Below, piece after piece: positions 1-64,000 of a stretch of 64,000 nucleotides of DNA (position 1 is its first letter; each line of letters starts with the position of its first letter). The DNA is from an uncultured Bacteroidia bacterium (GTDB lineage Bacteria; Bacteroidota; Bacteroidia; Bacteroidales; UBA932), in the NCBI GenBank assembly GCA_902790635.1, contig CADASN010000007.1, positions 16,542-80,541 of the forward strand, read 5' to 3'. The notes below the pieces were generated by a model, which had not been told where the DNA came from, made no database searches, and worked only from the letters and a program-made list of their open reading frames with translations. The translations under genes were made by a program, and so were the position numbers.

Positions 1-2
1 CC

Positions 3-68
3 GCATTCATGCCGACGATCGATCCCGTGAGCGGGACCGTCTGCGCTTCCCTGGCTTTTGTCTTTTAA
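3..68 (+). CDS. 3' end of an upstream gene, possibly a PAP2-family paralogue
   Basis: The first bases read in frame as the last 21 residues of a protein ending in a TAA stop at 66-68. The tail (IDPVSGTVCASLAFVF) closely resembles the C-terminus of the next gene (YDPFSGSFGTTLAFRF). Both share DPxSG, then LAF, and a terminal Phe. This suggests a tandem duplicate of the PAP2 gene that follows 9 nt later, but only the tail is visible, so the identity is inferred. Confidence 0.5.
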   Translation, partial: AFMPTIDPVSGTVCASLAFVF

Positions 69-77
69 CCGTTCACG

Positions 78-878
78 ATGGCCCGTCCCGCCCGCATATC
101 CGCTTGGGGCAGGAGCCTGCTGGCCGTCCTGCTGCTGACGCTGTGCGGCTTGCCGCAGTCCTGGGCGCAGAAGGCAGTGCGGCTGGACACGACGGTGTTC
201 CGGCCCACGCAGTTGATTGCTCCCGGGGCGCTGATTGTCTCGGGCATAGCCATCCACGGCCTGGCGCATGAGAGCTGGGATTTTTCGGTGCGGGAAGGGA
301 TGCAGAACTGGCGGGCGAAAGGGGGCGAAGTGCCGTTCTATGAGGAGATTCTCCGCTATATGCCTGCGGTTCCGCTCATCGTGGATCTGGGCCTGGGTCT
401 GACCGGAGTTCCGGCGGTGCACAACCTGCACGACCGTTTCATCGAGGCGGGCCTGGCGTCGGTGCTGGTTGGCGGATCCGCCCTGATCCTGAAGAAGATC
501 ATCGTCTCGCCGCGTCCCGACGGATCCGATATGCATTCCTTCCCGTCGGGCCACAGCTGCATTTCGTTTATGGGTGCGGAACTGATCCGGATGGAGTATG
601 GATGGGGCTGGGGAGCCGGAGCTTATGCGGTGGCCGGAACGGTGGCCTTCCTGCGCCTGTATCACGACTGGCACTGGTTGAGCGACCTGTTTCTGGGTGC
701 GGGCATCGGCATCCTGGGCGCCCATGTGGGCCGCTGGCTGCTGGATCCGACCAAGAGGCTGCTGAATATCGTCACGGGCCCCGGCGATTCCGTGAAGGCT
801 GCCCCCGAAGTGTCGGTGGTTCCGAGCTATGACCCGTTCAGCGGTTCCTTTGGGACCACACTCGCGTTTCGCTTTTAA
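78..878 (+). CDS. PAP2-superfamily phosphatase, exported
   Basis: A 266-residue protein with an N-terminal signal or anchor segment (residues about 12-30, ending near SWAQ). The PAP2 phosphatase signature is present in order: KKIIVSPRP (K-x6-RP, about 138), FPSGHS (about 156, with the general-acid His), and RLYHDWHWLSD (R-x5-H-x3-D, about 192, with the nucleophilic His and its Asp). The usual SR pair of the third motif is LR here. Family members remove phosphate from lipid phosphates such as undecaprenyl or phosphatidylglycerol phosphate at the outer face of the inner membrane. The C-terminal tail ends in an aromatic-rich LAFRF strand. The GH78 fusion gene starts 4 nt after the stop, so the two are probably cotranscribed. 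The exact substrate cannot be told. Confidence 0.85.
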   Translation: MARPARISAWGRSLLAVLLLTLCGLPQSWAQKAVRLDTTVFRPTQLIAPGALIVSGIAIHGLAHESWDFSVREGMQNWRAKGGEVPFYEEILRYMPAVPLIVDLGLGLTGVPAVHNLHDRFIEAGLASVLVGGSALILKKIIVSPRPDGSDMHSFPSGHSCISFMGAELIRMEYGWGWGAGAYAVAGTVAFLRLYHDWHWLSDLFLGAGIGILGAHVGRWLLDPTKRLLNIVTGPGDSVKAAPEVSVVPSYDPFSGSFGTTLAFRF

Positions 879-882
879 TTCT

Positions 883-3800
883 ATGACATCCATACTTTTA
901 ACGCTATTGTTGGCGCTCGTCCCGGACTGGATCGGCTGGGAGGAGGCGTTTCCCTGGGACGTCGAGACGGAGCACAGCCGCCTCAGCGCCCGCTACCTGC
1001 GCACGGAGTTCTCCCTGGATGCGCCGGTGCGGGAAGCCACCCTGGACATCTGCGGCCTCGGCCTGTACGAATGCTACATCAACGGGGAGAAGATCTCCGA
1101 GGACGTCCTGACGCCCAACCCGACCGACTACCGCAAGACCATCCTCTACAATACCTACGAGGTGGGCGGCCTGCTCGCTGAAGGGGCGAACGCGCTCGGC
1201 GTGGCGCTGGGTCCGGGCCGCTTCTACACGATGCAGCAGCACTACAAGCCCCACAAGATCCGCAACTTCGGCTATCCCAAACTCTGGATGCGGCTGCACG
1301 TGACGCTTGCGGACGGTCGGGACACGACCCTGGTCTCGCGGGAGCAGGGCTGGACGCTGACGGCGGAAGGCCCGGTCCGCAGCGCGAACGAATACGACGG
1401 CGAGGTCTACGACGCCCGGCGGGAGCTGGGGGCGTGGACCCTTCCGGGTTATGACGACGGCGCCTGGCTGCCCGCGCGCCGTTCCTCCCTGCCGGACGGC
1501 ACCCTGCGGCCTTCGCCTTCGCCCGCGATGCGGGTAATGCAGACGCTCGCGCCCAAGGCCCTGATGCGGCACGGGGACGCGTGGATCATTGATTTCGGGC
1601 AGAATATGGCGGGCTGGGTGCGGGTGCGCCTGCGCGATACCCGCCCTGGGCAGACGGTCCGCCTACGCTTCGCCGAGACCCTGACGGCGGACGGCGGGCT
1701 CTACACCGACAACCTGCGCCACGCGCAGAGCACGGACACCTATATCTGCTCCGGCCGCGAGGCGAGTGACTGGTGGCATCCCATTTTCACCACGCACGGT
1801 TTCCGCTATGTGGAGGTCAGCGGGCTGCAGAACCCGGTGCCTGAGGACTTCCTGGCGGACCTGATCTACGACAATATCGCGTCCATCGGGACGTTCGAAT
1901 GCTCCAATGAGGTGCTGAATGCCGTCTGGCACAACGCCTGGTGGGGGATTGCGTCCAACTACAAGGGGATGCCCATCGACTGCCCGCAGCGCGACGAGCG
2001 TATGCCCTGGCTGGGCGACCGCGTGGCCGGTTCGCTGGGCGAAAGCTTCCTCTTCGACACCCACGCGCTCTACGCGAAATGGATGCGCGACATCCGTGAG
2101 GCGCAGCGCGAGGACGGCTCCATCCCCGACGTCGCCCCGGCGTTCTGGAACTACTATTCCGACAACATGACCTGGCCGGCGGCGCTCCCGATGGGCTGCG
2201 ACCTGCTCTGGGAGCAGTTCGGCGACCTGCAGCCCATCCGCGACAGCTACGCTTCCATCGTGAAGTGGATGAACTATATGCGGGAGACCTACGGAGATGC
2301 GGACGGCATCATCACCAAGGATCGCTACGGCGACTGGTGTATGCCGCCGGAGTCGCTGGAGTTGGTGCATAGTGCCGATTCCGACCGTATCACGGACGGG
2401 GCGCTGATCTCGACGGCCTACTACGTCAAGATCGCCCGGCTGCTCGCCAAGTTCGCGCGCCTGCAGGGCCTGCGCCGGGAGGCGCGCCACTGGGACGCCG
2501 AGGCGGAGCGCACGGCGGAGGCCTTCAACCGGCGCTTCCTGCACGAACAATCATACTACGGCAACAATACGGTAACGGCGAACGTCCTCCCGCTGGCTTT
2601 CGATATCGTCCCGAAAGAATGCCGCGCGGCGGTGGAGCAGAGTATCGTCTCGAAGATCCTGCGCGACGGTGGCGGCCACATCAGCTGCGGCGTGATCGGC
2701 CTGCAGTGGATCCAGCATGAACTCTCGCGGATGGGCCGCAGTGACGTGGCCTTCCTCCTGGCCTCGCAGGATACCTACCCGAGCTACGGCTATATGGCCG
2801 CGCGCGGCGCCACGACGATCTGGGAGCTTTGGAACGGCGACACGGCCGACCCGTCGATGAACAGCGGCAACCACGTGATGCTCCTCGGCGACCTCATCTC
2901 CTGGTACTACCACGAGTTGGTGGGCATCCGTCCGCTCAAGCCGGGATACCGGCAGATCGGCCTGAAGCCCGACTTCTCCATCGAGGGGCTGGACTGGGTG
3001 GACGCCTCCTACCGGACGCCCTTCGGGGTGGTGGAGTCCCGCTGGAAGAAGGACCTGGAGCGCGTCGTGTGGGACATCACCGTGCCGGAAGGCACCACGG
3101 CGCGCGTGTGGTTTCCGGGCCGCAGACGGCCGCTGCGGGTACGCCCGGGCAGTTATCATTACGAAGTCGCCCTGCCGCACGACAGACGCATGGTCGAGCA
3201 GTCTTTCCTGTATGAGCAGGCGCCCTTCCCGCAGTGCCACGCATCGACCGTCGCCCAGACCCCGGAAGGGGACCTGGTGGCGGCGTATTTCGGCGGGACG
3301 CGCGAGAAGAACCCGGACGTGTGTATCTGGGTGAGCCACAAGCCGGCGGGGAGCCGTGTCTGGAGCGAGCCGGTGCTCGTCGAAGACGGCGTCCAGCCGG
3401 ACGGCACCCCCGTCGCCTGCTGGAATCCGGTCCTCTTTCAGATCCCCGATCGGGTCGGGGATGACGGTTCGTCGTCATTCGCCGGCCCCACGTCGTCATT
3501 CGCCGGCTCCACTTCGTCATTCGCCGGCTTGACCGGCGAATCTCCTGGCGAGCTGCTGCTCTTCTACAAGGTCGCGCCGACCATCCAGGAGTGGGTGGGT
3601 TACATCCGCCGTTCGCGCGACGGAGGCCGGACCTGGAGCGAGGCGGAGCGTCTGCCGGACGGCCTGCTGGGGGCCATCAAGGACAAGCCGGTGCAGCTTC
3701 CCGACGGGCGTATCATCGCCCCGTCCAGCACCGAGGACGGCACCTGGCGCATCCATTTCGAGATCTCGGACGACGGGGGCCACAGCTGGCGCAAGGTGGG

Positions 3801-4248
3801 GCCTGTCACGCAGCCGGAGGGCTTCCAATGCATCCAGCCCACCCTCCTCATCCACCCGGACGGTACGCTGCAGGCCCTCTGCCGCACCAAGAACGCCTTC
3901 GTGGGGACGAGCTGGAGCCGCGACCGCGGCGAGACCTGGAGCGAGGTGGAGCTGCTCGATGTGCCGCACAACCAGTCGGGCCTGGACGCCGTGACCCTGC
4001 GCGACGGGAGCTTTGCGATGGTCCACAACAACGTCGGCCCCTATCCCGGGACCACCAAGGGCCCGCGCACGCCGCTCAGCGTGTCGCTCTCGAAGGACGG
4101 CATCCATTGGAAGCACCTGATCACCCTCGAGGACAGCCCGGTCGGCGAATACTCCTATCCGGCCGTCATCCAGGATGACGACGGCTCCCTGGACATCACC
4201 TACACCTGGCGGCGCCGGAGGGTCAAGTTCGTAAAAATCAGAATGTAA
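883..4248 (+). CDS. Fusion of GH78 alpha-L-rhamnosidase and sialidase-like (BNR) beta-propeller
   Basis: A 1121-residue protein. The ATG at 883 is chosen because it follows the PAP2 stop and gives a hydrophobic N-terminus (MTSILLTLLLALVP); an upstream in-frame ATG at 829 lies inside PAP2. Residues about 30-720 match GH78: an N-terminal beta domain (LYECYINGEKISEDVLTPNPTDY), then the (alpha/alpha)6 barrel with DCPQRDERMPWLGD near residue 366 and GATTIWELWNGD near 643, two hallmark active-site motifs. From about residue 770 a second catalytic-type domain begins (AYFGGTREKNPDV) with three Asp boxes (SRDGGRTW, SDDGGHSW, SRDRGETW), typical of GH33/BNR_2 sialidases. GH78 removes terminal rhamnose from pectin side chains or plant glycosides; sialidase-like domains act on terminal acidic sugars. 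Residues about 854-888 are an in-frame repeat insertion. The substrate pairing is unknown. Confidence 0.88.
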   Translation: MTSILLTLLLALVPDWIGWEEAFPWDVETEHSRLSARYLRTEFSLDAPVREATLDICGLGLYECYINGEKISEDVLTPNPTDYRKTILYNTYEVGGLLAEGANALGVALGPGRFYTMQQHYKPHKIRNFGYPKLWMRLHVTLADGRDTTLVSREQGWTLTAEGPVRSANEYDGEVYDARRELGAWTLPGYDDGAWLPARRSSLPDGTLRPSPSPAMRVMQTLAPKALMRHGDAWIIDFGQNMAGWVRVRLRDTRPGQTVRLRFAETLTADGGLYTDNLRHAQSTDTYICSGREASDWWHPIFTTHGFRYVEVSGLQNPVPEDFLADLIYDNIASIGTFECSNEVLNAVWHNAWWGIASNYKGMPIDCPQRDERMPWLGDRVAGSLGESFLFDTHALYAKWMRDIREAQREDGSIPDVAPAFWNYYSDNMTWPAALPMGCDLLWEQFGDLQPIRDSYASIVKWMNYMRETYGDADGIITKDRYGDWCMPPESLELVHSADSDRITDGALISTAYYVKIARLLAKFARLQGLRREARHWDAEAERTAEAFNRRFLHEQSYYGNNTVTANVLPLAFDIVPKECRAAVEQSIVSKILRDGGGHISCGVIGLQWIQHELSRMGRSDVAFLLASQDTYPSYGYMAARGATTIWELWNGDTADPSMNSGNHVMLLGDLISWYYHELVGIRPLKPGYRQIGLKPDFSIEGLDWVDASYRTPFGVVESRWKKDLERVVWDITVPEGTTARVWFPGRRRPLRVRPGSYHYEVALPHDRRMVEQSFLYEQAPFPQCHASTVAQTPEGDLVAAYFGGTREKNPDVCIWVSHKPAGSRVWSEPVLVEDGVQPDGTPVACWNPVLFQIPDRVGDDGSSSFAGPTSSFAGSTSSFAGLTGESPGELLLFYKVAPTIQEWVGYIRRSRDGGRTWSEAERLPDGLLGAIKDKPVQLPDGRIIAPSSTEDGTWRIHFEISDDGGHSWRKVGPVTQPEGFQCIQPTLLIHPDGTLQALCRTKNAFVGTSWSRDRGETWSEVELLDVPHNQSGLDAVTLRDGSFAMVHNNVGPYPGTTKGPRTPLSVSLSKDGIHWKHLITLEDSPVGEYSYPAVIQDDDGSLDITYTWRRRRVKFVKIRM
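3441..3547 (+). repeat. In-frame repeat element inside the sialidase domain
   Basis: The element opens with a palindrome (CCCCGATCGGGTCGGGG, 3444-3460) and ATGACG. It continues with three tandem 21-bp units starting at 3472, 3493 and 3514 (core TCGTCATTCGCCGG) and ends in GCCGGCTTGACCGGCGA. The period is a multiple of three, so the gene stays open and encodes SSFAGPT, SSFAGST, SSFAGLT. The same palindrome recurs between genes at 4251 and 5339. Confidence 0.85.
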
Positions 4249-4250
4249 GA

Positions 4251-4372
4251 GATCCCCGATCGAGTCGGGGATGACGTATCATCGTCATTCGCCGGCTTGA
4301 CCGGCGACCCGAGCGAAGCGAGAGATGGCGACTGCCAGGGAGGCAAATCTAGCGGCGGACGGCGGGTTTCTT
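4251..4372. repeat. Intergenic palindromic repeat followed by a copy of the amidase gene's 3' end
   Basis: The 26-nt GATCCCCGAT...GATGACG palindrome (4251-4276) is followed by ATCGTCATTCGCCGGC and a GACCGGCGA stretch as in the in-gene copy. At 4351-4372 lies a 22-nt segment that matches 5368-5389 at 21 positions. The latter is the 3' end of the minus-strand amidase-like gene; the copy would encode KKPAVRR-stop. AT-rich DNA starts right after it. Confidence 0.8.
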
Positions 4373-4409
4373 CCTGGTAATCCGATAAACAGCTATTATA
4401 TTTATCAAG

Positions 4410-4442
4410 TTTGTTTATATTTGCATACAATAAATACATTTG
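4410..4442 (+). promoter_or_regulatory. Bacteroidota-type promoter for the lipoprotein pair
   Basis: TTTG at 4410-4413 and TACATTTG at 4435-4442 are 21 nt apart, fitting the -33 TTTG / -7 TAnnTTTG consensus of the Bacteroidota primary sigma factor. A second -7-like box (TATATTTG) lies at 4416-4423. The first lipoprotein starts at 4490. Confidence 0.6.
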
Positions 4443-4489
4443 TGTGAGAAAACAAAAACGTATATATTTGATTCTGTTAAAGAAAGTTT

Positions 4490-4768
4490 ATGAAAGCGAC
4501 ACATTGCTTTTGCCTATTTGTAGTGCTTTTGCTATTCACAGCTTGTTCCTATTTGAATCTTTCTGAAAGCATATCAGATTCTCAACCGTTGAATCTTGAG
4601 TCGACCATTTTGGAAACAAAAGGAGAATCAGAGTTGTTTTATTATTATTTTGATGAAAAAATATACCTGGTTGAGCGCCAAGATTTGGTTTTTATTCGTT
4701 TCGTCGATAAAAATTGGAAGTACATATCAAAGCTACCTTTCAAATTCATCGGTGCCGAACTCTTGTAG
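4490..4768 (+). CDS. Small putative lipoprotein, AT-rich
   Basis: A 92-residue protein with a lipoprotein signal: hydrophobic MKATHCFCLFVVLLLFTAC with a lipobox (LFTAC, lipidated Cys at about 19). The remainder (ELFYYYFDEKIYLVERQDLVFIRFVD) resembles the short N-terminal segment with an aromatic run and an EKIYL strand seen in some exported Bacteroidota proteins, so it may be the stump of a longer protein. No enzymatic motif is visible. Base composition is much more AT-rich than the flanking genes, which suggests recent acquisition. It lies 33 nt upstream of a second lipoprotein, in the same direction. Confidence 0.55.
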   Translation: MKATHCFCLFVVLLLFTACSYLNLSESISDSQPLNLESTILETKGESELFYYYFDEKIYLVERQDLVFIRFVDKNWKYISKLPFKFIGAELL

Positions 4769-4801
4769 AAGGATGTTGTATATTGAGATTCAAGATGCGC
4801 T

Positions 4802-5323
4802 ATGAAGCAATACATAATAGTTTTTTATCTGAGTTTGCTGGGATGTCTCTTTTTGTTGGTGGGATGTTCCTACATTGATCCGATTGGGCTGGAAGATGCA
4901 GGAGGCATAGATAATGCTACGTTGTTTCAGGATCCCCTGATGATGGAGCTGGCGCTACAGACGCTGCAGGACAATTCCAAGGAGTTCGGCGGCGGCTCCA
5001 TCGCGGAAGATCGGGGCGATTTTGCCATCGTGATCAATGATGCATCTCTGTTGAAGAATATTGAATATGAGGCGGGAATAATAGCACAATGGCCCGAGAT
5101 TGATTTTAAGAACCACACCGTGATTGTTGGTGCCTATTACGCTATGTCCGGCTATCGGGTGAGCAAGCAGCAGATCAAGAAAAAAGAGGATTCCCTGGAA
5201 TTGTACATCGAAATCAAAGGCGACAATGCCAGCAAGTTGATAAGCAGCTATCACGGCTTTGGCGGTATCTACCCTAAGCTCCCGAACCTTCCTGTCAAGA
5301 TCATCCGCAAAAACAACTATTAA
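4802..5323 (+). CDS. Putative lipoprotein, PrcB-C-like
   Basis: A 173-residue protein with a clear lipoprotein signal (lipobox LLVGCS, Cys about 22). The mature part (FAIVINDASLLKN, then DFKNHTVIVGAYYAMSGYRVSKQQI, then LPNLPVKIIRK) resembles the PrcB C-terminal fold found in small Bacteroidota and Firmicutes lipoproteins, where a central sGYxV strand and a final PxxIIK strand are typical. That assignment comes from pattern memory only. The first about 100 nt are AT-rich like the preceding gene, and the rest approaches the local composition. It converges on the amidase-like gene with a palindromic repeat between them. Confidence 0.6.
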   Translation: MKQYIIVFYLSLLGCLFLLVGCSYIDPIGLEDAGGIDNATLFQDPLMMELALQTLQDNSKEFGGGSIAEDRGDFAIVINDASLLKNIEYEAGIIAQWPEIDFKNHTVIVGAYYAMSGYRVSKQQIKKKEDSLELYIEIKGDNASKLISSYHGFGGIYPKLPNLPVKIIRKNNY

Positions 5324-5338
5324 AGCACAGTTGTAAAA

Positions 5339-5389
5339 GATCCCCGATCGGGTCGGGGATGACGGTTAGCGGCGGACGGCCGGTTTCTT
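5339..5389. repeat. Palindromic repeat at the right edge of the lipoprotein islet
   Basis: The 26-nt palindrome (5339-5364) is the same as at 4251 and 3441 apart from single changes. It is followed at 5368-5389 by the 22-nt stretch duplicated at 4351-4372. The hairpin lies between converging genes and could also stop transcription; no T-tract follows. Confidence 0.8.
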
Positions 5390-8260
5390 GCCGTTGTAGA
5401 GGAAGTCGAGGGCCTGCTTCAGGATCCACTCGCGGTCGGTGTCTTTCAGCACCGTCTCGATCGGGACGCCGAGGGAGACGGTCCGGAAGTTGTCGCCCTG
5501 GTTGCAGACGGCGGCAGCATACAGCGAGCCGGGGTAGCGGAGCCAGATCTTGGCGCCCTTGCCCGCGGCCTTGAGCCCGTCGGGGCGCTCCACGCAATAG
5601 ATCAGTTCATTCATGTCCTTGCTGAACGGCATGTCGGCGATGCAGCCGGTGTTGGTGCCGAAGGCGTTGGCCAGCTGGTAGCCGAGGACCTCTTCCGCGA
5701 AAGCGGCGGCGGAGGCGTCGCCTTCGTTGTCCGAGGCGATCATCGCTCCGCTGACGAGCAGGTTGCCGCCGGTCTGGACGACCTTGCGCAGGGCCTGGAC
5801 CAGCGGCTGCGGGAAGACGGGGAAGCGCTCGGGCTTCGCCCCGCGGCCGGTGGGGGTGCGCCCCTGCTTGCCGCAGATCAGGTCCACGGCATAGACCGGC
5901 TCGCTGCTGGCGCAGAAAGCCTCGCGCGACATCGAATAGAAGGGGTAGCCCAGCCGCAGCAGGGCCTTGCCGTGGACGGCCGGGTAGTCGAATGTGTTGC
6001 CCGCGATGATCCTCCCGGCCTGGTCGTCGTAGGTCGCGCCGAAACCGGGGTAGGCGTTGTCCACATAGAGGGCGGAACGGCGGAACTCATAGTTCTCGCC
6101 GATGTAGCCGATCTCGTTGATATAGGGCACGCCCGTGTCCAGCCGGCTCTCGAAGCCGGCAAACCCCGGACTCTCCACCCAGGACGGGGCGGATACGCGG
6201 TCGAAGTTATTGACAATCAGTACCGGAGCCTTGGAGGCTCCCGCCGGGATGCCCACGGAGAGGATCTCTGAAGGGAAGCTCTTGCCGCCGTCGTTGTAGG
6301 CGACCACCTGGTAGCTGTAGACATGTCCGGGGCGGATGGGCAGCTCAATGGACGGCTCCGTGGTCTCGACGCCCTGGTCGAAGACTCCGTCGTCGATGCG
6401 CGTATAGACGATGTAGCCATCGCTCCGGGCCGTCGGCTCCTTGGGGTCGGGGGTGGGCTTCCAGCTCAGCGCGACCTTGTCGGAGCCCGGAAGCCGGGCG
6501 GCAAAGGCCTGCGGCGGCAGGGGCTGCACGACATAGGGACAATGGTAGATCTCGCTCAGCGCCTTGAGCATGCCCTTATAGACCGCCCGGCTGGCCGTGA
6601 AGCGGAAGGACGGGTCGAGGCCGTATTTCATGTCGGCGAAATTCTGGTGGCTGAGCAGCTCCAGGATCATGGCCGGGACGCCGGAGGTGCGGGGCTCGCT
6701 GTAGCTGCGGTCCCACAGGCCGCGCCGGGTCCACTTGGGGTCGTAGTCAAGCCGCAGGTCCTGCACGACCTGGCTCTGGACATAGTCGCAGAGGGTGCGG
6801 CTGATGATGCGGTCGCGCCCGTCGGAGAACTCCCGCTCGCCGTCGCAGCGCAGGGTGTAGATGGCGAGCGTGCCGATGGTGCTGTCGTTGGGCGTCACGC
6901 CCGCGTCGGTATGGAAGGCGAGGGCGAGATCGACGGGGATCTCTTTCTGCTCGCGCATCATCACGGTCCAGGCGCCGCGGGCCGCGTAGTCGTTGGTATA
7001 GTCGGTCTCCCAGCCCCGGGTAAGGGTGCTGTCGGCGCCGGCCCACTGCATCCAGTAATGGGCGCCTTCCACGGAGGCGGCCATCCCGGAGATGCGTCCG
7101 CCGCGTTCGATCTTGCCCATCCCGCCGCCGATCTTGACGGCATCGGCGGTCACGATTTCGCCGGAGGCGCCCCGGTTGTCCAGGATCACCTGGCCTTCGG
7201 TGCCTTCGGCAAATTCGAACGTGCCCAGGTAGATCCAGGTGCCCCCGCCGCGGCGCTGGTTGACCGAGAACTCGGTCTCGCCGCCCAGGTGCCTGACGGT
7301 GTAGTGCGCCCGCCGGGTGGAGCCGGGCAGGGTCTTGTAGGAGATGTACACGGCGTAGCGCCCGCGCTGCTCGATGCGCGGCGTCCAGATGGCCTTGGCG
7401 GTCGCTTCGTTGCCGGAGCAGCGGGTCTGCCGGGCCGTGCCGGCTTTGAACGGGTGGTCGGAGAAGGTGTAAACGGGCTTGGTGTCGGCAAATCCCTCGC
7501 CGGCGGCAGTCCAGGTGCCGGTCTCGTCATAGCGCCCGGCCTTGCGGATCCGGCCTTCGCGCGGTCCGTCGAAGGCGCGGTCGTTGTCGCAGATGATCTC
7601 GCGCCACTGCGTGTCCCGCTCGCGCGGGGTCATCACATAGGCGCCGGAGTTCTCCAGCATTGGGATCAGGAAGGGCAGCACGAAAGTCTGGGTGAACATG
7701 TCCTCCACCGTGCGGTGGAGGCAGGCGCGCTGCCAGGTCCAGAGGTCCATCCCCTCGTCATAATAGTATCCGTGGCTCTGCCAGAGGACGATATAGCGGT
7801 CAGACAGCCCCTTGGGGAAGCTCCGCGCCCCGACCTGCTCGATGAAGCGGGGACGGGACTGCCGGGGGTCGTCCGTCTTGTGGACGTAGTCGGAGGGCTT
7901 GCCGTCGGAGCCGAGCGTCGGGGTAGCGAGCTCGTCGAGCTCATAGCGGTTGGTGATCAGCTTGCCGGGGGTGAAGTCCTTGAATGTCCACTCCTTGTTC
8001 AGTTCTGCGCGGAACCATTCGACGTCGGCCGTGTGCCAGGGGTAGTAGGAGAGGTCGGCGTTGAAGGTGAGGTCGAGCGTGCTGCCGCTCTGGGTGACCT
8101 TGGTGACCGAGATCCGCTGGTGGACGCTGGTCCGCCGCTCCAGCCGGGCGCCCAGGGTGTCGCAGATCGTGCGGAAGTCGCGCGTGCGGGGGACGGTCTG
8201 CCCGGAGACGGGCAATGCGAGCAGGAGGCTGAGCAGCAGGGCGGGGAGGTGTCGGGTCAT
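5366..8260 (-). CDS. Exported amidase-like hydrolase with golvesin-type and Fn3 domains
   Basis: A 964-residue protein. The ATG at 8260 gives a good signal peptide (MTRHLPALLLSLLLALPVSGQ) and a 4-nt overlap with the VanZ-like gene. The N-terminal part has WQSHGYYYDEGMDLWTWQR with a downstream TVED, and later LALAFHTDAG. These are candidate metal-ligand motifs of an amidase_3-type hydrolase split by an insertion. In between, residues about 270-390 form a golvesin C-terminal/Xly-like carbohydrate-binding domain (GRYAVYISYKTL, WIYLGTFEFAEG, ADAVKIGG). Then come a fibronectin type III-like segment (SDGYIVYTR, YSYQVVAYNDGGKSFPS) and a GATase-like C-terminal part (LLVSGAMIASD). Relatives are often annotated xanthan lyase. 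Likely role: periplasmic or surface cleavage of peptidoglycan or polysaccharide. The enzymatic call is an inference. Confidence 0.72.
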   Translation of the reverse strand: MTRHLPALLLSLLLALPVSGQTVPRTRDFRTICDTLGARLERRTSVHQRISVTKVTQSGSTLDLTFNADLSYYPWHTADVEWFRAELNKEWTFKDFTPGKLITNRYELDELATPTLGSDGKPSDYVHKTDDPRQSRPRFIEQVGARSFPKGLSDRYIVLWQSHGYYYDEGMDLWTWQRACLHRTVEDMFTQTFVLPFLIPMLENSGAYVMTPRERDTQWREIICDNDRAFDGPREGRIRKAGRYDETGTWTAAGEGFADTKPVYTFSDHPFKAGTARQTRCSGNEATAKAIWTPRIEQRGRYAVYISYKTLPGSTRRAHYTVRHLGGETEFSVNQRRGGGTWIYLGTFEFAEGTEGQVILDNRGASGEIVTADAVKIGGGMGKIERGGRISGMAASVEGAHYWMQWAGADSTLTRGWETDYTNDYAARGAWTVMMREQKEIPVDLALAFHTDAGVTPNDSTIGTLAIYTLRCDGEREFSDGRDRIISRTLCDYVQSQVVQDLRLDYDPKWTRRGLWDRSYSEPRTSGVPAMILELLSHQNFADMKYGLDPSFRFTASRAVYKGMLKALSEIYHCPYVVQPLPPQAFAARLPGSDKVALSWKPTPDPKEPTARSDGYIVYTRIDDGVFDQGVETTEPSIELPIRPGHVYSYQVVAYNDGGKSFPSEILSVGIPAGASKAPVLIVNNFDRVSAPSWVESPGFAGFESRLDTGVPYINEIGYIGENYEFRRSALYVDNAYPGFGATYDDQAGRIIAGNTFDYPAVHGKALLRLGYPFYSMSREAFCASSEPVYAVDLICGKQGRTPTGRGAKPERFPVFPQPLVQALRKVVQTGGNLLVSGAMIASDNEGDASAAAFAEEVLGYQLANAFGTNTGCIADMPFSKDMNELIYCVERPDGLKAAGKGAKIWLRYPGSLYAAAVCNQGDNFRTVSLGVPIETVLKDTDREWILKQALDFLYNGKKPAVRR

Positions 8261-8673
8261 GGGGTCTTCTTTTTCTTCATTTTGGAGACATCGATGATGA
8301 AGACCATCAGCGATGAGATGCAGATGGACAGGCAGTCCGCTCCGAAGTCCTTGATGTCCTGGCGGCGGTAGGGGAGCGATCCCTGGATGATCTCGGTGAT
8401 GCCGGCGAAGATGCAGCCGAAGGCACAGATGCTGATCAGTGCCGCCAGGGCCTGCCAGGGCGTCTCGGTCAGGTGGTCGTAGGCGAGGAACGCCAGCACC
8501 GGGAAGGGGAAGAACATGCAGAAATGCACGATCTTGTCCATGCGGATCCCGAACAGCATCTTCGGGACGTCCGGGAGCTTGTGGAAATTGGCGAAGCACA
8601 AGTATGCCACTCCCACGATGTAGAGGATCATCGCGATGCGGAACAGGAGCTTGCGGGTGGTGTTGGGCGTCAT
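8257..8673 (-). CDS. VanZ-like membrane protein
   Basis: A 138-residue protein with four predicted membrane segments. The VanZ-family pattern is present: DKIVHFCMFFPFPVLAFL, then ITEIIQGSLPYRRQDIKDFGADCLS, with the conserved TEIxQ and R-x-x-DIxDxxAD elements. The molecular function of this family is not settled; the founding member raises teicoplanin resistance. It starts 1 nt downstream of the MsbA-like gene and overlaps the amidase-like gene by 4 nt, so the three genes form an envelope operon. Confidence 0.8.
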   Translation of the reverse strand: MTPNTTRKLLFRIAMILYIVGVAYLCFANFHKLPDVPKMLFGIRMDKIVHFCMFFPFPVLAFLAYDHLTETPWQALAALISICAFGCIFAGITEIIQGSLPYRRQDIKDFGADCLSICISSLMVFIIDVSKMKKKKTP

Positions 8674-8674
8674 A

Positions 8675-10504
8675 CTACAGGGCCTGCATGTCGTGAAGTT
8701 TGCGGTAGTAACCGCCCCGGGCGATCAGTTCGTCGTGGCGGCCGCGCTCGACGATGCGGCCGTCATCCATCACGATGATCTCGTCGGCGTTCTTGATGGT
8801 GCTGAGCCGGTGGGCGATGGCGATGGTGGTGCGGTTCTGCATCAGCTTCTCCAGGGCTTCCTGTACGCTGCGTTCGGACTCGGTGTCCAGGGAGGCGGTG
8901 GCCTCGTCGAGGATAAGGACCGGCGGGTTCTTGAGGATGGCGCGGGCGATGCTGATGCGCTGGCGCTGACCGCCCGAGAGCTTGACGCCCCGGTCGCCGA
9001 TGTTGGTATCGTAGCCTTCTTCCTTGTCCAGGATAAATTCGTGTGCGCCCGCGATGCGGGCGGCGGCCTCGACTTCCTCGCGGGTGGCGTCCTGTTTGCC
9101 GAAGGCGATGTTGTTGAATACCGTGTCGTTGAACAGGATCGGGTCCTGGTTGACATTGCCCATCAGGGCGCGCAGGTCGCGCAGGCGGACGTCGCGGATG
9201 TCGGTGCCGTCGATGGTGATGGAGCCTTCGGCGACGTCGTAGAAGCGGGGGATCAGGTCCACGAGGGTGGACTTGCCGGCGCCGCTGGCCCCGACGATGG
9301 CGATGGTCTTGCCTTTCGGGATCTCCAGGTCGATGCCGTGGAGCACTTCGCGCCCGTCCTCGTAGCGGAACTTGACGCCGCTGAAGCGGATGCTCTCATG
9401 CAGGCCGTCGAGCGGCTTGGGATCCGCAGGTTCCCGGATGGGGTTTTCCGCCTGGAGGATCACGTCGATACGCTCCATCGAAGCCAGGCCCTTGGGGATG
9501 CCGTAGGCGGCTTTCGAGAGGTCCTTGATGGGCTGGATAACGCTGTAGAGGATGGCCATGTAGGCCATGAACGAGGGGGCGTCGATGACGGCGTGGTCGC
9601 CCAGGATGAGGGTGCCGCCGAACCACAGGACGATGGCGATCATCGCCGAGCCGAGGAACTCGCTGACCGGGTGGGCGCTGGCCTGGCGGACGGCCACCTG
9701 CGTGTTCTTGTGGCGCATTGACTCCGTGACTTTGTCGAAACGGGTGTCCATGCGGCGCTCGGCGCGGAAAGCCTTGACGATGCGCAGGCCGCCGAGGGTC
9801 TCCTCGACCTGGCTCATCGTGTCGCTCCAGTATTTCTGTGCCTCGACGGAGTCGGCCTTGAGGCGGCGTCCGGTGGCGCTGATGATGCCGATCATCAGCG
9901 GGGCGAAGATGATCACGAACAGGGTGAGCTGCCAGGACATCCGGAAGAGGACGCCCAGGTAGATGATGATGAGGATGGGGTTCTTGATCAGCATCTCGAT
10001 GGTGCTGGTGATGGAAGTCTCCACCTCCTGGACATCGCCGCTGATGCGGGCGATGATGTCGCCCTTGCGCTCCTGGCTGAAGAATCCGAGCGGGAGGGCG
10101 AGGATCTTGCGGTAGATCTCCATCCGCAGGTCCTTGACCACGCCGGTGCGGATGGGGACCATCACGGCGGCGGCGCCGAAATAGCAGGCCACCTTGATGG
10201 CCACGATGCCGATGAAGATGAGGCAGAGCATCAGCAGGACGTGGCTCTGGCCGTAGTCGGCGATGAACTGCGAGATGTAGTAGTAGGCGTTGTTGGAGAT
10301 CTCGTTGAAGGGCATCCCCCGGTGCCAGGGGATGAATTCGTAGCGGGTCTCGCTGACATTGAAGAGGATCTGGAGGATGGGGATGAGCAGCGAGAAGGAG
10401 AAGACGTTGAAGATGGCCGACAGGATGTTGAGGACCACCGATCCGCCCACGTAGCCCTTGTACGGGGCCACGTAGCGCCTGAGTATCTTCCAGAAGGCTT
10501 TCAT
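8675..10504 (-). CDS. ABC exporter, fused permease-ATPase, MsbA/lipid-exporter type
   Basis: A 609-residue half-transporter. An N-terminal six-helix ABC_membrane domain (about 1-320) is followed by a nucleotide-binding domain with Walker A GASGAGKST, the signature LSGGQRQRIS, Walker B VLILDEATASLD and the switch His in AIAHRLSTIK. As a homodimer such proteins flip lipids, lipid A core or peptides across the inner membrane using ATP. The msbA symbol is withheld because the substrate cannot be read from sequence. It heads the operon with the VanZ-like and amidase-like genes. A TATATTTG box at 10521-10514 lies only about 10 nt before the ATG, implying a very short leader. Confidence 0.88.
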   Translation of the reverse strand: MKAFWKILRRYVAPYKGYVGGSVVLNILSAIFNVFSFSLLIPILQILFNVSETRYEFIPWHRGMPFNEISNNAYYYISQFIADYGQSHVLLMLCLIFIGIVAIKVACYFGAAAVMVPIRTGVVKDLRMEIYRKILALPLGFFSQERKGDIIARISGDVQEVETSITSTIEMLIKNPILIIIYLGVLFRMSWQLTLFVIIFAPLMIGIISATGRRLKADSVEAQKYWSDTMSQVEETLGGLRIVKAFRAERRMDTRFDKVTESMRHKNTQVAVRQASAHPVSEFLGSAMIAIVLWFGGTLILGDHAVIDAPSFMAYMAILYSVIQPIKDLSKAAYGIPKGLASMERIDVILQAENPIREPADPKPLDGLHESIRFSGVKFRYEDGREVLHGIDLEIPKGKTIAIVGASGAGKSTLVDLIPRFYDVAEGSITIDGTDIRDVRLRDLRALMGNVNQDPILFNDTVFNNIAFGKQDATREEVEAAARIAGAHEFILDKEEGYDTNIGDRGVKLSGGQRQRISIARAILKNPPVLILDEATASLDTESERSVQEALEKLMQNRTTIAIAHRLSTIKNADEIIVMDDGRIVERGRHDELIARGGYYRKLHDMQAL

Positions 10505-10513
10505 ACTATCCTA

Positions 10514-10521
10514 CAAATATA
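10514..10521 (-). promoter_or_regulatory. -7 box for the ABC exporter operon
   Basis: TATATTTG on the minus strand, directly upstream of the ATG at 10504. It matches the Bacteroidota TAnnTTTG consensus. No matching TTTG lies at the expected upstream distance. Confidence 0.45.
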
Positions 10522-10544
10522 ATAATATTCTGTAATAATCCGCC

Positions 10545-10600
10545 AGACAAGCAAGACCGGCTGCTCCGCAAAAACGCTTCGCAACCGGTCCCGCTTGTCT
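10545..10600. repeat. Imperfect palindromic hairpin element
   Basis: Arms 10545-10560 and 10585-10600 (AGACAAGCnnGACCGG and its complement) pair with two mismatches. The loop contains CGCTTCGC, a module also seen in the palindromes at 33394-33478 and 46133-46262. The rest of the 208-nt gap down to 10712 holds short GC-rich inverted repeats and no open frame worth calling. Confidence 0.6.
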
Positions 10601-10712
10601 TTGGCTCATCGTATGATCCGGCAGCCGACCTTCCCACCCTCCGCACGGCCCCCGACGGCACAGGCAAACGGCCACTGGCTCACGCATGGCGAACGCACCG
10701 GCTGCCGGGGTG

Positions 10713-11579
10713 TTAAAGGAGGCTGAGAAGCCAGGATGCGATCAGGTCGATGCGGCGGGCGAGGACGGCGTAGTCGAGGGAGGCGGCGGTGTCGGCGGGT
10801 TTGTTGGTGTTGAGGGTGATGCCGGAGGTGAACATGACGGCGGGGATGCCGGCTTCGAGGAAGCAGCGCTGGTCGCCGACCCGGCGGTAGAAGAGTTCCG
10901 TGAAATTGGCGCTGCCATAATAATCATAAGCCAGGTCGAGACCCGGCCCCCGGTTGGCGGCTTCCAGGCCGGTGCGGAAGGCCGCTCCGCCCAGTGCAAT
11001 CAGGTAGTCGGGGCGGCTGCTGCGGATGGGGGCGAGGGTGGATCCGATCTGGTCGAGGTTGACCATCGCGCGGATCGGGTATTCCTGGCGGAAACGCTCA
11101 AGGAAGGCCCTGGAGCCGGCAAGGTCGGCGTGGTGGCCGTCGAAGGCCACGAAAATCAGCCCGGTCGGGCCGGTGCAGGCCCCGGGCAGCGAGCGGGCCA
11201 GCGCGAGCAGGGCGGCGAGTCCGGAGGCGTTGGCGTCGGCTCCGGGATAGAGCGTGCCGTCAAGCGTGCCCAGCCCGTCGGAATAGGCCCCCACGACGAT
11301 GTACGAGCGGAACCAGCCGGGCGTCACGGCCACGACGTTGTGGCCGGCTTTCGCCCCTGCGGGGAAACTCTGGACCGTGGTCCGCAGGCCGGCATTGCGC
11401 AGCTCGCGGAGCAGGTAGAGGGTTGCCGACTGTGCCCCGGCGCTGCCGCAGGCGCGGCCCGTCTGCAGGGAGTCTGCGAAGAACTGCACTTCCGCGCGCA
11501 GCCCGGCCGTCCCGTCCTGTCCGGACAGGGACAGGGAAAACAGCAGGGCGGGCAATACGATTTTGAGGAGTCGCTTCAA
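10713..11579 (-). CDS. M28-family peptidase homologue, probably catalytically inactive
   Basis: A 288-residue exported protein. The start is TTG at 11579: it precedes the signal peptide (KRLLKIVLPALLFSLSLSG), there is no upstream ATG before an in-frame stop, and no later ATG would keep the signal. The fold motifs of M28 Zn-aminopeptidases are recognisable, but most metal ligands are replaced. The HxD motif reads GAYSDG (His to Tyr), GADDNASG reads GADANASG (bridging Asp to Ala), the Glu-Glu pair in FDGEE reads FDGHH, and the final YHxPxDT reads TNKPADT. NLDQIG keeps its Asp. It is divergent from, and only 35 nt from, the TPR gene, with abutting -7 boxes. A binding or scaffolding role is possible. 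Confidence 0.8.
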   Translation of the reverse strand: MKRLLKIVLPALLFSLSLSGQDGTAGLRAEVQFFADSLQTGRACGSAGAQSATLYLLRELRNAGLRTTVQSFPAGAKAGHNVVAVTPGWFRSYIVVGAYSDGLGTLDGTLYPGADANASGLAALLALARSLPGACTGPTGLIFVAFDGHHADLAGSRAFLERFRQEYPIRAMVNLDQIGSTLAPIRSSRPDYLIALGGAAFRTGLEAANRGPGLDLAYDYYGSANFTELFYRRVGDQRCFLEAGIPAVMFTSGITLNTNKPADTAASLDYAVLARRIDLIASWLLSLL

Positions 11580-11598
11580 TTCGGGTCCGATAATTGTT

Positions 11599-11614
11599 TA
11601 TCTTTGCAAAGTTA
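11599..11614. promoter_or_regulatory. Two abutting divergent -7 boxes
   Basis: TATCTTTG on the plus strand (11599-11606) is immediately followed by TAACTTTG on the minus strand (11614-11607), forming a 16-nt near-palindrome. The first serves the TPR gene (ATG 11615), the second the M28-like gene (TTG 11579). Confidence 0.5.
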
Positions 11615-13597
11615 ATGAAAAAGTTTCTGCTGACCATAACGGGCCTCCTGCTGGGAGTGTCTTTCGCTTTCGCGCAGTATGACAAGGATGTCTTCATGTG
11701 GCGGGGGCGGCAGGCTTTGTCCGATGGGAAGTATGCGCTGGCCATCGAGAATTTCAACGTGCTGTCGCGGCTGGATTCCACGGATTACTGGAGTTTCTTC
11801 TTCCGCGGCATCGCCAAGTACAACCTCGGCGACCTGCGCGGCGCGCAGACGGATTTCAATACTTCCGTCCGGCTCAACCCCGTGTTTACCAATGGCTTCC
11901 ACTACCGGGCCATCACGGAGAGCCGTTTCGGCGACTACGAGGCGGCGTTCCGGGATTTCGACCGGGCGCTCGAACTGCGCCCCGGGCAGGTGGGCATCTA
12001 TTTCTCCCGCGGGGTGGCCAATTTCCTGGCGCAGAAGTTCGAGGACGCCGTTGCGGATTTCGACTATTATATCAAGAAGGAGCCCCGGGATCCTGCCGCG
12101 TTCCTCAACCGGGGTGCCTGCTACCTTTTCCTGACGGACACGACCCGGGCCCTGGCGGACTACAACCGGGCCATCCGGCTCGACCGCCTGGAGCCCGAGG
12201 GCTATGTGCGCCGGGCCCGCGTCTATGCTTCGCAGAAGCGTTACGACGAGGCGATCGCCGACCTGGACCAGGCGATCGGCCTGGACCGGGAGAATACTTT
12301 CGCCTATTTCAACCGGGCCCTGCTCTACTATGAGACCAAGCGCTACAATGAGGCGATGGCCGATCTCAATACCGTGCTCGATTACGAGCCCGGCAATGCG
12401 CTGACACTCTACAACCGCAGCCTCATCTATGCCCAGGTGGGCGCCTTCGAGCAGGCGCTGGAGGACATGGACCGCGTGATCAACATCAATCCCGGCAACG
12501 TGCTGGCGCACTACAACCGGGCGGCCATCTTCGTGGAGATGGGCCGTTGGCAGGACGCCCTGGAGGACTACAACAAGTCCATCGAGCTGTATCCCGATTT
12601 CGCGAAAGCGTACCTGAACCGCTCCTACGTGGAGAATATGCTCGGGCGCATGCGCGAGTCCCGCGCGGACTACCAGACCGCGCAGCAGAAGGTGCGGGAC
12701 TACCGTGCGCGGAGCGGCGAGGCCTCTTTTGCCGATACGACCCGCAAGTACAATTCGCTGCTGGCGCTGGATGCGGACTTCGCGAAAAAGGACTTCGACA
12801 ACGAGCTCCTGCAGCACCGCGACATCGATATCCGCCTGCGGCCGCTCTACCGCTTCAGCCTCGCGCCCGAGCGGGAGAACCGCAGCGTCGCGCTGTCGCA
12901 CCGCTACGAGAATGTCCTGATTGACCGCTTTATCGACGCGGCGCCGACTCCGATCACCCTCGGCAATACGGAGAGCAAGGGCACGGACAACTACCTGTTC
13001 ACGGCCAATGCGGAGGAGTATTTCGTCAAGGGCCTCCAGGAGCTGCAGCGAAAGCAGTTCAACTCCGCCCTGAACTGGTTCGACAAGGCCGTGGCCGCGG
13101 CCGGAGACGACAGCGAGCGCGACCGGTATGCTCGTTACTACAAGGCGTTCTACCTGATGAACCGGGGCGTGCTGAAGGCGGAGATGATCGATTTCATCGC
13201 TTCGCTCGAAGGCAATGTGCAGACGCTTTCGATGGATACGGACGGTACCACGCGGGCCCGCGTGAGCGACCGGGTGGCCCGGACCTACGATTATTCCGAG
13301 GCGGTCGCGGATATCCGCGAAGCCCTGTCGATCCTGCCCGACATCCCGTATCTCTATTTCGACCTGGGCAACCTGGAGTGCCTGTCGTCCCGCTTTGTCG
13401 AGGCACTGGAGAACTACGACATGGCGATCAAGCTCTATCCGGGGATGGGCGATGCATACTACAACCGCGGGCTCGTGCTGATCTATCTGAAAGACAAGGA
13501 AAAAGGGTGCATCGACCTGTCGCGCGCCGGGGAGCTCGGCGTAGCGGACTCCTACAGCGTCATCTCCAAGTACTGTACGGATGAAAACAACAATTAA
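11615..13597 (+). CDS. Exported TPR protein
   Basis: A 660-residue protein. The ATG at 11615 is chosen over 11594 because it starts the signal peptide (MKKFLLTITGLLLGVSFAFAQ) and lies after the -7 box. Residues about 30-370 are a run of at least nine tetratricopeptide repeats (for example YNRALLYYETKRYNEAMADLNTVLDYEPGN). A central non-repeat segment (about 370-470) follows, then more TPRs to the C-terminus (YDMAIKLYPGMGDAYYNRGLVLIYLKD). TPR arrays are protein-binding scaffolds, here probably periplasmic. Its last 17 nt overlap the start of the metallo-hydrolase gene, suggesting translational coupling. The specific partner is not evident. Confidence 0.85.
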   Translation: MKKFLLTITGLLLGVSFAFAQYDKDVFMWRGRQALSDGKYALAIENFNVLSRLDSTDYWSFFFRGIAKYNLGDLRGAQTDFNTSVRLNPVFTNGFHYRAITESRFGDYEAAFRDFDRALELRPGQVGIYFSRGVANFLAQKFEDAVADFDYYIKKEPRDPAAFLNRGACYLFLTDTTRALADYNRAIRLDRLEPEGYVRRARVYASQKRYDEAIADLDQAIGLDRENTFAYFNRALLYYETKRYNEAMADLNTVLDYEPGNALTLYNRSLIYAQVGAFEQALEDMDRVININPGNVLAHYNRAAIFVEMGRWQDALEDYNKSIELYPDFAKAYLNRSYVENMLGRMRESRADYQTAQQKVRDYRARSGEASFADTTRKYNSLLALDADFAKKDFDNELLQHRDIDIRLRPLYRFSLAPERENRSVALSHRYENVLIDRFIDAAPTPITLGNTESKGTDNYLFTANAEEYFVKGLQELQRKQFNSALNWFDKAVAAAGDDSERDRYARYYKAFYLMNRGVLKAEMIDFIASLEGNVQTLSMDTDGTTRARVSDRVARTYDYSEAVADIREALSILPDIPYLYFDLGNLECLSSRFVEALENYDMAIKLYPGMGDAYYNRGLVLIYLKDKEKGCIDLSRAGELGVADSYSVISKYCTDENNN

Positions 13598-14423
13598 GTT
13601 CAAGTCCTTCACCTCCGGCAGCTGCGGGAATTGCTATTTCATCGGGATTTTCGGTGAGGATGACACCTGCGAGGCCGGGGTGCTGGTGGATGCCGGCTTC
13701 AGCCCGCGCCGCCTCAGGAAGGAGTTGGAGCGGGAGCATCTGGGGTTCGGGGATTTCGCCGGGTTGCTGATCACCCACGACCACAATGACCACATCCGTT
13801 CGCTGGGTTCCTATTGCAAGCATCTGCGCAAGCCGGTGTGGACGCCGCCGGAACTGGCGGGCGCGCTCTCGCGCCATTTCATCACGGGGGAGTATTACGG
13901 TGGCTGCCGGCAGGAGCTCGCCCCCGGCTGGAACGAACTGGTCCCCGGGCGCATCCGGGCACAGTATTTCGAGGTGCCGCACGATGCGTCCTACACCGTC
14001 GGCTATGCGCTGCTGCTGGATGATTATAAGTTCGTAATCATGACGGACATCGGGCGGATGGTGCCGCAGGCGCTGGCGTTTGCCCGGCAGGCGGACACGG
14101 TCGTGATCGAGTCCAATTACGACCTCTACATGCTCCGGCACGGCAGCTATCCCCGGGAGCTGCAGGACCGCATCTGCGGGGGGAACGGCCACCTCTCCAA
14201 TGCCGAATGCGCGGAAGCGATCGGGGACTTCGCGCATCCCGGCCTGCGCAACATCTTCCTCTGCCACCTGAGCGAGCACAACAATACGCCCGAACTCGCC
14301 CTCCGGGCCAGTTCGGAAGTCCTGAGCGGACTTTTCGCCCCCGGCACCGCCCTGCAGGACGAGCGCATCCCGCGCCTCTGCCCCCTTCCCCGCATGACCC
14401 CCTCGCCCCTGTTCGTCCTGTAG
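13581..14423 (+). CDS. YycJ/WalJ-type metallo-beta-lactamase-fold hydrolase
   Basis: A 280-residue cytoplasmic protein. Near the N-terminus TSGSCGNCYFIG is the SGSxGN signature of the YycJ branch. The metal motif HxHxDH appears as ITHDHNDH (about 66), with later ligands in VPHDAS, MTDIG and CHLSEHNN. Relatives are implicated in double-strand exonuclease activity or coordination of cell-wall metabolism; the in vivo substrate here is not evident. It overlaps the TPR gene by 17 nt and converges on hicB. Confidence 0.85.
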   Translation: MKTTIKFKSFTSGSCGNCYFIGIFGEDDTCEAGVLVDAGFSPRRLRKELEREHLGFGDFAGLLITHDHNDHIRSLGSYCKHLRKPVWTPPELAGALSRHFITGEYYGGCRQELAPGWNELVPGRIRAQYFEVPHDASYTVGYALLLDDYKFVIMTDIGRMVPQALAFARQADTVVIESNYDLYMLRHGSYPRELQDRICGGNGHLSNAECAEAIGDFAHPGLRNIFLCHLSEHNNTPELALRASSEVLSGLFAPGTALQDERIPRLCPLPRMTPSPLFVL

Positions 14424-14457
14424 CGGAGACGGAATTCCCAGGCGATCATCATCCCTG

Positions 14458-14865
14458 CTAAAAGACCGTATTGACCAGCTCCCGGCCGAGTTGGTGGAGG
14501 GCTGAAGCGATTTTGGCGACCTGCGCTTTCCGAGGTTTCGAGATCCCGTGCTGATAGGCCCAGAGCTGTTTCGGATGGATGCCGGACAGGCGCCCAAGGG
14601 CGGTCGGGGTGATGACTCCCGAATAATATTCCAGCATGGTTCGGACATCCCAGTGGGTGACAAACTCATACGCGTCATCCAGCCAGTCCGGGTAGATCAA
14701 GGCATGTTCCCGACCCGTCTCCCGGGTCAGACGCAAGGTCTCTTCGAGTTCTTTCCTGGCGGCATCCGGCGTGTGCCCGCTGCCGAACAGGGCGGGGTGG
14801 TCATTGCAATAGGCGCTGTAGAAACCATCCTGGGCAATATTGATGGTAATGTCAACCTTTTTCAT
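14458..14865 (-). CDS. hicB: HicB-type antitoxin with C-terminal DNA-binding domain
   Basis: A 135-residue protein. The N-terminal half (DITINIAQDGFYSAYCNDHPALFGSGHTPDAARKELEETL) has the degraded RNase-H-like HicB fold, with GxGxTxxEA replaced by SGHTPDAA. The C-terminal half (TPTALGRLSGIHPKQLWAYQHGISKPRKAQVAKIASALHQL) is a helix-turn-helix of the XRE type. It would neutralise HicA and repress its own operon. It overlaps hicA by 4 nt (ATGA), the usual toxin-first order. Confidence 0.88.
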   Translation of the reverse strand: MKKVDITINIAQDGFYSAYCNDHPALFGSGHTPDAARKELEETLRLTRETGREHALIYPDWLDDAYEFVTHWDVRTMLEYYSGVITPTALGRLSGIHPKQLWAYQHGISKPRKAQVAKIASALHQLGRELVNTVF

Positions 14866-15056
14866 TTTGCTAAATTGATATTCAAGTCTTTCAGTATCTT
14901 TCTGGCAAAGATGTCGTCAATCTCTTTTCCCTTATGAAACGGGACCGTGTAAACCTTGCCGTCTTTCTCGTATCGGATATGGCTGCCTTTTCCGCGTTCC
15001 GGCAGGGGCCGCCAATGGTTCTTCCGAATGATTCTATGCAGTTCGGCGTATTTCAT
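14862..15056 (-). CDS. hicA: HicA-type mRNA interferase toxin
   Basis: A 64-residue protein. The ATG at 15056 gives MKYAELHRIIRKNHWRPLPE, the normal HicA length; longer in-frame starts up to 15128 would run through the -7 box. The double-stranded RNA-binding-like fold carries GKGSHIRYEKDGKVYTVPFH with the catalytic His in GSH, and ends with the DIFARKILKDL helix. HicA toxins cleave mRNA when freed from HicB. All key residues seem intact. Confidence 0.9.
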   Translation of the reverse strand: MKYAELHRIIRKNHWRPLPERGKGSHIRYEKDGKVYTVPFHKGKEIDDIFARKILKDLNINLAK

Positions 15057-15077
15057 AGTTTGTCGTGTTCGGTCTTG

Positions 15078-15132
15078 CAAATATAGAAATTTTTCTACGA
15101 TATCGTTGTTTTCATTGATAATTTTCAATGAA
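15078..15132 (-). promoter_or_regulatory. hicAB promoter and candidate operator
   Basis: TATATTTG on the minus strand (15085-15078) is the -7 box for hicA. About 25 nt upstream is a perfect 8-bp inverted repeat, TTCATTGA (15111-15118) and TCAATGAA (15125-15132), separated by TAATTT. It is well placed to bind the HTH of HicB. Confidence 0.5.
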
Positions 15133-15163
15133 TGCGTGATTCGGTTTTGTCCCGGATTATTGT

Positions 15164-15171
15164 TATATTTG
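15164..15171 (+). promoter_or_regulatory. -7 box for pgi
   Basis: TATATTTG, 37 nt upstream of the pgi ATG. A TTTG lies at 15146-15149, closer than the usual spacing, so only the -7 element is firm. Confidence 0.5.
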
Positions 15172-15207
15172 TAAATTCAATGAAACTAATACTAACTCGA
15201 TACAATT

Positions 15208-16536
15208 ATGGTCAAAGTCAATGTGGGAGGCTGCAGCTCCTTTGTCAAAGATGCAGATTATCAGAAGTATGTAGAGAAGGCCCTGGCGGCTTTTGATGTG
15301 CTGGACTCCGAGACGGGGGCGGGCAATGATTTCCTCGGATGGAAGACCCTCCCGGTCGATATCCCCGAGTCCCTGATCGCCGACTGCGAGGCGATCCGCG
15401 ACGACTGGTCTGCCAAGGGTGTGGACCTGGTGATCGTCATCGGCATCGGCGGCAGCTACCTCGGCGCCCGCTGCGCCATCGAGGCCCTTTCCCACGGTTT
15501 CGTGCGCAAGAGCGGCGTGCCGCAGATCGCTTTCGCCGGCAGCAACCTTTCCGAAGACTATCTTGCTGAACTGATGGACCTTGCCCGGATGCGTAACACC
15601 GCCTGCGTGGTGATCTCCAAGTCCGGCACCACCACCGAGCCGGCCGTCGCCTTCCGCATCGTGAAGGAATATATCGAGAAGACCTACGGCAAAGCCGAAG
15701 CCGCATCCCGCATCGTGGCCATCACGGATGCCAAGAAGGGTGCGCTGAAGACCCTGGCCACCCAGGAGGGCTACAAATCCTTCGTCGTTCCCGACAACGT
15801 GGGCGGCCGCTATTCCGTCCTGACCCCGGTCGGCATCCTGCCGATCGTGCTGGCCGGTTTCGACATGCGCGCCATGCTGAAGGGTGCAGCCGCGGAGCGC
15901 GAGGCCCTGCTGAAGAAGTCCGCCGACAACGGTGCCGTCCAGTACGCCGCCATGCGCAACCTGCTCTACCGCGAACTGGGCAAAAAAGTGGAGATCCTCG
16001 TGACCTTCAACCCCAAGCTCCAGTACCTGGGTGAATGGTGGAAGCAGCTCTACGGCGAGTCTGAGGGCAAGGAAGGCCGGGGCATCTTCCCCGCCTCCGT
16101 CGTCTGCACGACCGACCTGCATTCCATGGGCCAGTTCATCCAGGAGGGCGACCGCGTGATGTTTGAGACCACGGTGACCGTGGAAAATGCCGCCCGCGAG
16201 GTGGTGATCGGCTCCGATGAGCAGAACCTGGACCAGCTCAACTACCTGGCCGGCAAGCGCGTCGAGCACTGCAACAAGATGGCCCAGCTGGGCACCAAGC
16301 TCGCCCACATCGACGGCGGCGTGCCGCAGATGGAGGTGAGCGTGGAGCGCCTCGACGAGGAGCATCTCGGCGCCATCTTCTATTTCTTCGAATTCGCCTG
16401 CGGCATCAGCGCTTACGTGCTCGGGATCAACCCGTTCAACCAGCCGGGCGTGGAAGCCTACAAGAAGAACATGTTCGCCCTGCTCCGCAAGCCGGGCTAT
16501 GAGGCACAGACAGAGGAGATCCTCAAGCGCATCTGA
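15208..16536 (+). CDS. pgi: Glucose-6-phosphate isomerase
   Basis: A 442-residue cytoplasmic enzyme of the short bacterial GPI clade. It interconverts glucose 6-phosphate and fructose 6-phosphate in glycolysis and gluconeogenesis. Motifs include GIGGSYLGARCAIEALS near residue 75, SKSGTTTEPAVAFR near 135 (phosphate-binding SIS fold), GGRYSVLTPVGILPIVLAG near 197 (GPI signature region), CTTDLHSMGQFIQEG near 305 and the C-terminal active-site region GINPFNQPGVEAYKKNMF. The stop codon at 16534-16536 directly abuts the stop of the converging DUF4493 gene with no spacer. Confidence 0.95.
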   Translation: MVKVNVGGCSSFVKDADYQKYVEKALAAFDVLDSETGAGNDFLGWKTLPVDIPESLIADCEAIRDDWSAKGVDLVIVIGIGGSYLGARCAIEALSHGFVRKSGVPQIAFAGSNLSEDYLAELMDLARMRNTACVVISKSGTTTEPAVAFRIVKEYIEKTYGKAEAASRIVAITDAKKGALKTLATQEGYKSFVVPDNVGGRYSVLTPVGILPIVLAGFDMRAMLKGAAAEREALLKKSADNGAVQYAAMRNLLYRELGKKVEILVTFNPKLQYLGEWWKQLYGESEGKEGRGIFPASVVCTTDLHSMGQFIQEGDRVMFETTVTVENAAREVVIGSDEQNLDQLNYLAGKRVEHCNKMAQLGTKLAHIDGGVPQMEVSVERLDEEHLGAIFYFFEFACGISAYVLGINPFNQPGVEAYKKNMFALLRKPGYEAQTEEILKRI

Positions 16537-17598
16537 TCAGTTGAACTGATACTCCGAGGGGGCCTTGAGTCCGGGTATTCCATAATACGCGGACACAAGG
16601 TCCCCTTTGATATGGATTTTCCGTCCCAGGAGTTCCGGGTGATCCTGCAGGTTGAGCGCATCGCGCAGATCGCCTTTCGGGAGCTCCACGGTGAGGCAGT
16701 GGTCCTTGTCCTGGGTGGTTGCGCGCGTCCCCAGGGCGAGGTTGGTGTTTTTGGTGAACGGCGCCGTGAAACTGATCTTGCCCGTGCCGGTGGCCACCCC
16801 CACGATGTAGCCGCAGACCCAGACGCCCTTTTCGTCCGGATGCATCCGGGCGGCAGCGACGTCGTAGGCTCCTTCGGGCTCGCCGGCAGCCTGCCTGCCA
16901 TAGACCAGGCGGTCTGAGATCCAGGTGCGGCTGGTGTCCAGCTGCAGGGAGATGCTGCCGGACTTGGTGTCCACATTGGCGCAGACGCGCATCGACAGGA
17001 CCTGGCAGGCTTCGAGCGTGCGGGTGAAGAGGGTCTGCACGAAGCCGCCGTCGTCCATCAGCAGCGACACCGTCCCGGGCCGGAAATAAGCCGTGCGGGT
17101 CTCGTCGTAGCCGTAGGGGAGGCTGCCGTCACTGCTTTTCAGGGACAGGGACCCTTCGGGAAATGCCTGGCGGAAGGAGTTGTCCCATTCCAGCCGGAGG
17201 CCGCTGTTGAGCTGGTGGCATTCGAGCGTGACGGCTATGCTGCTGCCTGCCGCGACGCTGATGACTTGGGTGTCACCCCATTGGGGCGCGTCGAAGGCGG
17301 GTTGGTCGAACGGGGCGGAGACGGCGCTCACGGTGTAGGAGCCGGCCGGGACGGTCAGGATGTCGGGAGATTGGGCATAGGGGCCGTTATAGAGGATGTC
17401 TCCGCCGGCGCCGGTCACCGTGAGGAGGAAGGTGCCGGTGTCCGGAAGGCCGGAGGCGGAGCGGGTGCCGGAGGCGGGGAGGTTGCGGAGGGAGATGAGC
17501 AGGGTGCCGGTTTTTCCTTGGCGGAAAAGGTCTTGGCAGGAGACGGGGAGGAGCAGGAAGGTGGCGAGGATCGCCAGGAGTTGGAGGGTCGTTTTCAT
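16537..17598 (-). CDS. DUF4493/DUF6359 lipoprotein
   Basis: A 353-residue protein. The ATG at 17598 starts a lipoprotein signal (MKTTLQLLAILATFLLLPVSC, lipidated Cys about 21). The N-terminal part (TGTFLLTVTGAGGDILYNG, then LTVPAGSYTVSA, then VTLECHQLNSGLRLEW) is DUF4493, an Ig-like fold with the conserved L-P-aG-Y-t-v pattern. The C-terminal about 90 residues (GYIVGVATGTGKISF, TKNTNLALGTRA, VELPKGDLRDALNL, GRKIHIKGDLVSAYYGIPGLKAPSEYQF) match DUF6359, which is OB-fold-like. Such proteins are surface lipoproteins of gut Bacteroidota with unknown ligands. There is no spacer to pgi. Confidence 0.8.
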   Translation of the reverse strand: MKTTLQLLAILATFLLLPVSCQDLFRQGKTGTLLISLRNLPASGTRSASGLPDTGTFLLTVTGAGGDILYNGPYAQSPDILTVPAGSYTVSAVSAPFDQPAFDAPQWGDTQVISVAAGSSIAVTLECHQLNSGLRLEWDNSFRQAFPEGSLSLKSSDGSLPYGYDETRTAYFRPGTVSLLMDDGGFVQTLFTRTLEACQVLSMRVCANVDTKSGSISLQLDTSRTWISDRLVYGRQAAGEPEGAYDVAAARMHPDEKGVWVCGYIVGVATGTGKISFTAPFTKNTNLALGTRATTQDKDHCLTVELPKGDLRDALNLQDHPELLGRKIHIKGDLVSAYYGIPGLKAPSEYQFN

Positions 17599-17734
17599 AG
17601 TGTTTACCTTTGATCGTTGTTTCGGGCCGCAAGATGCACAAAAACTCCATACTGTCCATTCAGAATCATACAAATCGCTCCGCCGCTGCCGTTTTTCCAC
17701 GATCATTTCCGTTTCCGCAATGTTCTCTTTGTTT

Positions 17735-17877
17735 GCGCCGTCAGTAGAAATGCTTCTTGCTGCTGGCGAATGGCAATTGCGCCGTCAGTAGAAATGCTTC
17801 TTGCTGCCGGCGAATGGCAATTGCGCCGTCAGTAGAAATACTTCTTGCTGCCGGCGAATGGCAATTGCGCCGTCAGC
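17735..17877. repeat. 44-bp tandem repeat, three full copies plus a partial fourth
   Basis: Units begin with GCGCCGTCAG at 17735, 17779, 17823 and 17867, each 44 bp apart, and differ by only one or two bases (tgctgctgg/tgctgccgg, atgcttc/atacttc). The period is not a multiple of three, and no protein is plausible across them. Confidence 0.92.
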
Positions 17878-18505
17878 GAAACGCGAAAAAAGCGTTTCGC
17901 CGCCGGCTTCCGGGGCTTTTCGGTTTTGGTGTTCCCGGTGTCGTGGCGAAGGTCTTGTTCGCCGGAGGCGGCAGGCTTGCCGCCGGACAAGCAGAAAAAG
18001 CTTGCCCGGCAGCAAGCTGCCGCCTTTCCCGGCTTCTAATGATGGACTCCAGGAGTAGAACACCTGCCGCCAGGGGCAAAACAGGCTCTCTGCGCCCCTG
18101 GCACGCCAAAAAAGAAGCCGCCAGGGGCAAATCAACCCTTTATTGCCCCTGGGGGCGGCGGCGGGGGATGAAGGAAAGCTTCCGCAATGTTTTGCACTGT
18201 CGGAGCTGGAATTGCATACGAGCGTAGCGAGGCGCCTTACAGGCGCGTGCCGAAGGGAGAAGCGATGCGACGACCGAAAGGCACCGGTCGAAGCGTAGCG
18301 GAGACCGCATGCCCCTGGGGGCAGCCGCGGAGCGGCGGGGGATAGAGGAAAGCATCGCGGAGCGATGCAACTGGTCCGTGAACATAATTCACGGGCCAAT
18401 TCGGAGCGGAGCGATGGGGGGGAGTCTGAGGGGATCGCCCCTCAGTCATAGTGGAACGCGGATGCAACTGGACTGTGAATGAAAATTCACGGGCCAGTTG
18501 CATCC
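17876..18505. repeat. Hairpin-dense non-coding repeat region
   Basis: The roughly 1-kb gap between the DUF4493 gene and the M16 peptidase gene has no credible gene. It holds perfect hairpins GCGAAACGC/GCGTTTCGC (17876-17900), two with CCAGGGGC arms (18069-18102, 18117-18152), GAGGGGATCGCCCCTC (18428-18443) and a nested one with GGATGCAACTGG and CCAGTTGCATCC arms enclosing GTGAAT/ATTCAC (18460-18505). A variant of the last lies at about 18365-18395. The CCAGGGGCA arm also occurs in the in-frame repeats at 45261-45380. Confidence 0.75.
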
Positions 18506-18608
18506 CTGCGACTGGCCCGTTACTTAACCTAAACTTAAACTATGAAAAACTTCGATGCTAAAGTAGAGAGTTTTTCGGATAAATGCAAGTTTTGGTCTGA
18601 ATTTTTCG

Positions 18609-18616
18609 TATTTTTG
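18609..18616 (+). promoter_or_regulatory. -7 box for the M16 peptidase-menA unit
   Basis: TATTTTTG matches TAnnTTTG, 31 nt before the ATG at 18648. A TTTG occurs at 18591-18594, 14 nt upstream, which is shorter than the ideal spacing. Confidence 0.5.
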
Positions 18617-18647
18617 CAGCCGTTGGTTAGCTTATAACGCATTTATT

Positions 18648-21551
18648 ATGAAAAAGAAACTCTTTTGGCTCGTGTCGGCCGTGCTTCTGTTGCTGGCACT
18701 CGGTTCTTGCAAGCGCTATGAAACCGTTTCCGGTGATCCCTTGCAGACAAAGATCTACACCCTCGACAACGGCATGAAGATCTTCATGTCCGTCAACAAA
18801 GAACAACCCCGCATCCAGACCTACATGGCGGTCAAGGTCGGCAGCAAGAACGACCCTTCCGAGACCACGGGCCTGGCCCATTATTTCGAGCACCTGATGT
18901 TCAAGGGCACGGAGTCGTTCGGTACGACGGATTTTGAGGCGGAGAAGCCGCTGCTGGATGAAATCGAACGCCTGTTCGAAGTGTACCGCGTGACGACGGA
19001 TGAAGCGGAGCGCCAGGCGATCTATCACCAGATCGACTCGGTGAGCTACGAGGCTTCCAAGATCGCGATTCCGAATGAATATGATAAGTTGATGGCGGTC
19101 ATCGGTGCCGACGGCACCAATGCCTGGACCTCCTCCGACGAGACCGTCTATACCGAGGACATCCCCTCGAACCAGATCGACAACTGGGCCCGCATCCAGG
19201 CCGACCGTTTCCGCCACGGAGTGATCCGCGGCTTCCACACGGAGCTGGAGACCATCTATGAGGAGAAGAACATGTCCCTGACCCAGGACAGCCGCAAGCT
19301 CTGGGAGGCCATCGACCAGGCCCTCTTCCCGCACCATCCGTACGGGCAGCAGACCACCCTGGGCAGCCAGGAGCACCTGAAGAACCCGTCCATCACCAAC
19401 GTCAAGAAGTACCACGATGTCTATTATGTCCCCAACAACATCGCGGTCTGCGTGTCCGGTGACTTCAATCCGGACGAGATGGTGGCGGCCATCGAGAAGT
19501 ATTTCGGCGACTGGGAGCCCAATCCTGAGATCCCGACGCTGAAGTTTGAGCCGGAGGCCCCCATCACGGAGCCGATCGAGCGTGAGGTGTTCGGCCTGGA
19601 GGCCGAAAACCTGGCCCTGGCGTGGCGCCTGCCCGCCCCGTCCGACCTGAAGACTGCCGCGGTCGCGGAGATCGCGGGTTCCGTGCTCTACAACGGCCAG
19701 GCCGGCCTGATGGACCTGGACGTGAACCAGCTGCAGAAAGCCCTCTTCGTCTATGGCGGCTATGAGGCCCAGGCGGACTACAGCTATTTCCTGACCATGG
19801 GCAGCCCCAAGCAGGGCCAGACCCTGGAGGAAGTGCGCGACCTGATCCTCGCCGAGGTGGCCAAGCTGCGCAGCGGTGACTTCGACGAAGCACTCCTGGC
19901 CGCTACGGTCAACAACATCAAGCTGAACAAGATGCGTCAGCTGGAGCGCAACAGCGCCCGTGCTCGGAGCTATGTGACCGCTTTCATCAACGGCATTCCC
20001 TGGAAGGATGCCTGCAAGGACATCGAGCGCCTGGAAGCCGTGACCAAGGAGGATGTCGTCGCTTTCGCGAACGAGTACCTCGGGGAGAAAGCCTACGCCG
20101 TGGTGTACAAGCGCCAGGGCGAGGACAAGACCGTCCAGAAGGTCTCCGCCCCGAAGATCACCCCGATCGTGACGAACCGCGACAAGACCAGCGCCTTCCT
20201 GACGGAGATCCAGAACAGCGTGGTGAAGCCCATCGAGCCGGTCTTCGTCAACTTTGACAAGGATATGGCCAAGTTCACCCTGACCGAAGGGGCCGAGGTG
20301 CTCTATAAGAAGAATGCACTGAATGACGTATTCAACCTGCAGATCGTTTACAATTGCGGTACGCAGCAGGATCCCGCGCTCGGACTGGCCATGAACTACC
20401 TGAGCTATCTGGGCACGCCGGAGATGAGCGCCGAGGAGATGGCTTCCCGGATGTACGGGCTGGCCTGCAGCTACAGCGGCGGAGCCGGTGCCTCCCAGAG
20501 TTCGATCCGCATCAGCGGTCTGTCGGAGAACATGGGCGAGGCGCTGCGCCTGGTCGAGAGCCTGGTGCAGAACGCCGTGCCTGACGAAGCCATCCTGGCG
20601 AACCTGAAAGCGGACATGCTGAAGGACCGTGCCGACGCAAAGAAATCGCAGAGCAGCTGCTTCAGCGCCCTGGAGAGCTATGCTTTCTACGGTCCGGACT
20701 TCATCAAGGCCACGACCCTCAACAACGAGGCGCTGATGGCCCTCACGTCCGAGGAACTCCTCGCCAAGGTGCGCGAGGTGTTCCAGCAGGGACACGAGAT
20801 TCTCTATTATGGCCCGATGTCCGAGAGTGAGGTGAAGACCGTCCTGGCGGATGCCCATTATGTGGCGGAAGGCGCCCGGATGCTGCCCGAGCAGTACCCG
20901 GTCTATCAGCGTACCCCGTCCGACCGCGTGCTGCTGGCACAGTATGACGCGGCGCAGTTGTACTATATCCAGTACTCCAACCGCGGGGAGACCTACGACG
21001 CTTCCCAGGCGGGAGATATCGCCCTGTACAACGAGTATTTCGGCGGCGGCATGAACACGATTGTCTTTCAGGAGATGCGCGAGGCGCGTGGCCTGGCCTA
21101 CAGCGCGTATGCCGATCTGGAAGAGCCGAGTTTCAAGGATGACAACTACATATTCCTCGCTTTCATCGCCACGCAGAACGACAAGATGCGCCAGGCGGTC
21201 GAAGCATTCGACGAGATCATTAATGACATGCCGGAGTCCGAGGCCGCTTTTGCCGTCGCGAGGGAGGCCCTGCTGAGCCGTCTGCGCACGCAGCGCACGA
21301 CGGGCATGGACGTGCTGCGCAGCTACCTGGCCTGCCGCCGTCTCGGTATCGCCGAGCCGTCCGACAAGGCTGTCTTCGAGAAGGCGCAGGGTGCAACCCT
21401 CGCCGATGTGGTGGCAACCCAGCAGAAATGGGTCGAGGATCGCGACTATACGTACTTGATCCTGGGTGACATCAAGGACCTGGACACCAAGTTCCTCTCT
21501 ACGCTCGGGCCCATCCAGCAGGTGAGCCTTGAAGAAATCTTCGGTTATTAA
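18648..21551 (+). CDS. M16-family zinc metallopeptidase, lipoprotein
   Basis: A 967-residue double-length M16 protein. The signal MKKKLFWLVSAVLLLLALGSC ends in a lipobox, so it is probably membrane-anchored in the periplasm. The first M16 half has the inverted zinc motif HYFEH (about 84-88) and the downstream Glu in ELETIYEEKNMS. The second half lacks HxxEH, as expected for the non-catalytic half that closes over the substrate, and keeps the FGGGMNTIVFQEMREARGLAYSAYA element that supplies Arg/Tyr contacts. Family members degrade oligopeptides of limited size. The menA gene starts 6 nt after the stop. Confidence 0.92.
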   Translation: MKKKLFWLVSAVLLLLALGSCKRYETVSGDPLQTKIYTLDNGMKIFMSVNKEQPRIQTYMAVKVGSKNDPSETTGLAHYFEHLMFKGTESFGTTDFEAEKPLLDEIERLFEVYRVTTDEAERQAIYHQIDSVSYEASKIAIPNEYDKLMAVIGADGTNAWTSSDETVYTEDIPSNQIDNWARIQADRFRHGVIRGFHTELETIYEEKNMSLTQDSRKLWEAIDQALFPHHPYGQQTTLGSQEHLKNPSITNVKKYHDVYYVPNNIAVCVSGDFNPDEMVAAIEKYFGDWEPNPEIPTLKFEPEAPITEPIEREVFGLEAENLALAWRLPAPSDLKTAAVAEIAGSVLYNGQAGLMDLDVNQLQKALFVYGGYEAQADYSYFLTMGSPKQGQTLEEVRDLILAEVAKLRSGDFDEALLAATVNNIKLNKMRQLERNSARARSYVTAFINGIPWKDACKDIERLEAVTKEDVVAFANEYLGEKAYAVVYKRQGEDKTVQKVSAPKITPIVTNRDKTSAFLTEIQNSVVKPIEPVFVNFDKDMAKFTLTEGAEVLYKKNALNDVFNLQIVYNCGTQQDPALGLAMNYLSYLGTPEMSAEEMASRMYGLACSYSGGAGASQSSIRISGLSENMGEALRLVESLVQNAVPDEAILANLKADMLKDRADAKKSQSSCFSALESYAFYGPDFIKATTLNNEALMALTSEELLAKVREVFQQGHEILYYGPMSESEVKTVLADAHYVAEGARMLPEQYPVYQRTPSDRVLLAQYDAAQLYYIQYSNRGETYDASQAGDIALYNEYFGGGMNTIVFQEMREARGLAYSAYADLEEPSFKDDNYIFLAFIATQNDKMRQAVEAFDEIINDMPESEAAFAVAREALLSRLRTQRTTGMDVLRSYLACRRLGIAEPSDKAVFEKAQGATLADVVATQQKWVEDRDYTYLILGDIKDLDTKFLSTLGPIQQVSLEEIFGY

Positions 21552-21557
21552 TCAAGG

Positions 21558-22454
21558 ATGACCGCGAAAGCCTGCCTTCGCTCGATGCGGCTTCGCACGT
21601 TGCCGCTCTCGCTCGCCGGGATCACCCTCGGGGTGCTCCTGGCGGCCGGAGGGCACGATTTCAGTGGGCTGACCGTCGCGCTGCTGGCGCTGACTACGGT
21701 CTGCCTGCAGATCCTGAGCAATCTTTCGAATGAATTGGGGGATACCCTGCACGGTACGGATCGTTCCGACCGGCAGGGTATCCATTATTCTATCCAGGAC
21801 GGAGAGATGACGGTGGCGGACATGAAGCGGCTGATCGCCTGCTTCGCCGTTTTGAGCTGCCTCTTCGGCGCCGGTATGGTCTGGAGCGCTTTCGGGACAC
21901 TGTGGGCGCCGCTGCCGCCGGCTTTTCTCGCCCTCGGCGGAGCCGCCGTCTGGGCGGCGATGCATTATACGCTCGGCGAGAACCCCTACGGCTACCGCGG
22001 GCTGGGGGACCTTTTCGTTTTCATTTTCTTCGGGCTGGCGACCGTGTGCGGCGGGTATTTCCTGACCTGCCTGGACTGGTCCTGGCTCATCCTGCTGCCG
22101 GCTTCAGCCATCGGCTGCTTTAGTGTCGCAGTGCTGAATGTCAACAACATCCGGGACATGAAGAGCGATGCGCAGACGCGCACCACCGTGGCCATCCGCC
22201 TGGGGGAGAAGCGCGCGCGGATCTACCAGACGGTGCTGATCGCGGCGGGCTGGGTGCTGATGACAGCTTTCGCCCTGACGGGGCAGCCGTCGTGGTGGCG
22301 TTTCGCTTATGTGCTGGCGCTGCCGGGTTTCATCCGGCACCTCAAGGGCGTCTGGACGCTGCGGGACCGGGCGCTGGACCCGATGCTCCCGCTACTGGTT
22401 ATCAGTACGTTCGCCTTTGCCCTTCTGGGCGGCATCGGATTTCTTTTCCCCTGA
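21558..22454 (+). CDS. menA: 1,4-dihydroxy-2-naphthoate polyprenyltransferase
   Basis: A 298-residue UbiA-superfamily integral membrane enzyme with 8-9 helices. It attaches the polyprenyl chain to 1,4-dihydroxy-2-naphthoate, giving demethylmenaquinone. The first prenyl-diphosphate motif is NLSNELGDTLHGTDRSDR (about 55-72) and the second NNIRDMKSDAQTRTTVAIRLG (about 196-216), both typical of MenA. It is probably cotranscribed with the M16 gene. Its 3' end overlaps the converging menG gene by 63 nt, so the enzymes of two consecutive steps face each other tail to tail. Confidence 0.92.
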   Translation: MTAKACLRSMRLRTLPLSLAGITLGVLLAAGGHDFSGLTVALLALTTVCLQILSNLSNELGDTLHGTDRSDRQGIHYSIQDGEMTVADMKRLIACFAVLSCLFGAGMVWSAFGTLWAPLPPAFLALGGAAVWAAMHYTLGENPYGYRGLGDLFVFIFFGLATVCGGYFLTCLDWSWLILLPASAIGCFSVAVLNVNNIRDMKSDAQTRTTVAIRLGEKRARIYQTVLIAAGWVLMTAFALTGQPSWWRFAYVLALPGFIRHLKGVWTLRDRALDPMLPLLVISTFAFALLGGIGFLFP

Positions 22455-23141
22455 GTACATGCGGCAGAGTCCGCAGGTGAATGCCTTGTGGTGCACCTCG
22501 GTGTAGCCGCAGCGTACCATCGTGGCCATCCACGCGCGGCGGCCGGGGAAGGCCTGCACCGACGCGGGCAGGTAGCGGTAGGCTGCCTTGTCGCCGGAGA
22601 TGAGCCCGCCGATCCACGGTACGAAGTGCATGAAATAGAGGTTGTAGCCCCAGCGGAGCAGCTTGTTCTCCGGGACGGAGAGTTCGAGGATGACCAGCCG
22701 CCCGCCGGGACGCAGCACGCGCAGGATCTCCGAGAGCGCCGCTTCGCGGTGCTCGAAATTGCGGATGCCGAAGGCAATGGTGACCGCATCGAAAGTGCCG
22801 TCCGCGAAGGGCATCGCCTCGCTGTCGCCCTGCAGGCAGCTGATGCGCTCCTGCAATCCGGCTTTCTCTACCTTTTTCTTCATCACGGCGAGCATCCCTT
22901 CGGACAGGTCGAGTCCGGTCACCTGCGTGTCCGGGTGTGCGGCGCGCGCGATCGCCAGGCTGAAGTCTCCCGTGCCGCAGGCGATGTCGAGAATCTGCTG
23001 CGGCCGGCCGGGCGTGACGATCCCGCGCAGCGCGCGGCGGCGCCAGCTGCGGTCCACACCGAGGGACATCAGGTGGTTGAGGCGGTCGTAGTCGGGAGCG
23101 ATCCCGTCGAACATCTGCCGGATCTTGTTTTTGCTGGGCAT
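22392..23141 (-). CDS. menG: Demethylmenaquinone methyltransferase, UbiE/MenG family
   Basis: A 249-residue class I SAM methyltransferase. It methylates demethylmenaquinone to menaquinone, the last step of the pathway. FDGIAPDYDRLNHLMSLGVDRSWRR is the UbiE signature 1 region, LDIACGTGDFSLAIA the SAM-binding motif I (about 50), and GIRNFEHREAALSEILRVLRPGGRL (about 125-150) UbiE signature 2. The usual C-terminus (CGLCRMYSGEK) is followed by about 17 lysine-rich residues encoded antisense to the end of menA, probably a read-on extension. No quinone-independent ubiquinone genes are present, so menG fits better than ubiE. Confidence 0.92.
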   Translation of the reverse strand: MPSKNKIRQMFDGIAPDYDRLNHLMSLGVDRSWRRRALRGIVTPGRPQQILDIACGTGDFSLAIARAAHPDTQVTGLDLSEGMLAVMKKKVEKAGLQERISCLQGDSEAMPFADGTFDAVTIAFGIRNFEHREAALSEILRVLRPGGRLVILELSVPENKLLRWGYNLYFMHFVPWIGGLISGDKAAYRYLPASVQAFPGRRAWMATMVRCGYTEVHHKAFTCGLCRMYSGEKKSDAAQKGKGERTDNQ

Positions 23142-23176
23142 GACTTACGAAAAAGTCCGGCTCTGGGACCGGACCG

Positions 23177-23250
23177 TGGAGCAGGATAAGGGAGTCGAAC
23201 CCTCCTCCTTGGCTTGGGAAGCCAATGCACTACCGATGTGCTAATCCTGC
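23177..23250 (-). tRNA. tRNA-Gly(CCC)
   Basis: The minus strand folds into a full cloverleaf. The acceptor stem is GCAGGAT/ATCCTGC (7 bp), the D-arm is GCAC..GTGC, the anticodon stem TTGGC/GCCAA closes the loop TTCCCAA giving anticodon CCC, and the T-arm GAGGG/CCCTT has one G-U pair around TTCGACT. The discriminator is U, as expected for glycine. The 3' CCA is encoded (23179-23177). Confidence 0.95.
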
Positions 23251-23332
23251 CGAGTGCGTAATTGAACCATATTCGAAACTGTTTGGTACAGCAGTGATAT
23301 CCAACTACGATGCAAATATAGTAATTATTTCG

Positions 23333-23340
23333 TAATTTTG
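23333..23340 (+). promoter_or_regulatory. -7 box for the xylose genes
   Basis: TAATTTTG fits TAnnTTTG, 23 nt upstream of the xylB ATG. No TTTG is seen at the -33 position, which would suit a promoter that needs an activator, though that is inference. Confidence 0.4.
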
Positions 23341-23363
23341 GCTACTTGAAACAAAACTGAACC

Positions 23364-24845
23364 ATGTATTCTCTGGGTATAGATGTCGGATCTTCTTCCG
23401 TCAAAGTAGCCCTGCTTGACATAGCGGGCGGTAAATGTGTTTGTTCGGCCACCAACCCCAAAACCGAGGCGCATATCAAGGCGGTCCGCAAGGGTTGGGC
23501 GGAGCAGGACCCCAAGTCCTGGTGGAAATATATGACTGCGGGCATCAAGGAGATGGCTGCCGCGGGCTTCGACATGGGCAAGGTGGTGTCGATCGGCATC
23601 TCCTACCAGATGCACGGCCTCGTGGCGCTGGACAAGGATGGCGAGCCGGTGCGCGACGCCATCATCTGGTGCGACTCCCGCGCCGTTTCGATCGGCTCGG
23701 AGGCCCTGCAGGCCATCGGCTACGAACGCTGCATGGAGCACCTGCTCAATTCACCGGGCAATTTCACGGCTTCCAAACTGGCCTGGGTGAAGCGCAACGA
23801 ACCGGACAACTACGCCCGGATCTGGCGTTTCATGCTCCCGGGCGACTACATCGCCTACCGCCTGACCGGCGAGACCACCACCACGGCCACCGGCATGTCC
23901 GAGGGCATCCTCTGGGACTTCGTCGATAAGCGCCGGGCGCATTTCGTCGCAGACTATTACGGCATCGAATCGGACAAGTTCTGCCCGGTGGTGCCGGCCA
24001 TCGGCGAGCAGGGGCGTACCACCGCCGCCATCCAGGACGAGCTCGGCATCGCCGCCGGCACGCCCGTGTCCTACCGCGCCGGCGACCAGCCCAACAACGC
24101 CTTCTCCCTGGACGTCCTCGAGCCGGGCGAGATCGCCGCGACGGGCGGTACCAGCGGCGTGGTGTACGGCGTGACCGACGTCCCGAAAGCGGACCCGCAG
24201 TCGCGGGTCAATACCTTCCTGCACGTCACCGCCTCCGCCACGGAGCCGCGTCTGGGCGTGCTCCTCTGCATCAACGGTACCGGTATCATGAACTCCTGGG
24301 CGCATCGCAACATCAGCCCGGAGCTCAGCTATCCGGAGATGAACGAGCTGGCCGCCACCTCGCCCGTGGGCGCCGACGGCCTGCTGGTCCTGCCCTTCGG
24401 CAACGGTGCGGAGCGTGTCCTCGCGAACCGCAGCATCGGCGCCCGCCTGGTCGGCGTGGACCTGGTGCGCCATGACAAGGCACACATCCTGCGTGCCGTC
24501 CAGGAGGGCATCGCGTTCTCCTTCCGCTACGGTATCGACATCATGAAGGACATGGGCCTGAAGCCGGATGTCATCCGCGCCGGCAAGGCCAACATGTTCC
24601 TCAGTCCGCTGTTCCGCTCGACGCTCGCCACCCTGTGCGACGCCCGCATCGAGCTCTTCGACACCGACGGCTCGCTGGGTGCCGCCCGCGGGGCTGCGCT
24701 GGGCGCCGGCATCTACCAGACCACGGCGGAAGCTTTCGCGACCCTCGAGCGGCTCGACGTCATCGAGCCCGAGACCGAGTGGAAGCAGCCACTGGAGCAG
24801 TCCTACAGCCGCTGGAAACAAGAAGTCAGTAATTCGCTTAAATAA
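23364..24845 (+). CDS. xylB: Xylulokinase
   Basis: A 493-residue FGGY-family carbohydrate kinase. It phosphorylates D-xylulose to xylulose 5-phosphate for the pentose phosphate pathway. MYSLGIDVGSSSVKVALLD is the N-terminal ATPase phosphate-1 motif, SYQMHGLVALD (about 80) the xylulokinase substrate motif, WCDSRA with GxxxxxxK further on fits FGGY, and the C-terminal GAARGAALGAGIYQ is the adenosine motif. The order xylB-xylA-transporter with gaps of 27 and 2 nt supports xylulose over other FGGY substrates. No xylose regulator is adjacent. Confidence 0.92.
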   Translation: MYSLGIDVGSSSVKVALLDIAGGKCVCSATNPKTEAHIKAVRKGWAEQDPKSWWKYMTAGIKEMAAAGFDMGKVVSIGISYQMHGLVALDKDGEPVRDAIIWCDSRAVSIGSEALQAIGYERCMEHLLNSPGNFTASKLAWVKRNEPDNYARIWRFMLPGDYIAYRLTGETTTTATGMSEGILWDFVDKRRAHFVADYYGIESDKFCPVVPAIGEQGRTTAAIQDELGIAAGTPVSYRAGDQPNNAFSLDVLEPGEIAATGGTSGVVYGVTDVPKADPQSRVNTFLHVTASATEPRLGVLLCINGTGIMNSWAHRNISPELSYPEMNELAATSPVGADGLLVLPFGNGAERVLANRSIGARLVGVDLVRHDKAHILRAVQEGIAFSFRYGIDIMKDMGLKPDVIRAGKANMFLSPLFRSTLATLCDARIELFDTDGSLGAARGAALGAGIYQTTAEAFATLERLDVIEPETEWKQPLEQSYSRWKQEVSNSLK

Positions 24846-24872
24846 CTATAATCAATTTTATCTCAAATCATT

Positions 24873-26192
24873 ATGGCAAACAAAGAGTATTTTCCCCAAG
24901 TAGGTAAAATCAAATTCGAAGGCACTGAGTCCAAGAACCCCCTCGCATTCCATTATTATGATGCGGAGAAGGTGGTCTGCGGCAAGAAGATGAAGGATTG
25001 GCTGAAGTTTGCGATGGCCTGGTGGCACACCCTGGGCCAGGCTTCCGGCGACCCCTTCGGCGGACAGACCCGCAGCTATGAGTGGGATACGCCTGAATGC
25101 CCCTACGAGCGCGCCCGCGCCAAGGCCGACGCCGGTTTCGAAATCATGCAGAAGCTTGGCATCGAGTACTACTGCTTCCATGATATCGACCTGGTCGAGG
25201 ACACCGAGGACATCGCGGAGTACGAGGCCCGCATGAAGGACATCACCGACTATCTCCTCGAGAAGCAGAAGGCTACCGGTATCAAGAACCTGTGGGGCAC
25301 CGCCAACGTGTTCGGCAACAAGCGCTACATGAACGGCGCCGCCACCAACCCGCAGTTCGACATTGTCGCCCGCGCCGCTCTCCAGATCAAGAACGCCATC
25401 GACGCCACCATCAAGCTGGGCGGCACCGGTTACGTGTTCTGGGGTGGCCGCGAAGGCTACTACACCCTGCTGAACACCCAGATGCAGCGGGAGAAGGACC
25501 ACCTGGCCAAGATGCTCGCCGCGGCCCGCGACTATGCCCGCGCCAAGGGCTTCAAGGGTACCTTCCTCATCGAGCCGAAGCCGATGGAGCCGACCAAGCA
25601 CCAGTACGACGTCGATACGGAGACCGTGATCGGCTTCCTGCGCGCCAACGGCCTGGACAAGGACTTCAAGGTCAATATCGAGGTCAACCACGCCACCCTG
25701 GCCGGCCACACCTTCGAGCACGAGCTCACCGTGGCCGTGGACAACGGTTTCCTGGGCAGCGTTGACGCCAACCGCGGCGACGCCCAGAACGGCTGGGATA
25801 CCGACCAGTTCCCCGTGAACGCCATCGACCTCACGCAGGCCCTCATGCAGATCATCCGCAACGGCGGCCTGAAGGACGGCGGTTTCAACTTCGACGCCAA
25901 GCTCCGTCGTTCTTCCACCGATCCTGAGGACATCTTCATCGCCCACATCAGCGGTATGGATACCATTGCCCACGCCCTGCTGAACGCTGCCGCGATGCTC
26001 GAAGAGAGCCCGCTCTGCGAGATGGTCGCCAAGCGCTATGCTTCTTTCGACAGCGGCCTCGGCAAGAAGTTCGAAGAAGGCAAGGCCACCCTGGAGGATC
26101 TGTACGAGTACGCCAAGAAGAACGGCAACCCTGTCGCCGAGTCCGGCAAGCAGGAGCTGTATGAGACCTTCCTGAACCTCTACGCGAAGTAG
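24873..26192 (+). CDS. xylA: Xylose isomerase
   Basis: A 439-residue cytoplasmic, metal-dependent enzyme of the long (class II) xylose isomerase type. It converts D-xylose to D-xylulose. Key sequences are YYCFHDIDLVEDTEDIAEY (about 98-116, catalytic His), VFWGGREGYYTLLNT (about 188), GTFLIEPKPMEPTKHQYD (metal-ligand Glu and the Lys motif, about 230), NHATLAGHTFEHE (about 270) and GSVDANRGD (about 295). Intact and full length. Second gene of the xylose operon. Confidence 0.97.
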   Translation: MANKEYFPQVGKIKFEGTESKNPLAFHYYDAEKVVCGKKMKDWLKFAMAWWHTLGQASGDPFGGQTRSYEWDTPECPYERARAKADAGFEIMQKLGIEYYCFHDIDLVEDTEDIAEYEARMKDITDYLLEKQKATGIKNLWGTANVFGNKRYMNGAATNPQFDIVARAALQIKNAIDATIKLGGTGYVFWGGREGYYTLLNTQMQREKDHLAKMLAAARDYARAKGFKGTFLIEPKPMEPTKHQYDVDTETVIGFLRANGLDKDFKVNIEVNHATLAGHTFEHELTVAVDNGFLGSVDANRGDAQNGWDTDQFPVNAIDLTQALMQIIRNGGLKDGGFNFDAKLRRSSTDPEDIFIAHISGMDTIAHALLNAAAMLEESPLCEMVAKRYASFDSGLGKKFEEGKATLEDLYEYAKKNGNPVAESGKQELYETFLNLYAK

Positions 26193-26194
26193 TA

Positions 26195-27622
26195 ATGGCT
26201 GTCCAGCAAGATAAAGGATCCGGTGCGTATCTGTTTTCGATCGTGCTTGTCGCCGTGCTCGGCGGCCTGCTGTTCGGATACGATACGGCTGTGATCTCAG
26301 GTGCGGAGCGGGGTCTGCAGGCGTTCTTCGAGGGCGCCTCAGACTTCACTTACACCGATGTCCTTCACGGCTTCACCTCCTCCAGTGCGCTGATCGGCTG
26401 CATCATCGGCAGCGCGCTGTCCGGTCTGTTCGCCGGCAAGTTCGGCCGCAAGAAGAGCCTGTTCTTCGCAGGTGTCTGCTTCTTCCTGAGCGCCGCCGGG
26501 TCCTACTATCCGGAGTTTCTCTTCTTTGAGAAGGGGGTCCCGACGCAGTCCCTCTGGGTGGCGTTCAACCTCTACCGCGTGCTCGGCGGCATCGGTGTGG
26601 GTATGGCTTCCGCCATCTGCCCGATGTACATTGCCGAAGTGGCTCCGGCCAACAAGCGCGGCACGCTCGTGTCCTGGAACCAGTTCGCGATCATCTTCGG
26701 CCAGTTGGTCGTGTATTTCGTGAACTTCCTCATCCTGCAGTCGCACAAGAATGACCCTGCCATCGTCGAGTGGACGAACCAGGTGGGCTGGCGTCTGATG
26801 TTCGGCTCCGAATGCGTACCGGCCGGCCTGTTCACCCTGCTGATCCTGCTCGTGCCGGAGACGCCGCGTTACCTCGTGATGTCCGGCCATGACGACAAGG
26901 CCCTGAACGTGCTGACGCGCATCAACGGCAGCAGCATGGCTTCCCAGATCCTTTCCGACATCAAGAATACGGTCGTCGAGAAGAAAGAGAAGCTCATGGC
27001 CTACGGCTTCGTGGTCATCTTCATCGGCTGCATGCTCAGCGTGTTCCAGCAGTTCGTCGGCATCAATGCGGTGCTGTATTTCGCCCCGCGCATCTTCGAG
27101 TCGATGGGCATGGGGAACCCGATGACGCAGACCGTGATGATGGGTATCGTGAACATCAGCTTCACGCTCGTCGCCATCTTCACCGTCGAGAAGCTCGGTC
27201 GCAAACCGCTGCTCATCACGGGCTCCCTGGGCATGGCCGTGGGTGCTCTCGGTGTGGCACTCGCCGATGCGGTCCCGGGCGTGCCCGGTATCGTCGGCGT
27301 GCTCAGCATCATGATCTACTCCGCTTCCTTCATGTTCAGCTGGGGTCCGATCTGCTGGGTGCTCATCTCCGAGATTTTCCCGAACACGATCCGTGGCGCC
27401 GCCGTGGCCATCGCCGTGGCTTTCCAGTGGATTTCGAACTTCATCGTGAGCTCCACCTTCGTGCCGCTCTACACCTGGAGTCCGGCTTTCACCTACGGCC
27501 TTTACTGCGCGATGTGCCTGCTGGCAGCGTTCTTCGTGTGGCGCATGGTCCCCGAGACCAAGGGCAAGACCCTGGAGGACATGTCTGCGCTGTGGCGTAA
27601 CCGCCAGCAAGCGAAAAAGTAA
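26195..27622 (+). CDS. xylE: MFS sugar:proton symporter, XylE-like
   Basis: A 475-residue, 12-helix major facilitator of the sugar porter family. Diagnostic motifs are GGLLFGYDTAVISGA in TM1, GKFGRKKS in loop 2-3, RVLGGIGVGMASAICPMYIAEVAPANKRG around TM4-5, PETPRYLVMSG at the end of the N-half, QQFVGINAVLYFAP in TM7 and VPETKGKTLEDM at the C-half end. The QQ/GIN and WGP motifs match hexose/xylose porters. It starts 2 nt after xylA, so D-xylose is the most likely cargo, probably by proton symport across the inner membrane. Confidence 0.9.
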   Translation: MAVQQDKGSGAYLFSIVLVAVLGGLLFGYDTAVISGAERGLQAFFEGASDFTYTDVLHGFTSSSALIGCIIGSALSGLFAGKFGRKKSLFFAGVCFFLSAAGSYYPEFLFFEKGVPTQSLWVAFNLYRVLGGIGVGMASAICPMYIAEVAPANKRGTLVSWNQFAIIFGQLVVYFVNFLILQSHKNDPAIVEWTNQVGWRLMFGSECVPAGLFTLLILLVPETPRYLVMSGHDDKALNVLTRINGSSMASQILSDIKNTVVEKKEKLMAYGFVVIFIGCMLSVFQQFVGINAVLYFAPRIFESMGMGNPMTQTVMMGIVNISFTLVAIFTVEKLGRKPLLITGSLGMAVGALGVALADAVPGVPGIVGVLSIMIYSASFMFSWGPICWVLISEIFPNTIRGAAVAIAVAFQWISNFIVSSTFVPLYTWSPAFTYGLYCAMCLLAAFFVWRMVPETKGKTLEDMSALWRNRQQAKK

Positions 27623-27647
27623 ACAGGTTATTTATCTGTTGGTTAGC

Positions 27648-27690
27648 GGGAGGATGACCGGAATCCGAGAGGATCCGAGGTCATCCTCCC
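27648..27690 (+). terminator. Hairpin terminator after the xylose operon
   Basis: Perfect 12-bp arms GGGAGGATGACC (27648-27659) and GGTCATCCTCCC (27679-27690) lie 25 nt after the transporter stop. The following T-tract is short (TTGGTTTGG), so termination strength is uncertain. Confidence 0.6.
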
Positions 27691-27705
27691 TTGGTTTGGG
27701 GGCGT

Positions 27706-27738
27706 TTTGCGGAATTGGTAGGAATTGATTATATTTGC
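27706..27738 (+). promoter_or_regulatory. secA promoter
   Basis: TTTG (27706-27709) and TATATTTG (27731-27738) are separated by 21 nt, the best -33/-7 match in the window, 59 nt before the secA ATG. Confidence 0.7.
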
Positions 27739-27797
27739 ACGATTATGCGCACATGCGCATGCGTTATTGTTTGTTTGGATAAAAAAACGCTGTAAAT

Positions 27798-30700
27798 ATG
27801 TCATTTGCTTCTTTCATCGGCAAGATCTTCGGCTCCAAGTCGGAGCGGGACTACAAGGCCGTGAAGCCCATCCTGGACAAGATCCTCGCTGTGTATCCGG
27901 AGATTGACGCACTCTCCGACGATGATATCCGTGCCCGTTCCGCGGCGCTCCGCGCCCGCCTGCAGGAAGTAGAAAAGCCTTTCGAAGACCGTATCGCCGA
28001 GATCAAACTCGAACTCGACAAAGACATTCCCGTCGCCGAGAAGGAAAAGCTGGCGGGGGAGTCTGACAAGCTGGTCAAGGATGAGGACGAGGCTATCGAG
28101 AAGTGCCTCGACGAGATCCTTCCCGAGGCGTTCGCCATCGTCAAATCGACGGCCCGCCGCTTCAAGGAGCACGAGACCATCACCGTGACGGCCACCCAGT
28201 TCGACAAGGACCTGGCGGTGAACCACGATTTCGTGCACATCGAGGACGATAAGGCGGTTTACCAGAACCACTGGGTCGCCGGCGGAAACGAGATCACCTG
28301 GGACATGGTCCACTACGACGTCCAGCTGATCGGCGGTATCGCCCTGCATCAGGGCAAGATCGCGGAGATGGCGACCGGCGAGGGCAAGACTCTCGTGGCG
28401 ACGCTCCCGGTGTTCCTCAACGCCCTCGCGGGCAAGGGTGTGCACATGGTGACCGTCAACGACTACCTGTCCAAGCGTGACTCCGAGTGGATGGGCCCGC
28501 TGTATATGTTCCACGGCCTGTCCGTGGACTGCATCGACAAGCACCAGCCCAACTCCGACCCCCGCCGCAAGGCCTACGAATGCGACATTACCTTCGGTAC
28601 CAACAACGAGTTCGGTTTCGACTACCTGCGCGACAACATGGCCATCAGCCAGGAGGACCTGGTGCAGCGCAAGCACCATTTCGCCATCGTGGATGAGGTG
28701 GACTCCGTGCTTATCGACGATGCCCGTACCCCGCTCATCATCTCCGGTCCGATCACGCGCAACGAAGCCGACGAGGCCCAGTTCATGGAGTTCCGTCCCT
28801 TTGTGGAGCGGCTCTACCAGGCCCAGCGCGCCCTGGTCAACCAGGTGCTCAACGAAGCCAAGAAGAAGATTGCAGAAGGCGACGAGGCAGAGGGCGGCAA
28901 GCTCCTCCTGCGTGCCATGAAGGGTCTCCCGAAGTACCAGCCGCTCATCAAGTTCCTTTCCGAGCCGGGCATGAAGGTCCTCCTGCAGAAGGCGGAGAAC
29001 TACTACATGCAGGACAATGAGAAGGAGATGCCGGTAGTCACCGACCCGCTGTATTTCGTGATCAACGAGCAACTCCACTCCGTGGACATGACCGACAAGG
29101 GCCACGATGTGCTGGCGAAGGCCGTCGGCGAGGAGGATTTCTTCGTCCTGCCGGACGTGGGCTCCCGCATTGCGGAGATCGAGCATACCGACCTGTCCCT
29201 GCTGGAGAAGCAGCAGAAGAAGGACGAGCTGATGGCGGAGTTCTCTACCAAGAGCGAGCGCGTGCACACCGTCATCCAGCTCCTGAAGGCCTACACGATG
29301 TTCGAGAAGGACGTGGACTACGTCATCATGGACGGCAAGATCAAGATCGTGGACGAGTCCACGGGCCGTATCATGGAAGGCCGCCGCTGGAGCGACGGTC
29401 TGCACCAGGCCGTCGAGGCCAAGGAAAACGTCAAGGTCGAGGGTGCGACCCAGACCTTCGCGACCATCACCCTGCAGAACTACTTCCGCATGTATCACAA
29501 GCTGGCCGGCATGACCGGTACGGCCGAGACCGAGGCGGGCGAGTTCTGGAGCATCTACAAGCTGGACGTGATGGTGATCCCGACCAACCGTCCCGTGATC
29601 CGCGACGACCAGAATGACTTGATCTACAAGACCAAGAAAGCCAAGTACGCGGCCGTCATCGACCGGATCGTGGAGCTGTCCAAAGCCGGACGCCCGGTGC
29701 TCGTCGGTACGACGGATGTCGAGACCTCCGAGCTCCTCAGCCGCATGCTCCGGATGCGTGGCATCCGCCACAATGTGCTCAACGCCAAGGAGCACGCCCG
29801 CGAGGCGGAGATCGTCGCCCAGGCGGGCCAGACTTCGGCTGTGACCATCGCCACCAACATGGCAGGCCGCGGTACGGATATCAAGCTCTCCGACGATGTC
29901 AAGAAGGCCGGCGGCCTTGCGATCATCGGCACCGAGCGCCACGACTCCCGCCGGGTGGACCGCCAGCTGCGCGGCCGTGCCGGACGTCAGGGTGACCCGG
30001 GTTCTTCGACCTTCTATATCTCCCTGGAGGATAAGCTGATGCGTCTGTTTGGCTCCGAGCGTATCGCCGGGATGGTGGACAAGCTGGGTATGGAAGAGAA
30101 CGAGTCGCTCGAGAGCAACATGCTTTCCAACGCCATCGAGAATGCGCAGAAGAAGGTCGAGGAGAACAACTTCGGCGTCCGCAAGCGCCTGCTTGAGTAC
30201 GACGACGTGATGAACTATCAGCGCGAGGCCATCTATTCCCGCCGGCGCAATGCCATCAGCGGCGAGAAGGTGGAGATTGACTTGCAGAACATGATGAAGG
30301 ACACGGCGTCCCTGCTCGTGGACCGCTGCAAAGGCATGCCTTTCGAGGAGTTCGAGGTCACCCTGATGGCGCAGCTCTCCATCGATTCCGGCATGGATGC
30401 CGAGACCTTCGAGCGGGCCAAGCCCGCCGAGCTTGAAGACCGGCTGGTCGAGCACATGCAGGAGGTGTACCGCCGCAGGATGGATACCCTCGTGGAGCGG
30501 CTCTATCCGATCATCAAGGATGTCTATGAGAAGCAGGGTACGATGTACCAGAACATCGCCATCCCCATCTCCGACGGCCGCAAGCAGATGACCCTCTCCG
30601 TCAACCTCGAGCGCGCCTATAACTCCGAGGGACGCGAGATCGCCAAGACCCTCAGCAAGAACATCATCCTCTACCAGATCGATGAGCACTGGAAGGAGCA

Positions 30701-31073
30701 CCTGCGCGAGATGGACGACCTCAAACAGAGCGTCCAGAACGCTTCCTACGAGCAGAAGGACCCGGTGGTGGTCTACAAGCTCGAGAGTTACAACCTCTTC
30801 GCCGAGATGCTGGAGACGCTCAACAAAGATGTGCTCTCCTTCCTCTTCAAGGCTTTCGTCCCGCTTCAGGACCGCCCGCAGCAGCCGCAGCGTGCTGTCC
30901 GCCCGAAGACGGACATGTCCCGCTACCAGGCCCGCCACAGTGACCTCACGACCAACGGCGAACAGAAAGCCAACACGCCGGTCAAGGTGGACAAGCAGGT
31001 GGGCCGCAATGACCCCTGCCCTTGCGGCAGCGGCAAGAAGTATAAGCAATGCCACGGCAAAGGCCTGGTCTAA
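27798..31073 (+). CDS. secA: Preprotein translocase ATPase SecA
   Basis: A 1091-residue motor that drives unfolded preproteins through SecYEG. It is longer than E. coli SecA owing to the N-terminal and nucleotide-domain insertions usual in Bacteroidota. Seen in order: GGIALHQGKIAEMATGEGKT (Walker A, about 180-200), GTNNEFGFDYLRDNM, VDEVDSVLIDDARTPLIISG (Walker B/DEAD), the preprotein cross-linking domain, MAGRGTDIKL and RQLRGRAGRQGDPGSS of NBD2, and a C-terminal zinc-binding SEC-C motif NDPCPCGSGKKYKQCHG. All nucleotide motifs are intact. Confidence 0.97.
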   Translation: MSFASFIGKIFGSKSERDYKAVKPILDKILAVYPEIDALSDDDIRARSAALRARLQEVEKPFEDRIAEIKLELDKDIPVAEKEKLAGESDKLVKDEDEAIEKCLDEILPEAFAIVKSTARRFKEHETITVTATQFDKDLAVNHDFVHIEDDKAVYQNHWVAGGNEITWDMVHYDVQLIGGIALHQGKIAEMATGEGKTLVATLPVFLNALAGKGVHMVTVNDYLSKRDSEWMGPLYMFHGLSVDCIDKHQPNSDPRRKAYECDITFGTNNEFGFDYLRDNMAISQEDLVQRKHHFAIVDEVDSVLIDDARTPLIISGPITRNEADEAQFMEFRPFVERLYQAQRALVNQVLNEAKKKIAEGDEAEGGKLLLRAMKGLPKYQPLIKFLSEPGMKVLLQKAENYYMQDNEKEMPVVTDPLYFVINEQLHSVDMTDKGHDVLAKAVGEEDFFVLPDVGSRIAEIEHTDLSLLEKQQKKDELMAEFSTKSERVHTVIQLLKAYTMFEKDVDYVIMDGKIKIVDESTGRIMEGRRWSDGLHQAVEAKENVKVEGATQTFATITLQNYFRMYHKLAGMTGTAETEAGEFWSIYKLDVMVIPTNRPVIRDDQNDLIYKTKKAKYAAVIDRIVELSKAGRPVLVGTTDVETSELLSRMLRMRGIRHNVLNAKEHAREAEIVAQAGQTSAVTIATNMAGRGTDIKLSDDVKKAGGLAIIGTERHDSRRVDRQLRGRAGRQGDPGSSTFYISLEDKLMRLFGSERIAGMVDKLGMEENESLESNMLSNAIENAQKKVEENNFGVRKRLLEYDDVMNYQREAIYSRRRNAISGEKVEIDLQNMMKDTASLLVDRCKGMPFEEFEVTLMAQLSIDSGMDAETFERAKPAELEDRLVEHMQEVYRRRMDTLVERLYPIIKDVYEKQGTMYQNIAIPISDGRKQMTLSVNLERAYNSEGREIAKTLSKNIILYQIDEHWKEHLREMDDLKQSVQNASYEQKDPVVVYKLESYNLFAEMLETLNKDVLSFLFKAFVPLQDRPQQPQRAVRPKTDMSRYQARHSDLTTNGEQKANTPVKVDKQVGRNDPCPCGSGKKYKQCHGKGLV

Positions 31074-31087
31074 TCATTGATAACACT

Positions 31088-31642
31088 ATGAACATCAACA
31101 AGAATTTTCTTCCGACAAAAACCACGAAGACCATGGAGCCTAATATCAACGACATCAGCCGGATCTCCCATGGGACCATTATCCGGGGCGATCTGACTTC
31201 TTCCACCGATATCCGCGTGGACGGGCAGGTGGACGGTTCTCTCTACTCCGAAGGCAAGGTCGTGGTCGGCGAATCCGCCCAGCTCTCCGGCAAGCTGTTC
31301 TGCACGAACGTGGATTTCTGGGGCAAGATGGACGGGGACTTCTTTGTCAAGGACCAGCTTTCCCTCAAGAGCTCGGCCGTGGTCAACGGCAATATCCATG
31401 TCCGCAAGATCCAGGTCGAGATGGGAGCCCAGATCAACGGCTCCTTCAAGATGATCACCGAGCAGGAGTACGACCAGCTGGTGGCGACCATGGTCCGCAA
31501 ACCTGCTCCCGCCAAGGCAGTCCAGAAGCCTGCCGTCGCCCCGAAGCCCGTCGCGGCAGCGCCTGCGCCGAAGCCTGCTGCTTCGGCCCAGAAGCCGGCC
31601 TCGGCTCCGTCATTCCCGGAGACATCCCAGCCTGCTTCCTAG
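31088..31642 (+). CDS. Bactofilin
   Basis: A 184-residue protein. The core (residues about 20-130: ISHGTIIRGDLTSSTDIRVDGQVDGSLYSEGKVVVGESAQLSGKLFCTNV) is the DUF583 right-handed beta-helix of bactofilins, polymer-forming cytoskeletal proteins involved in cell shape or polar organisation. The C-terminal about 45 residues are a disordered Ala/Pro/Lys tail. The start is taken at 31088, just after secA; the ATG at 31133 (MEPNIND) would give a more typical short N-terminus and cannot be excluded. Confidence 0.88.
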   Translation: MNINKNFLPTKTTKTMEPNINDISRISHGTIIRGDLTSSTDIRVDGQVDGSLYSEGKVVVGESAQLSGKLFCTNVDFWGKMDGDFFVKDQLSLKSSAVVNGNIHVRKIQVEMGAQINGSFKMITEQEYDQLVATMVRKPAPAKAVQKPAVAPKPVAAAPAPKPAASAQKPASAPSFPETSQPAS

Positions 31643-31657
31643 ACTGGAACGAAGTGC

Positions 31658-31703
31658 AAAAGAGACAGGGTAGCAAGTGTGCCGCTTGCTACCCTGTTTC
31701 TTT
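31658..31703. terminator. Bidirectional terminator between bactofilin and glnS
   Basis: A 20-bp stem with one G-U pair (core ACAGGGTAGCAAG / CTTGCTACCCTGT) is flanked by an A-rich run on the left and TTTCTTTT on the right, so it can act on both converging genes. Confidence 0.8.
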
Positions 31704-31720
31704 TGGAATGGCAGAAGATA

Positions 31721-33376
31721 CTACTCCGGCTTGTAGGAATCTTTCAGGGAGACGGTCTTGTTGAAGATGACTTTCTCCGGGGTGGAGTCCGTGTCCTTGA
31801 TGTAGTAGCCGGTGCGCTCGAACTGAACGGCGATGCCGGAGGCGTCCTCCAGCAGGGCGGGCTCTGCCAGGCCGCGGCCGAGGGTGAGCGACTCGGGATT
31901 CAGGAAATCCTTATAATCCTTATCCTCAGGTACCTGGCTCATGTCGGCAAGGGTGAAGAGCCGGTCGTAGTTGCGCAGTTCAATCTCCTTGGCATAGTCG
32001 CAGGACACCCAGTGGATGGTGCCCTTGACGGAGCGCCATTCGCCGCCGCCCGGCTTCGTGGCCGGATCGTAGGTGCACTCCAGCTCCACGACATTGCCTT
32101 CGGCATCCTTGATGACCTTCTCGCACTTGATGATATAGGTGTACTTGAGGCGCACCTCACCGTCGGGTTTGAGGCGGAAGAATTTCTTTGGCGCATCCTC
32201 CATGAAGTCGGCGCGGTCGATCCAGAGCGTGCCGGTGAAGGGGACCTTGCGGGTCGCGCCTTCCGGCTCGGCCGGATTCAGCGGGCAGTCGTACCACTCC
32301 ACGAGACCCTCGGGCCAGTTGGTGAGCGTCACCTTGACCGGGTCCTGGACGACCATGTAGCGGTTCGCGCGGGCGTTGAGGTCCTGGCGCACGCACCACT
32401 CCAGCAGCTGGATGTCCATCAGCTGGTCGCGCTTGCTGACGCCGATCTTGTCGCAGAACATCTTGAGCGCCTCGGGGGTGTAGCCGCGGCGGCGCACGCC
32501 GCACAGCGTCGGCATCCGCGGATCGTCCCAACCGGCTACGAGCCCCTTCTGCACGAGCTCCAGGAGCTTGCGCTTGCTCATCAGGGTATAGGTGAGGTTG
32601 AGGCGGGCGAATTCATACTGATGGGACGGATAGATCCCGAGCGTCTCGATGAACCAGTCGTAGAGCGGACGGTGCACGTCGAACTCGAGCGTGCAGATGG
32701 AGTGGGTGATGTGCTCGATCGAGTCGCACTGGCCGTGGGTGAAATCGTACATCGGATAGATGCACCATTTGTCGCCCGTACGATGGTGGGACGCGTGCTT
32801 GATGCGGTAGAGGAGCGGGTCGCGCATCATCATGTTGGGGTGCGCCATGTCAATCTTGGCGCGGAGCACCTTTTCGCCGTCGGCGTATTTGCCGTCGCGC
32901 ATTTCGCGGAAGAGACGGAGGTTCTCCTCGACGCTGCGGTTGCGGTACGGGCTCTCGACGCCCGGCTTGTCCACGGTGCCGCGGCCCTTGGAGATCTCCT
33001 CCTGAGTCTGGTCATCCACGTAGGCAAGCCCCCGCCTGATCAGGTCCTCGGCCCACTCGTAGAGCTGGTCGAAGTAGTCGGAGGCGTAGCATTCCTTCTC
33101 CCACTGGAAGCCGAGCCACTTGATGTCCTCCTTGATGGAGTCCACGTACTCGACGTCTTCCTTGACGGGGTTCGTGTCGTCGTAGCGGAGGTTGGTCTTG
33201 CCGCCGTACTTCATCGCCAGGCCGAAGTTGATGCACAGGGACTTGGCGTGCCCCAGATGCAGGTAGCCGTTGGGCTCCGGCGGGAAACGGGTCAGGATGG
33301 ACGGCACCTTGCCGCTCGCGAGGTCGTTTTCGATGATCTCTTCCAGGAAATTGAGTCTCTTCTCGTTTTCTTCCAT
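31721..33376 (-). CDS. glnS: Glutaminyl-tRNA synthetase
   Basis: A 551-residue class I aminoacyl-tRNA synthetase that charges tRNA-Gln directly. The HIGH-type motif is in FPPEPNGYLHLGHAKS (about 28-43) and the KMSKS-type motif is LMSKRKL (about 265). RYDDTNPVKED and YPMYDFTHGQCDSIE are glutamine/glutamate-specific catalytic core motifs, and the C-terminal half is the beta-barrel anticodon-binding domain. Full length. The predicted leader contains a large hairpin (33394-33478). Confidence 0.96.
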   Translation of the reverse strand: MEENEKRLNFLEEIIENDLASGKVPSILTRFPPEPNGYLHLGHAKSLCINFGLAMKYGGKTNLRYDDTNPVKEDVEYVDSIKEDIKWLGFQWEKECYASDYFDQLYEWAEDLIRRGLAYVDDQTQEEISKGRGTVDKPGVESPYRNRSVEENLRLFREMRDGKYADGEKVLRAKIDMAHPNMMMRDPLLYRIKHASHHRTGDKWCIYPMYDFTHGQCDSIEHITHSICTLEFDVHRPLYDWFIETLGIYPSHQYEFARLNLTYTLMSKRKLLELVQKGLVAGWDDPRMPTLCGVRRRGYTPEALKMFCDKIGVSKRDQLMDIQLLEWCVRQDLNARANRYMVVQDPVKVTLTNWPEGLVEWYDCPLNPAEPEGATRKVPFTGTLWIDRADFMEDAPKKFFRLKPDGEVRLKYTYIIKCEKVIKDAEGNVVELECTYDPATKPGGGEWRSVKGTIHWVSCDYAKEIELRNYDRLFTLADMSQVPEDKDYKDFLNPESLTLGRGLAEPALLEDASGIAVQFERTGYYIKDTDSTPEKVIFNKTVSLKDSYKPE

Positions 33377-33393
33377 ATTGTTGTAAGTCGCTC

Positions 33394-33478
33394 CGGACAG
33401 CAGGCTGCCGCACCTTCTCCCTGTTGCTTCGCAACCCTACCCGGGAAAATGGTCGAAGGTGCGGCAGCCTGCTGTCCG
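33394..33478. repeat. Palindromic element with perfect 24-bp arms in the glnS leader
   Basis: The left arm 33394-33417 and right arm 33455-33478 are perfect reverse complements (outer part CGGACAGCAGGCTGCCGC). The 37-nt loop holds a second hairpin, GTTGCTTCGCAAC. The outer arm and the GCTTCGC module resemble the in-gene element at 46133-46262. Confidence 0.92.
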
Positions 33479-33488
33479 TAAAATCGTA

Positions 33489-33516
33489 CAAAATTACGAA
33501 TAAATCTGTAAATTTG
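33489..33516. promoter_or_regulatory. Divergent -7 boxes for glnS and yicC
   Basis: TAATTTTG on the minus strand (33496-33489) would start glnS, and TAAATTTG on the plus strand (33509-33516) would start yicC. If so, the glnS transcript carries the whole 85-nt palindromic element in its leader. Confidence 0.45.
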
Positions 33517-33537
33517 CGCGACAAACAGTGATTGACG

Positions 33538-34413
33538 ATGATTAAATCGATGACCGGCTACGGCAAGGGTATTGCCGAACTTACCACCGGGCGCCTTACG
33601 CTTGAGATCCGCACCCTCAACGGGAAAAACTGCGATATCAATATCAAATCCTCCCTGCTTCCCAAGGACAAGGAACTGTCCGTGCGCAAAACCCTTGCAG
33701 ACACCCTGCAGCGCGGCACGGTGGACGTGCTTCTGACGTTCGAGCCGAAGGCCGGCGCCGCCGCCCGCCAGATCGACGCGGCCCTGGTGGAGAACTATTT
33801 CCGCCAGATCCACGCCATCGGCTGCAAGGTCGGCATCGCGATGCCCAAAGAGGAGTACCTGGAGGCTATCCTCCGCTTCCCTGATGTCTTCGACGCCGGG
33901 AAGCAGGAGACCGTCCCCGAGGCAGAGTGGCCTGTCGTGGAAGCGGCCCTGCAGGAGGCGCTGGAGGCGCTGGATGCGTTCCGCACCCAGGAAGGTGCCG
34001 TCCTCTATGCCGACGTGACCTCGCGCGTGGCGAAGATCCTCGACCTCTACGGCGAGGTCGAGCGCCACGAGACGGAACGGCTGGATGCCGTCCGCGAGCG
34101 TCTGCTCAAGGCGGCCGAGGAGCTCCGCGTCAAGCTGGACCCCGAGCGCTTCGAGCAGGAGATGATCTTCTATCTGGAGAAACTCGACATCAACGAAGAG
34201 AAAGTCCGGCTGCGCCAGCACTGCAAATACTTCATGGACACCATCGACGGGGAGCCGTATCCCGGCAAGAAGCTCGGTTTCATCATCCAGGAAATGGGCC
34301 GCGAGATCAACACCACCGGATCCAAGGCCAACCATGCGGAGATCCAGAAACTCGTCGTCCAGATGAAGGACGAGCTTGAGAAGATCCGCGAGCAGTCGAT
34401 GAATATCCTGTAA
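33538..34413 (+). CDS. yicC: YicC-family endoribonuclease
   Basis: A 291-residue protein. The ATG at 33538 gives the family's invariant start MIKSMTGYGKG. The N-terminal YicC_N domain is followed by the C-terminal DUF1732 domain, with RLRQHCKYFMDTIDGEPYPGKKLGFIIQEMGREINTTGSKANHAEIQKLVVQMKDELEKIREQ, where the FIxQEMxREINTxGSK signature is complete. E. coli YicC is an endoribonuclease that acts on small RNAs. It converges on the ABC-F gene with a 12-nt gap. Confidence 0.93.
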   Translation: MIKSMTGYGKGIAELTTGRLTLEIRTLNGKNCDINIKSSLLPKDKELSVRKTLADTLQRGTVDVLLTFEPKAGAAARQIDAALVENYFRQIHAIGCKVGIAMPKEEYLEAILRFPDVFDAGKQETVPEAEWPVVEAALQEALEALDAFRTQEGAVLYADVTSRVAKILDLYGEVERHETERLDAVRERLLKAAEELRVKLDPERFEQEMIFYLEKLDINEEKVRLRQHCKYFMDTIDGEPYPGKKLGFIIQEMGREINTTGSKANHAEIQKLVVQMKDELEKIREQSMNIL

Positions 34414-34425
34414 AGGTCTCCTTTT

Positions 34426-36318
34426 TTATTCCGAGAGTTCCAGCCAGCGCTCCTCGCGCTGGCTGATTTCGTTCATCAGCGTCTGGATACGCTCGGAGGC
34501 CGCCTGCAGCTCGGCGTAGGGGAGGGCGCCGGAAGACATCCGCGCCTCGAGTTCCGCTTTCTCTGCTTCGAGTTTTGGCAGCTCCGCTTCAAGTGCCTCC
34601 AGCTCCCGCTGCTCCTTCCAAGTCAGTTTGCGGGGTTTGGAGGCTTTGTCGGGCTGACCTGCGGACGGGAAAAAAGCGGCGCCGGTGTTGCCTGACGGCG
34701 AAAGCTCAGCCGCAGCAGGATTCGTAACGCCGAATCCGGTTCCCGCGTCAGCGGGAAGCGAGGATGGACGCCGAGCCGCAGGCACACCGGGCCGCCTTCC
34801 GTCCGCAGGCTTTCCGGATGTCTCCTTTGCAGCTTTTTCGACATCGCGCACATAGGCCCGGTACTCGGAGAAACTGCCGATGAAGTCCTTGACGATTCCC
34901 TCGCCGCAGAAGACCAGCAGGTGGTCCGTGACGCGGTCCAGGAAATGGCGGTCGTGGCTGACGATGAGCAGGCTGCCCTGGAACTCCTTGAGATATTCCT
35001 CCAGGATATTGAGCGTCACGATGTCCAGGTCGTTGGTCGGCTCGTCGAGGATGAGCAGGTTCGGCTCCTGCAGCAGGATGGTCAGCAGGTAGAGGCGGCG
35101 CTTCTCGCCGCCGGACAGACGCTCCACCCGGGTGGAGAGCATATCGTGCGGGAAGAGGAAACGCCCCAGCAGGCGGGTGTCGGGCACGATGTCCAGCACC
35201 GTGTCGCCGGGCCGGAAATCCATGCCCTGCTGGCGGTAGTAGCCGATTTTCAGGGTGGTTCCGCGGTCGATGACGCCGCTGTCCGGCTCGATCGCGCCGG
35301 TCAGCAAGTCGAGGAAGGTGGTCTTGCCGACACCGTTGCGCCCCACGATGCCGACTTTGTCGAATCGCTGGAAATTGTAGCTGAAATCCCGGAGCATCGG
35401 GATGCCTTCCCAGGTGTAATTGACTTCCTTGCAGTTGATGATCTTGCTGCCGAGCCGCGAAGCGCCACCCACGCCCTCGAAGCTCACTTGCTGCGTCCGG
35501 TAGACCTGCGCGGCGCGGTCTGCGAGTTCGTGGAATGCGTCGATGCGGTACTGGGCCTTGCCGCTGCGGGCGCAGGGCGTGGCGTGGATCCATTCCAGCT
35601 CGCGCCGGAGCAGGTTGCGGACCTTGTCGGTCTCGGCGTTGTAGTGCGCGATGCGCTCGTCGCGCTTTTCCAGGAAGATCTGGTAATTGCCCTTGTAGGT
35701 ATAGATGGCACCGTGGTCGAGCTCCATGACCGTATTGCAGACCCGGTCGAGGAAGTAGCGGTCATGCGTGACCATCAGCAGGGTGCAGCGGCTGCGCCTG
35801 AGGTAGCCTTCGAGGAACTCGATGGCCTCGATGTCGAGGTGGTTGGTCGGTTCGTCCAGGATGAGGAAATCCGCCTGCAAGGCGAGCAACTCGCTGAGTG
35901 CCACGCGCTTGACCTCGCCGCCGGACAGGGCGGCCATCGGCTTGGAGGGGTCCGGCAGCCGGAAGCTGGTGAGCAGTTCCCGGAGGCGCTGGCGATAGTC
36001 GCGCAGCTCCTCTTCGTGGAAATCCGCCCTCTGCGGCGCACTGTGGCGGAGCACCTGCTCTTCAATCGTGAGGGCGGGGTCGTAGTCGTACTCCTGCTTG
36101 AGGAAAGCGATGCGGATGCTCCTGAGGAAGAGAATGCGACCGCCGGAATCGGAATTGTCCTCGCCCGCGAGGATGCGCAGAAGGGAGGTCTTGCCGGTGC
36201 CGTTGGGTGCGATCAGGGCGATCTTGTCGCCTTCGTTGATATTGAAGCCGATATGCTCAAAGAGTACCTTGGGCCCGTAGGCCTTGGAGATGTTCTCGAT
36301 CTGGAGATAGCTGGGCAT
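34426..36318 (-). CDS. ABC-F family ATPase, Uup-like
   Basis: A 630-residue soluble protein with two ABC domains and no membrane part. First domain: Walker A APNGTGKTS, signature ALSGGEVKRVALS, Walker B FLILDEPTNHLD. Second: GRNGVGKTT, RLSGGEKRRLYL, LLILDEPTNDLD. The DEPTNxLD boxes are diagnostic of ABC-F translation factors. The C-terminal Uup-like coiled coil (WKEQRELEALEAELPKLEAE) suggests a ribosome-rescue or DNA-linked role. Between domain 2 and the coiled coil, residues about 503-553 are an Ala/Pro/Ser-rich insertion encoded by an inverted-repeat element. Its start codon overlaps the stop of the upstream ROK gene by 1 nt. Confidence 0.92.
   Translation of the reverse strand: MPSYLQIENISKAYGPKVLFEHIGFNINEGDKIALIAPNGTGKTSLLRILAGEDNSDSGGRILFLRSIRIAFLKQEYDYDPALTIEEQVLRHSAPQRADFHEEELRDYRQRLRELLTSFRLPDPSKPMAALSGGEVKRVALSELLALQADFLILDEPTNHLDIEAIEFLEGYLRRSRCTLLMVTHDRYFLDRVCNTVMELDHGAIYTYKGNYQIFLEKRDERIAHYNAETDKVRNLLRRELEWIHATPCARSGKAQYRIDAFHELADRAAQVYRTQQVSFEGVGGASRLGSKIINCKEVNYTWEGIPMLRDFSYNFQRFDKVGIVGRNGVGKTTFLDLLTGAIEPDSGVIDRGTTLKIGYYRQQGMDFRPGDTVLDIVPDTRLLGRFLFPHDMLSTRVERLSGGEKRRLYLLTILLQEPNLLILDEPTNDLDIVTLNILEEYLKEFQGSLLIVSHDRHFLDRVTDHLLVFCGEGIVKDFIGSFSEYRAYVRDVEKAAKETSGKPADGRRPGVPAARRPSSLPADAGTGFGVTNPAAAELSPSGNTGAAFFPSAGQPDKASKPRKLTWKEQRELEALEAELPKLEAEKAELEARMSSGALPYAELQAASERIQTLMNEISQREERWLELSE
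34658..34809. repeat. Inverted-repeat element in frame inside the ABC-F gene
   Basis: Perfect 11-bp outer arms CCTGCGGACGG (34658-34668) and CCGTCCGCAGG (34799-34809), each with a nearby GCGGC/GCCGC extension, enclose 130 nt that contain a perfect inner hairpin TTCCCGC-gtca-GCGGGAA (34740-34757). It coincides with the non-conserved linker before the coiled coil. Confidence 0.75.
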
Positions 36319-37520
36319 TACATCAGGCCGAGCACCTTGGCCCGGGAGAGCAGGCAGTCGCCCACGGAGGCAGCTTTGCGGCCCAGCTGGGAGAGCATGA
36401 TGGTGGTGTCCTGCGAGACACGCGACAGGGACAGGCGGTTGACCGCCGTCTTGATGGGGAGCAGCAGATAGTCTTTGCCGACGATCAAGCGGCCTCCGAT
36501 CACGACGAGACCGGGGTTGAAGACGTTGAGCACGCCGGAGATGCCGCGTCCCAGGGTGTCGCCGATCTTGCCGATGGCATCGATGGCGAGCACGTCACCT
36601 TCCTCGACGGCTTTCAGGATCTCGTCCAGCTCCACGTCGCCTTTCTTGTTGTAGGTGGCGGTCATCGAGGAGGCGAGGCCCTTGCCCAGCTTCTCGAGGA
36701 TCATCCGGTGCAGGGCGGAGCCGGAAGCGCCCGTCTCGAGGCAGCCGACCTTGCCGCAGCGGCAGATGATGTCGTTGTCCAGGACGGGGAAATGCCCCAG
36801 TTCGCCGGAATAGCCGGATTTGCCGTAGTAGAGGTGGCCGTCCATGATGATGCCCATGCCGAGGCCCCAGCTGACATTGATGAAGATCATGTTGGGGTCG
36901 GCTTTCTTGCCCAGGCACATGTATTCGCCGTATGCCATGGCGCGCGAGTCGTTCTCGATGCTGACCTGGACGTTGAATTCTTTCTGGAAGATGTTCTTGA
37001 GCGGGAGGTCGTCGCTGACGAAATAGGTCAGGCTGTAGCCCTTCTCGGGATTGACCCGTCCGGAGAGGCTGACCCCGACGCCGAGGACCTTGATCCAGGG
37101 AATGCCGCTCGAGATCACCTGGTCCATGACCATGCGGCACATGGTCCGGAAGGAGTTTTCGGTGGCTTCGAGCACGAATTCGATGTCCTGGATATAGGAG
37201 ATGACCTCACCCTTGAAATCACTGATCGCGATGTGGAAATGGTGCCGCGCCACATCCACGCCGACGAAATACCCGGCATCCGGGTTGAGCCCGTACACGC
37301 TGGGGCGCCGTCCGCCGGAAGTGCCGACTTTGCCTTCATCCTTGAGGAAATTCTCCTCGATCAGCTCGCTGATGAACTTGGTGATGGTAGGCACACTGAT
37401 CCCCAACGCCCGGCTGAAGTCGGCGATGCTGTAGTTGTTGTGCGCGATACACAGCCGGAGAATCTCCCGCTTGACGGTAGCATTCTTGCTGGACGTATCG
37501 TTGAGGAAAGTGGTGGTCAT
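36318..37520 (-). CDS. ROK-family transcriptional regulator
   Basis: A 400-residue NagC/XylR-type protein. The N-terminal winged HTH (about 15-75, KREILRLCIAHNNYSIADFSRALGISVPTITKFISEL) is followed by a ROK sugar-kinase-like domain with IENDSRAMAYGEYM (conserved Asp), SGELGHFPV and the zinc-binding CRCGKVGCLE. Such proteins repress sugar genes until a sugar or sugar phosphate binds. The target is unknown; no sugar operon is adjacent, and the xylose operon lies about 10 kb away. It is cotranscribed with the ABC-F gene through a 1-nt overlap (TAATG). Confidence 0.9.
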   Translation of the reverse strand: MTTTFLNDTSSKNATVKREILRLCIAHNNYSIADFSRALGISVPTITKFISELIEENFLKDEGKVGTSGGRRPSVYGLNPDAGYFVGVDVARHHFHIAISDFKGEVISYIQDIEFVLEATENSFRTMCRMVMDQVISSGIPWIKVLGVGVSLSGRVNPEKGYSLTYFVSDDLPLKNIFQKEFNVQVSIENDSRAMAYGEYMCLGKKADPNMIFINVSWGLGMGIIMDGHLYYGKSGYSGELGHFPVLDNDIICRCGKVGCLETGASGSALHRMILEKLGKGLASSMTATYNKKGDVELDEILKAVEEGDVLAIDAIGKIGDTLGRGISGVLNVFNPGLVVIGGRLIVGKDYLLLPIKTAVNRLSLSRVSQDTTIMLSQLGRKAASVGDCLLSRAKVLGLM

Positions 37521-37544
37521 AAAACGGTTCGGGTATGGTCAACG

Positions 37545-37573
37545 CAAAAATATAAAAATAAATCGTATATTTG
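37545..37573. promoter_or_regulatory. Divergent -7 boxes for the ROK and HAMP genes
   Basis: TATTTTTG on the minus strand (37552-37545) points to the ROK gene, and TATATTTG on the plus strand (37566-37573) points to the HAMP-TrkH unit. They share a 78-nt AT-rich intergenic gap. Confidence 0.5.
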
Positions 37574-37598
37574 TCATAATTCTTGAAGAAATTTAATA

Positions 37599-38423
37599 AT
37601 GTCGATCCGGAAATTCTTCAAACGATTGCGGTCTGCGCGGCTCTCCATGCGGGGGAAGCTGATCCTGAGCCTCTCTTCGATCGCCGTGATCCTGCTGGTC
37701 TCCTCCCTGATCTCGGTGATGGAGTACAGCAGCATGAGCAATTATGTCTCTGAACTGATTGCGGACGACATCAGCAGCATCAACGTAGCCAACCGGCTCG
37801 CCGATATGAGCAATACCTACAACCTCCAGATCCTGGAGGTGATCGGGGACGAGACGTCCCTGCGGGTGCCGGATTTTGACGACGGTTATTTCAAGTCGCA
37901 TTGCGATTCGCTCCGCATGAGCGTCGCCTCCAACCAGGTCCGTCCGCTGGCGGATTCGGTGATGTATTCCTATTCGGCGTACATGCTCACCTCGCTGGAG
38001 CTGGAGGATGTGATGCAGTCGGATTTCATTGATTCGCGTTCGTGGTATTTCGAGCGGTTGCAGCCGCGTTACGAGCGGCTCCGCGGTGACCTGGAACACC
38101 TTTCGCACGCCATCTACCTGGACCTGGAGCGGAACTCCGCGACCTTCGAGCGCGGGTTCTACCGGAGCATCATCCCGGGCATCGTGGCGGTGGGCGTGGG
38201 CTTGCTGCTGGTCCTGATGCTGCTGCTGTTCCTGCTGGCCTTCTACGTCAATCCGCTCTACCGGATGCTGGAAGGCCTGAACGCCTACCGCTCCCAGGAT
38301 AAGAAATATACCGTCAAATTCGACGGAGACGACCAGCTGACCGAACTCAACAACGGGATCACCGAGCTGGCGAACGAGAACCGGCAGTTCCGCAGCAGGA
38401 TCAAGACCATGGGCAGGCAATGA
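37599..38423 (+). CDS. Membrane protein with periplasmic helical domain and HAMP domain, no output domain
   Basis: A 274-residue protein with TM1 at about 20-42, a periplasmic alpha-helical region of about 145 residues (resembling 4-helix-bundle MCP sensors), TM2 at about 188-214 and then a HAMP-like segment (NPLYRMLEGLNAYRSQDKKYTVKFDGDDQLTELNNGITELANENRQFRSRI). HAMP domains usually relay signals to a kinase, cyclase or chemoreceptor module, but this protein ends right after the HAMP helices. Its last 4 nt overlap the trkH start (ATGA). It may sense turgor or membrane state for TrkH, or may bind a separate kinase; both are inferences. Confidence 0.75.
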   Translation: MSIRKFFKRLRSARLSMRGKLILSLSSIAVILLVSSLISVMEYSSMSNYVSELIADDISSINVANRLADMSNTYNLQILEVIGDETSLRVPDFDDGYFKSHCDSLRMSVASNQVRPLADSVMYSYSAYMLTSLELEDVMQSDFIDSRSWYFERLQPRYERLRGDLEHLSHAIYLDLERNSATFERGFYRSIIPGIVAVGVGLLLVLMLLLFLLAFYVNPLYRMLEGLNAYRSQDKKYTVKFDGDDQLTELNNGITELANENRQFRSRIKTMGRQ

Positions 38424-39877
38424 ACTGGAAGGTCATCAGCAGGAATATCGGTTTCGCCCTCCTCGTCAGCGCGCTCTTCATGCTTCTGTCGGTGGGGGTG
38501 TCGCTGCTGAACGGCCATGACTCCGCCCTGGCGGCGCTTTCGATTTCCTTCCTGATTACCTTCATCGTGGGGATTTTTCCCTTCATTTTCGTCCGGAACG
38601 TGCCGGCCATCACGCTGAAGGAAGGCTATGTGATCATCTTCCTGTCCTGGCTGCTTTCTTTCATTTTCGGGATGCTCCCGTATGCCCTCTGGGGCGGGCC
38701 TTTCACCCTGCAGAATGCCTGGTTCGAGTCCGTGAGCGGATTCACGACTACCGGCGCCACCATCCTGGACAACGTGGAGGGCCTGCCGAAGAGCCTGCTC
38801 TTCTGGCGCTCTTCCACGCACTTCATCGGCGGTTTGGGAGTCGTTGTCTTCCTGCTGCTCGTGATCCCCGGCTCCAACCAGATGAAGATCCGGCTCACCA
38901 ACATGGAGCTGACCTCCCTGTCGCGCGGCGGCTATTCCACCCGTACCAACAAGACAGTCTATATCTTCGCCTATGTGTACCTGGCCCTGCTGGTGCTCTC
39001 ATTCATCGCTTATCTGCTGGCCGGGATGCCGGTCTTCGATGCTGTGTGCCATGCGATGAGCGTGAGTGCGACCGGTGGTTTCAGCACGCGCAATACTTCG
39101 ATCGCGGCCTTTGATTCCCGCTGGGTCGAGGGGATCACGATGGTGTTCATGTACCTGTCCTCCATCCACTTCGGCCTGGTGTACCTGTCGGTGGTGAACC
39201 GCTCGCTGAAGCCGCTGAACAATCCCGTGGTCAAGTTCTATACCCTGTCCATCATCCTGGTGGCGCTGGTCGTCGGCATGGGCCTCAAGCTGAACGGCAT
39301 CTGCCCGACCTGGAAGAATGCTGTCTGGAACGGCTTCTTCGAGACGCTCTGCGTGACGTCCACGTCCGGCTTTGCCATCCTCGACAATGCCCACTGGCCG
39401 CTCTGGATCGTGATGGTCCTGATGTTTTCGGCCGTCATGTGCGGCAGTGCCGGATCCACTTCCGGCGGCGTCAAGGTGGACCGCGTCATCCTTCTGTTCA
39501 AGGCGATCGGCCGTCGGGTGAACCGCATCCTGCACCCTTCTTCGGTCAATGAGGTGCGGATGGGCAACCGCATCCTGCGGGACGAGGAAGTCTCGCCGCA
39601 CCTGCTGTATCTGGCCATCTACGGCTTGCTGTTGGCAGTTTCCGTGCTGATCAGCCTGATGGTCGGCGTGGACCACCAGAACAGTTTCATCGCTTCGGTC
39701 ACGAGCCTGGGCAATGTAGGCCCGGCCTATGGTGACCTGGGGACCATGGGCTCGTTCAACAGCGTGCCCATGCTGGGCAAATTGCTTTTCTCGGTCGATA
39801 TGTTCCTGGGCCGTATCGAGATCTATCCGGTACTGGCCGTGGTGGCGATGATTTTCGACAAACGGACCCGCGAATGA
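38420..39877 (+). CDS. trkH: TrkH-family potassium uptake protein
   Basis: A 485-residue inner-membrane protein with repeated membrane-pore-membrane units of the TrkH/KtrB superfamily. Selectivity-filter-like segments are SVSGFTTTGATIL (about 110), MSVSATGGFSTRN (about 215), CVTSTSGFAILD (about 313) and VTSLGNVGPAYGDLG (about 430). It moves K+ (or Na+/K+) inward and normally needs a cytoplasmic TrkA/KtrA NAD-binding ring, which is not encoded nearby. It overlaps the genes on both sides by 4 nt. Confidence 0.93.
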   Translation: MNWKVISRNIGFALLVSALFMLLSVGVSLLNGHDSALAALSISFLITFIVGIFPFIFVRNVPAITLKEGYVIIFLSWLLSFIFGMLPYALWGGPFTLQNAWFESVSGFTTTGATILDNVEGLPKSLLFWRSSTHFIGGLGVVVFLLLVIPGSNQMKIRLTNMELTSLSRGGYSTRTNKTVYIFAYVYLALLVLSFIAYLLAGMPVFDAVCHAMSVSATGGFSTRNTSIAAFDSRWVEGITMVFMYLSSIHFGLVYLSVVNRSLKPLNNPVVKFYTLSIILVALVVGMGLKLNGICPTWKNAVWNGFFETLCVTSTSGFAILDNAHWPLWIVMVLMFSAVMCGSAGSTSGGVKVDRVILLFKAIGRRVNRILHPSSVNEVRMGNRILRDEEVSPHLLYLAIYGLLLAVSVLISLMVGVDHQNSFIASVTSLGNVGPAYGDLGTMGSFNSVPMLGKLLFSVDMFLGRIEIYPVLAVVAMIFDKRTRE

Positions 39878-41310
39878 TGGACCGTGCGGGTTTTCTGGAG
39901 CAGCAGTTTCTGAAACGTTTCAAGGCGGAGCCCACACCCTGCCAGGCCCGGCTGTTCCGGGAGGTAGCGGACTTCGTGACCTGCGACGATGCGGACATCC
40001 TGGTCGTCAACGGCTATGCCGGCACGGGCAAGACGACTGCCATCTCGGCGGTGATCGCCGCCCTCAAGGACGTGGGGACCCCCTCGGTGCTGCTGGCGCC
40101 GACGGGCCGGGCCGCCAAAGTCCTGTCCGGCATCTCCCGCCGTCCGGCATATACTATCCACAAGCATATCTACCGCCAGAAATCCGTTGGCAGCGACGGC
40201 TTCGGACAGTTCTCCCTGGCCCCCAACAAGGCCAAAGGAACCCTTTTCGTCGTGGATGAAGTCTCCCTCATCGGCATTGATGCGCTTTCGGCCCAGGGCA
40301 CTACGGCCTTCGGCTCCGGCAACCTGCTGGAGGATCTGGTTTCCTTCGTGCGCAACGGCCTGGACTGCAGGATGATCCTGATCGGTGACGCCGCCCAGCT
40401 GCCCCCGGTGGGGCTGGACGCGTCTCCGGCGCTTTCGCCGTCCTTCATGGACGGCTTCGGCGGCGTCCGCTACAGCGAACTGACGTCCGTGGTGCGCCAG
40501 GCGGCCGAGTCGGGCATCCTGCGCAACGCCACGCACTTGCGTGAAATGATCGCAGGCAGTGCCGGCGAGGAGACCTTCGCCGGCTGGCGGCTTGACCTTG
40601 CCGGCGCGGACGACATCGAGCGCATCGGCGGCGGAGAACTGATCGAGGCGCTGTCGGACGCGTACGGGCGTTACGGGGAGGACGGCACCGTGATCCTGTG
40701 CCGCTCCAACAAGCGGGCGATCCGCTACAACCTCGGCGTGCGTGCGACGGTGCAGTTCAAGGAGGAGCGCCTGGTGCGTGATGACAAACTGATGATCGTC
40801 AAGAACTGCTACCAGTTCGTGGAAGACGTCCCGGGGATGGACTATATCGCCAACGGCGACATCGCCAAACTGGTCCGGATCGGGAATTATGAAGATCGCT
40901 ACGGCCTGCATTTCGCGGATGCGACGCTCTGCTTCCCGGACTACGACGACGTAGAACTCAAGGCCAAGGTCTGCCTGGACACGTTGGAGTCCGAGTCGGC
41001 GTCGCTGACCTACGAGCAGCAGAATGCGCTGTACCAGGGCGTGTCGGCGGACTATGCGGACCGGAAGACCAAGAAGAAGATCTGGGAGGCGGTCCGGGAA
41101 GACCCCTATTTCAATGCCCTCCAGCTCAAATATGCCGAGGCGATTACCTGCCACAAGTCCCAGGGCGGACAGTGGGACTGCGTCTTCATCGACTGTCCCT
41201 TCTGGCAGGACGAGCAGACGCTCGATGACCTCAAATGGCTCTATACGGCGCTGACCCGTGCCGTGCACAAAGTGTATCTCGTGAATTTCAAAGACCGCTT
41301 TTTTGTATGA
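39874..41310 (+). CDS. RecD-like superfamily 1 helicase/ATPase
   Basis: A 478-residue cytoplasmic P-loop ATPase. Walker A is VNGYAGTGKTTAIS (about 48), then LLAPTGRAAKVLS (motif Ia), LFVVDEVSLIG (Walker B), LIGDAAQLPPVG (motif III) and, near the C-terminus, AITCHKSQGGQWDCVFID and LYTALTRAVHKVYLVNF of the UvrD_C_2 domain. These fit the stand-alone RecD-like/exonuclease V alpha-type helicases of Bacteroidota. It unwinds DNA; its pathway is not known. It starts inside the trkH stop (ATGA), and the next gene starts inside its own stop. Confidence 0.9.
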   Translation: MMDRAGFLEQQFLKRFKAEPTPCQARLFREVADFVTCDDADILVVNGYAGTGKTTAISAVIAALKDVGTPSVLLAPTGRAAKVLSGISRRPAYTIHKHIYRQKSVGSDGFGQFSLAPNKAKGTLFVVDEVSLIGIDALSAQGTTAFGSGNLLEDLVSFVRNGLDCRMILIGDAAQLPPVGLDASPALSPSFMDGFGGVRYSELTSVVRQAAESGILRNATHLREMIAGSAGEETFAGWRLDLAGADDIERIGGGELIEALSDAYGRYGEDGTVILCRSNKRAIRYNLGVRATVQFKEERLVRDDKLMIVKNCYQFVEDVPGMDYIANGDIAKLVRIGNYEDRYGLHFADATLCFPDYDDVELKAKVCLDTLESESASLTYEQQNALYQGVSADYADRKTKKKIWEAVREDPYFNALQLKYAEAITCHKSQGGQWDCVFIDCPFWQDEQTLDDLKWLYTALTRAVHKVYLVNFKDRFFV

Positions 41311-43142
41311 GAAAGTTGACTACCGTGCTGCTGCTTTGCTGCCTGGCAGCGGGCGTCCTCGGGGCGCAGGACTTCAATGTGACTCCGTCTCCGGACGGGA
41401 CGATGGAGGCGTTCACCCGCGGGGGAGACCTCTGGATACGCTCCCTGCCCGACTCCACGGAGACGCGCCTGACCTTCGACGGATCCGACCTGATCCTCAA
41501 TGGTTATGCTTCCTGGGTCTATTATGAGGAGATTTTCGGACGTGCGTCCCGCTACAAGGCCTTCTGGTGGAGTCCGGACTCGCAGCGGCTGGGGTTCTAT
41601 CGTTTTGACAATACGGCCGTGCCGATGTTTCCGATTTATTCGCCCTTCGGGCAGGACGGGACCCTGCACCAGACGCGTTATCCCAAGGCCGGCGAGTCCA
41701 ATCCTTCCGTGCGGATCGGCATCATCGAGGCGCGTGCGGGGGCGGAGCCCGTCTGGGCGGATTTCGACGATTCGCCGGAGCAGTATTTCGGTACGCCTTT
41801 CTGGGGAGCGGATTCGAAGGAGCTGTATGTGTCGCGCGAGCCGCGCCGGCAGAGCGTGCTGGACCTGTATGCGGTGAGCGTGACGGACGGCTCCCGGCGG
41901 CAGGTTTACCATGAGGAGTATCCGGATGCGTGGGTGGAATGGATCGAGGGGATGATCTTTACTGACAAGGGATTGTACATGGCGCGCAACTTCGAGACGG
42001 GTTGGGAACAGATTTATTTCCTTGGCTACGACGGCACGCTCAAACGCCTGACGGAAGGGGAGAACTGGGGCATCCGACTGCTGAAGGTGGATGAGAAAAA
42101 GGGCGACGTGTGGTTCACGGCCAAGCGGGATTCCCGCCTGCATACGGCGTTCTACCGCCTGGACCGCAAGGGGCGGGTCACGGCGTTGACGGATCCGGAG
42201 CTGAACCTGTCCGGAGCCCGGATCTCGGAGGACGGGAAGACCTTTGAGGCCGTGGCGTCCACGGCCCGGAAACCCAGTATGATTGTGTCCGGGCGGACGG
42301 ACAAGTATGCCATGAAGATTGATTCCGTGCTGGTCGAAGCAAAAGCGGACCGTCCTGTCCCGGAGGTGGTGAAGATTGAAAATGATGGATTTGACCTCTA
42401 TGGACTGATGTCGCTTCCTGCGAACTTCGATCCTGCGAAGAAATACCCCGTGCAGATGCAGCTCTACGGCGGCCCGGGCACGCCCTATGTGCGCGACAGC
42501 TGGCAGGACCGGGATGCTTCCGACGCCTGGTGCTACGAGAACGGCGTCATTTACATCGTCGTGGATCCCCGATCCTCCGGGGAGAACGGCCGCCGGGGCA
42601 TGGACCAGGCATTCCGCAGGATGACGGTGATCGAGCTGCAGGATTATATCGCCTGGGCGAAATGGCTCCAGGCGCTGCCTTATGTGGACGGCTCCCGCAT
42701 CGGGGTGAAGGGTTTCTCCTTCGGCGGCACGACGACCGCAATGCTGGTACTGCGCTATCCGCAGTATTTCCGCTGCGGCATCGCCGGCGGCGGGGTGTAC
42801 GACTGGCACCTCTACGACACGCACTACACCGAACGCTTCATGGATACGCCGCAGGCCAATCCTGACGGCTATGCCGAGGCTTCTGTGATGACCTGGGTAC
42901 CTGCTGTCTTCTCGGGCGACGGGCCCAAGCCGCTGCCGAATGCCCTCTGCCTTACGCACGGAACGGGCGACGACAATGTCCATTTCCAGAATACCCTCCA
43001 GCTCATCGACGCCCTCCAGCGGGCCGGTTACCAGTTCGAGTTGCGGATCTATCCCGACGGCATGCACGGATACCGCGGCAAGCAGCATGAGCACGATGCT
43101 GCCGCAGAAGCCATTTTCTGGCGAAAATGGCTTCTGGATTAA
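41307..43142 (+). CDS. S9B peptidase, dipeptidyl peptidase IV-like
   Basis: A 611-residue exported serine peptidase. The ATG at 41307 overlaps the helicase stop by 4 nt and begins the signal peptide MRKLTTVLLLCCLAAGVLGAQ. The N-terminal DPPIV beta-propeller (about 25-360) starts early and contains WVYYEEIFGR, the Glu motif that binds the substrate N-terminus. The catalytic domain has Ser in GFSFGGTTT, Asp in GTGDDNVHFQN and His in DGMHGYRG. It removes Xaa-Pro-type dipeptides from peptides in the periplasm. It is roughly 90-100 residues shorter than usual Bacteroidota DPP4, the deficit probably being in the propeller. A perfect hairpin lies in its last codons (43105-43136). Confidence 0.9.
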   Translation: MRKLTTVLLLCCLAAGVLGAQDFNVTPSPDGTMEAFTRGGDLWIRSLPDSTETRLTFDGSDLILNGYASWVYYEEIFGRASRYKAFWWSPDSQRLGFYRFDNTAVPMFPIYSPFGQDGTLHQTRYPKAGESNPSVRIGIIEARAGAEPVWADFDDSPEQYFGTPFWGADSKELYVSREPRRQSVLDLYAVSVTDGSRRQVYHEEYPDAWVEWIEGMIFTDKGLYMARNFETGWEQIYFLGYDGTLKRLTEGENWGIRLLKVDEKKGDVWFTAKRDSRLHTAFYRLDRKGRVTALTDPELNLSGARISEDGKTFEAVASTARKPSMIVSGRTDKYAMKIDSVLVEAKADRPVPEVVKIENDGFDLYGLMSLPANFDPAKKYPVQMQLYGGPGTPYVRDSWQDRDASDAWCYENGVIYIVVDPRSSGENGRRGMDQAFRRMTVIELQDYIAWAKWLQALPYVDGSRIGVKGFSFGGTTTAMLVLRYPQYFRCGIAGGGVYDWHLYDTHYTERFMDTPQANPDGYAEASVMTWVPAVFSGDGPKPLPNALCLTHGTGDDNVHFQNTLQLIDALQRAGYQFELRIYPDGMHGYRGKQHEHDAAAEAIFWRKWLLD

Positions 43143-43373
43143 CGACTGGGGGGCGTTCCCCCCAGACCCCCTGCGTCGCTGCGCTCTAGTGGAAAAAATG
43201 GCTTCTGGACGAGCCAGAAGCCATGGCTCAATGAACGAGGGGGCGTACCCCCTCGAGCACCCCTGCGTCGCTGCGCTTCGGATGCACTGTGCTGATGGAC
43301 AATTGAAAGATTGGTTGGTTGCGTTCTCTTTGAGCACCCCTGCGTCGCTGAAGATCCGGATGCACTGTGCTGA
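43105..43373. repeat. Nested and direct repeats at and after the DPP4 gene's 3' end
   Basis: A 13-bp hairpin (43105-43117 with 43124-43136, arm CAGAAGCCATTTT) spans the last codons. ATGGCTTCTGG recurs with its complement at 43198-43224. CCCCTGCGTCGCTG occurs at 43168, 43260 and 43337, and GGATGCACTGTGCTGA at 43280 and 43358. GGGGGG/CCCCCC and GAGGGGG/CCCCCTC hairpins are also present. No credible gene lies between 43143 and 43644. Confidence 0.8.
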
Positions 43374-43429
43374 CTGCTATAAACAAAAAAGCGTAACAGT
43401 CAAGCGTTCAGAAAATCAATAGTTTGCTA

Positions 43430-43462
43430 AAACACGGGTAGCAGAAAACAGCACCCGTGTTT
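43430..43462. repeat. Hairpin related to the adjacent terminator
   Basis: AAACACGGGT (43430-43439) and ACCCGTGTTT (43453-43462) form a 10-bp stem, nearly identical to the stem at 43567-43603. It may be a duplicated terminator for the DPP4 operon. Confidence 0.6.
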
Positions 43463-43566
43463 ACCGTATTTATTGAACAGCAACTGATTAATCCATCACG
43501 GTTTTTTCGATGCTTGATGCAAGGTGGATTCGTGGTGGTTCATGCCATTGATTATCAATTAACGAC

Positions 43567-43603
43567 AAAAACACGGGTGTCTGAAATAGATACCCGTGTT
43601 TTT
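43567..43603. terminator. Bidirectional terminator before the esterase gene's 3' end
   Basis: Perfect 12-bp arms AAAAACACGGGT (43567-43578) and ACCCGTGTTTTT (43592-43603), with A/T tracts built into both arms, lie 42 nt past the esterase stop on the minus strand. Confidence 0.8.
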
Positions 43604-43644
43604 ACTTGTCGTTGAGAATCAGCGAATTTGCTGATTACAATGTT

Positions 43645-44865
<1,221 letters not shown>

Positions 44866-44983
44866 TTAGTTGGTTGTGAGATTGCAAATCTGCACCCCTA
44901 AGTTAGCAAGAATGGGGCCGACGGGATAGCAGAAATGCGTCAAAAGGTTTCATTTCCGCGCCGCTTCCCACCGGCGAAAACAG

Positions 44984-46459
44984 CTACCTGCCAGCGCGGG
45001 AGAGCGGTTCCGTGACCAGAAGCACGGAGGAGCCGTCGGCGAGGCGGCAGCCGAAGAGGTGGGCGTCGCCTCCGGGTGCGATGCCCAGTTTTTTCCGCAA
45101 GGCTTCGCTGCCCAGCGGGAGATTGCGGGCGGTGACTTCGGCGCGGGGGTAGCGTTTCCGCAAGTCCTTGAACGCCTTGGCGCCGAAAGGGAGCACGTCC
45201 CGGATGCGCCAGGCCTTGAAAAAGGGCGGGACGTCGTAGTCCTCGGGGGCGCCGGGAGGGGTTTCTGCCCCTGGCGAAGGAAAAACTGCGCTGCTGGGGG
45301 CGCAGGGGGCCGTTTCTGCCCCTGGCGGAGAGAAAACTGCGCTGCCGGGGGCGCAGGGGGCCGTTTCTGCCCCTGGCGGGTCAGGAAATAGGTACAGATG
45401 CGTGGAGTGTGCCAGTTTGCGCAGCCCCCAGCGCTCGCAGGGCAGGCGGAAGGCACCGGCCTTGAGCAGGGCGGGGCAAGGCTCCAGCAGCGTGTCGCCC
45501 GGCTGCAGCCCGACGGCATAGCTCACGGCTGCCGCCCGCTCCTCGAAAGGACGGAAGCGCATCGTGGCCGCGTCCGGTGCGGGTGTTTCCGGGGAAGGAG
45601 AACGCAAAGAAGAGACGACGATCTCGAGTGCGGCCGTGGCCGGATCCCGCCGGAGCAGGCAGAGCAGCTCCTTGACCTCGCCGTCGAGCTCCACGACGTG
45701 GATCTCCTGCAAGGCAGGTCCGAGCCTGTCGGCGAGCATCGAGAGGTCGGCCATCGGGGAGAGTTTGAGCAGGACGGCCGGGGCCTTCTGCAGCAACAAA
45801 GGGAGCAGGGTCAGGATGTCCGGGGTGCAGTCCTCCAACAGGAAAACCTTGCGTCCGGCGGCGTCCCGGCGCGCCGGATCGGCATAGATCAGGTCCGCCT
45901 CCGGCAAATCAGTCTCCGGCGTCACTGCCTCGCAACGCAGCTCGATATTCCCGGCGCCCAGCCGGGCGAAATTCCGCTCCGCTGCCGCCGCCAGCTCCGC
46001 ATCCCGTTCGTAGTACACCACCCGCTCCGCCACCTTTGATAACCCCCACGAATCAACCCCCAAGCCTCCGGTCAGGTCAAGAATTGACCTTATAGGCGCC
46101 TTCGCGTCGCTCAACCTGTCGTAGCCATGTTCAGCCGGAGCAGGCAGTGCTGCACGCAAAACCGTGCCGCCCGTGGCATCGTGAACGGGAGGAGCCCAAC
46201 CACCAGGTTGGGAGGGATAGCGCGAAGCGCATAGTTTTGCGGCAGCAACTGCCTGTCCGGCTAAGTGTGCTTTGTAAAGAGCCGTGGCGGAGGAGGAGCA
46301 TTGTTCGAGGGAGAGGGCGGAGGGAAATTCGAGCGGGTCGAGTCCGGCGTCACGGCGCGCGGCATCCGCGGCGGCCCATTCGGGCAGCTTCCGGGCTACC
46401 TTGTGTGCCCGGTCGCCGTCCAAGTCCTGCAAAATATCCGCAAAACTCCGTTTCATCAT
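44984..46459 (-). CDS. Class I SAM methyltransferase with THUMP-like domain, carrying two in-frame repeat insertions
   Basis: A 491-residue protein; the ATG at 46459 is preferred over the in-frame GTG at 46462. The methyltransferase core has ILDLTGGLGVDSWGLS (SAM motif I) and DLIYADPARRDAAGRKVFLLEDCTPDI, both typical of the THUMP-like-domain family. The C-terminal part (EVTARNLPLGSEALRKKLGI) is the THUMP-like RNA-binding domain. The probable role is RNA methylation. Relatives are around 390-400 residues. The excess is explained by two non-conserved segments: residues about 66-109 between YKAHLA and SILDLTGG, and about 360-400 between THLYLFPD and YDVPPFF. Both coincide with repeat elements, yet the frame is intact. 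Confidence 0.85.
   Translation of the reverse strand: MMKRSFADILQDLDGDRAHKVARKLPEWAAADAARRDAGLDPLEFPSALSLEQCSSSATALYKAHLAGQAVAAAKLCASRYPSQPGGWAPPVHDATGGTVLRAALPAPAEHGYDRLSDAKAPIRSILDLTGGLGVDSWGLSKVAERVVYYERDAELAAAAERNFARLGAGNIELRCEAVTPETDLPEADLIYADPARRDAAGRKVFLLEDCTPDILTLLPLLLQKAPAVLLKLSPMADLSMLADRLGPALQEIHVVELDGEVKELLCLLRRDPATAALEIVVSSLRSPSPETPAPDAATMRFRPFEERAAAVSYAVGLQPGDTLLEPCPALLKAGAFRLPCERWGLRKLAHSTHLYLFPDPPGAETAPCAPGSAVFSPPGAETAPCAPSSAVFPSPGAETPPGAPEDYDVPPFFKAWRIRDVLPFGAKAFKDLRKRYPRAEVTARNLPLGSEALRKKLGIAPGGDAHLFGCRLADGSSVLLVTEPLSRAGR
45261..45380 (-). repeat. 51-bp in-frame tandem repeat inside the methyltransferase gene
   Basis: GTTTCTGCCCCTGGCG begins units at 45261, 45312 and 45363, exactly 51 bp apart, two full copies and a partial third. 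On the minus strand each encodes 17 residues (PPGAETAPCAPGSAVFS and variants). The CCGCCAGGGGCA core matches hairpin arms at 18066-18152. Confidence 0.9.
46133..46262. repeat. Palindromic element in frame inside the methyltransferase gene
   Basis: Arms of about 30 nt (46133-46162 and 46234-46262; shared core CAGGCAG) pair with three single-base indels. Inside are CCCAACCACCAGGTTGGG and a GCGCTTCGCGC-type hairpin. The arm sequence CCGGACAG..CAG..TGCCGC and the GCTTCGC module resemble the free-standing palindrome at 33394-33478. Confidence 0.8.
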
Positions 46460-46490
46460 CACAAAAGTAACATTTTCTCCGATTTTTTCT

Positions 46491-46498
46491 TATATTTG
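46491..46498 (+). promoter_or_regulatory. -7 box for pgm
   Basis: TATATTTG, 51 nt before the pgm ATG, within the short gap to the divergent methyltransferase gene. The -33 region is T-rich but has no exact TTTG. Confidence 0.5.
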
Positions 46499-46549
46499 AC
46501 AAATCTGTATGCGAGCAGAAAAGAACGAACACAAAACGAGATAACCAGT

Positions 46550-48214
46550 ATGAAAGAATTTGAACTGAGAGCCCAGAAGTGGCTCGACGGTGACTTCGAC
46601 CAGGAGACCAAACTCAAGATCATCCAGCTCCGCAACAGCGATCCCGCGGGCTTCGAGGATGCTTTCTACAAGAATCTGGAGTTCGGCACGGGCGGCCTGC
46701 GCGGCATCATGGGCGTAGGTACCAACCGGATGAACCGCTACACGGTCGGCATGGCCACCCAGGGTCTGGCCAACTACATCCTCTCCCACTACGATGGCGA
46801 TGACCCGAAGGTGTGCATTTCCTATGACTCCCGCAACAACAGCAAGGAATTCGCCCGCATCACCGCCGACGTCCTGTCGAACAACGGCATCCATGTCTAT
46901 ATCTTCGACAACATCCGCCCGACGCCCGAGATGAGCTATGCGGTCCGGCTGAAAGAGGCCGTGGCCGGCGTGATGATCACCGCTTCCCACAACCCCAAAG
47001 AATACAACGGCTACAAGGTCAGCTGGTCCGACGGCGGACAGGTGACCTCCCCGGTGGACAAGGAGATCGTGGCCGAGGTGGCCAAGATCACGGACCCTTC
47101 GATGGTCAAGTTCGAAGCCGGCCTGCGTTGCGGCGGCATCGAGGCGATGGGCGCCGACGTGGACGAGTGCTACCTGCGCGACCTCCTCTCCCTGAGCCTG
47201 AGTCCCGAGCTCTGCCGCAAGCACGGCGACATGAAGATCGTCTATACCCCGCTTCACGGCTGCGGTGTCCGTCTGATCCCGGAGATCCTGCACCGCAAGG
47301 GTTTCAAGAACGTCATCAATGTCCCCGCACAGGACATCTCCGACGGTGACTTCCCGACGGTCGTCTCCCCAAATCCCGAGGAGCCCGCAGCCCTCAAGAT
47401 GGCCCTGGAGCGCGCTGACGAGACGGGCGCCGACCTCGTCATGGGGTCCGACCCGGACGCCGACCGCCTGGGCATCGCCGTGCGCGACAACGAAGGCAAG
47501 ATGGTCCTCTTCAACGGCAACCAGACTGCCGCCATGCTGACCTACTACATCCTGAACCGCTGGAATGACCTGCACAAGCTCGGCGAAGGCAAATACGTGG
47601 TCAAGACCATCGTCACCACGGAGCTCATCACTGACATCTGCAAGAGCTTCAACGTCCCCGTGTACAATGTCCTCACGGGCTTCAAATACATCGCCGAAGT
47701 GGTCAAGCGCAACAAATCCGAAGGCGGCGAATTCATCTGCGGCGGCGAAGAGAGCTACGGCTTCAACGTCGGCGAGTTCGTCCGCGACAAGGATGCGCAG
47801 GTCAGCGCGATGATGGTGGCCGAGTGCGCCGCCTGGGCCGCCGAGCAGGGCCTGTCCCTCTATCAGCTGATGCAGCGGATCTACCGCGAATACGGCTACC
47901 GCAAGGAGGGCCTCGTGTCCGTGGTGCGCAAAGGCATCTCCGGTGCCCGGGAGATCCAGCAGATGATGGTAGACCTGCGGGCCAACCCGCCCAAGGAGCT
48001 CGCCGGTTCCCCGGTCACGAAGGTGATCGACTACCTGGAGCCGGAGAAGACCGGCCAGCCGTCCTCCAATGTCCTGCAGTTCTTCAACGCGGCGGGCGAC
48101 GTCGTGTCGGTGCGTCCTTCCGGGACCGAGCCCAAGATCAAGTTCTACTTCGGGGCCAAGGGCGACGATGCGGACGACAAGATCGCGGCACTCAGAAAAC
48201 AGCTTTGCGAATAA
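46550..48214 (+). CDS. pgm: Phosphoglucomutase/phosphomannomutase
   Basis: A 554-residue alpha-D-phosphohexomutase. It interconverts glucose 1-phosphate and glucose 6-phosphate (or the mannose pair), linking glycolysis to polysaccharide precursors. The ATG at 46550 gives the standard N-terminus. The four domain motifs are present: catalytic Ser in TASHNPKEYNGYK (about 145), metal loop GSDPDADRLGIAV (about 300), sugar loop GGEESYGF (about 398) and phosphate loop VRPSGTEPKIKFYF (about 525). It stands next to a divergent methyltransferase and 19 nt before the EF-hand gene. Confidence 0.94.
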   Translation: MKEFELRAQKWLDGDFDQETKLKIIQLRNSDPAGFEDAFYKNLEFGTGGLRGIMGVGTNRMNRYTVGMATQGLANYILSHYDGDDPKVCISYDSRNNSKEFARITADVLSNNGIHVYIFDNIRPTPEMSYAVRLKEAVAGVMITASHNPKEYNGYKVSWSDGGQVTSPVDKEIVAEVAKITDPSMVKFEAGLRCGGIEAMGADVDECYLRDLLSLSLSPELCRKHGDMKIVYTPLHGCGVRLIPEILHRKGFKNVINVPAQDISDGDFPTVVSPNPEEPAALKMALERADETGADLVMGSDPDADRLGIAVRDNEGKMVLFNGNQTAAMLTYYILNRWNDLHKLGEGKYVVKTIVTTELITDICKSFNVPVYNVLTGFKYIAEVVKRNKSEGGEFICGGEESYGFNVGEFVRDKDAQVSAMMVAECAAWAAEQGLSLYQLMQRIYREYGYRKEGLVSVVRKGISGAREIQQMMVDLRANPPKELAGSPVTKVIDYLEPEKTGQPSSNVLQFFNAAGDVVSVRPSGTEPKIKFYFGAKGDDADDKIAALRKQLCE

Positions 48215-48233
48215 TCTTTAACCCTATAGCAAT

Positions 48234-48710
48234 ATGGCATCTATTTCCGACCTTATCCTGCAGCAAGTCAAATCTTCGACTGCCGCTGTCCAGATCCCTT
48301 CCGCCGCCCAGAACCAGGTCCTCAACGGCCTTTCTTCCTCCATTCTCGGGAGCCTGACCCAGACGGCCGCCCAGCCCGGCGGCGTGGACCTGATCAAGAA
48401 CCTGCTCTCCGGCAAGGCGAATGCCGCTACCAGCCCCGTGACGAAGCTGGCCGGCAGCCTCTTCACCACCAACGTGCTGAAGAATCTCAACCTCGGAACC
48501 GCGATGAACGGAACCCTCTCCGGTCTGGTCCCCAAGATCATGTCCAGCCTGTCCACCATCATCCGCGACCGTGATGGGGACGGCGACGTGGATCTCAACG
48601 ACATCCTCCTCTCGCTGCGCGGCGGTGCCGGCGGCGGCATCCTCGGAGGCGGTGGCGGCGGCATCCTCGGTGCAGCCACCTCCATCCTCGGCGGGATCCT
48701 GAAGAAATAA
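48234..48710 (+). CDS. Small protein with one EF-hand-like calcium loop and a glycine-rich tail
   Basis: A 158-residue protein with no signal peptide. The N-terminal about 105 residues are Ser/Ala/Leu-rich helices (VKSSTAAVQIPSAAQNQVLNG), reminiscent of DUF937/YidB-like proteins. Then comes DRDGDGDVDLNDIL (about 121-134), a canonical DxDxDGxxxxxD calcium loop as in EF-hands and dockerins, but only one. The tail is GGILGGGGGGILGAATSILGGILKK, amphipathic and glycine-rich. The function is not known. It follows pgm by 19 nt and may be cotranscribed. Confidence 0.7.
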   Translation: MASISDLILQQVKSSTAAVQIPSAAQNQVLNGLSSSILGSLTQTAAQPGGVDLIKNLLSGKANAATSPVTKLAGSLFTTNVLKNLNLGTAMNGTLSGLVPKIMSSLSTIIRDRDGDGDVDLNDILLSLRGGAGGGILGGGGGGILGAATSILGGILKK

Positions 48711-48724
48711 GGGAAACCCCCGGG

Positions 48725-49357
48725 TCAAGCCCCGGTAAACTCTTTACACCACTGCGTGAGCGGACAGCTCGCGCAGTTTGGTTTTTGTGCGGTGCAGACG
48801 TAGCGTCCGTGCAGGATCAGCCAGTGGTGCGCGATGGGCCGGAGCTCTGCGGGAATGTGCTTCTCCAGGTCCAGTTCGACGGCGCGCGGGGTTGTCCCGC
48901 GGGACAGGCCCAGGCGCCGCGAGACGCGGAATACATGCGTGTCCACGGCAATGACCGGCTCGCCCCAGGTGATCGAAGCGACGACATTGGCTGTCTTGCG
49001 CCCCACACCGGGAAGTTTCATCAATTCATCGATGTCCGACGGCACCCGGCCGTCGAAATCCGCCATCAACATGCGGGCCATCCCGACCAGATGGCGGGCT
49101 TTGCTGTTGGGGTAGGAGATCGAACGGATCAGCTCATAGACCTCCTCTTCGGTGGCGGCGGCCAGGGCTTCCGGGGTGGGATAGGCGGAGAAAAGGGCCG
49201 GCGTGGTCATGTTCACGCGTTTGTCCGTGCACTGGGCGGAAAGGATCACGGCAACGAGCAGCTGGAAAGGGGAGTCGAAATGCAGTTCCGACTCTGCGAT
49301 GGGAACATGGTCCCGGAAATAGCCAAAGATGGATTTGTAGCGCTGAGCGAGGGTCAT
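48725..49357 (-). CDS. nth: Endonuclease III
   Basis: A 210-residue base-excision repair enzyme (DNA glycosylase/AP lyase for oxidised pyrimidines). The helix-hairpin-helix LPGVGRKTANVV (about 114-125) contains the catalytic Lys, VDTHVFRVSRRLGL (about 138) the catalytic Asp, and the C-terminus the [4Fe-4S] cluster pattern C-x6-C-x2-C-x5-C (CTAQKPNCASCPLTQWC). It overlaps the ftsE stop by 4 nt, so it is translated from the same message. Confidence 0.96.
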   Translation of the reverse strand: MTLAQRYKSIFGYFRDHVPIAESELHFDSPFQLLVAVILSAQCTDKRVNMTTPALFSAYPTPEALAAATEEEVYELIRSISYPNSKARHLVGMARMLMADFDGRVPSDIDELMKLPGVGRKTANVVASITWGEPVIAVDTHVFRVSRRLGLSRGTTPRAVELDLEKHIPAELRPIAHHWLILHGRYVCTAQKPNCASCPLTQWCKEFTGA

Positions 49358-50040
49358 AATGTGATCTCCCGGCAGGTCTCATCCCGGGTCTCGAAGATGC
49401 GGCCTGGATAGCGGGTGCAGATGGAACGGTTGTGGGTGACCATGACGATGGCCGTGCCTTTCTCCCGGTTGATCTGGTTGAGCAGCTGGAGGATCTCCTC
49501 GGCGGTCTCGCCGTCCAGGTTGCCGGTGGGCTCGTCCGCGAGGATGAGTTCAGGGTCGTTGAGGATGGCCCGGGCGATGGCGATGCGCTGCTGCTCTCCG
49601 CCGGAGAGCTGGTGTGGCATCTTGTGGGCCTTGGTCTGCATGCCGACGGCATCCAGTACCTCGGAGATCCGCCGGGCGATGGCGGAGGCGTCTTTCCAGC
49701 CCGTCGCCTTGAGCACGAAGGAGAGATTGTCTTCGACGCTCCGGTCCATCAAGAGCTGGAAATCCTGGAAGACGACCCCGAGACGGCGGCGCAGCCGTGG
49801 CACTTCTTTTGCGCGTATCTTGGCCAGGTTGAAGCCGCAGACCTGCCCCTCGCCCTTGCCCAGGCGGTTCTCCGCCGTGATCGTGCGGAAGATGGAGGTC
49901 TTGCCGCTGCCGACCTTGCCTACGATATAGACGATCTGGCCGGGATAAACCTGGAGATCAAGTCCGTAAACGACGACACTCTCACCGTTGAGGATGTCGG
50001 CGTCGGTGAAGGAAATGACCGGGGTGCTGTTTTCTTCCAT
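49354..50040 (-). CDS. ftsE: Cell-division ABC ATPase FtsE
   Basis: A 228-residue ATPase. The ATG at 50040 ([13 protein letters not shown]) is preferred over 50103, which would run through the promoter. Walker A is GKVGSGKTS (about 45), the Q-loop region [20 protein letters not shown] is typical of FtsE, the signature is [10 protein letters not shown] and Walker [12 protein letters not shown]. With FtsX it activates septal peptidoglycan hydrolases. No ftsX is adjacent, and the next gene is nth (4-nt overlap), so the pairing with FtsX is from family knowledge. Confidence 0.9.
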
Positions 50041-50070
50041 ATCCGGGTAAAAATAATTTGATGCACCCTG

Positions 50071-50104
50071 CAAATATAGCGCAAAAATGAGTAAATTTGT
50101 CAAA
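50071..50104. promoter_or_regulatory. Overlapping divergent promoters for ftsE-nth and the 990-residue TPR gene
   Basis: Minus strand: TTTG (50104-50101), 22 nt, TATATTTG (50078-50071), serving ftsE. Plus strand: TAAATTTG (50092-50099), serving the TPR gene that starts at 50116. The plus -7 box lies within the minus promoter spacer. Confidence 0.55.
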
Positions 50105-50115
50105 TTGGAAAATTT

Positions 50116-53088
50116 ATGAACGTGAAATCACTGGTGGCCACCTTGCTTGCGGTCACGATCTGCTCAGCTTCCCTGACGGCGGGGGCCCCCGGCGGGCTCC
50201 GGACATACCGTCAGGCAGTCCGGCTCTACGAGAACGGAATGTACGAACAGGCGCGGACCCTTTTCGCCACGATGGAAGGAGACCCGCTCTGCGACGGCTA
50301 TGCGGTCCTCTGTGCGCTCAAGATGCGTTCGGCTGAGTATCAGGAACTTTTCTCTGCCTACCGCCTGCGCTATCCGTCCTCCCGCCTGTCGGGCCTGCTG
50401 CATTTCGAGAACGCCCGGATCCTCTTTGACGACGGCAAATACCAGCAGGCGGCGACCGAATTCACGTTCGTCCCGGCAGAAGACCTGCCGGTCGCAGACC
50501 GCCCCGAATACTTCTTCAAGTGCGGCTTCTCCGCTTTCTCCCTGGGACAGTACGCCGAAGCTTCCCGCTTTTTCTCCCAGCTGGATGCCCTGCCGGCGTC
50601 CGAATACACCCCTTCGGGGAATTATTTCAGCGGCGTGATGCTCTATGAGAACAAGCAGTTCGCCGAGGCCGAAGCGCTGTTCAAGAAGGCTGCTTCCGAC
50701 AAGCGTTTCAAGGACTTGACGGACTTCTTCATCGTGGACTGCGAATTCAACCAGAACAACTACGATTACGTCATCAGCGAAGGGGAGAAGCTCTATCCCA
50801 CGCTCCCGGAGGCCCGGCGCGAGCGCCTGGCCCGCATCCTCTCGGAATCCTTCCTGATCAAGGGCGAACCCGAAAAGGCCCGGATGTACTACGACGATCT
50901 CTCCCGCAAGGAGATGAACCGCAAGGATTATTTCTACGCCGGCACGGTGCTCTATTCGGTGGATGATTATGCCGGAGCGATCGAGAATTTCACGAAGATG
51001 GAGGACCGCAGCGACTCGCTGGGGCAGGTGGCCAATTACCACCTGGCCAATGCCTACTACCGGACGCACGACCAGGTGTCGGCCATGGGGGCCTTCTATG
51101 ATGCCTCCTCGGTTGATTTCGACCCCGAGATCACGGAAGACGCCGCGTTCAACTATGCCAAGCTGGCCTTCGACCTCAACAAGGACACTTCCGGCTTCGC
51201 CCGTTACATCCGGCGCTGGTCCACCAAGGCCCGCGGCGACCAGATCTACGGCTACATGGCCCTGGCCGCCCTGGTGGACCGGGACTATGCCGGTGCGGTG
51301 GAGGCTTACGACAACATCGAGGAGCTGACGCCCGATATGCGCAGCAATTACACGAAAGCCAATTTCCTCCGGGGCGAGCAGCTCTTCTCCAACGGCTCGT
51401 ACCGGGATGCGGTCCCGTTCTTCCGGGCGACGGCCTATTATGTCCCCAGGACCGACCGCTTCAACCAGCTGGCGCGCTACTGGACCGGCGAAGCCGAATA
51501 CCGGGCCGGCAATTATGACGGGGCCGCCAGCACCTTCACCGACTTGCACAACGCCTCCGGTCTGTACGGCACGGACGAAGGCAAACTGCTGCCTTACAAC
51601 ATCGGCTACTGCTATTTCAAGCAGGGCGACTATACCAACGCCGCCCGCTGGTTCGACACCTACATCGCTACCGGCGAACCGCTGTACCGGGAGGATGCCC
51701 TGAACCGGCGCGCCGACTGCGATTTCGGCCGGAAGGACTACCGCTCGGCCGTCACTTCCTACCAGAAGGTCCTGACGGAGTTCTTCTCCCCGGACGACAT
51801 CTATCCGTATTACCAGCAGGCGATTGCCTACGGCCTGACGGGCGACCGGCGCCGCAAGGTGAGCACCCTGCTGCACGTCGAGGACGCATCGCCGAAGGCG
51901 CCGCTTTATGACGAAGCGTGCTACGAGCTCGGCCGCGCCCAGATGGACCTGAAGACGAACAACGACGCGATCCGGACCTTCACCCGCCTGCGCGAGAACA
52001 CCGGCGACAACACCTATGTCGCCCGGGCGCTGATCGGCCTGGGAATGGTCTATCGCAATATGTCCGATTATGATGCGGCCCTGGAGAACTACAAGAAAGT
52101 GGTCTCGCTGATGCCGCAGAGTGAATACGCGGAGGAGGCGATGCTGGCGATCGAATCCATCTACCAGACCCGCCGCCAGCCGGAGAAGTTCCTCGAATAC
52201 GTGGAAGAGAATTCCTTGGCGCAGAACCGCAGCGATTCCGACCGCGAGAAAATGTATTTCAACACCGCCGAGCAGCTCTACCTGGGCGGCAACCACCAGC
52301 AGGCGATCCCCACCTTGCGCAAATATCTGGAGAACTATCCGGACGGCGCGGACCTGCACCAGGCTGAGTTCTACCTCGCCGAGTCCTATAACGCCCTGGG
52401 CGAGAAGGAAAAGGCCGTGGACTATTATGCCAGGGCGGCGGCTTCCGAATCGGGATATTCGTTTGCGGAGATGGCGCGGGCCCGGTACGCGGACCTCTCC
52501 TTCGGCCTCGAGCGGTATCAAGATGCCTACAAGGGCTATCAGACCCTGCTTTCCATGGCACGGATGGACGAGCTCAAGCAGGCGGCCCGTGTGGGCATGA
52601 TGCGCTCCGCCTACCGCAGCAAGGACTACCAGTCCGCCATCCAGGCGGCGGATGTCCTGAAGGAGGAGAGCGGCTTGTCTGCCGATGTGCAGCAGGAAGC
52701 CCTCTATACCAAGGCCAAGTCCTGCCTTGCGGTCTCCCGCCGGGACGAGGCGATTGCCCTGTTCAAGCAGCTCAGCGCCAATCCGACGACGGATATCGGC
52801 GCCGAATCCGAGTACCGCGTCATCCAGAACCTCTATGACACGGGTAAATTCTCCGCTGTCGATGACGAGGTCTATGCCTTCTCCCAGAAGGCCGGCGGCC
52901 AGTCCTACTGGCTGGCCCGCGCCTATGTGGTACTGGGAGACGCCTTCGCCGAGCGCGGCCAGTACGCCCAGGCCAAGGCCACGTTTGAGAGCCTGCGTGA
53001 CGGCTACGAGCCCGAGAACGGCTCGGATGATGTATCAGAAAATGTCAAGATGAGACTCGAACGTCTCGCTACCTTAATGCAAAAATAA
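50116..53088 (+). CDS. Large exported TPR protein
   Basis: A 990-residue protein with a signal peptide (MNVKSLVATLLAVTICSASLTAGA). Almost the whole chain is built of tetratricopeptide-like repeats (for example NYHLANAYYRTHDQVSAMGAFYDASSVDF and YYFKQG-DYTNAARWFDTYIATG style units), including the paired TPR_6 type seen in BamD/YbgF-like proteins. Bacteroidota genomes commonly carry one such roughly 1000-residue periplasmic scaffold. The outer-membrane barrel gene begins 4 nt after the stop, implying that the two proteins work together at the outer membrane. The precise function is unknown. Confidence 0.85.
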   Translation: MNVKSLVATLLAVTICSASLTAGAPGGLRTYRQAVRLYENGMYEQARTLFATMEGDPLCDGYAVLCALKMRSAEYQELFSAYRLRYPSSRLSGLLHFENARILFDDGKYQQAATEFTFVPAEDLPVADRPEYFFKCGFSAFSLGQYAEASRFFSQLDALPASEYTPSGNYFSGVMLYENKQFAEAEALFKKAASDKRFKDLTDFFIVDCEFNQNNYDYVISEGEKLYPTLPEARRERLARILSESFLIKGEPEKARMYYDDLSRKEMNRKDYFYAGTVLYSVDDYAGAIENFTKMEDRSDSLGQVANYHLANAYYRTHDQVSAMGAFYDASSVDFDPEITEDAAFNYAKLAFDLNKDTSGFARYIRRWSTKARGDQIYGYMALAALVDRDYAGAVEAYDNIEELTPDMRSNYTKANFLRGEQLFSNGSYRDAVPFFRATAYYVPRTDRFNQLARYWTGEAEYRAGNYDGAASTFTDLHNASGLYGTDEGKLLPYNIGYCYFKQGDYTNAARWFDTYIATGEPLYREDALNRRADCDFGRKDYRSAVTSYQKVLTEFFSPDDIYPYYQQAIAYGLTGDRRRKVSTLLHVEDASPKAPLYDEACYELGRAQMDLKTNNDAIRTFTRLRENTGDNTYVARALIGLGMVYRNMSDYDAALENYKKVVSLMPQSEYAEEAMLAIESIYQTRRQPEKFLEYVEENSLAQNRSDSDREKMYFNTAEQLYLGGNHQQAIPTLRKYLENYPDGADLHQAEFYLAESYNALGEKEKAVDYYARAAASESGYSFAEMARARYADLSFGLERYQDAYKGYQTLLSMARMDELKQAARVGMMRSAYRSKDYQSAIQAADVLKEESGLSADVQQEALYTKAKSCLAVSRRDEAIALFKQLSANPTTDIGAESEYRVIQNLYDTGKFSAVDDEVYAFSQKAGGQSYWLARAYVVLGDAFAERGQYAQAKATFESLRDGYEPENGSDDVSENVKMRLERLATLMQK

Positions 53089-53092
53089 CAGT

Positions 53093-54718
53093 ATGAGAAA
53101 GTCCATTCACGCCCTTGCGGCACTGGTTCTTTGTGCCCCGCTATTTGCGCAGAACATCAACCAGACGGTCCAGGTGACCAATGACTATGTCACCCGTTTC
53201 GCGGATTTCCAGAAGCAGGGCGGCGCGTTGTCCGTCCCGGATTCGCTATACCGTTTCGACTACAATTTCGATTATTCGGTCTTCGATACGCCCTATAAGG
53301 GATCCTACGAATTCTCTCCGTACCGGATCCGGGTCACGCCGCAGGCGCGGCTGTATGACGGCAGCAAGTTTTTCATGCGGGCCGGGGCGGGATATACTTT
53401 CCACCCCCAGTTCGAGATGGCCTGGCAGCTGCTGGAGGAGAAGGATTTCACGATCGGCGTATTCGCCGATCTGGGCGGATATGCGGGTAAGTATCAGGGA
53501 CATGCTGGCGGCGAAGCGTTCAAGGGACGCGACCTGAACGGGCATGTCGTCATCAACGGACAGGCGATCCGGCCTGCCACCCGCCTGTCCTACCAGCTGG
53601 GCTATGACGGCATCTTCGACCTGCAGGACGGGACGAATACCTCTTTCCGTTCCGCGTTCAATTCCGGCTTCGTGACGGGACGCATCCAGTCCCGGGAGCG
53701 TGCGGAGAACCACCTGTTCTACGATTTCGACCTGCGCCTGCGGCATTCCGCCGAGACGCTGCCCGAGTGGATGGGGCTGTATAACTCCCACGAGACCAAC
53801 CTCTATGTCGGCGTGTCGACCGGTCCCGTGCTGCAGGAAAAATATCGCATCCTGCTGGACGGTGTCTTCGAGATGGAAGCCCTGGGTGTCTATCAGACCA
53901 TGTTCCGTAACGGGTCCAATGTCAATTTCGCCCGTCTGCGCCCGCACGTGGACTTCCTGCTGGGCCCCGTCCGGGTGGATGCCGGCGTGCGCCTGGATTG
54001 GACGGAATACGACAACAGCACGAAGAAGCCTTTTACTTTCGCTCCTGACGTGACCGTCCGCATGGCCCTGCTGGATGCCGATATGGACCTGTATGCCGGC
54101 GTCAGCGGCGGCCAGGTGATGGAAGGGCATTTCACCCTCAAGCAGATCAACCACTTCGTCTCGCGTCCCAGTGCCGGCGCCACGATCTCCCGGGAGAAGC
54201 TCCGTGTCCTTGCCGGCCTGGAAGGACACTGGAAGGCCGGCCTGCAGTATGCTTTCGAAGCTGGGTATGTGTCCTATGCGAACAAGCCGCTTCCCTTCCT
54301 GGGCAGGATCTCGTTCGTGGATTACAAGACCGCGTATGCCAAGGCGACGATGGGCTGGACGAGCGAACGCCTGACCGTGGACGGGGCACTTTCGTATGCC
54401 TATCATGTCCTGCCGGAAGGAGTGTACGCTTTCGCTCCCGCCGCTTTCACCGCGGATGTGCGCGGCACGTGGAACTGGGATCGGAAGATCTTTGCCGGAG
54501 CCTTCGTGGAGGCGGCCTCCTCCCGCAAGTCGACGTCGGCTGACGTCGCTGCAATCCCCGGCTACGCCAATGTCGGACTGACGGGCGAGTACCGCTTCGG
54601 CCGATATTTCGGCGTCTGGGCAGAGGGCGGCAACCTCCTCGGGATGGCGATCGAGCGCATTCCGGGCCTGGTCGAGAAGGGCCCGTACTTCACCCTGGGC
54701 ATCAGCTTGAAGCTGTAG
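53093..54718 (+). CDS. Outer-membrane beta-barrel protein without plug domain
   Basis: A 541-residue protein with signal peptide MRKSIHALAALVLCAPLFAQ. There is no TonB box or plug. A globular about 60-residue lead-in with VTNDYVTRFADFQKQ and SVPDSLYRFDYNFDYSVFDTPY precedes alternating amphipathic strands (VRVDAGVRLDW, KLRVLAGLEGHWKAGLQYAFEAGYV), and the chain ends in an outer-membrane signature strand FTLGISLKL. It resembles barrel proteins found beside long TPR proteins in Bacteroidota and is probably the membrane partner of the preceding gene. Substrate or role unknown. Confidence 0.78.
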   Translation: MRKSIHALAALVLCAPLFAQNINQTVQVTNDYVTRFADFQKQGGALSVPDSLYRFDYNFDYSVFDTPYKGSYEFSPYRIRVTPQARLYDGSKFFMRAGAGYTFHPQFEMAWQLLEEKDFTIGVFADLGGYAGKYQGHAGGEAFKGRDLNGHVVINGQAIRPATRLSYQLGYDGIFDLQDGTNTSFRSAFNSGFVTGRIQSRERAENHLFYDFDLRLRHSAETLPEWMGLYNSHETNLYVGVSTGPVLQEKYRILLDGVFEMEALGVYQTMFRNGSNVNFARLRPHVDFLLGPVRVDAGVRLDWTEYDNSTKKPFTFAPDVTVRMALLDADMDLYAGVSGGQVMEGHFTLKQINHFVSRPSAGATISREKLRVLAGLEGHWKAGLQYAFEAGYVSYANKPLPFLGRISFVDYKTAYAKATMGWTSERLTVDGALSYAYHVLPEGVYAFAPAAFTADVRGTWNWDRKIFAGAFVEAASSRKSTSADVAAIPGYANVGLTGEYRFGRYFGVWAEGGNLLGMAIERIPGLVEKGPYFTLGISLKL

Positions 54719-56818
<2,100 letters not shown>

Positions 56819-56854
56819 CCATCATCAACCGATATTCCTTAACCTACATTCATT

Positions 56855-58117
56855 ATGTTAGACATTTTCGACAGGATTGAACGCGACAGCGGCGGCCCGA
56901 TCGGCCAGTACTTCGAGCAGGGCTTCGGCTACTATATGTATCCCCGTCTGGAGGGCGAGCTGGGACCTCACATGGTCTTCAACGGCGTGCCGGTGCTCAA
57001 CTGGAGCCTCAACAACTACCTCGGCCTGGCCAACCACCCGGAGGTCCGCAAGGCGGACGCCGAGGCGGCTGCCCAGTGGGGCCTCGCGTATCCGATGGGC
57101 GCCCGCATGATGAGCGGCCATACCCGCTATCACGAGCAGCTGGAGCAGACCTTCGCCAAATTCGAGAAGAAGGAAGACGCGTTCCTGTACAATTTCGGCT
57201 ATCAGGGCATCGTGTCCACGATTGACGCGCTCACTGCGCGTCACGACGTGATCGTCTATGACGCGGAGTGCCATGCCTGCCTGCTGGACGGCATCCGCCT
57301 GCACATCGGCGAGAAATTCAAATACCGCCACAACAACATCGCGGATTGCGAGAAAGTGATCGCCCGCGCCTGCAAGGTGGCGGAGGAGAACGGCGGCGGC
57401 GTCCTGCTGATCACCGAAGGCGTGTTCGGCATGACCGGTGCGCTCGGCATCCTGGACCAGATCGCCGCACTGAAGAAGAAATACCCGTTCCGCATCCTGA
57501 TCGACGACGCCCACGGCTTCGGCCTGCTGGGCGAGCATGGCCGCGGCACCTCCGAGCACTTCGGGGTGATGGATGATATCGACCTGTATATCGGCGCTTT
57601 CGCCAAGTCGATGGCTTCGATCGGCGGCTTCGTCGCCGGCCCGCACAAGATCATCAACTACCTGCGTTGCAACATGCGTTCGCAGATGTACGCCAAGTCC
57701 CTTCCGATGCCGCTGGTCATCGGCAACATGAAGCGGATGGAGATCATCGATTCCCCGGAAGGCGACCGGCTCCGTGCCAAGTGCTGGCAGATCACCCATG
57801 CGATTCAGGACGGCTTCAGGAAGGAAGGTTTCGACATCGGAGAGGCCCAGGCCTGCGTGACGCCGGTCCACATCTTCGGCGGTGTCGCCCAGGCGACCAA
57901 GATGGCCAAGGACCTGCGGGAGAACTACAAGATCTTCTGCTCGATGGTCATCTATCCGGTCATCCCGAAGGGCATGATCATTTTCCGTATCGTGTCTACG
58001 GCCGCCCATTCGATGGAGGATGTGGAATATACCCTCCGCGCCTTCAAGGAGATCAAGGCCAAACTCGACGCCGGCCTGTACGATGGCGACGACATCGCCG
58101 AGATGACCATCAAATAG
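56855..58117 (+). CDS. Alpha-oxoamine synthase family PLP enzyme, SPT/cysteate acyltransferase-like
   Basis: A 420-residue fold-type I PLP enzyme. WSLNNYLGLANHPEVRKADAEAA, GARMMSGHTRYHEQLE, FLYNFGYQGIVSTIDAL, LIDDAHGFGLLGEHGRGTSEH and the PLP-lysine segment GAFAKSMASIGGFVAG are the conserved blocks of the family that includes serine palmitoyltransferase, KBL and BioF. It would condense an amino acid with an acyl thioester and release CO2. Bacteroidota use such enzymes to start sphingolipid or sulfonolipid synthesis, and the N-terminal block (GYYMYPRLEGELGPHMVFNG) is of the Bacteroidota-specific long form. The amino-acid substrate (Ser, Gly or cysteate) cannot be decided here. Confidence 0.82.
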   Translation: MLDIFDRIERDSGGPIGQYFEQGFGYYMYPRLEGELGPHMVFNGVPVLNWSLNNYLGLANHPEVRKADAEAAAQWGLAYPMGARMMSGHTRYHEQLEQTFAKFEKKEDAFLYNFGYQGIVSTIDALTARHDVIVYDAECHACLLDGIRLHIGEKFKYRHNNIADCEKVIARACKVAEENGGGVLLITEGVFGMTGALGILDQIAALKKKYPFRILIDDAHGFGLLGEHGRGTSEHFGVMDDIDLYIGAFAKSMASIGGFVAGPHKIINYLRCNMRSQMYAKSLPMPLVIGNMKRMEIIDSPEGDRLRAKCWQITHAIQDGFRKEGFDIGEAQACVTPVHIFGGVAQATKMAKDLRENYKIFCSMVIYPVIPKGMIIFRIVSTAAHSMEDVEYTLRAFKEIKAKLDAGLYDGDDIAEMTIK

Positions 58118-58118
58118 T

Positions 58119-60158
58119 TTGCAGTCCGTGCCGACCAACAAGAATCTGATCCGTATCATCGTCCCCCTGGGCTTGGCTTTCCTCCTGCTGGTGTTGCTGA
58201 TGCCCAGGAATGCGAAGTTTGCCTACGACTACCGCAAGGGACGGCCCTGGAAATACGAGACGCTGTATGCCCAGTTCGATTTCCCGATCTACAAGACGGA
58301 TGAGCAGATTCGCGAAGAGCGTGGCCGGATGTCCACGGACGCCATTCCTTATTACAAATTCTCGGAAGAGATTGCCAGCCGCAACCTCCGTTCGGCGGAA
58401 CGGCTGGAACTGGGCAATCTCCGGAGCGCCGTAGTGTCCTCGATGCGTGCCATCTACCAGAAGGGTGTGATGGCAGACGAGGGAAGCCGGCGCCATGCCG
58501 ACGAAGAGCCGGAAGTCATTTATATCCAGCGCGACAAGCGTGCTGTCAAATATCCAATCTCCGAGGTGTACCGCCTCACGGAGGCGCGGGCCCGGCTGCT
58601 GTCGGATATTTCCGACGTGTCGGGGGCGAATGTGGATTCGCTGTTCCGGGCGGCGGGTGTGTATGACCTGCTGGTCCCGAATCTGCTCTTCGACGAGCAG
58701 ACGACGGAGCTGGTCCATGCCGAGTCGGCTACTTCCATTTCCCCGACCTCGGGTTATGTGTCTTCCGGGCAGCTGATTGTCCAGGAAGGCGAACTCGTGA
58801 CGGCGGAGGTGGCGCAGATGCTGGATTCCTACAAGCGTGAGTTCGAGGCCAACATGGGCTATGCCGGCACGCCGGCGATGATGGTGGTGGGCAATGTCCT
58901 GATCGCCCTGGCCATCGTGGTCCTGCTCTACCTCTCCATTTATTTCAACAATCCCCGGATTTTCCTGGATGCGCGTTTCCCGTATCTCGTGGTGGTGTTC
59001 CTGCTGATCGCCGTGGCCACGCTGATCCTGGTCCGCGTGAACGAACGGCTGTTGCTGTTCGTGCCGTTCACGTTGTCCGCCCTGCTGCTGCAGGCTTTTA
59101 TGCGCAACCGGGTCGTCGTGCCGGTCTATGTGGTCTCGCTGCTGCCGCTGCTGATTTTCAGCCACGACGGGGTCGTGCTGTTCGTGATGTTTTTCGTCGC
59201 CGGGATGGTGGCTGTGCTGGCCTTCCGCTATTTCAACCGCGGGTGGCAGCAATTCATCACGGCCCTGATCACCTTTGCCGTGCTGGCGCTGATGTATCTG
59301 GGCTTCCGGGCGGCGGAGATGGTCGCCGGCAACGTCTGGCGCGTCCTGCTGGACCTGTTCGTCGGATCGTTGCTGACGGTGGCTTTCTATCCGGTGATTT
59401 ATCTCTTCGAGCGGATGTTCAACCTGGTGTCGAATTCGCGCCTGATCGAGCTCTGTGATGTGTCCAATCCGCTGATCCGGGAGCTGGAGCAGAAGGCTCC
59501 GGGGACCTTCCAGCACTCCTTGCAGGTGATGAACATGGTGGATGCAGTCGCCCGGGCCATCGGTGCCAATGCCGACCTGGTCCGTGCCGGTGCACTCTAC
59601 CACGACATCGGCAAGATGAACAACCCGCTCTGTTTCATTGAGAACGAGTCGCTGGTCTCCAGCGATGGAGCGCCCCGCTACCACGCCGGCATGAGTCCGG
59701 AGCAGAGCGCCCGCGATATCATCCGCCACATGTCGGACGGGGTCGAGATCGCCCAGAAGCACCGGCTTCCGGACATGATCATCGATTTCATCCGCAGCCA
59801 TCATGGCACCACCACGACCGGCTACTTCTACAACCAGTTCTTGCGAAACGGCGGGGATCCCGCCCTGGTGGGTGAATTCCGCTATCCCGGCATGAAACCC
59901 GTCTCCAAGGAGCAGATTGCCCTGATGCTGTGCGACAGCGTCGAGGCGGCGTCCCGCACCCTCACGGAATACACGCCGGAGTCGTTCTCCGCTTTCGTGG
60001 AAGGGATCGTGACCGGGAAGATGGATGAAGGCCAGTTCGACAATGCCGATATCTCCATCAGCGAGCTGGGGATCATCAAGGAGACGCTCAAGCAGTATCT
60101 GGCGCAGATTCACCACGAGCGTATCGTTTATCCGCAAAAAGATCAAAAGAAATCATAA
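58119..60158 (+). CDS. PgpH-type 7TM-HD cyclic di-AMP phosphodiesterase-like protein
   Basis: A 679-residue inner-membrane protein. The start is non-ATG: TTG at 58119 (or GTG at 58128). The first ATG at 58200 would cut through TM1 (IRIIVPLGLAFLLLVLLM). An extracytoplasmic 7TMR-HDED domain (about 35-250) is followed by seven helices (about 258-440) and a cytoplasmic HD domain with FQHSLQVMNMVDAVARAIG, ALYHDIGKMNNPLCFIEN and IIDFIRSHHGTTTTGYFY, which supply the HD metal ligands. Listeria PgpH hydrolyses c-di-AMP. The gene lies 1 nt after the synthase stop and 3 nt before the trigger factor gene. Confidence 0.88.
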   Translation: MQSVPTNKNLIRIIVPLGLAFLLLVLLMPRNAKFAYDYRKGRPWKYETLYAQFDFPIYKTDEQIREERGRMSTDAIPYYKFSEEIASRNLRSAERLELGNLRSAVVSSMRAIYQKGVMADEGSRRHADEEPEVIYIQRDKRAVKYPISEVYRLTEARARLLSDISDVSGANVDSLFRAAGVYDLLVPNLLFDEQTTELVHAESATSISPTSGYVSSGQLIVQEGELVTAEVAQMLDSYKREFEANMGYAGTPAMMVVGNVLIALAIVVLLYLSIYFNNPRIFLDARFPYLVVVFLLIAVATLILVRVNERLLLFVPFTLSALLLQAFMRNRVVVPVYVVSLLPLLIFSHDGVVLFVMFFVAGMVAVLAFRYFNRGWQQFITALITFAVLALMYLGFRAAEMVAGNVWRVLLDLFVGSLLTVAFYPVIYLFERMFNLVSNSRLIELCDVSNPLIRELEQKAPGTFQHSLQVMNMVDAVARAIGANADLVRAGALYHDIGKMNNPLCFIENESLVSSDGAPRYHAGMSPEQSARDIIRHMSDGVEIAQKHRLPDMIIDFIRSHHGTTTTGYFYNQFLRNGGDPALVGEFRYPGMKPVSKEQIALMLCDSVEAASRTLTEYTPESFSAFVEGIVTGKMDEGQFDNADISISELGIIKETLKQYLAQIHHERIVYPQKDQKKS

Positions 60159-60161
60159 GAA

Positions 60162-61151
60162 ATGAACGTAACAGAAAAACAGATTGACAAACTGAACCTC
60201 GAACTGACGATCGAGGTGGCTGCTGCAGATTATGCAGAGATTGAGAAGAAGAAACTGGCGGAGCGCCGCCGTACCGCGGAGTTCAAGGGATTCCGCAGGG
60301 GCATGGTGCCGGCTTCGCTGATCAAGCGGGTGTACGGTGACCAGGCCCTGGTCGAGTCCGTGAACCAGGTGATCGGGCAGGCTTTGGACCAGCACATCAA
60401 TGAAAAGAAACTCCGGATCCTCGGCGAGCCTCTCTCCTCTGAGAACCAGCCGCAGATCGAGTGGGAGGACGGTAACGATTTTACCTTTGTCTTCGACCTG
60501 GGCCTCTCCCCGGAGGTGTCCGTGGAGGTGGAGAAGGGCGACACCGTCCCGAGCTATACCGTCACGGTCGCTGCCAAAGACAAGGCTCCGATGATCGAGA
60601 ATCTCAAGAAATACTACGAGGAGAAGAAAGAAGAGAAGACCGATGAGGAGATCGACAAGGAGGTCACCGAACGACTCAAGGGCCAGTATAAGAACGAAGC
60701 CGAGTGGCGTCTGACCCGCGACATCCGCGATTACTTCATCAAGAAGGCGGACGTTCAGCTCCCGGAGGAGTTCCTGAAGCGCTGGCTGGTCCAGGCCAAT
60801 GACGGCAAGGTCAGCAAGGAAGATGTCGAGAAGGATTTCCCCGGATTTGCCGAGGATTTCAAGTGGCAGCTGGTCCGTGGCACCCTGATGCAGAAGTGGG
60901 GTTTCAAGGTTGAGGACCAGGATCTGCAGGAGCAGGCCGAGGGCTTCGCCCGCTATCAGTATGCCATGTACGGCATCGGCAATGTGCCCGATGAGATGGT
61001 CAAGGAGATGGCCGTCAACATGCTGCATGACCAGAAGCAGGTCGAGCGCCTCGTCGAGCAGGTCGAGGACCGCAAGGTGCTGGACAAGATCAAGGAGACG
61101 ATCACCCTGAAGCCGACCAAGATCAGCGCCGCCAAGTTCCGCGAACTGTAG
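60162..61151 (+). CDS. tig: Trigger factor lacking the PPIase domain
   Basis: A 329-residue ribosome-associated chaperone. The N-terminal ribosome-binding domain (1 to about 118) includes the signature FKGFRRGMVPASLIKRVYG, with the GFRxGxVP loop that contacts uL23/uL29. At about 140-165 the chain passes from SYTVTVAAKDKAPMIENLKKYYEEKK directly into the C-terminal arm helices (NEAEWRLTRDIRDYFIKKADVQLPEEFLKRWL), which continue to the end (YAMYGIGNVPDEMVKEMAVNML). Usual trigger factors, including those of Bacteroides, are about 430-450 residues with a FKBP-like domain between these parts. That domain is absent, with no frameshift or stop. It sits 3 nt after the 7TM-HD gene. Confidence 0.9.
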   Translation: MNVTEKQIDKLNLELTIEVAAADYAEIEKKKLAERRRTAEFKGFRRGMVPASLIKRVYGDQALVESVNQVIGQALDQHINEKKLRILGEPLSSENQPQIEWEDGNDFTFVFDLGLSPEVSVEVEKGDTVPSYTVTVAAKDKAPMIENLKKYYEEKKEEKTDEEIDKEVTERLKGQYKNEAEWRLTRDIRDYFIKKADVQLPEEFLKRWLVQANDGKVSKEDVEKDFPGFAEDFKWQLVRGTLMQKWGFKVEDQDLQEQAEGFARYQYAMYGIGNVPDEMVKEMAVNMLHDQKQVERLVEQVEDRKVLDKIKETITLKPTKISAAKFREL

Positions 61152-61183
61152 CAGGTTTTTCCCGGACATTATCATTCTTCAAT

Positions 61184-61212
61184 CCCGGACCGGTCCTGGT
61201 CCGGGTTTTTTT
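61184..61212 (+). terminator. Rho-independent terminator after the trigger factor gene
   Basis: Stem CCCGGACC (61184-61191) and GGTCCGGG (61198-61205), 6-nt loop, followed by seven Ts. It separates the gyrB-to-tig cluster from the SusC-like gene. Confidence 0.9.
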
Positions 61213-61284
61213 ATCGCCGGGCCCGGATCAGACGGACCCGGTGGTGTTTTTGTTACGTGATGCGCGTTATTTGAAAATATTTGC

Positions 61285-61292
61285 TACATTTG
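61285..61292 (+). promoter_or_regulatory. -7 box for the SusC-like gene
   Basis: TACATTTG, about 78 nt before the ATG at 61370. TTTG motifs nearby (61249, 61270) do not have ideal spacing. The rest of the leader is AT-rich, with nothing else recognisable. Confidence 0.45.
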
Positions 61293-61369
61293 TATTTGCT
61301 AACGAGTGCTAAAACCAAAAAACCGCATATTTATTAACCATTATAGTTTAACCAAATATCCAAAGCTTG

Positions 61370-64000
61370 ATGAAATCTATTTTCACAGTGAGCCGCAGGG
61401 CGCTGATGGCGCTTGTGGCTGTCGTGGCTTTGCTCCTGTCGGGCGGAATGGCCTATGCGCAGTCCGTCTCGAAAGGTAAAGTCCTGGATTCCAATGGAGA
61501 GCCGATCGTCGGAGCATCGATTGTCGTCCCCGGAACCACCAACGGCGTGGTGACGGACATCGACGGCAATTTCGAGATCCGCGTGGCTCCCGGCACAACC
61601 CTCGAGGTCTCCTGCATCGGCTACACGACCCAGCAGGTCGCTGCCGCTGCCAACATGACCGTCACCCTCGCGGATGACGCGGAGATGCTCGAAGAGACCG
61701 TGGTCATCGGTTACGGTTCCGTCAAGATCCGCGACCTGACCGGTTCCGTGACGGCCGTCGGCGCGAAAGACCTGGAGATTCCGGTGTCCAACGTGGCCGA
61801 AGCTCTGCAGGGCAAAATGGCCGGCGTCGTGGTGTCCGTGGGCAGCCAGTCCCCGGGAGCAGCCCCGACCATCCGCGTCCGCGGTTCCAAGTCCATCTCC
61901 CGTTCGAACGACCCGCTCATCCTCGTGGATGGTTTCCCGGTGGATAACCTCACCAACGTACCTGCCGACCAGATCAAGAGCATCAACGTCCTGAAGGACG
62001 CCGCCTCCACGGCCATCTACGGTAGCCGCGGTGCCGCAGGCGTCATCATCGTGACGACCAAGAGTGCGCTTGAGGGCCAGACCAGCGTGTCCTACAACGG
62101 CTATGTCCAGGTCAAGGACTCCTCGACGGAGATCTACGACGTGCTCGAACCGCTGGACTACCTGAAGTTCACGCTCGGCTATGCCCGCGACTATAACGCG
62201 ACCAACTACGATAACATGCTGAAGTACTTCGGCATCGGCGCCCAGTACGGCAACCACTACAGCCAGTATGCCGCCGCGAAGACCCACAACTGGCAGCGCG
62301 ACCTGCTGAAGACCGCCATCTCCCACAGCCACAACCTGTCGGTGAGCACGGGCACCAAGCGTAACCGCACGCTGTTCAACCTCAGCTACATGTACGATGA
62401 CGGTACGGTCATCAACTCCTTCTTCCGCCGGATCAACGCGTCGCTGAAGAGCTCGCAGAGCCTGACCGACAACCTCGACCTGGAGTTGAACCTCACCTAC
62501 AACAACCACACTTCCCGCAACAACGGCCGCCAGGGCAACGCCTACCAGTACCGCTCCCTCGAACCGCTCGGACCCGAGCCTGACAACTACACCGGCTTCG
62601 GCAACGGTATGTCCTACGTGAGCACGGCCTATGACCCGATCGAGCTCACCTACAACACCGAGGATGCGAACATCAACCACAGTTTCCGCGGTATCGGCGC
62701 CATCAACTGGCGTCCCATCGAAGGCCTGACCCTGCGCACCGAACTCGGTCTGAACAAGGGCTTCAGCCGCAACGAAGGCTACAACAAGGGCTTCGGCAAC
62801 GAGACCCGTTCCGCCAGCCTGACCCGCGGTGAGAGCAGCCGCCTGAACTGGACCACCACCGCCCAGTACCAGATCCCGTTCAAGAACCAGAACCACCGCG
62901 CCGACATCATGATCGGTAACGAAATGCGCACCACGAACGGTTCGAACATGTATTTCTACGGCTACGAGTATCCGGAGAACTTCGACCGCGCCCGCACCTT
63001 CGCGTTCATGAACCAGTACACCAAGGACTTTACCTTCACCACCCGCTACAATACGCCGGGCCGCGTAGTGTCCTTCTTCACCCGTGCCAACTACACGCTG
63101 ATGGACAAGTACCTGCTGACCCTGACGTTCCGCGCCGACGGTTCCGCCAACATCTCCGGTTCCGACAACATCGACGCCAACCTGTGGCGTGAGACCTGGG
63201 CCCTCAGCGGCAACACCAACACCACCATCAGCACCAAGCGTACCGATACGGAGAACGACTACGGCCAGGCCTACTATCCGGGCAGCCAGATGCAGAACCC
63301 GAACCTGCGCTGGGAGGCGACTTCCACGGCCAACGTCGGTATCGACTTCGGCTTCCTCAAGGAGCGCATCTACGGTAGCATCGAAGGTTACTGGATGGTC
63401 ACCGACGGCCTGCTCATGAGCACGCCGGTCAACGGCGCCGTGTTCCAGTACAACGCCAACCGCGTCGAGTACATCAGCCCGTCCGTGACCTCCACCAAGT
63501 ACGGTTCCTGGGCCAACTCCGAGCACCGTCCGTCCGACGGCGAATACTACATCGAGGAAGGTTCCCCGATGGGTATGATCAAGGCCTACCAGTATGACGG
63601 CTGGTACACCACGGCCGACTTCGACTACGCGAACGGCGTGTACACCCTGAGGGAAGGCATCCCTGACTGGGGTGAGGATTCCTACTGGACCAGTTTCAAC
63701 CTGCCGAAGGGCCAGGCCGCCTTCCCGGGCGCCCTCAAGCTCAAGGACCTCAACGGCGACGGCAAGATCACCACGGCCGATACCTACAACTTCGGCTGCA
63801 TGGTTCCGCCGGCATCCGGCTCCTTCGCCCTGAGCGGCCGCTGGAAGGGTCTCGACTTCAACATGGCCTTCAATTACGTGCTCGGCGGCAACATCATGAA
63901 TGTCCCGAAACTGACGAACCTCTACGGCTCCAAGGACAACCGCTTCGGTGCCAACCGCCTGGCCTTCGTGAAGGACTGCTACAGCCCCTACCGCTGGAAC
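61370..64000 (+). CDS. SusC/RagA-family TonB-dependent outer-membrane receptor (5' 877 codons)
   Basis: Starts at ATG 61370 and runs open past the window's right edge, 877 codons visible. A signal peptide (KSIFTVSRRALMALVAVVALLLSGGMAYAQ) is followed by a carboxypeptidase-regulatory-like domain (GKVLDSNGEPIVGASIVVPG, about 36-110), a TonB-box-like ETVVIGYGS, the plug domain (about 120-230, with DPLILVDGFPVDNL and VLKDAASTAIYGSRGAAGVIIVTTK) and then barrel strands. It imports glycan or peptide ligands, normally with a SusD lipoprotein encoded just downstream, outside this window. The visible part has no stop or frameshift. Substrate unknown. Confidence 0.95.
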   Translation, partial: MKSIFTVSRRALMALVAVVALLLSGGMAYAQSVSKGKVLDSNGEPIVGASIVVPGTTNGVVTDIDGNFEIRVAPGTTLEVSCIGYTTQQVAAAANMTVTLADDAEMLEETVVIGYGSVKIRDLTGSVTAVGAKDLEIPVSNVAEALQGKMAGVVVSVGSQSPGAAPTIRVRGSKSISRSNDPLILVDGFPVDNLTNVPADQIKSINVLKDAASTAIYGSRGAAGVIIVTTKSALEGQTSVSYNGYVQVKDSSTEIYDVLEPLDYLKFTLGYARDYNATNYDNMLKYFGIGAQYGNHYSQYAAAKTHNWQRDLLKTAISHSHNLSVSTGTKRNRTLFNLSYMYDDGTVINSFFRRINASLKSSQSLTDNLDLELNLTYNNHTSRNNGRQGNAYQYRSLEPLGPEPDNYTGFGNGMSYVSTAYDPIELTYNTEDANINHSFRGIGAINWRPIEGLTLRTELGLNKGFSRNEGYNKGFGNETRSASLTRGESSRLNWTTTAQYQIPFKNQNHRADIMIGNEMRTTNGSNMYFYGYEYPENFDRARTFAFMNQYTKDFTFTTRYNTPGRVVSFFTRANYTLMDKYLLTLTFRADGSANISGSDNIDANLWRETWALSGNTNTTISTKRTDTENDYGQAYYPGSQMQNPNLRWEATSTANVGIDFGFLKERIYGSIEGYWMVTDGLLMSTPVNGAVFQYNANRVEYISPSVTSTKYGSWANSEHRPSDGEYYIEEGSPMGMIKAYQYDGWYTTADFDYANGVYTLREGIPDWGEDSYWTSFNLPKGQAAFPGALKLKDLNGDGKITTADTYNFGCMVPPASGSFALSGRWKGLDFNMAFNYVLGGNIMNVPKLTNLYGSKDNRFGANRLAFVKDCYSPYRWN

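What the first reader, a model, noticed from the sequence alone, without database searches (positions are those of the whole stretch)
46133..46262. A palindromic mobile-like element sits in frame inside a methyltransferase gene
Seen directly: about 30-nt imperfect inverted arms with internal hairpins lie within an uninterrupted coding sequence. They correspond to about 44 residues between two conserved blocks (YKAHLA and SILDLTGG) that are nearly adjacent in relatives. The outer arm (CCGGACAG..CAG..TGCCGC) and the inner GCTTCGC module resemble the intergenic palindrome at 33394-33478. Inference: one family of small palindromic elements inserts both between and inside genes and adds a peptide without destroying the protein, as Rickettsia palindromic elements do.
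Basis: partly seen in the sequence, partly recalled or inferred. Interest (0 to 1): 0.75.

Follow-up and report, generated by a model that had tools for sequence, protein, structure and literature searches.

The report
Palindromic DNA parasites inside bacterial genes
A family of small, hairpin-forming mobile DNA elements in gut Bacteroidales repeatedly sits inside protein genes while keeping their reading frame, adding about 40 amino acids, much as elements described from Rickettsia do.

Summary
At 46133-46262 (minus strand) a 130-nt palindrome with three inner hairpins lies in frame in a methyltransferase gene. It is one of at least 23 copies in this genome: 16 in frame inside 15 open frames (polA, uvrD/pcrA, ygiQ, ribF, queH, RNase R and others) and 7 between genes. 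Base pairs covary (26 of 35). It matched in 22 of 25 sampled genomes of the genus, 73 of 199 of the family, and 0 of 16 from other families of the order. Of 18 loci compared between three related genomes, 12 have a clean empty orthologue. At the methyltransferase site 19 of 42 orthologues are filled, in at least five orientation/frame states. Orthologous copies change both arms in mirror fashion (16 mirrored, 9 one-sided); in one pair the core is inverted between shared arms. I read it as a parasite that works like Rickettsia palindromic elements, with arms kept paired by template switching or by pairing selection; what mobilises it is unknown. The 33394 palindrome is not a clear member. My idea that arms are copied from the target failed an unselected test.

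The parts
46133..46262 (-). whole palindromic element, in frame in the methyltransferase (43 residues)
   Evidence: covariance model hit 119.7 bits; 5 other DNA matches in the genome; 23 structural matches at E<1e-3 including this one
46234..46262 (-). 5' arm (AGCCGG...AAAAC on the minus strand), pairs with the 3' arm
   Evidence: fold; all 22 modelled arm pairs change on both sides in at least one own-genome copy
46220..46230 (-). inner hairpin 1 (GCGCTTCGCGC)
46195..46212 (-). inner hairpin 2 (CCCAACC TGGT GGTTGGG)
   Evidence: its sequence differs between copies while mostly staying self-complementary
46167..46192 (-). inner hairpin 3 (CCTCCCGTTCACGATGCCACGGGCGG), the most conserved part; 99.4% of cells paired, two of its seven pairs change on both sides
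   Evidence: helix 4
46133..46163 (-). 3' arm
44984..46462 (-). host gene: putative methyltransferase with THUMP-like C-terminal domain, PG_1098 type
   Evidence: Pfam PF18096 and PF22013; PDB 3ll7, named putative methyltransferase
   Evidence: 24-25 bits on both strands; only itself found in the genome by DNA search

Best explanation
A family of non-autonomous, hairpin-forming mobile elements, mostly about 110-175 nt (three-hairpin core between two long complementary arms), that has spread in one family of Bacteroidales and is retained inside protein genes where it keeps the frame and falls in a tolerated loop. Shown: discrete insertion; many dispersed copies; both orientations and several frames; recurrence in the same loops of the same proteins; strong covariation; mirrored arm changes in orthologous copies; one core inversion; core-deletion remnants. 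Inferred: (1) copies move by an unknown enzyme acting in trans; (2) selection removes out-of-frame and damaging insertions, so what remains reads as an extra, probably disordered peptide; (3) mirrored arm changes and core inversion come from replication template switching between the arms, or the mirrored changes from selection for pairing.
For: Own genome: 23 places at E<1e-3 with model R1 (two further listed rows are wrong-strand echoes; 150 of 779 first-look candidates were scored). 16 copies lie in 15 open frames, 7 are intergenic; 14 of the 15 host frames have Pfam hits. In the YgiQ N-domain and the RNB domain the domain match runs across the insert; in QueH the best match stops where the insert begins and a second stretch is counted. 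Covariation: 26 of 35 pairs, score 0.481 against 0.153 shuffled and at most 0.106 slid (alignment fitted to the model). Distribution. Empty sites: 12 of 18 loci aligned between G003, G080 and G085 have a clean empty orthologue. Recurrence: methyltransferase 19 of 42 filled, at least 8 presence changes and 16 state changes on the tree, 14 without the two rows whose frame could not be assigned; ygiQ, same loop in G000, G008, G080 but empty in G003 and G085; ribF, same loop in G000 and G080, with a shortened in-frame remnant in G003. Mirrored changes: 16 mirrored, 0 double but not mirrored, 9 one-sided in 209 paired positions of 8 of 11 orthologous pairs, about 0.7 mirrored expected if independent. 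Core inversion L161 against L203; core deletions L191, L291. AlphaFold: pLDDT below 50 for residues 82-121, which take in about two thirds of the insert; its first part is modelled as the end of a helix (mean pLDDT 60.8).
Against: No mobilising enzyme was found: Y1 transposase (PF01797) gave no match in this 83%-complete genome; 12 of 13 tested genomes have Y1-like matches, 11 over the cut-off, but the 6 loci fetched hold no match to the model. No regular target duplication: 5-bp direct repeats at two loci only (L167, L223, the second with an extra base; read by eye). GC-rich composition alone leaves many frames open (79 of 138 open, 68 expected), so stop avoidance is not itself striking. Three genus genomes of 25 had no match, and 126 of 199 of the family had none (strict filters). 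In one orthologous pair (L231/L220) none of 3 changes was mirrored. No expression or protein data.
Confidence: 0.85

Rival explanations
1. The element is a conserved functional RNA or regulatory structure (for example a riboswitch, terminator or RNA-processing site) that happens to lie in genes as well as between them.
For: Very strong base-pair covariation and a conserved third hairpin.
Against: No Rfam family reaches its gathering score in 7 sampled loci; the single listed match (mir-14, 23.6 bits against a cut-off of 53) lies outside the element. Copies sit in unrelated genes, in both orientations, and are absent from orthologues, which does not fit a gene-specific regulator.
Confidence: 0.08
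2. Arms are made at each insertion by inverted copying of the target flank (snap-back priming), so that each copy has arms unique to its site.
For: Arms are close to unrelated between copies of one genome (58-60% against 53-55% shuffled) while cores are 75-79% alike (arm windows were placed by best pairing, which may blur register). In some filled/empty pairs one outer arm matches native sequence: hand-picked stretches 59 of 74 identical in 7 loci, for example the conserved 3' end of what looks like a Fur-type gene (L166/L222 against L192; gene type judged by eye).
Against: Unselected test on 13 filled/empty loci: arms match their own empty junction no better than other loci's junctions, mean rank 7.15 of 13 (7.0 expected), first in 3. 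Two copies of G080 at different loci (L237, L244) share a 15-nt arm stretch.
Confidence: 0.07
3. Ancient insertions inherited vertically, with orientation and frame changed later by flips and small indels, rather than repeated insertion.
For: One clear core inversion between shared arms (L161/L203) shows that orientation can change in place; several copies are shared by orthologous loci of related species.
Against: Copies present in one of three related genomes only, with both others empty: L237 and L242 in G080; L167 in G003; L229, L249, L245 in G085. Frame state also varies among same-sense copies at the methyltransferase site: S0 8, S1 3, S2 3.
Confidence: 0.15
4. REP/BIME-type sequences moved by RAYT (Y1, HUH) transposases present in the genus.
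For: Y1-like genes of about 300 aa in 12 of 13 genomes tested; four of five read loci have similar palindromes on both sides of the gene.
Against: Those palindromes are different, simpler hairpins, and no match to the three-hairpin model lies in the 6 fetched loci; the window's own genome has no Y1 match.
Confidence: 0.2

Closest known systems
Rickettsia palindromic elements (RPE)
   Same: Palindromes of about 150 bp in many copies, a good part of them in frame inside unrelated genes, adding a peptide (review PMC10969869, passages; PMC3733652, passages). The original RPE papers were seen only as references.
   Different: Different phylum; here both orientations and several frames are used at one site, arms are close to unrelated between copies, and arms of orthologous copies change in mirror fashion, whereas PMC6649704 (passages) says the Rickettsia elements were found to lose repeat identity over time. 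No sequence comparison with RPEs was made.
Coding palindromes of Nematomorpha mitochondria
   Same: Long inverted repeats inside protein genes, arms kept identical, repeat conversion by template switching proposed (PMC6649704, abstract and passages).
   Different: There both arms encode conserved host sequence; here it is a dispersed family with a shared core, absent from orthologues. That the former share no core is my reading of the passages.
MITEs such as QMITE1/2 of Coxiella
   Same: Small dispersed non-autonomous inverted-repeat elements, sometimes in frame in genes (PMC5896051, abstract and passages).
   Different: MITEs are described as 70-300 bp with 15-30 bp terminal inverted repeats (PMC3733652, passage); target duplications are recalled as usual. 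Here terminal sequence differs between copies and no regular duplication was seen.
REP/BIME sequences with RAYT genes
   Same: Dispersed hairpins; Y1-like genes exist in the genus; CGTC-type REPs are reported in Bacteroidetes (PMC3733652, passage).
   Different: REPs are 20-40 bp and extragenic (PMC3733652, start of abstract); here about 130 nt and mostly intragenic in this genome; no core beside the 6 fetched Y1 genes.
Template-switch homogenisation and spacer inversion of short inverted repeats in yeast
   Same: The process homogenises arms and can invert the spacer (PMC8604942, abstract and passages).
   Different: There a mutation process on short repeats with inverted spacers of a few bases; here it would act on a core of roughly 75 nt.

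Membership tests
Rickettsia palindromic elements | about 100-150 bp palindromic repeat, many copies (lower bound of size recalled) | tested here: met
   23 copies of 122-175 nt in this genome
Rickettsia palindromic elements | in-frame insertion in unrelated protein genes as well as copies outside them | tested here: met
   16 in 15 open frames, 7 intergenic
Rickettsia palindromic elements | element encodes a conserved peptide (PMC10969869); use of one preferred frame is recalled | tested here: not met
   both strands and several frames used
Rickettsia palindromic elements | sequence kinship with a named RPE family | not tested
   no RPE sequence was fetched
MITE | shared terminal inverted repeats | tested here: not met
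   arms 58-60% alike between copies of a genome, 53-55% when shuffled, in 3 genomes
MITE | target-site duplication of fixed length (recalled) | tested here: inconclusive
   5-bp direct repeats at 2 loci (L167, L223), read by eye, none evident at the others
MITE | an autonomous partner element with the same ends (recalled) | not tested
   only Y1 genes were looked for; no match to the model in 6 such loci
REP/RAYT | the palindrome flanks a Y1 transposase gene | tested here: not met
   0 matches to R1 in 6 Y1 loci; other Y1 loci not looked at
Rfam RNA family | score over a family's gathering score | tested here: not met
   none in 7 loci

The most novel reading that the evidence does not exclude
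A self-preserving coding parasite: host replication template switching keeps the arms of each copy paired and flips the core, so one insertion can be re-read in a new orientation; with repeated insertion in the same tolerant loops (methyltransferase, ygiQ, ribF) the family acts as a standing generator of new 40-residue segments in housekeeping proteins across a bacterial family.
Probability: 0.35. Interest if true: 0.85.

Novelty: new variant of a known kind. Interest (0 to 1): 0.74.

Why it matters
[quoted passage not shown] Here a family of Bacteroidales shows it, with empty and filled sites in related genomes. That makes old questions testable: how such elements move, how palindromes persist in coding DNA, and whether parasites supply new protein segments. 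It also matters for annotation: these roughly 40-residue segments are a recurring DNA element, not conserved protein sequence.

Tried and rejected
Arms derived from the target: suggested by selected junctions but not supported by the unselected permutation test. Regular target duplications: not found beyond two loci, by eye. Y1 transposase as partner: no link found. Known RNA family: none. Three equal-scoring G021 matches were first taken for recent transposition; they lie at contig ends, two with similar flanks, and are better read as assembly or strain variants of one place. A codon-usage classifier of genic copies was too weak in this GC-rich DNA (it called 7 of 63 loci, and missed the methyltransferase itself) and was not used; own-genome classification rests on open frames and Pfam. 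Stop-codon avoidance: only slightly above composition. A first frame assignment at the methyltransferase site mixed anchors; it was redone with one anchor in hairpin 3, which changed the states but not the totals of 8 and 16 changes. Literature searches that returned nothing to the point. Searches gave the papers cited; of these I saw listings and the passages or abstracts named, no whole text. The 2002 RPE paper was not held. That no such family is described for Bacteroidota rests on these searches of open-licence papers alone.

Rows dropped: L078, L079, L080 were left out of the 42-row tree as the same genomes as L065, L064, L067 (judged by equal contig length and sequence). Of 11 orthologous pairs aligned (L217/L216, L228/L246, L238/L252) were left out of the mirrored count because their arms needed gaps or differed widely; in L166 one extra base of one arm was left out, and the outer ends of arms were trimmed by hand. 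Of 28 loci whose flanks were searched (6, 22), 18 were aligned with relatives; L228, L251 and the 8 G016 loci were not. L240 and L232 were not used in the 13-locus junction test (remnant or another insertion at the site), L244 because its alignment was poor, and L048, L155, L161 because no empty site was found. L223 was compared with one relative only; its second relative (L292) has another insertion there. L031 had no anchor in the frame table.

Full report
Observation. The palindrome at 46133-46262 is real and lies in frame on the minus strand in a 492-codon methyltransferase gene. It folds far better than shuffles (z -8.0). A DNA search of the window's own genome found five other similar places, and a covariance model built from these six (R1) found 23 distinct places at E<1e-3 (150 of 779 first-look candidates scored, so this is a lower bound). 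The window's genome is 83% complete.

Anatomy. Copies have two long complementary arms around a core of three hairpins. Hairpin 3 is the most conserved; hairpins 1 and 2 and the arms differ in sequence while mostly staying self-complementary. On 24 distinct aligned rows (one of them a wrong-strand row of L010), 89.4% of cells pair (69.3% in shuffles), 26 of 35 pairs change on both sides, and the covariation score is 0.481 (0.153 in shuffles, at most 0.106 in slid controls); the alignment was fitted to the model, which favours it. A second small palindrome is nested in three copies (L019, L025, L030).

Where copies lie. In this genome 16 copies are in frame in 15 open frames and 7 are intergenic. 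Pfam hits support 14 of the 15 host frames, this methyltransferase among them; from the hits I name them polA, uvrD/pcrA, an FAD-dependent protein with two copies, an HI0933-type flavoprotein, ribF, dsbD, a TPR protein, queH, ygiQ, RNase R, an HHH protein, trmB and dnaX; L020 has no hit. In trmB the insert is close to the C-terminus. I saw no copy breaking a frame, but an out-of-frame copy in a decayed gene could have been counted as intergenic. Copies are read from both strands and several frames. Because the DNA is GC-rich, many frames are open anyway (79 of 138, 68 expected).

Distribution. 22 of 25 genomes of the genus, own included, and 0 of 16 from other families of the order matched; in the family 73 of 199 genomes and 11 of 25 genera matched (strict filters, few candidates scored per genome). 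The 15 named methyltransferase relatives are Bacteroidales or Bacteroidia MAGs; 7 titles name a ruminant host and 6 more bear RUG names, which I recall as rumen genomes. I did not establish the organism's name.

Empty sites. In G003, G080 and G085 (long alignable stretches 80-94% identical), 18 of 28 loci whose flanks were searched were aligned. Twelve have a clean empty orthologue (L166, L167, L168, L225, L237, L229, L239, L223, L249, L245, L242, L231). Of the other six, L048 is filled in the relative, L155 is filled in one and a remnant in another (L186), L161 has lost its core in L191 and has it inverted in L203, L240 meets a remnant (L291), L232 meets another insertion, and L244 aligns poorly. 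L237 and L242 are in G080 with G003 and G085 empty; L167 is in G003 with both others empty. Several lie at close or overlapping stop/start junctions (by eye).

Recurrence. At the methyltransferase site 19 of 42 distinct orthologues have the element (model R1, E up to 0.01, weakest L069 at 0.0043). With one anchor in hairpin 3 the states are S0 8, S1 3, S2 3, A1 1, A2 2, and two not assigned in frame (L069, L095). On a quick tree built without the site, at least 8 presence changes and 16 state changes are needed, 14 without the two unassigned rows (17 of 39 inner branches are poorly supported). L065, L069 and L076, a supported clade, differ: S2, antisense, S0. The site lies just before the first strand of the methyltransferase fold; the homologue 3ll7 has about 5 residues there. 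In the model, residues 82-121 are below pLDDT 50 (the insert is about 67-110; its first part continues a helix; mean pLDDT 60.8). ygiQ and ribF are hit in the same loop in different lineages.

How copies evolve. Between orthologous copies, changes in one arm are mostly mirrored in the other: 16 mirrored, 0 double but not mirrored, 9 one-sided and 184 unchanged of 209 positions in 8 of 11 pairs. In L161 against L203 the arms are shared and the core is inverted. Template switching between inverted repeats is reported to do both (PMC8604942, abstract and passages); selection for pairing could explain the mirrored changes but not the inversion. Arms of different copies in one genome are nearly unrelated (58-60% against 53-55% shuffled), cores 75-79% alike. 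I first thought that the arms are copied from the target; a test over 13 loci gives no support (mean rank 7.15, 7.0 expected).

Movement. No enzyme was identified. Y1-like matches occur in 12 of 13 genomes tested but not in this one; the six fetched loci hold no match to the model. Four of the five whose sequence was read carry their own simple palindromes on both sides (L308, L309, L310, L312).

Judgement. It works like Rickettsia palindromic elements, and it shares size, palindromy and in-frame intragenic insertion with them, but single-frame reading is not met and kinship was not tested, so I do not file it as an RPE. I call it a new variant of a known kind. In my searches (listings, and passages of the papers named) I found no description for Bacteroidota; CGTC-type REPs, which are short and extragenic, are reported there (PMC3733652).

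Noticed in passing
   Followed up: partly
L019, L025, L030 (own genome), inside the element: A second small palindrome (CCCCACAAATCTG...GATTTGCGGGG) nested inside three copies of the element.
   Followed up: no
L062 2319-2445, L073 2268-2394, L076 2554-2686, L068 2306-2427: A second place in the methyltransferase gene of relatives also carries the element, roughly 600-860 bp downstream of the first.
   Followed up: no
window about 45230-45390: The methyltransferase has tandem proline-rich repeats (PPGAETAPCAP) in a region of low predicted confidence (residues 363-411).
   Followed up: no
G016 and G076, matches of about 164 nt: A separate set of copies of almost constant length and mostly low score, probably another subfamily, poorly covered by model R1.
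   Followed up: no
L241 (G080) and L253 (G085): The element sits in frame a few residues after a GPNGTGKTTLLK motif (P-loop, recalled) in an open frame shared by two species.
   Followed up: no
L289, about the junction with L232: Another palindrome (TGTCATTTCGAGCGAAG...GGAGTCGAGAAATC) lies at one of the sites in place of the element.
   Followed up: no
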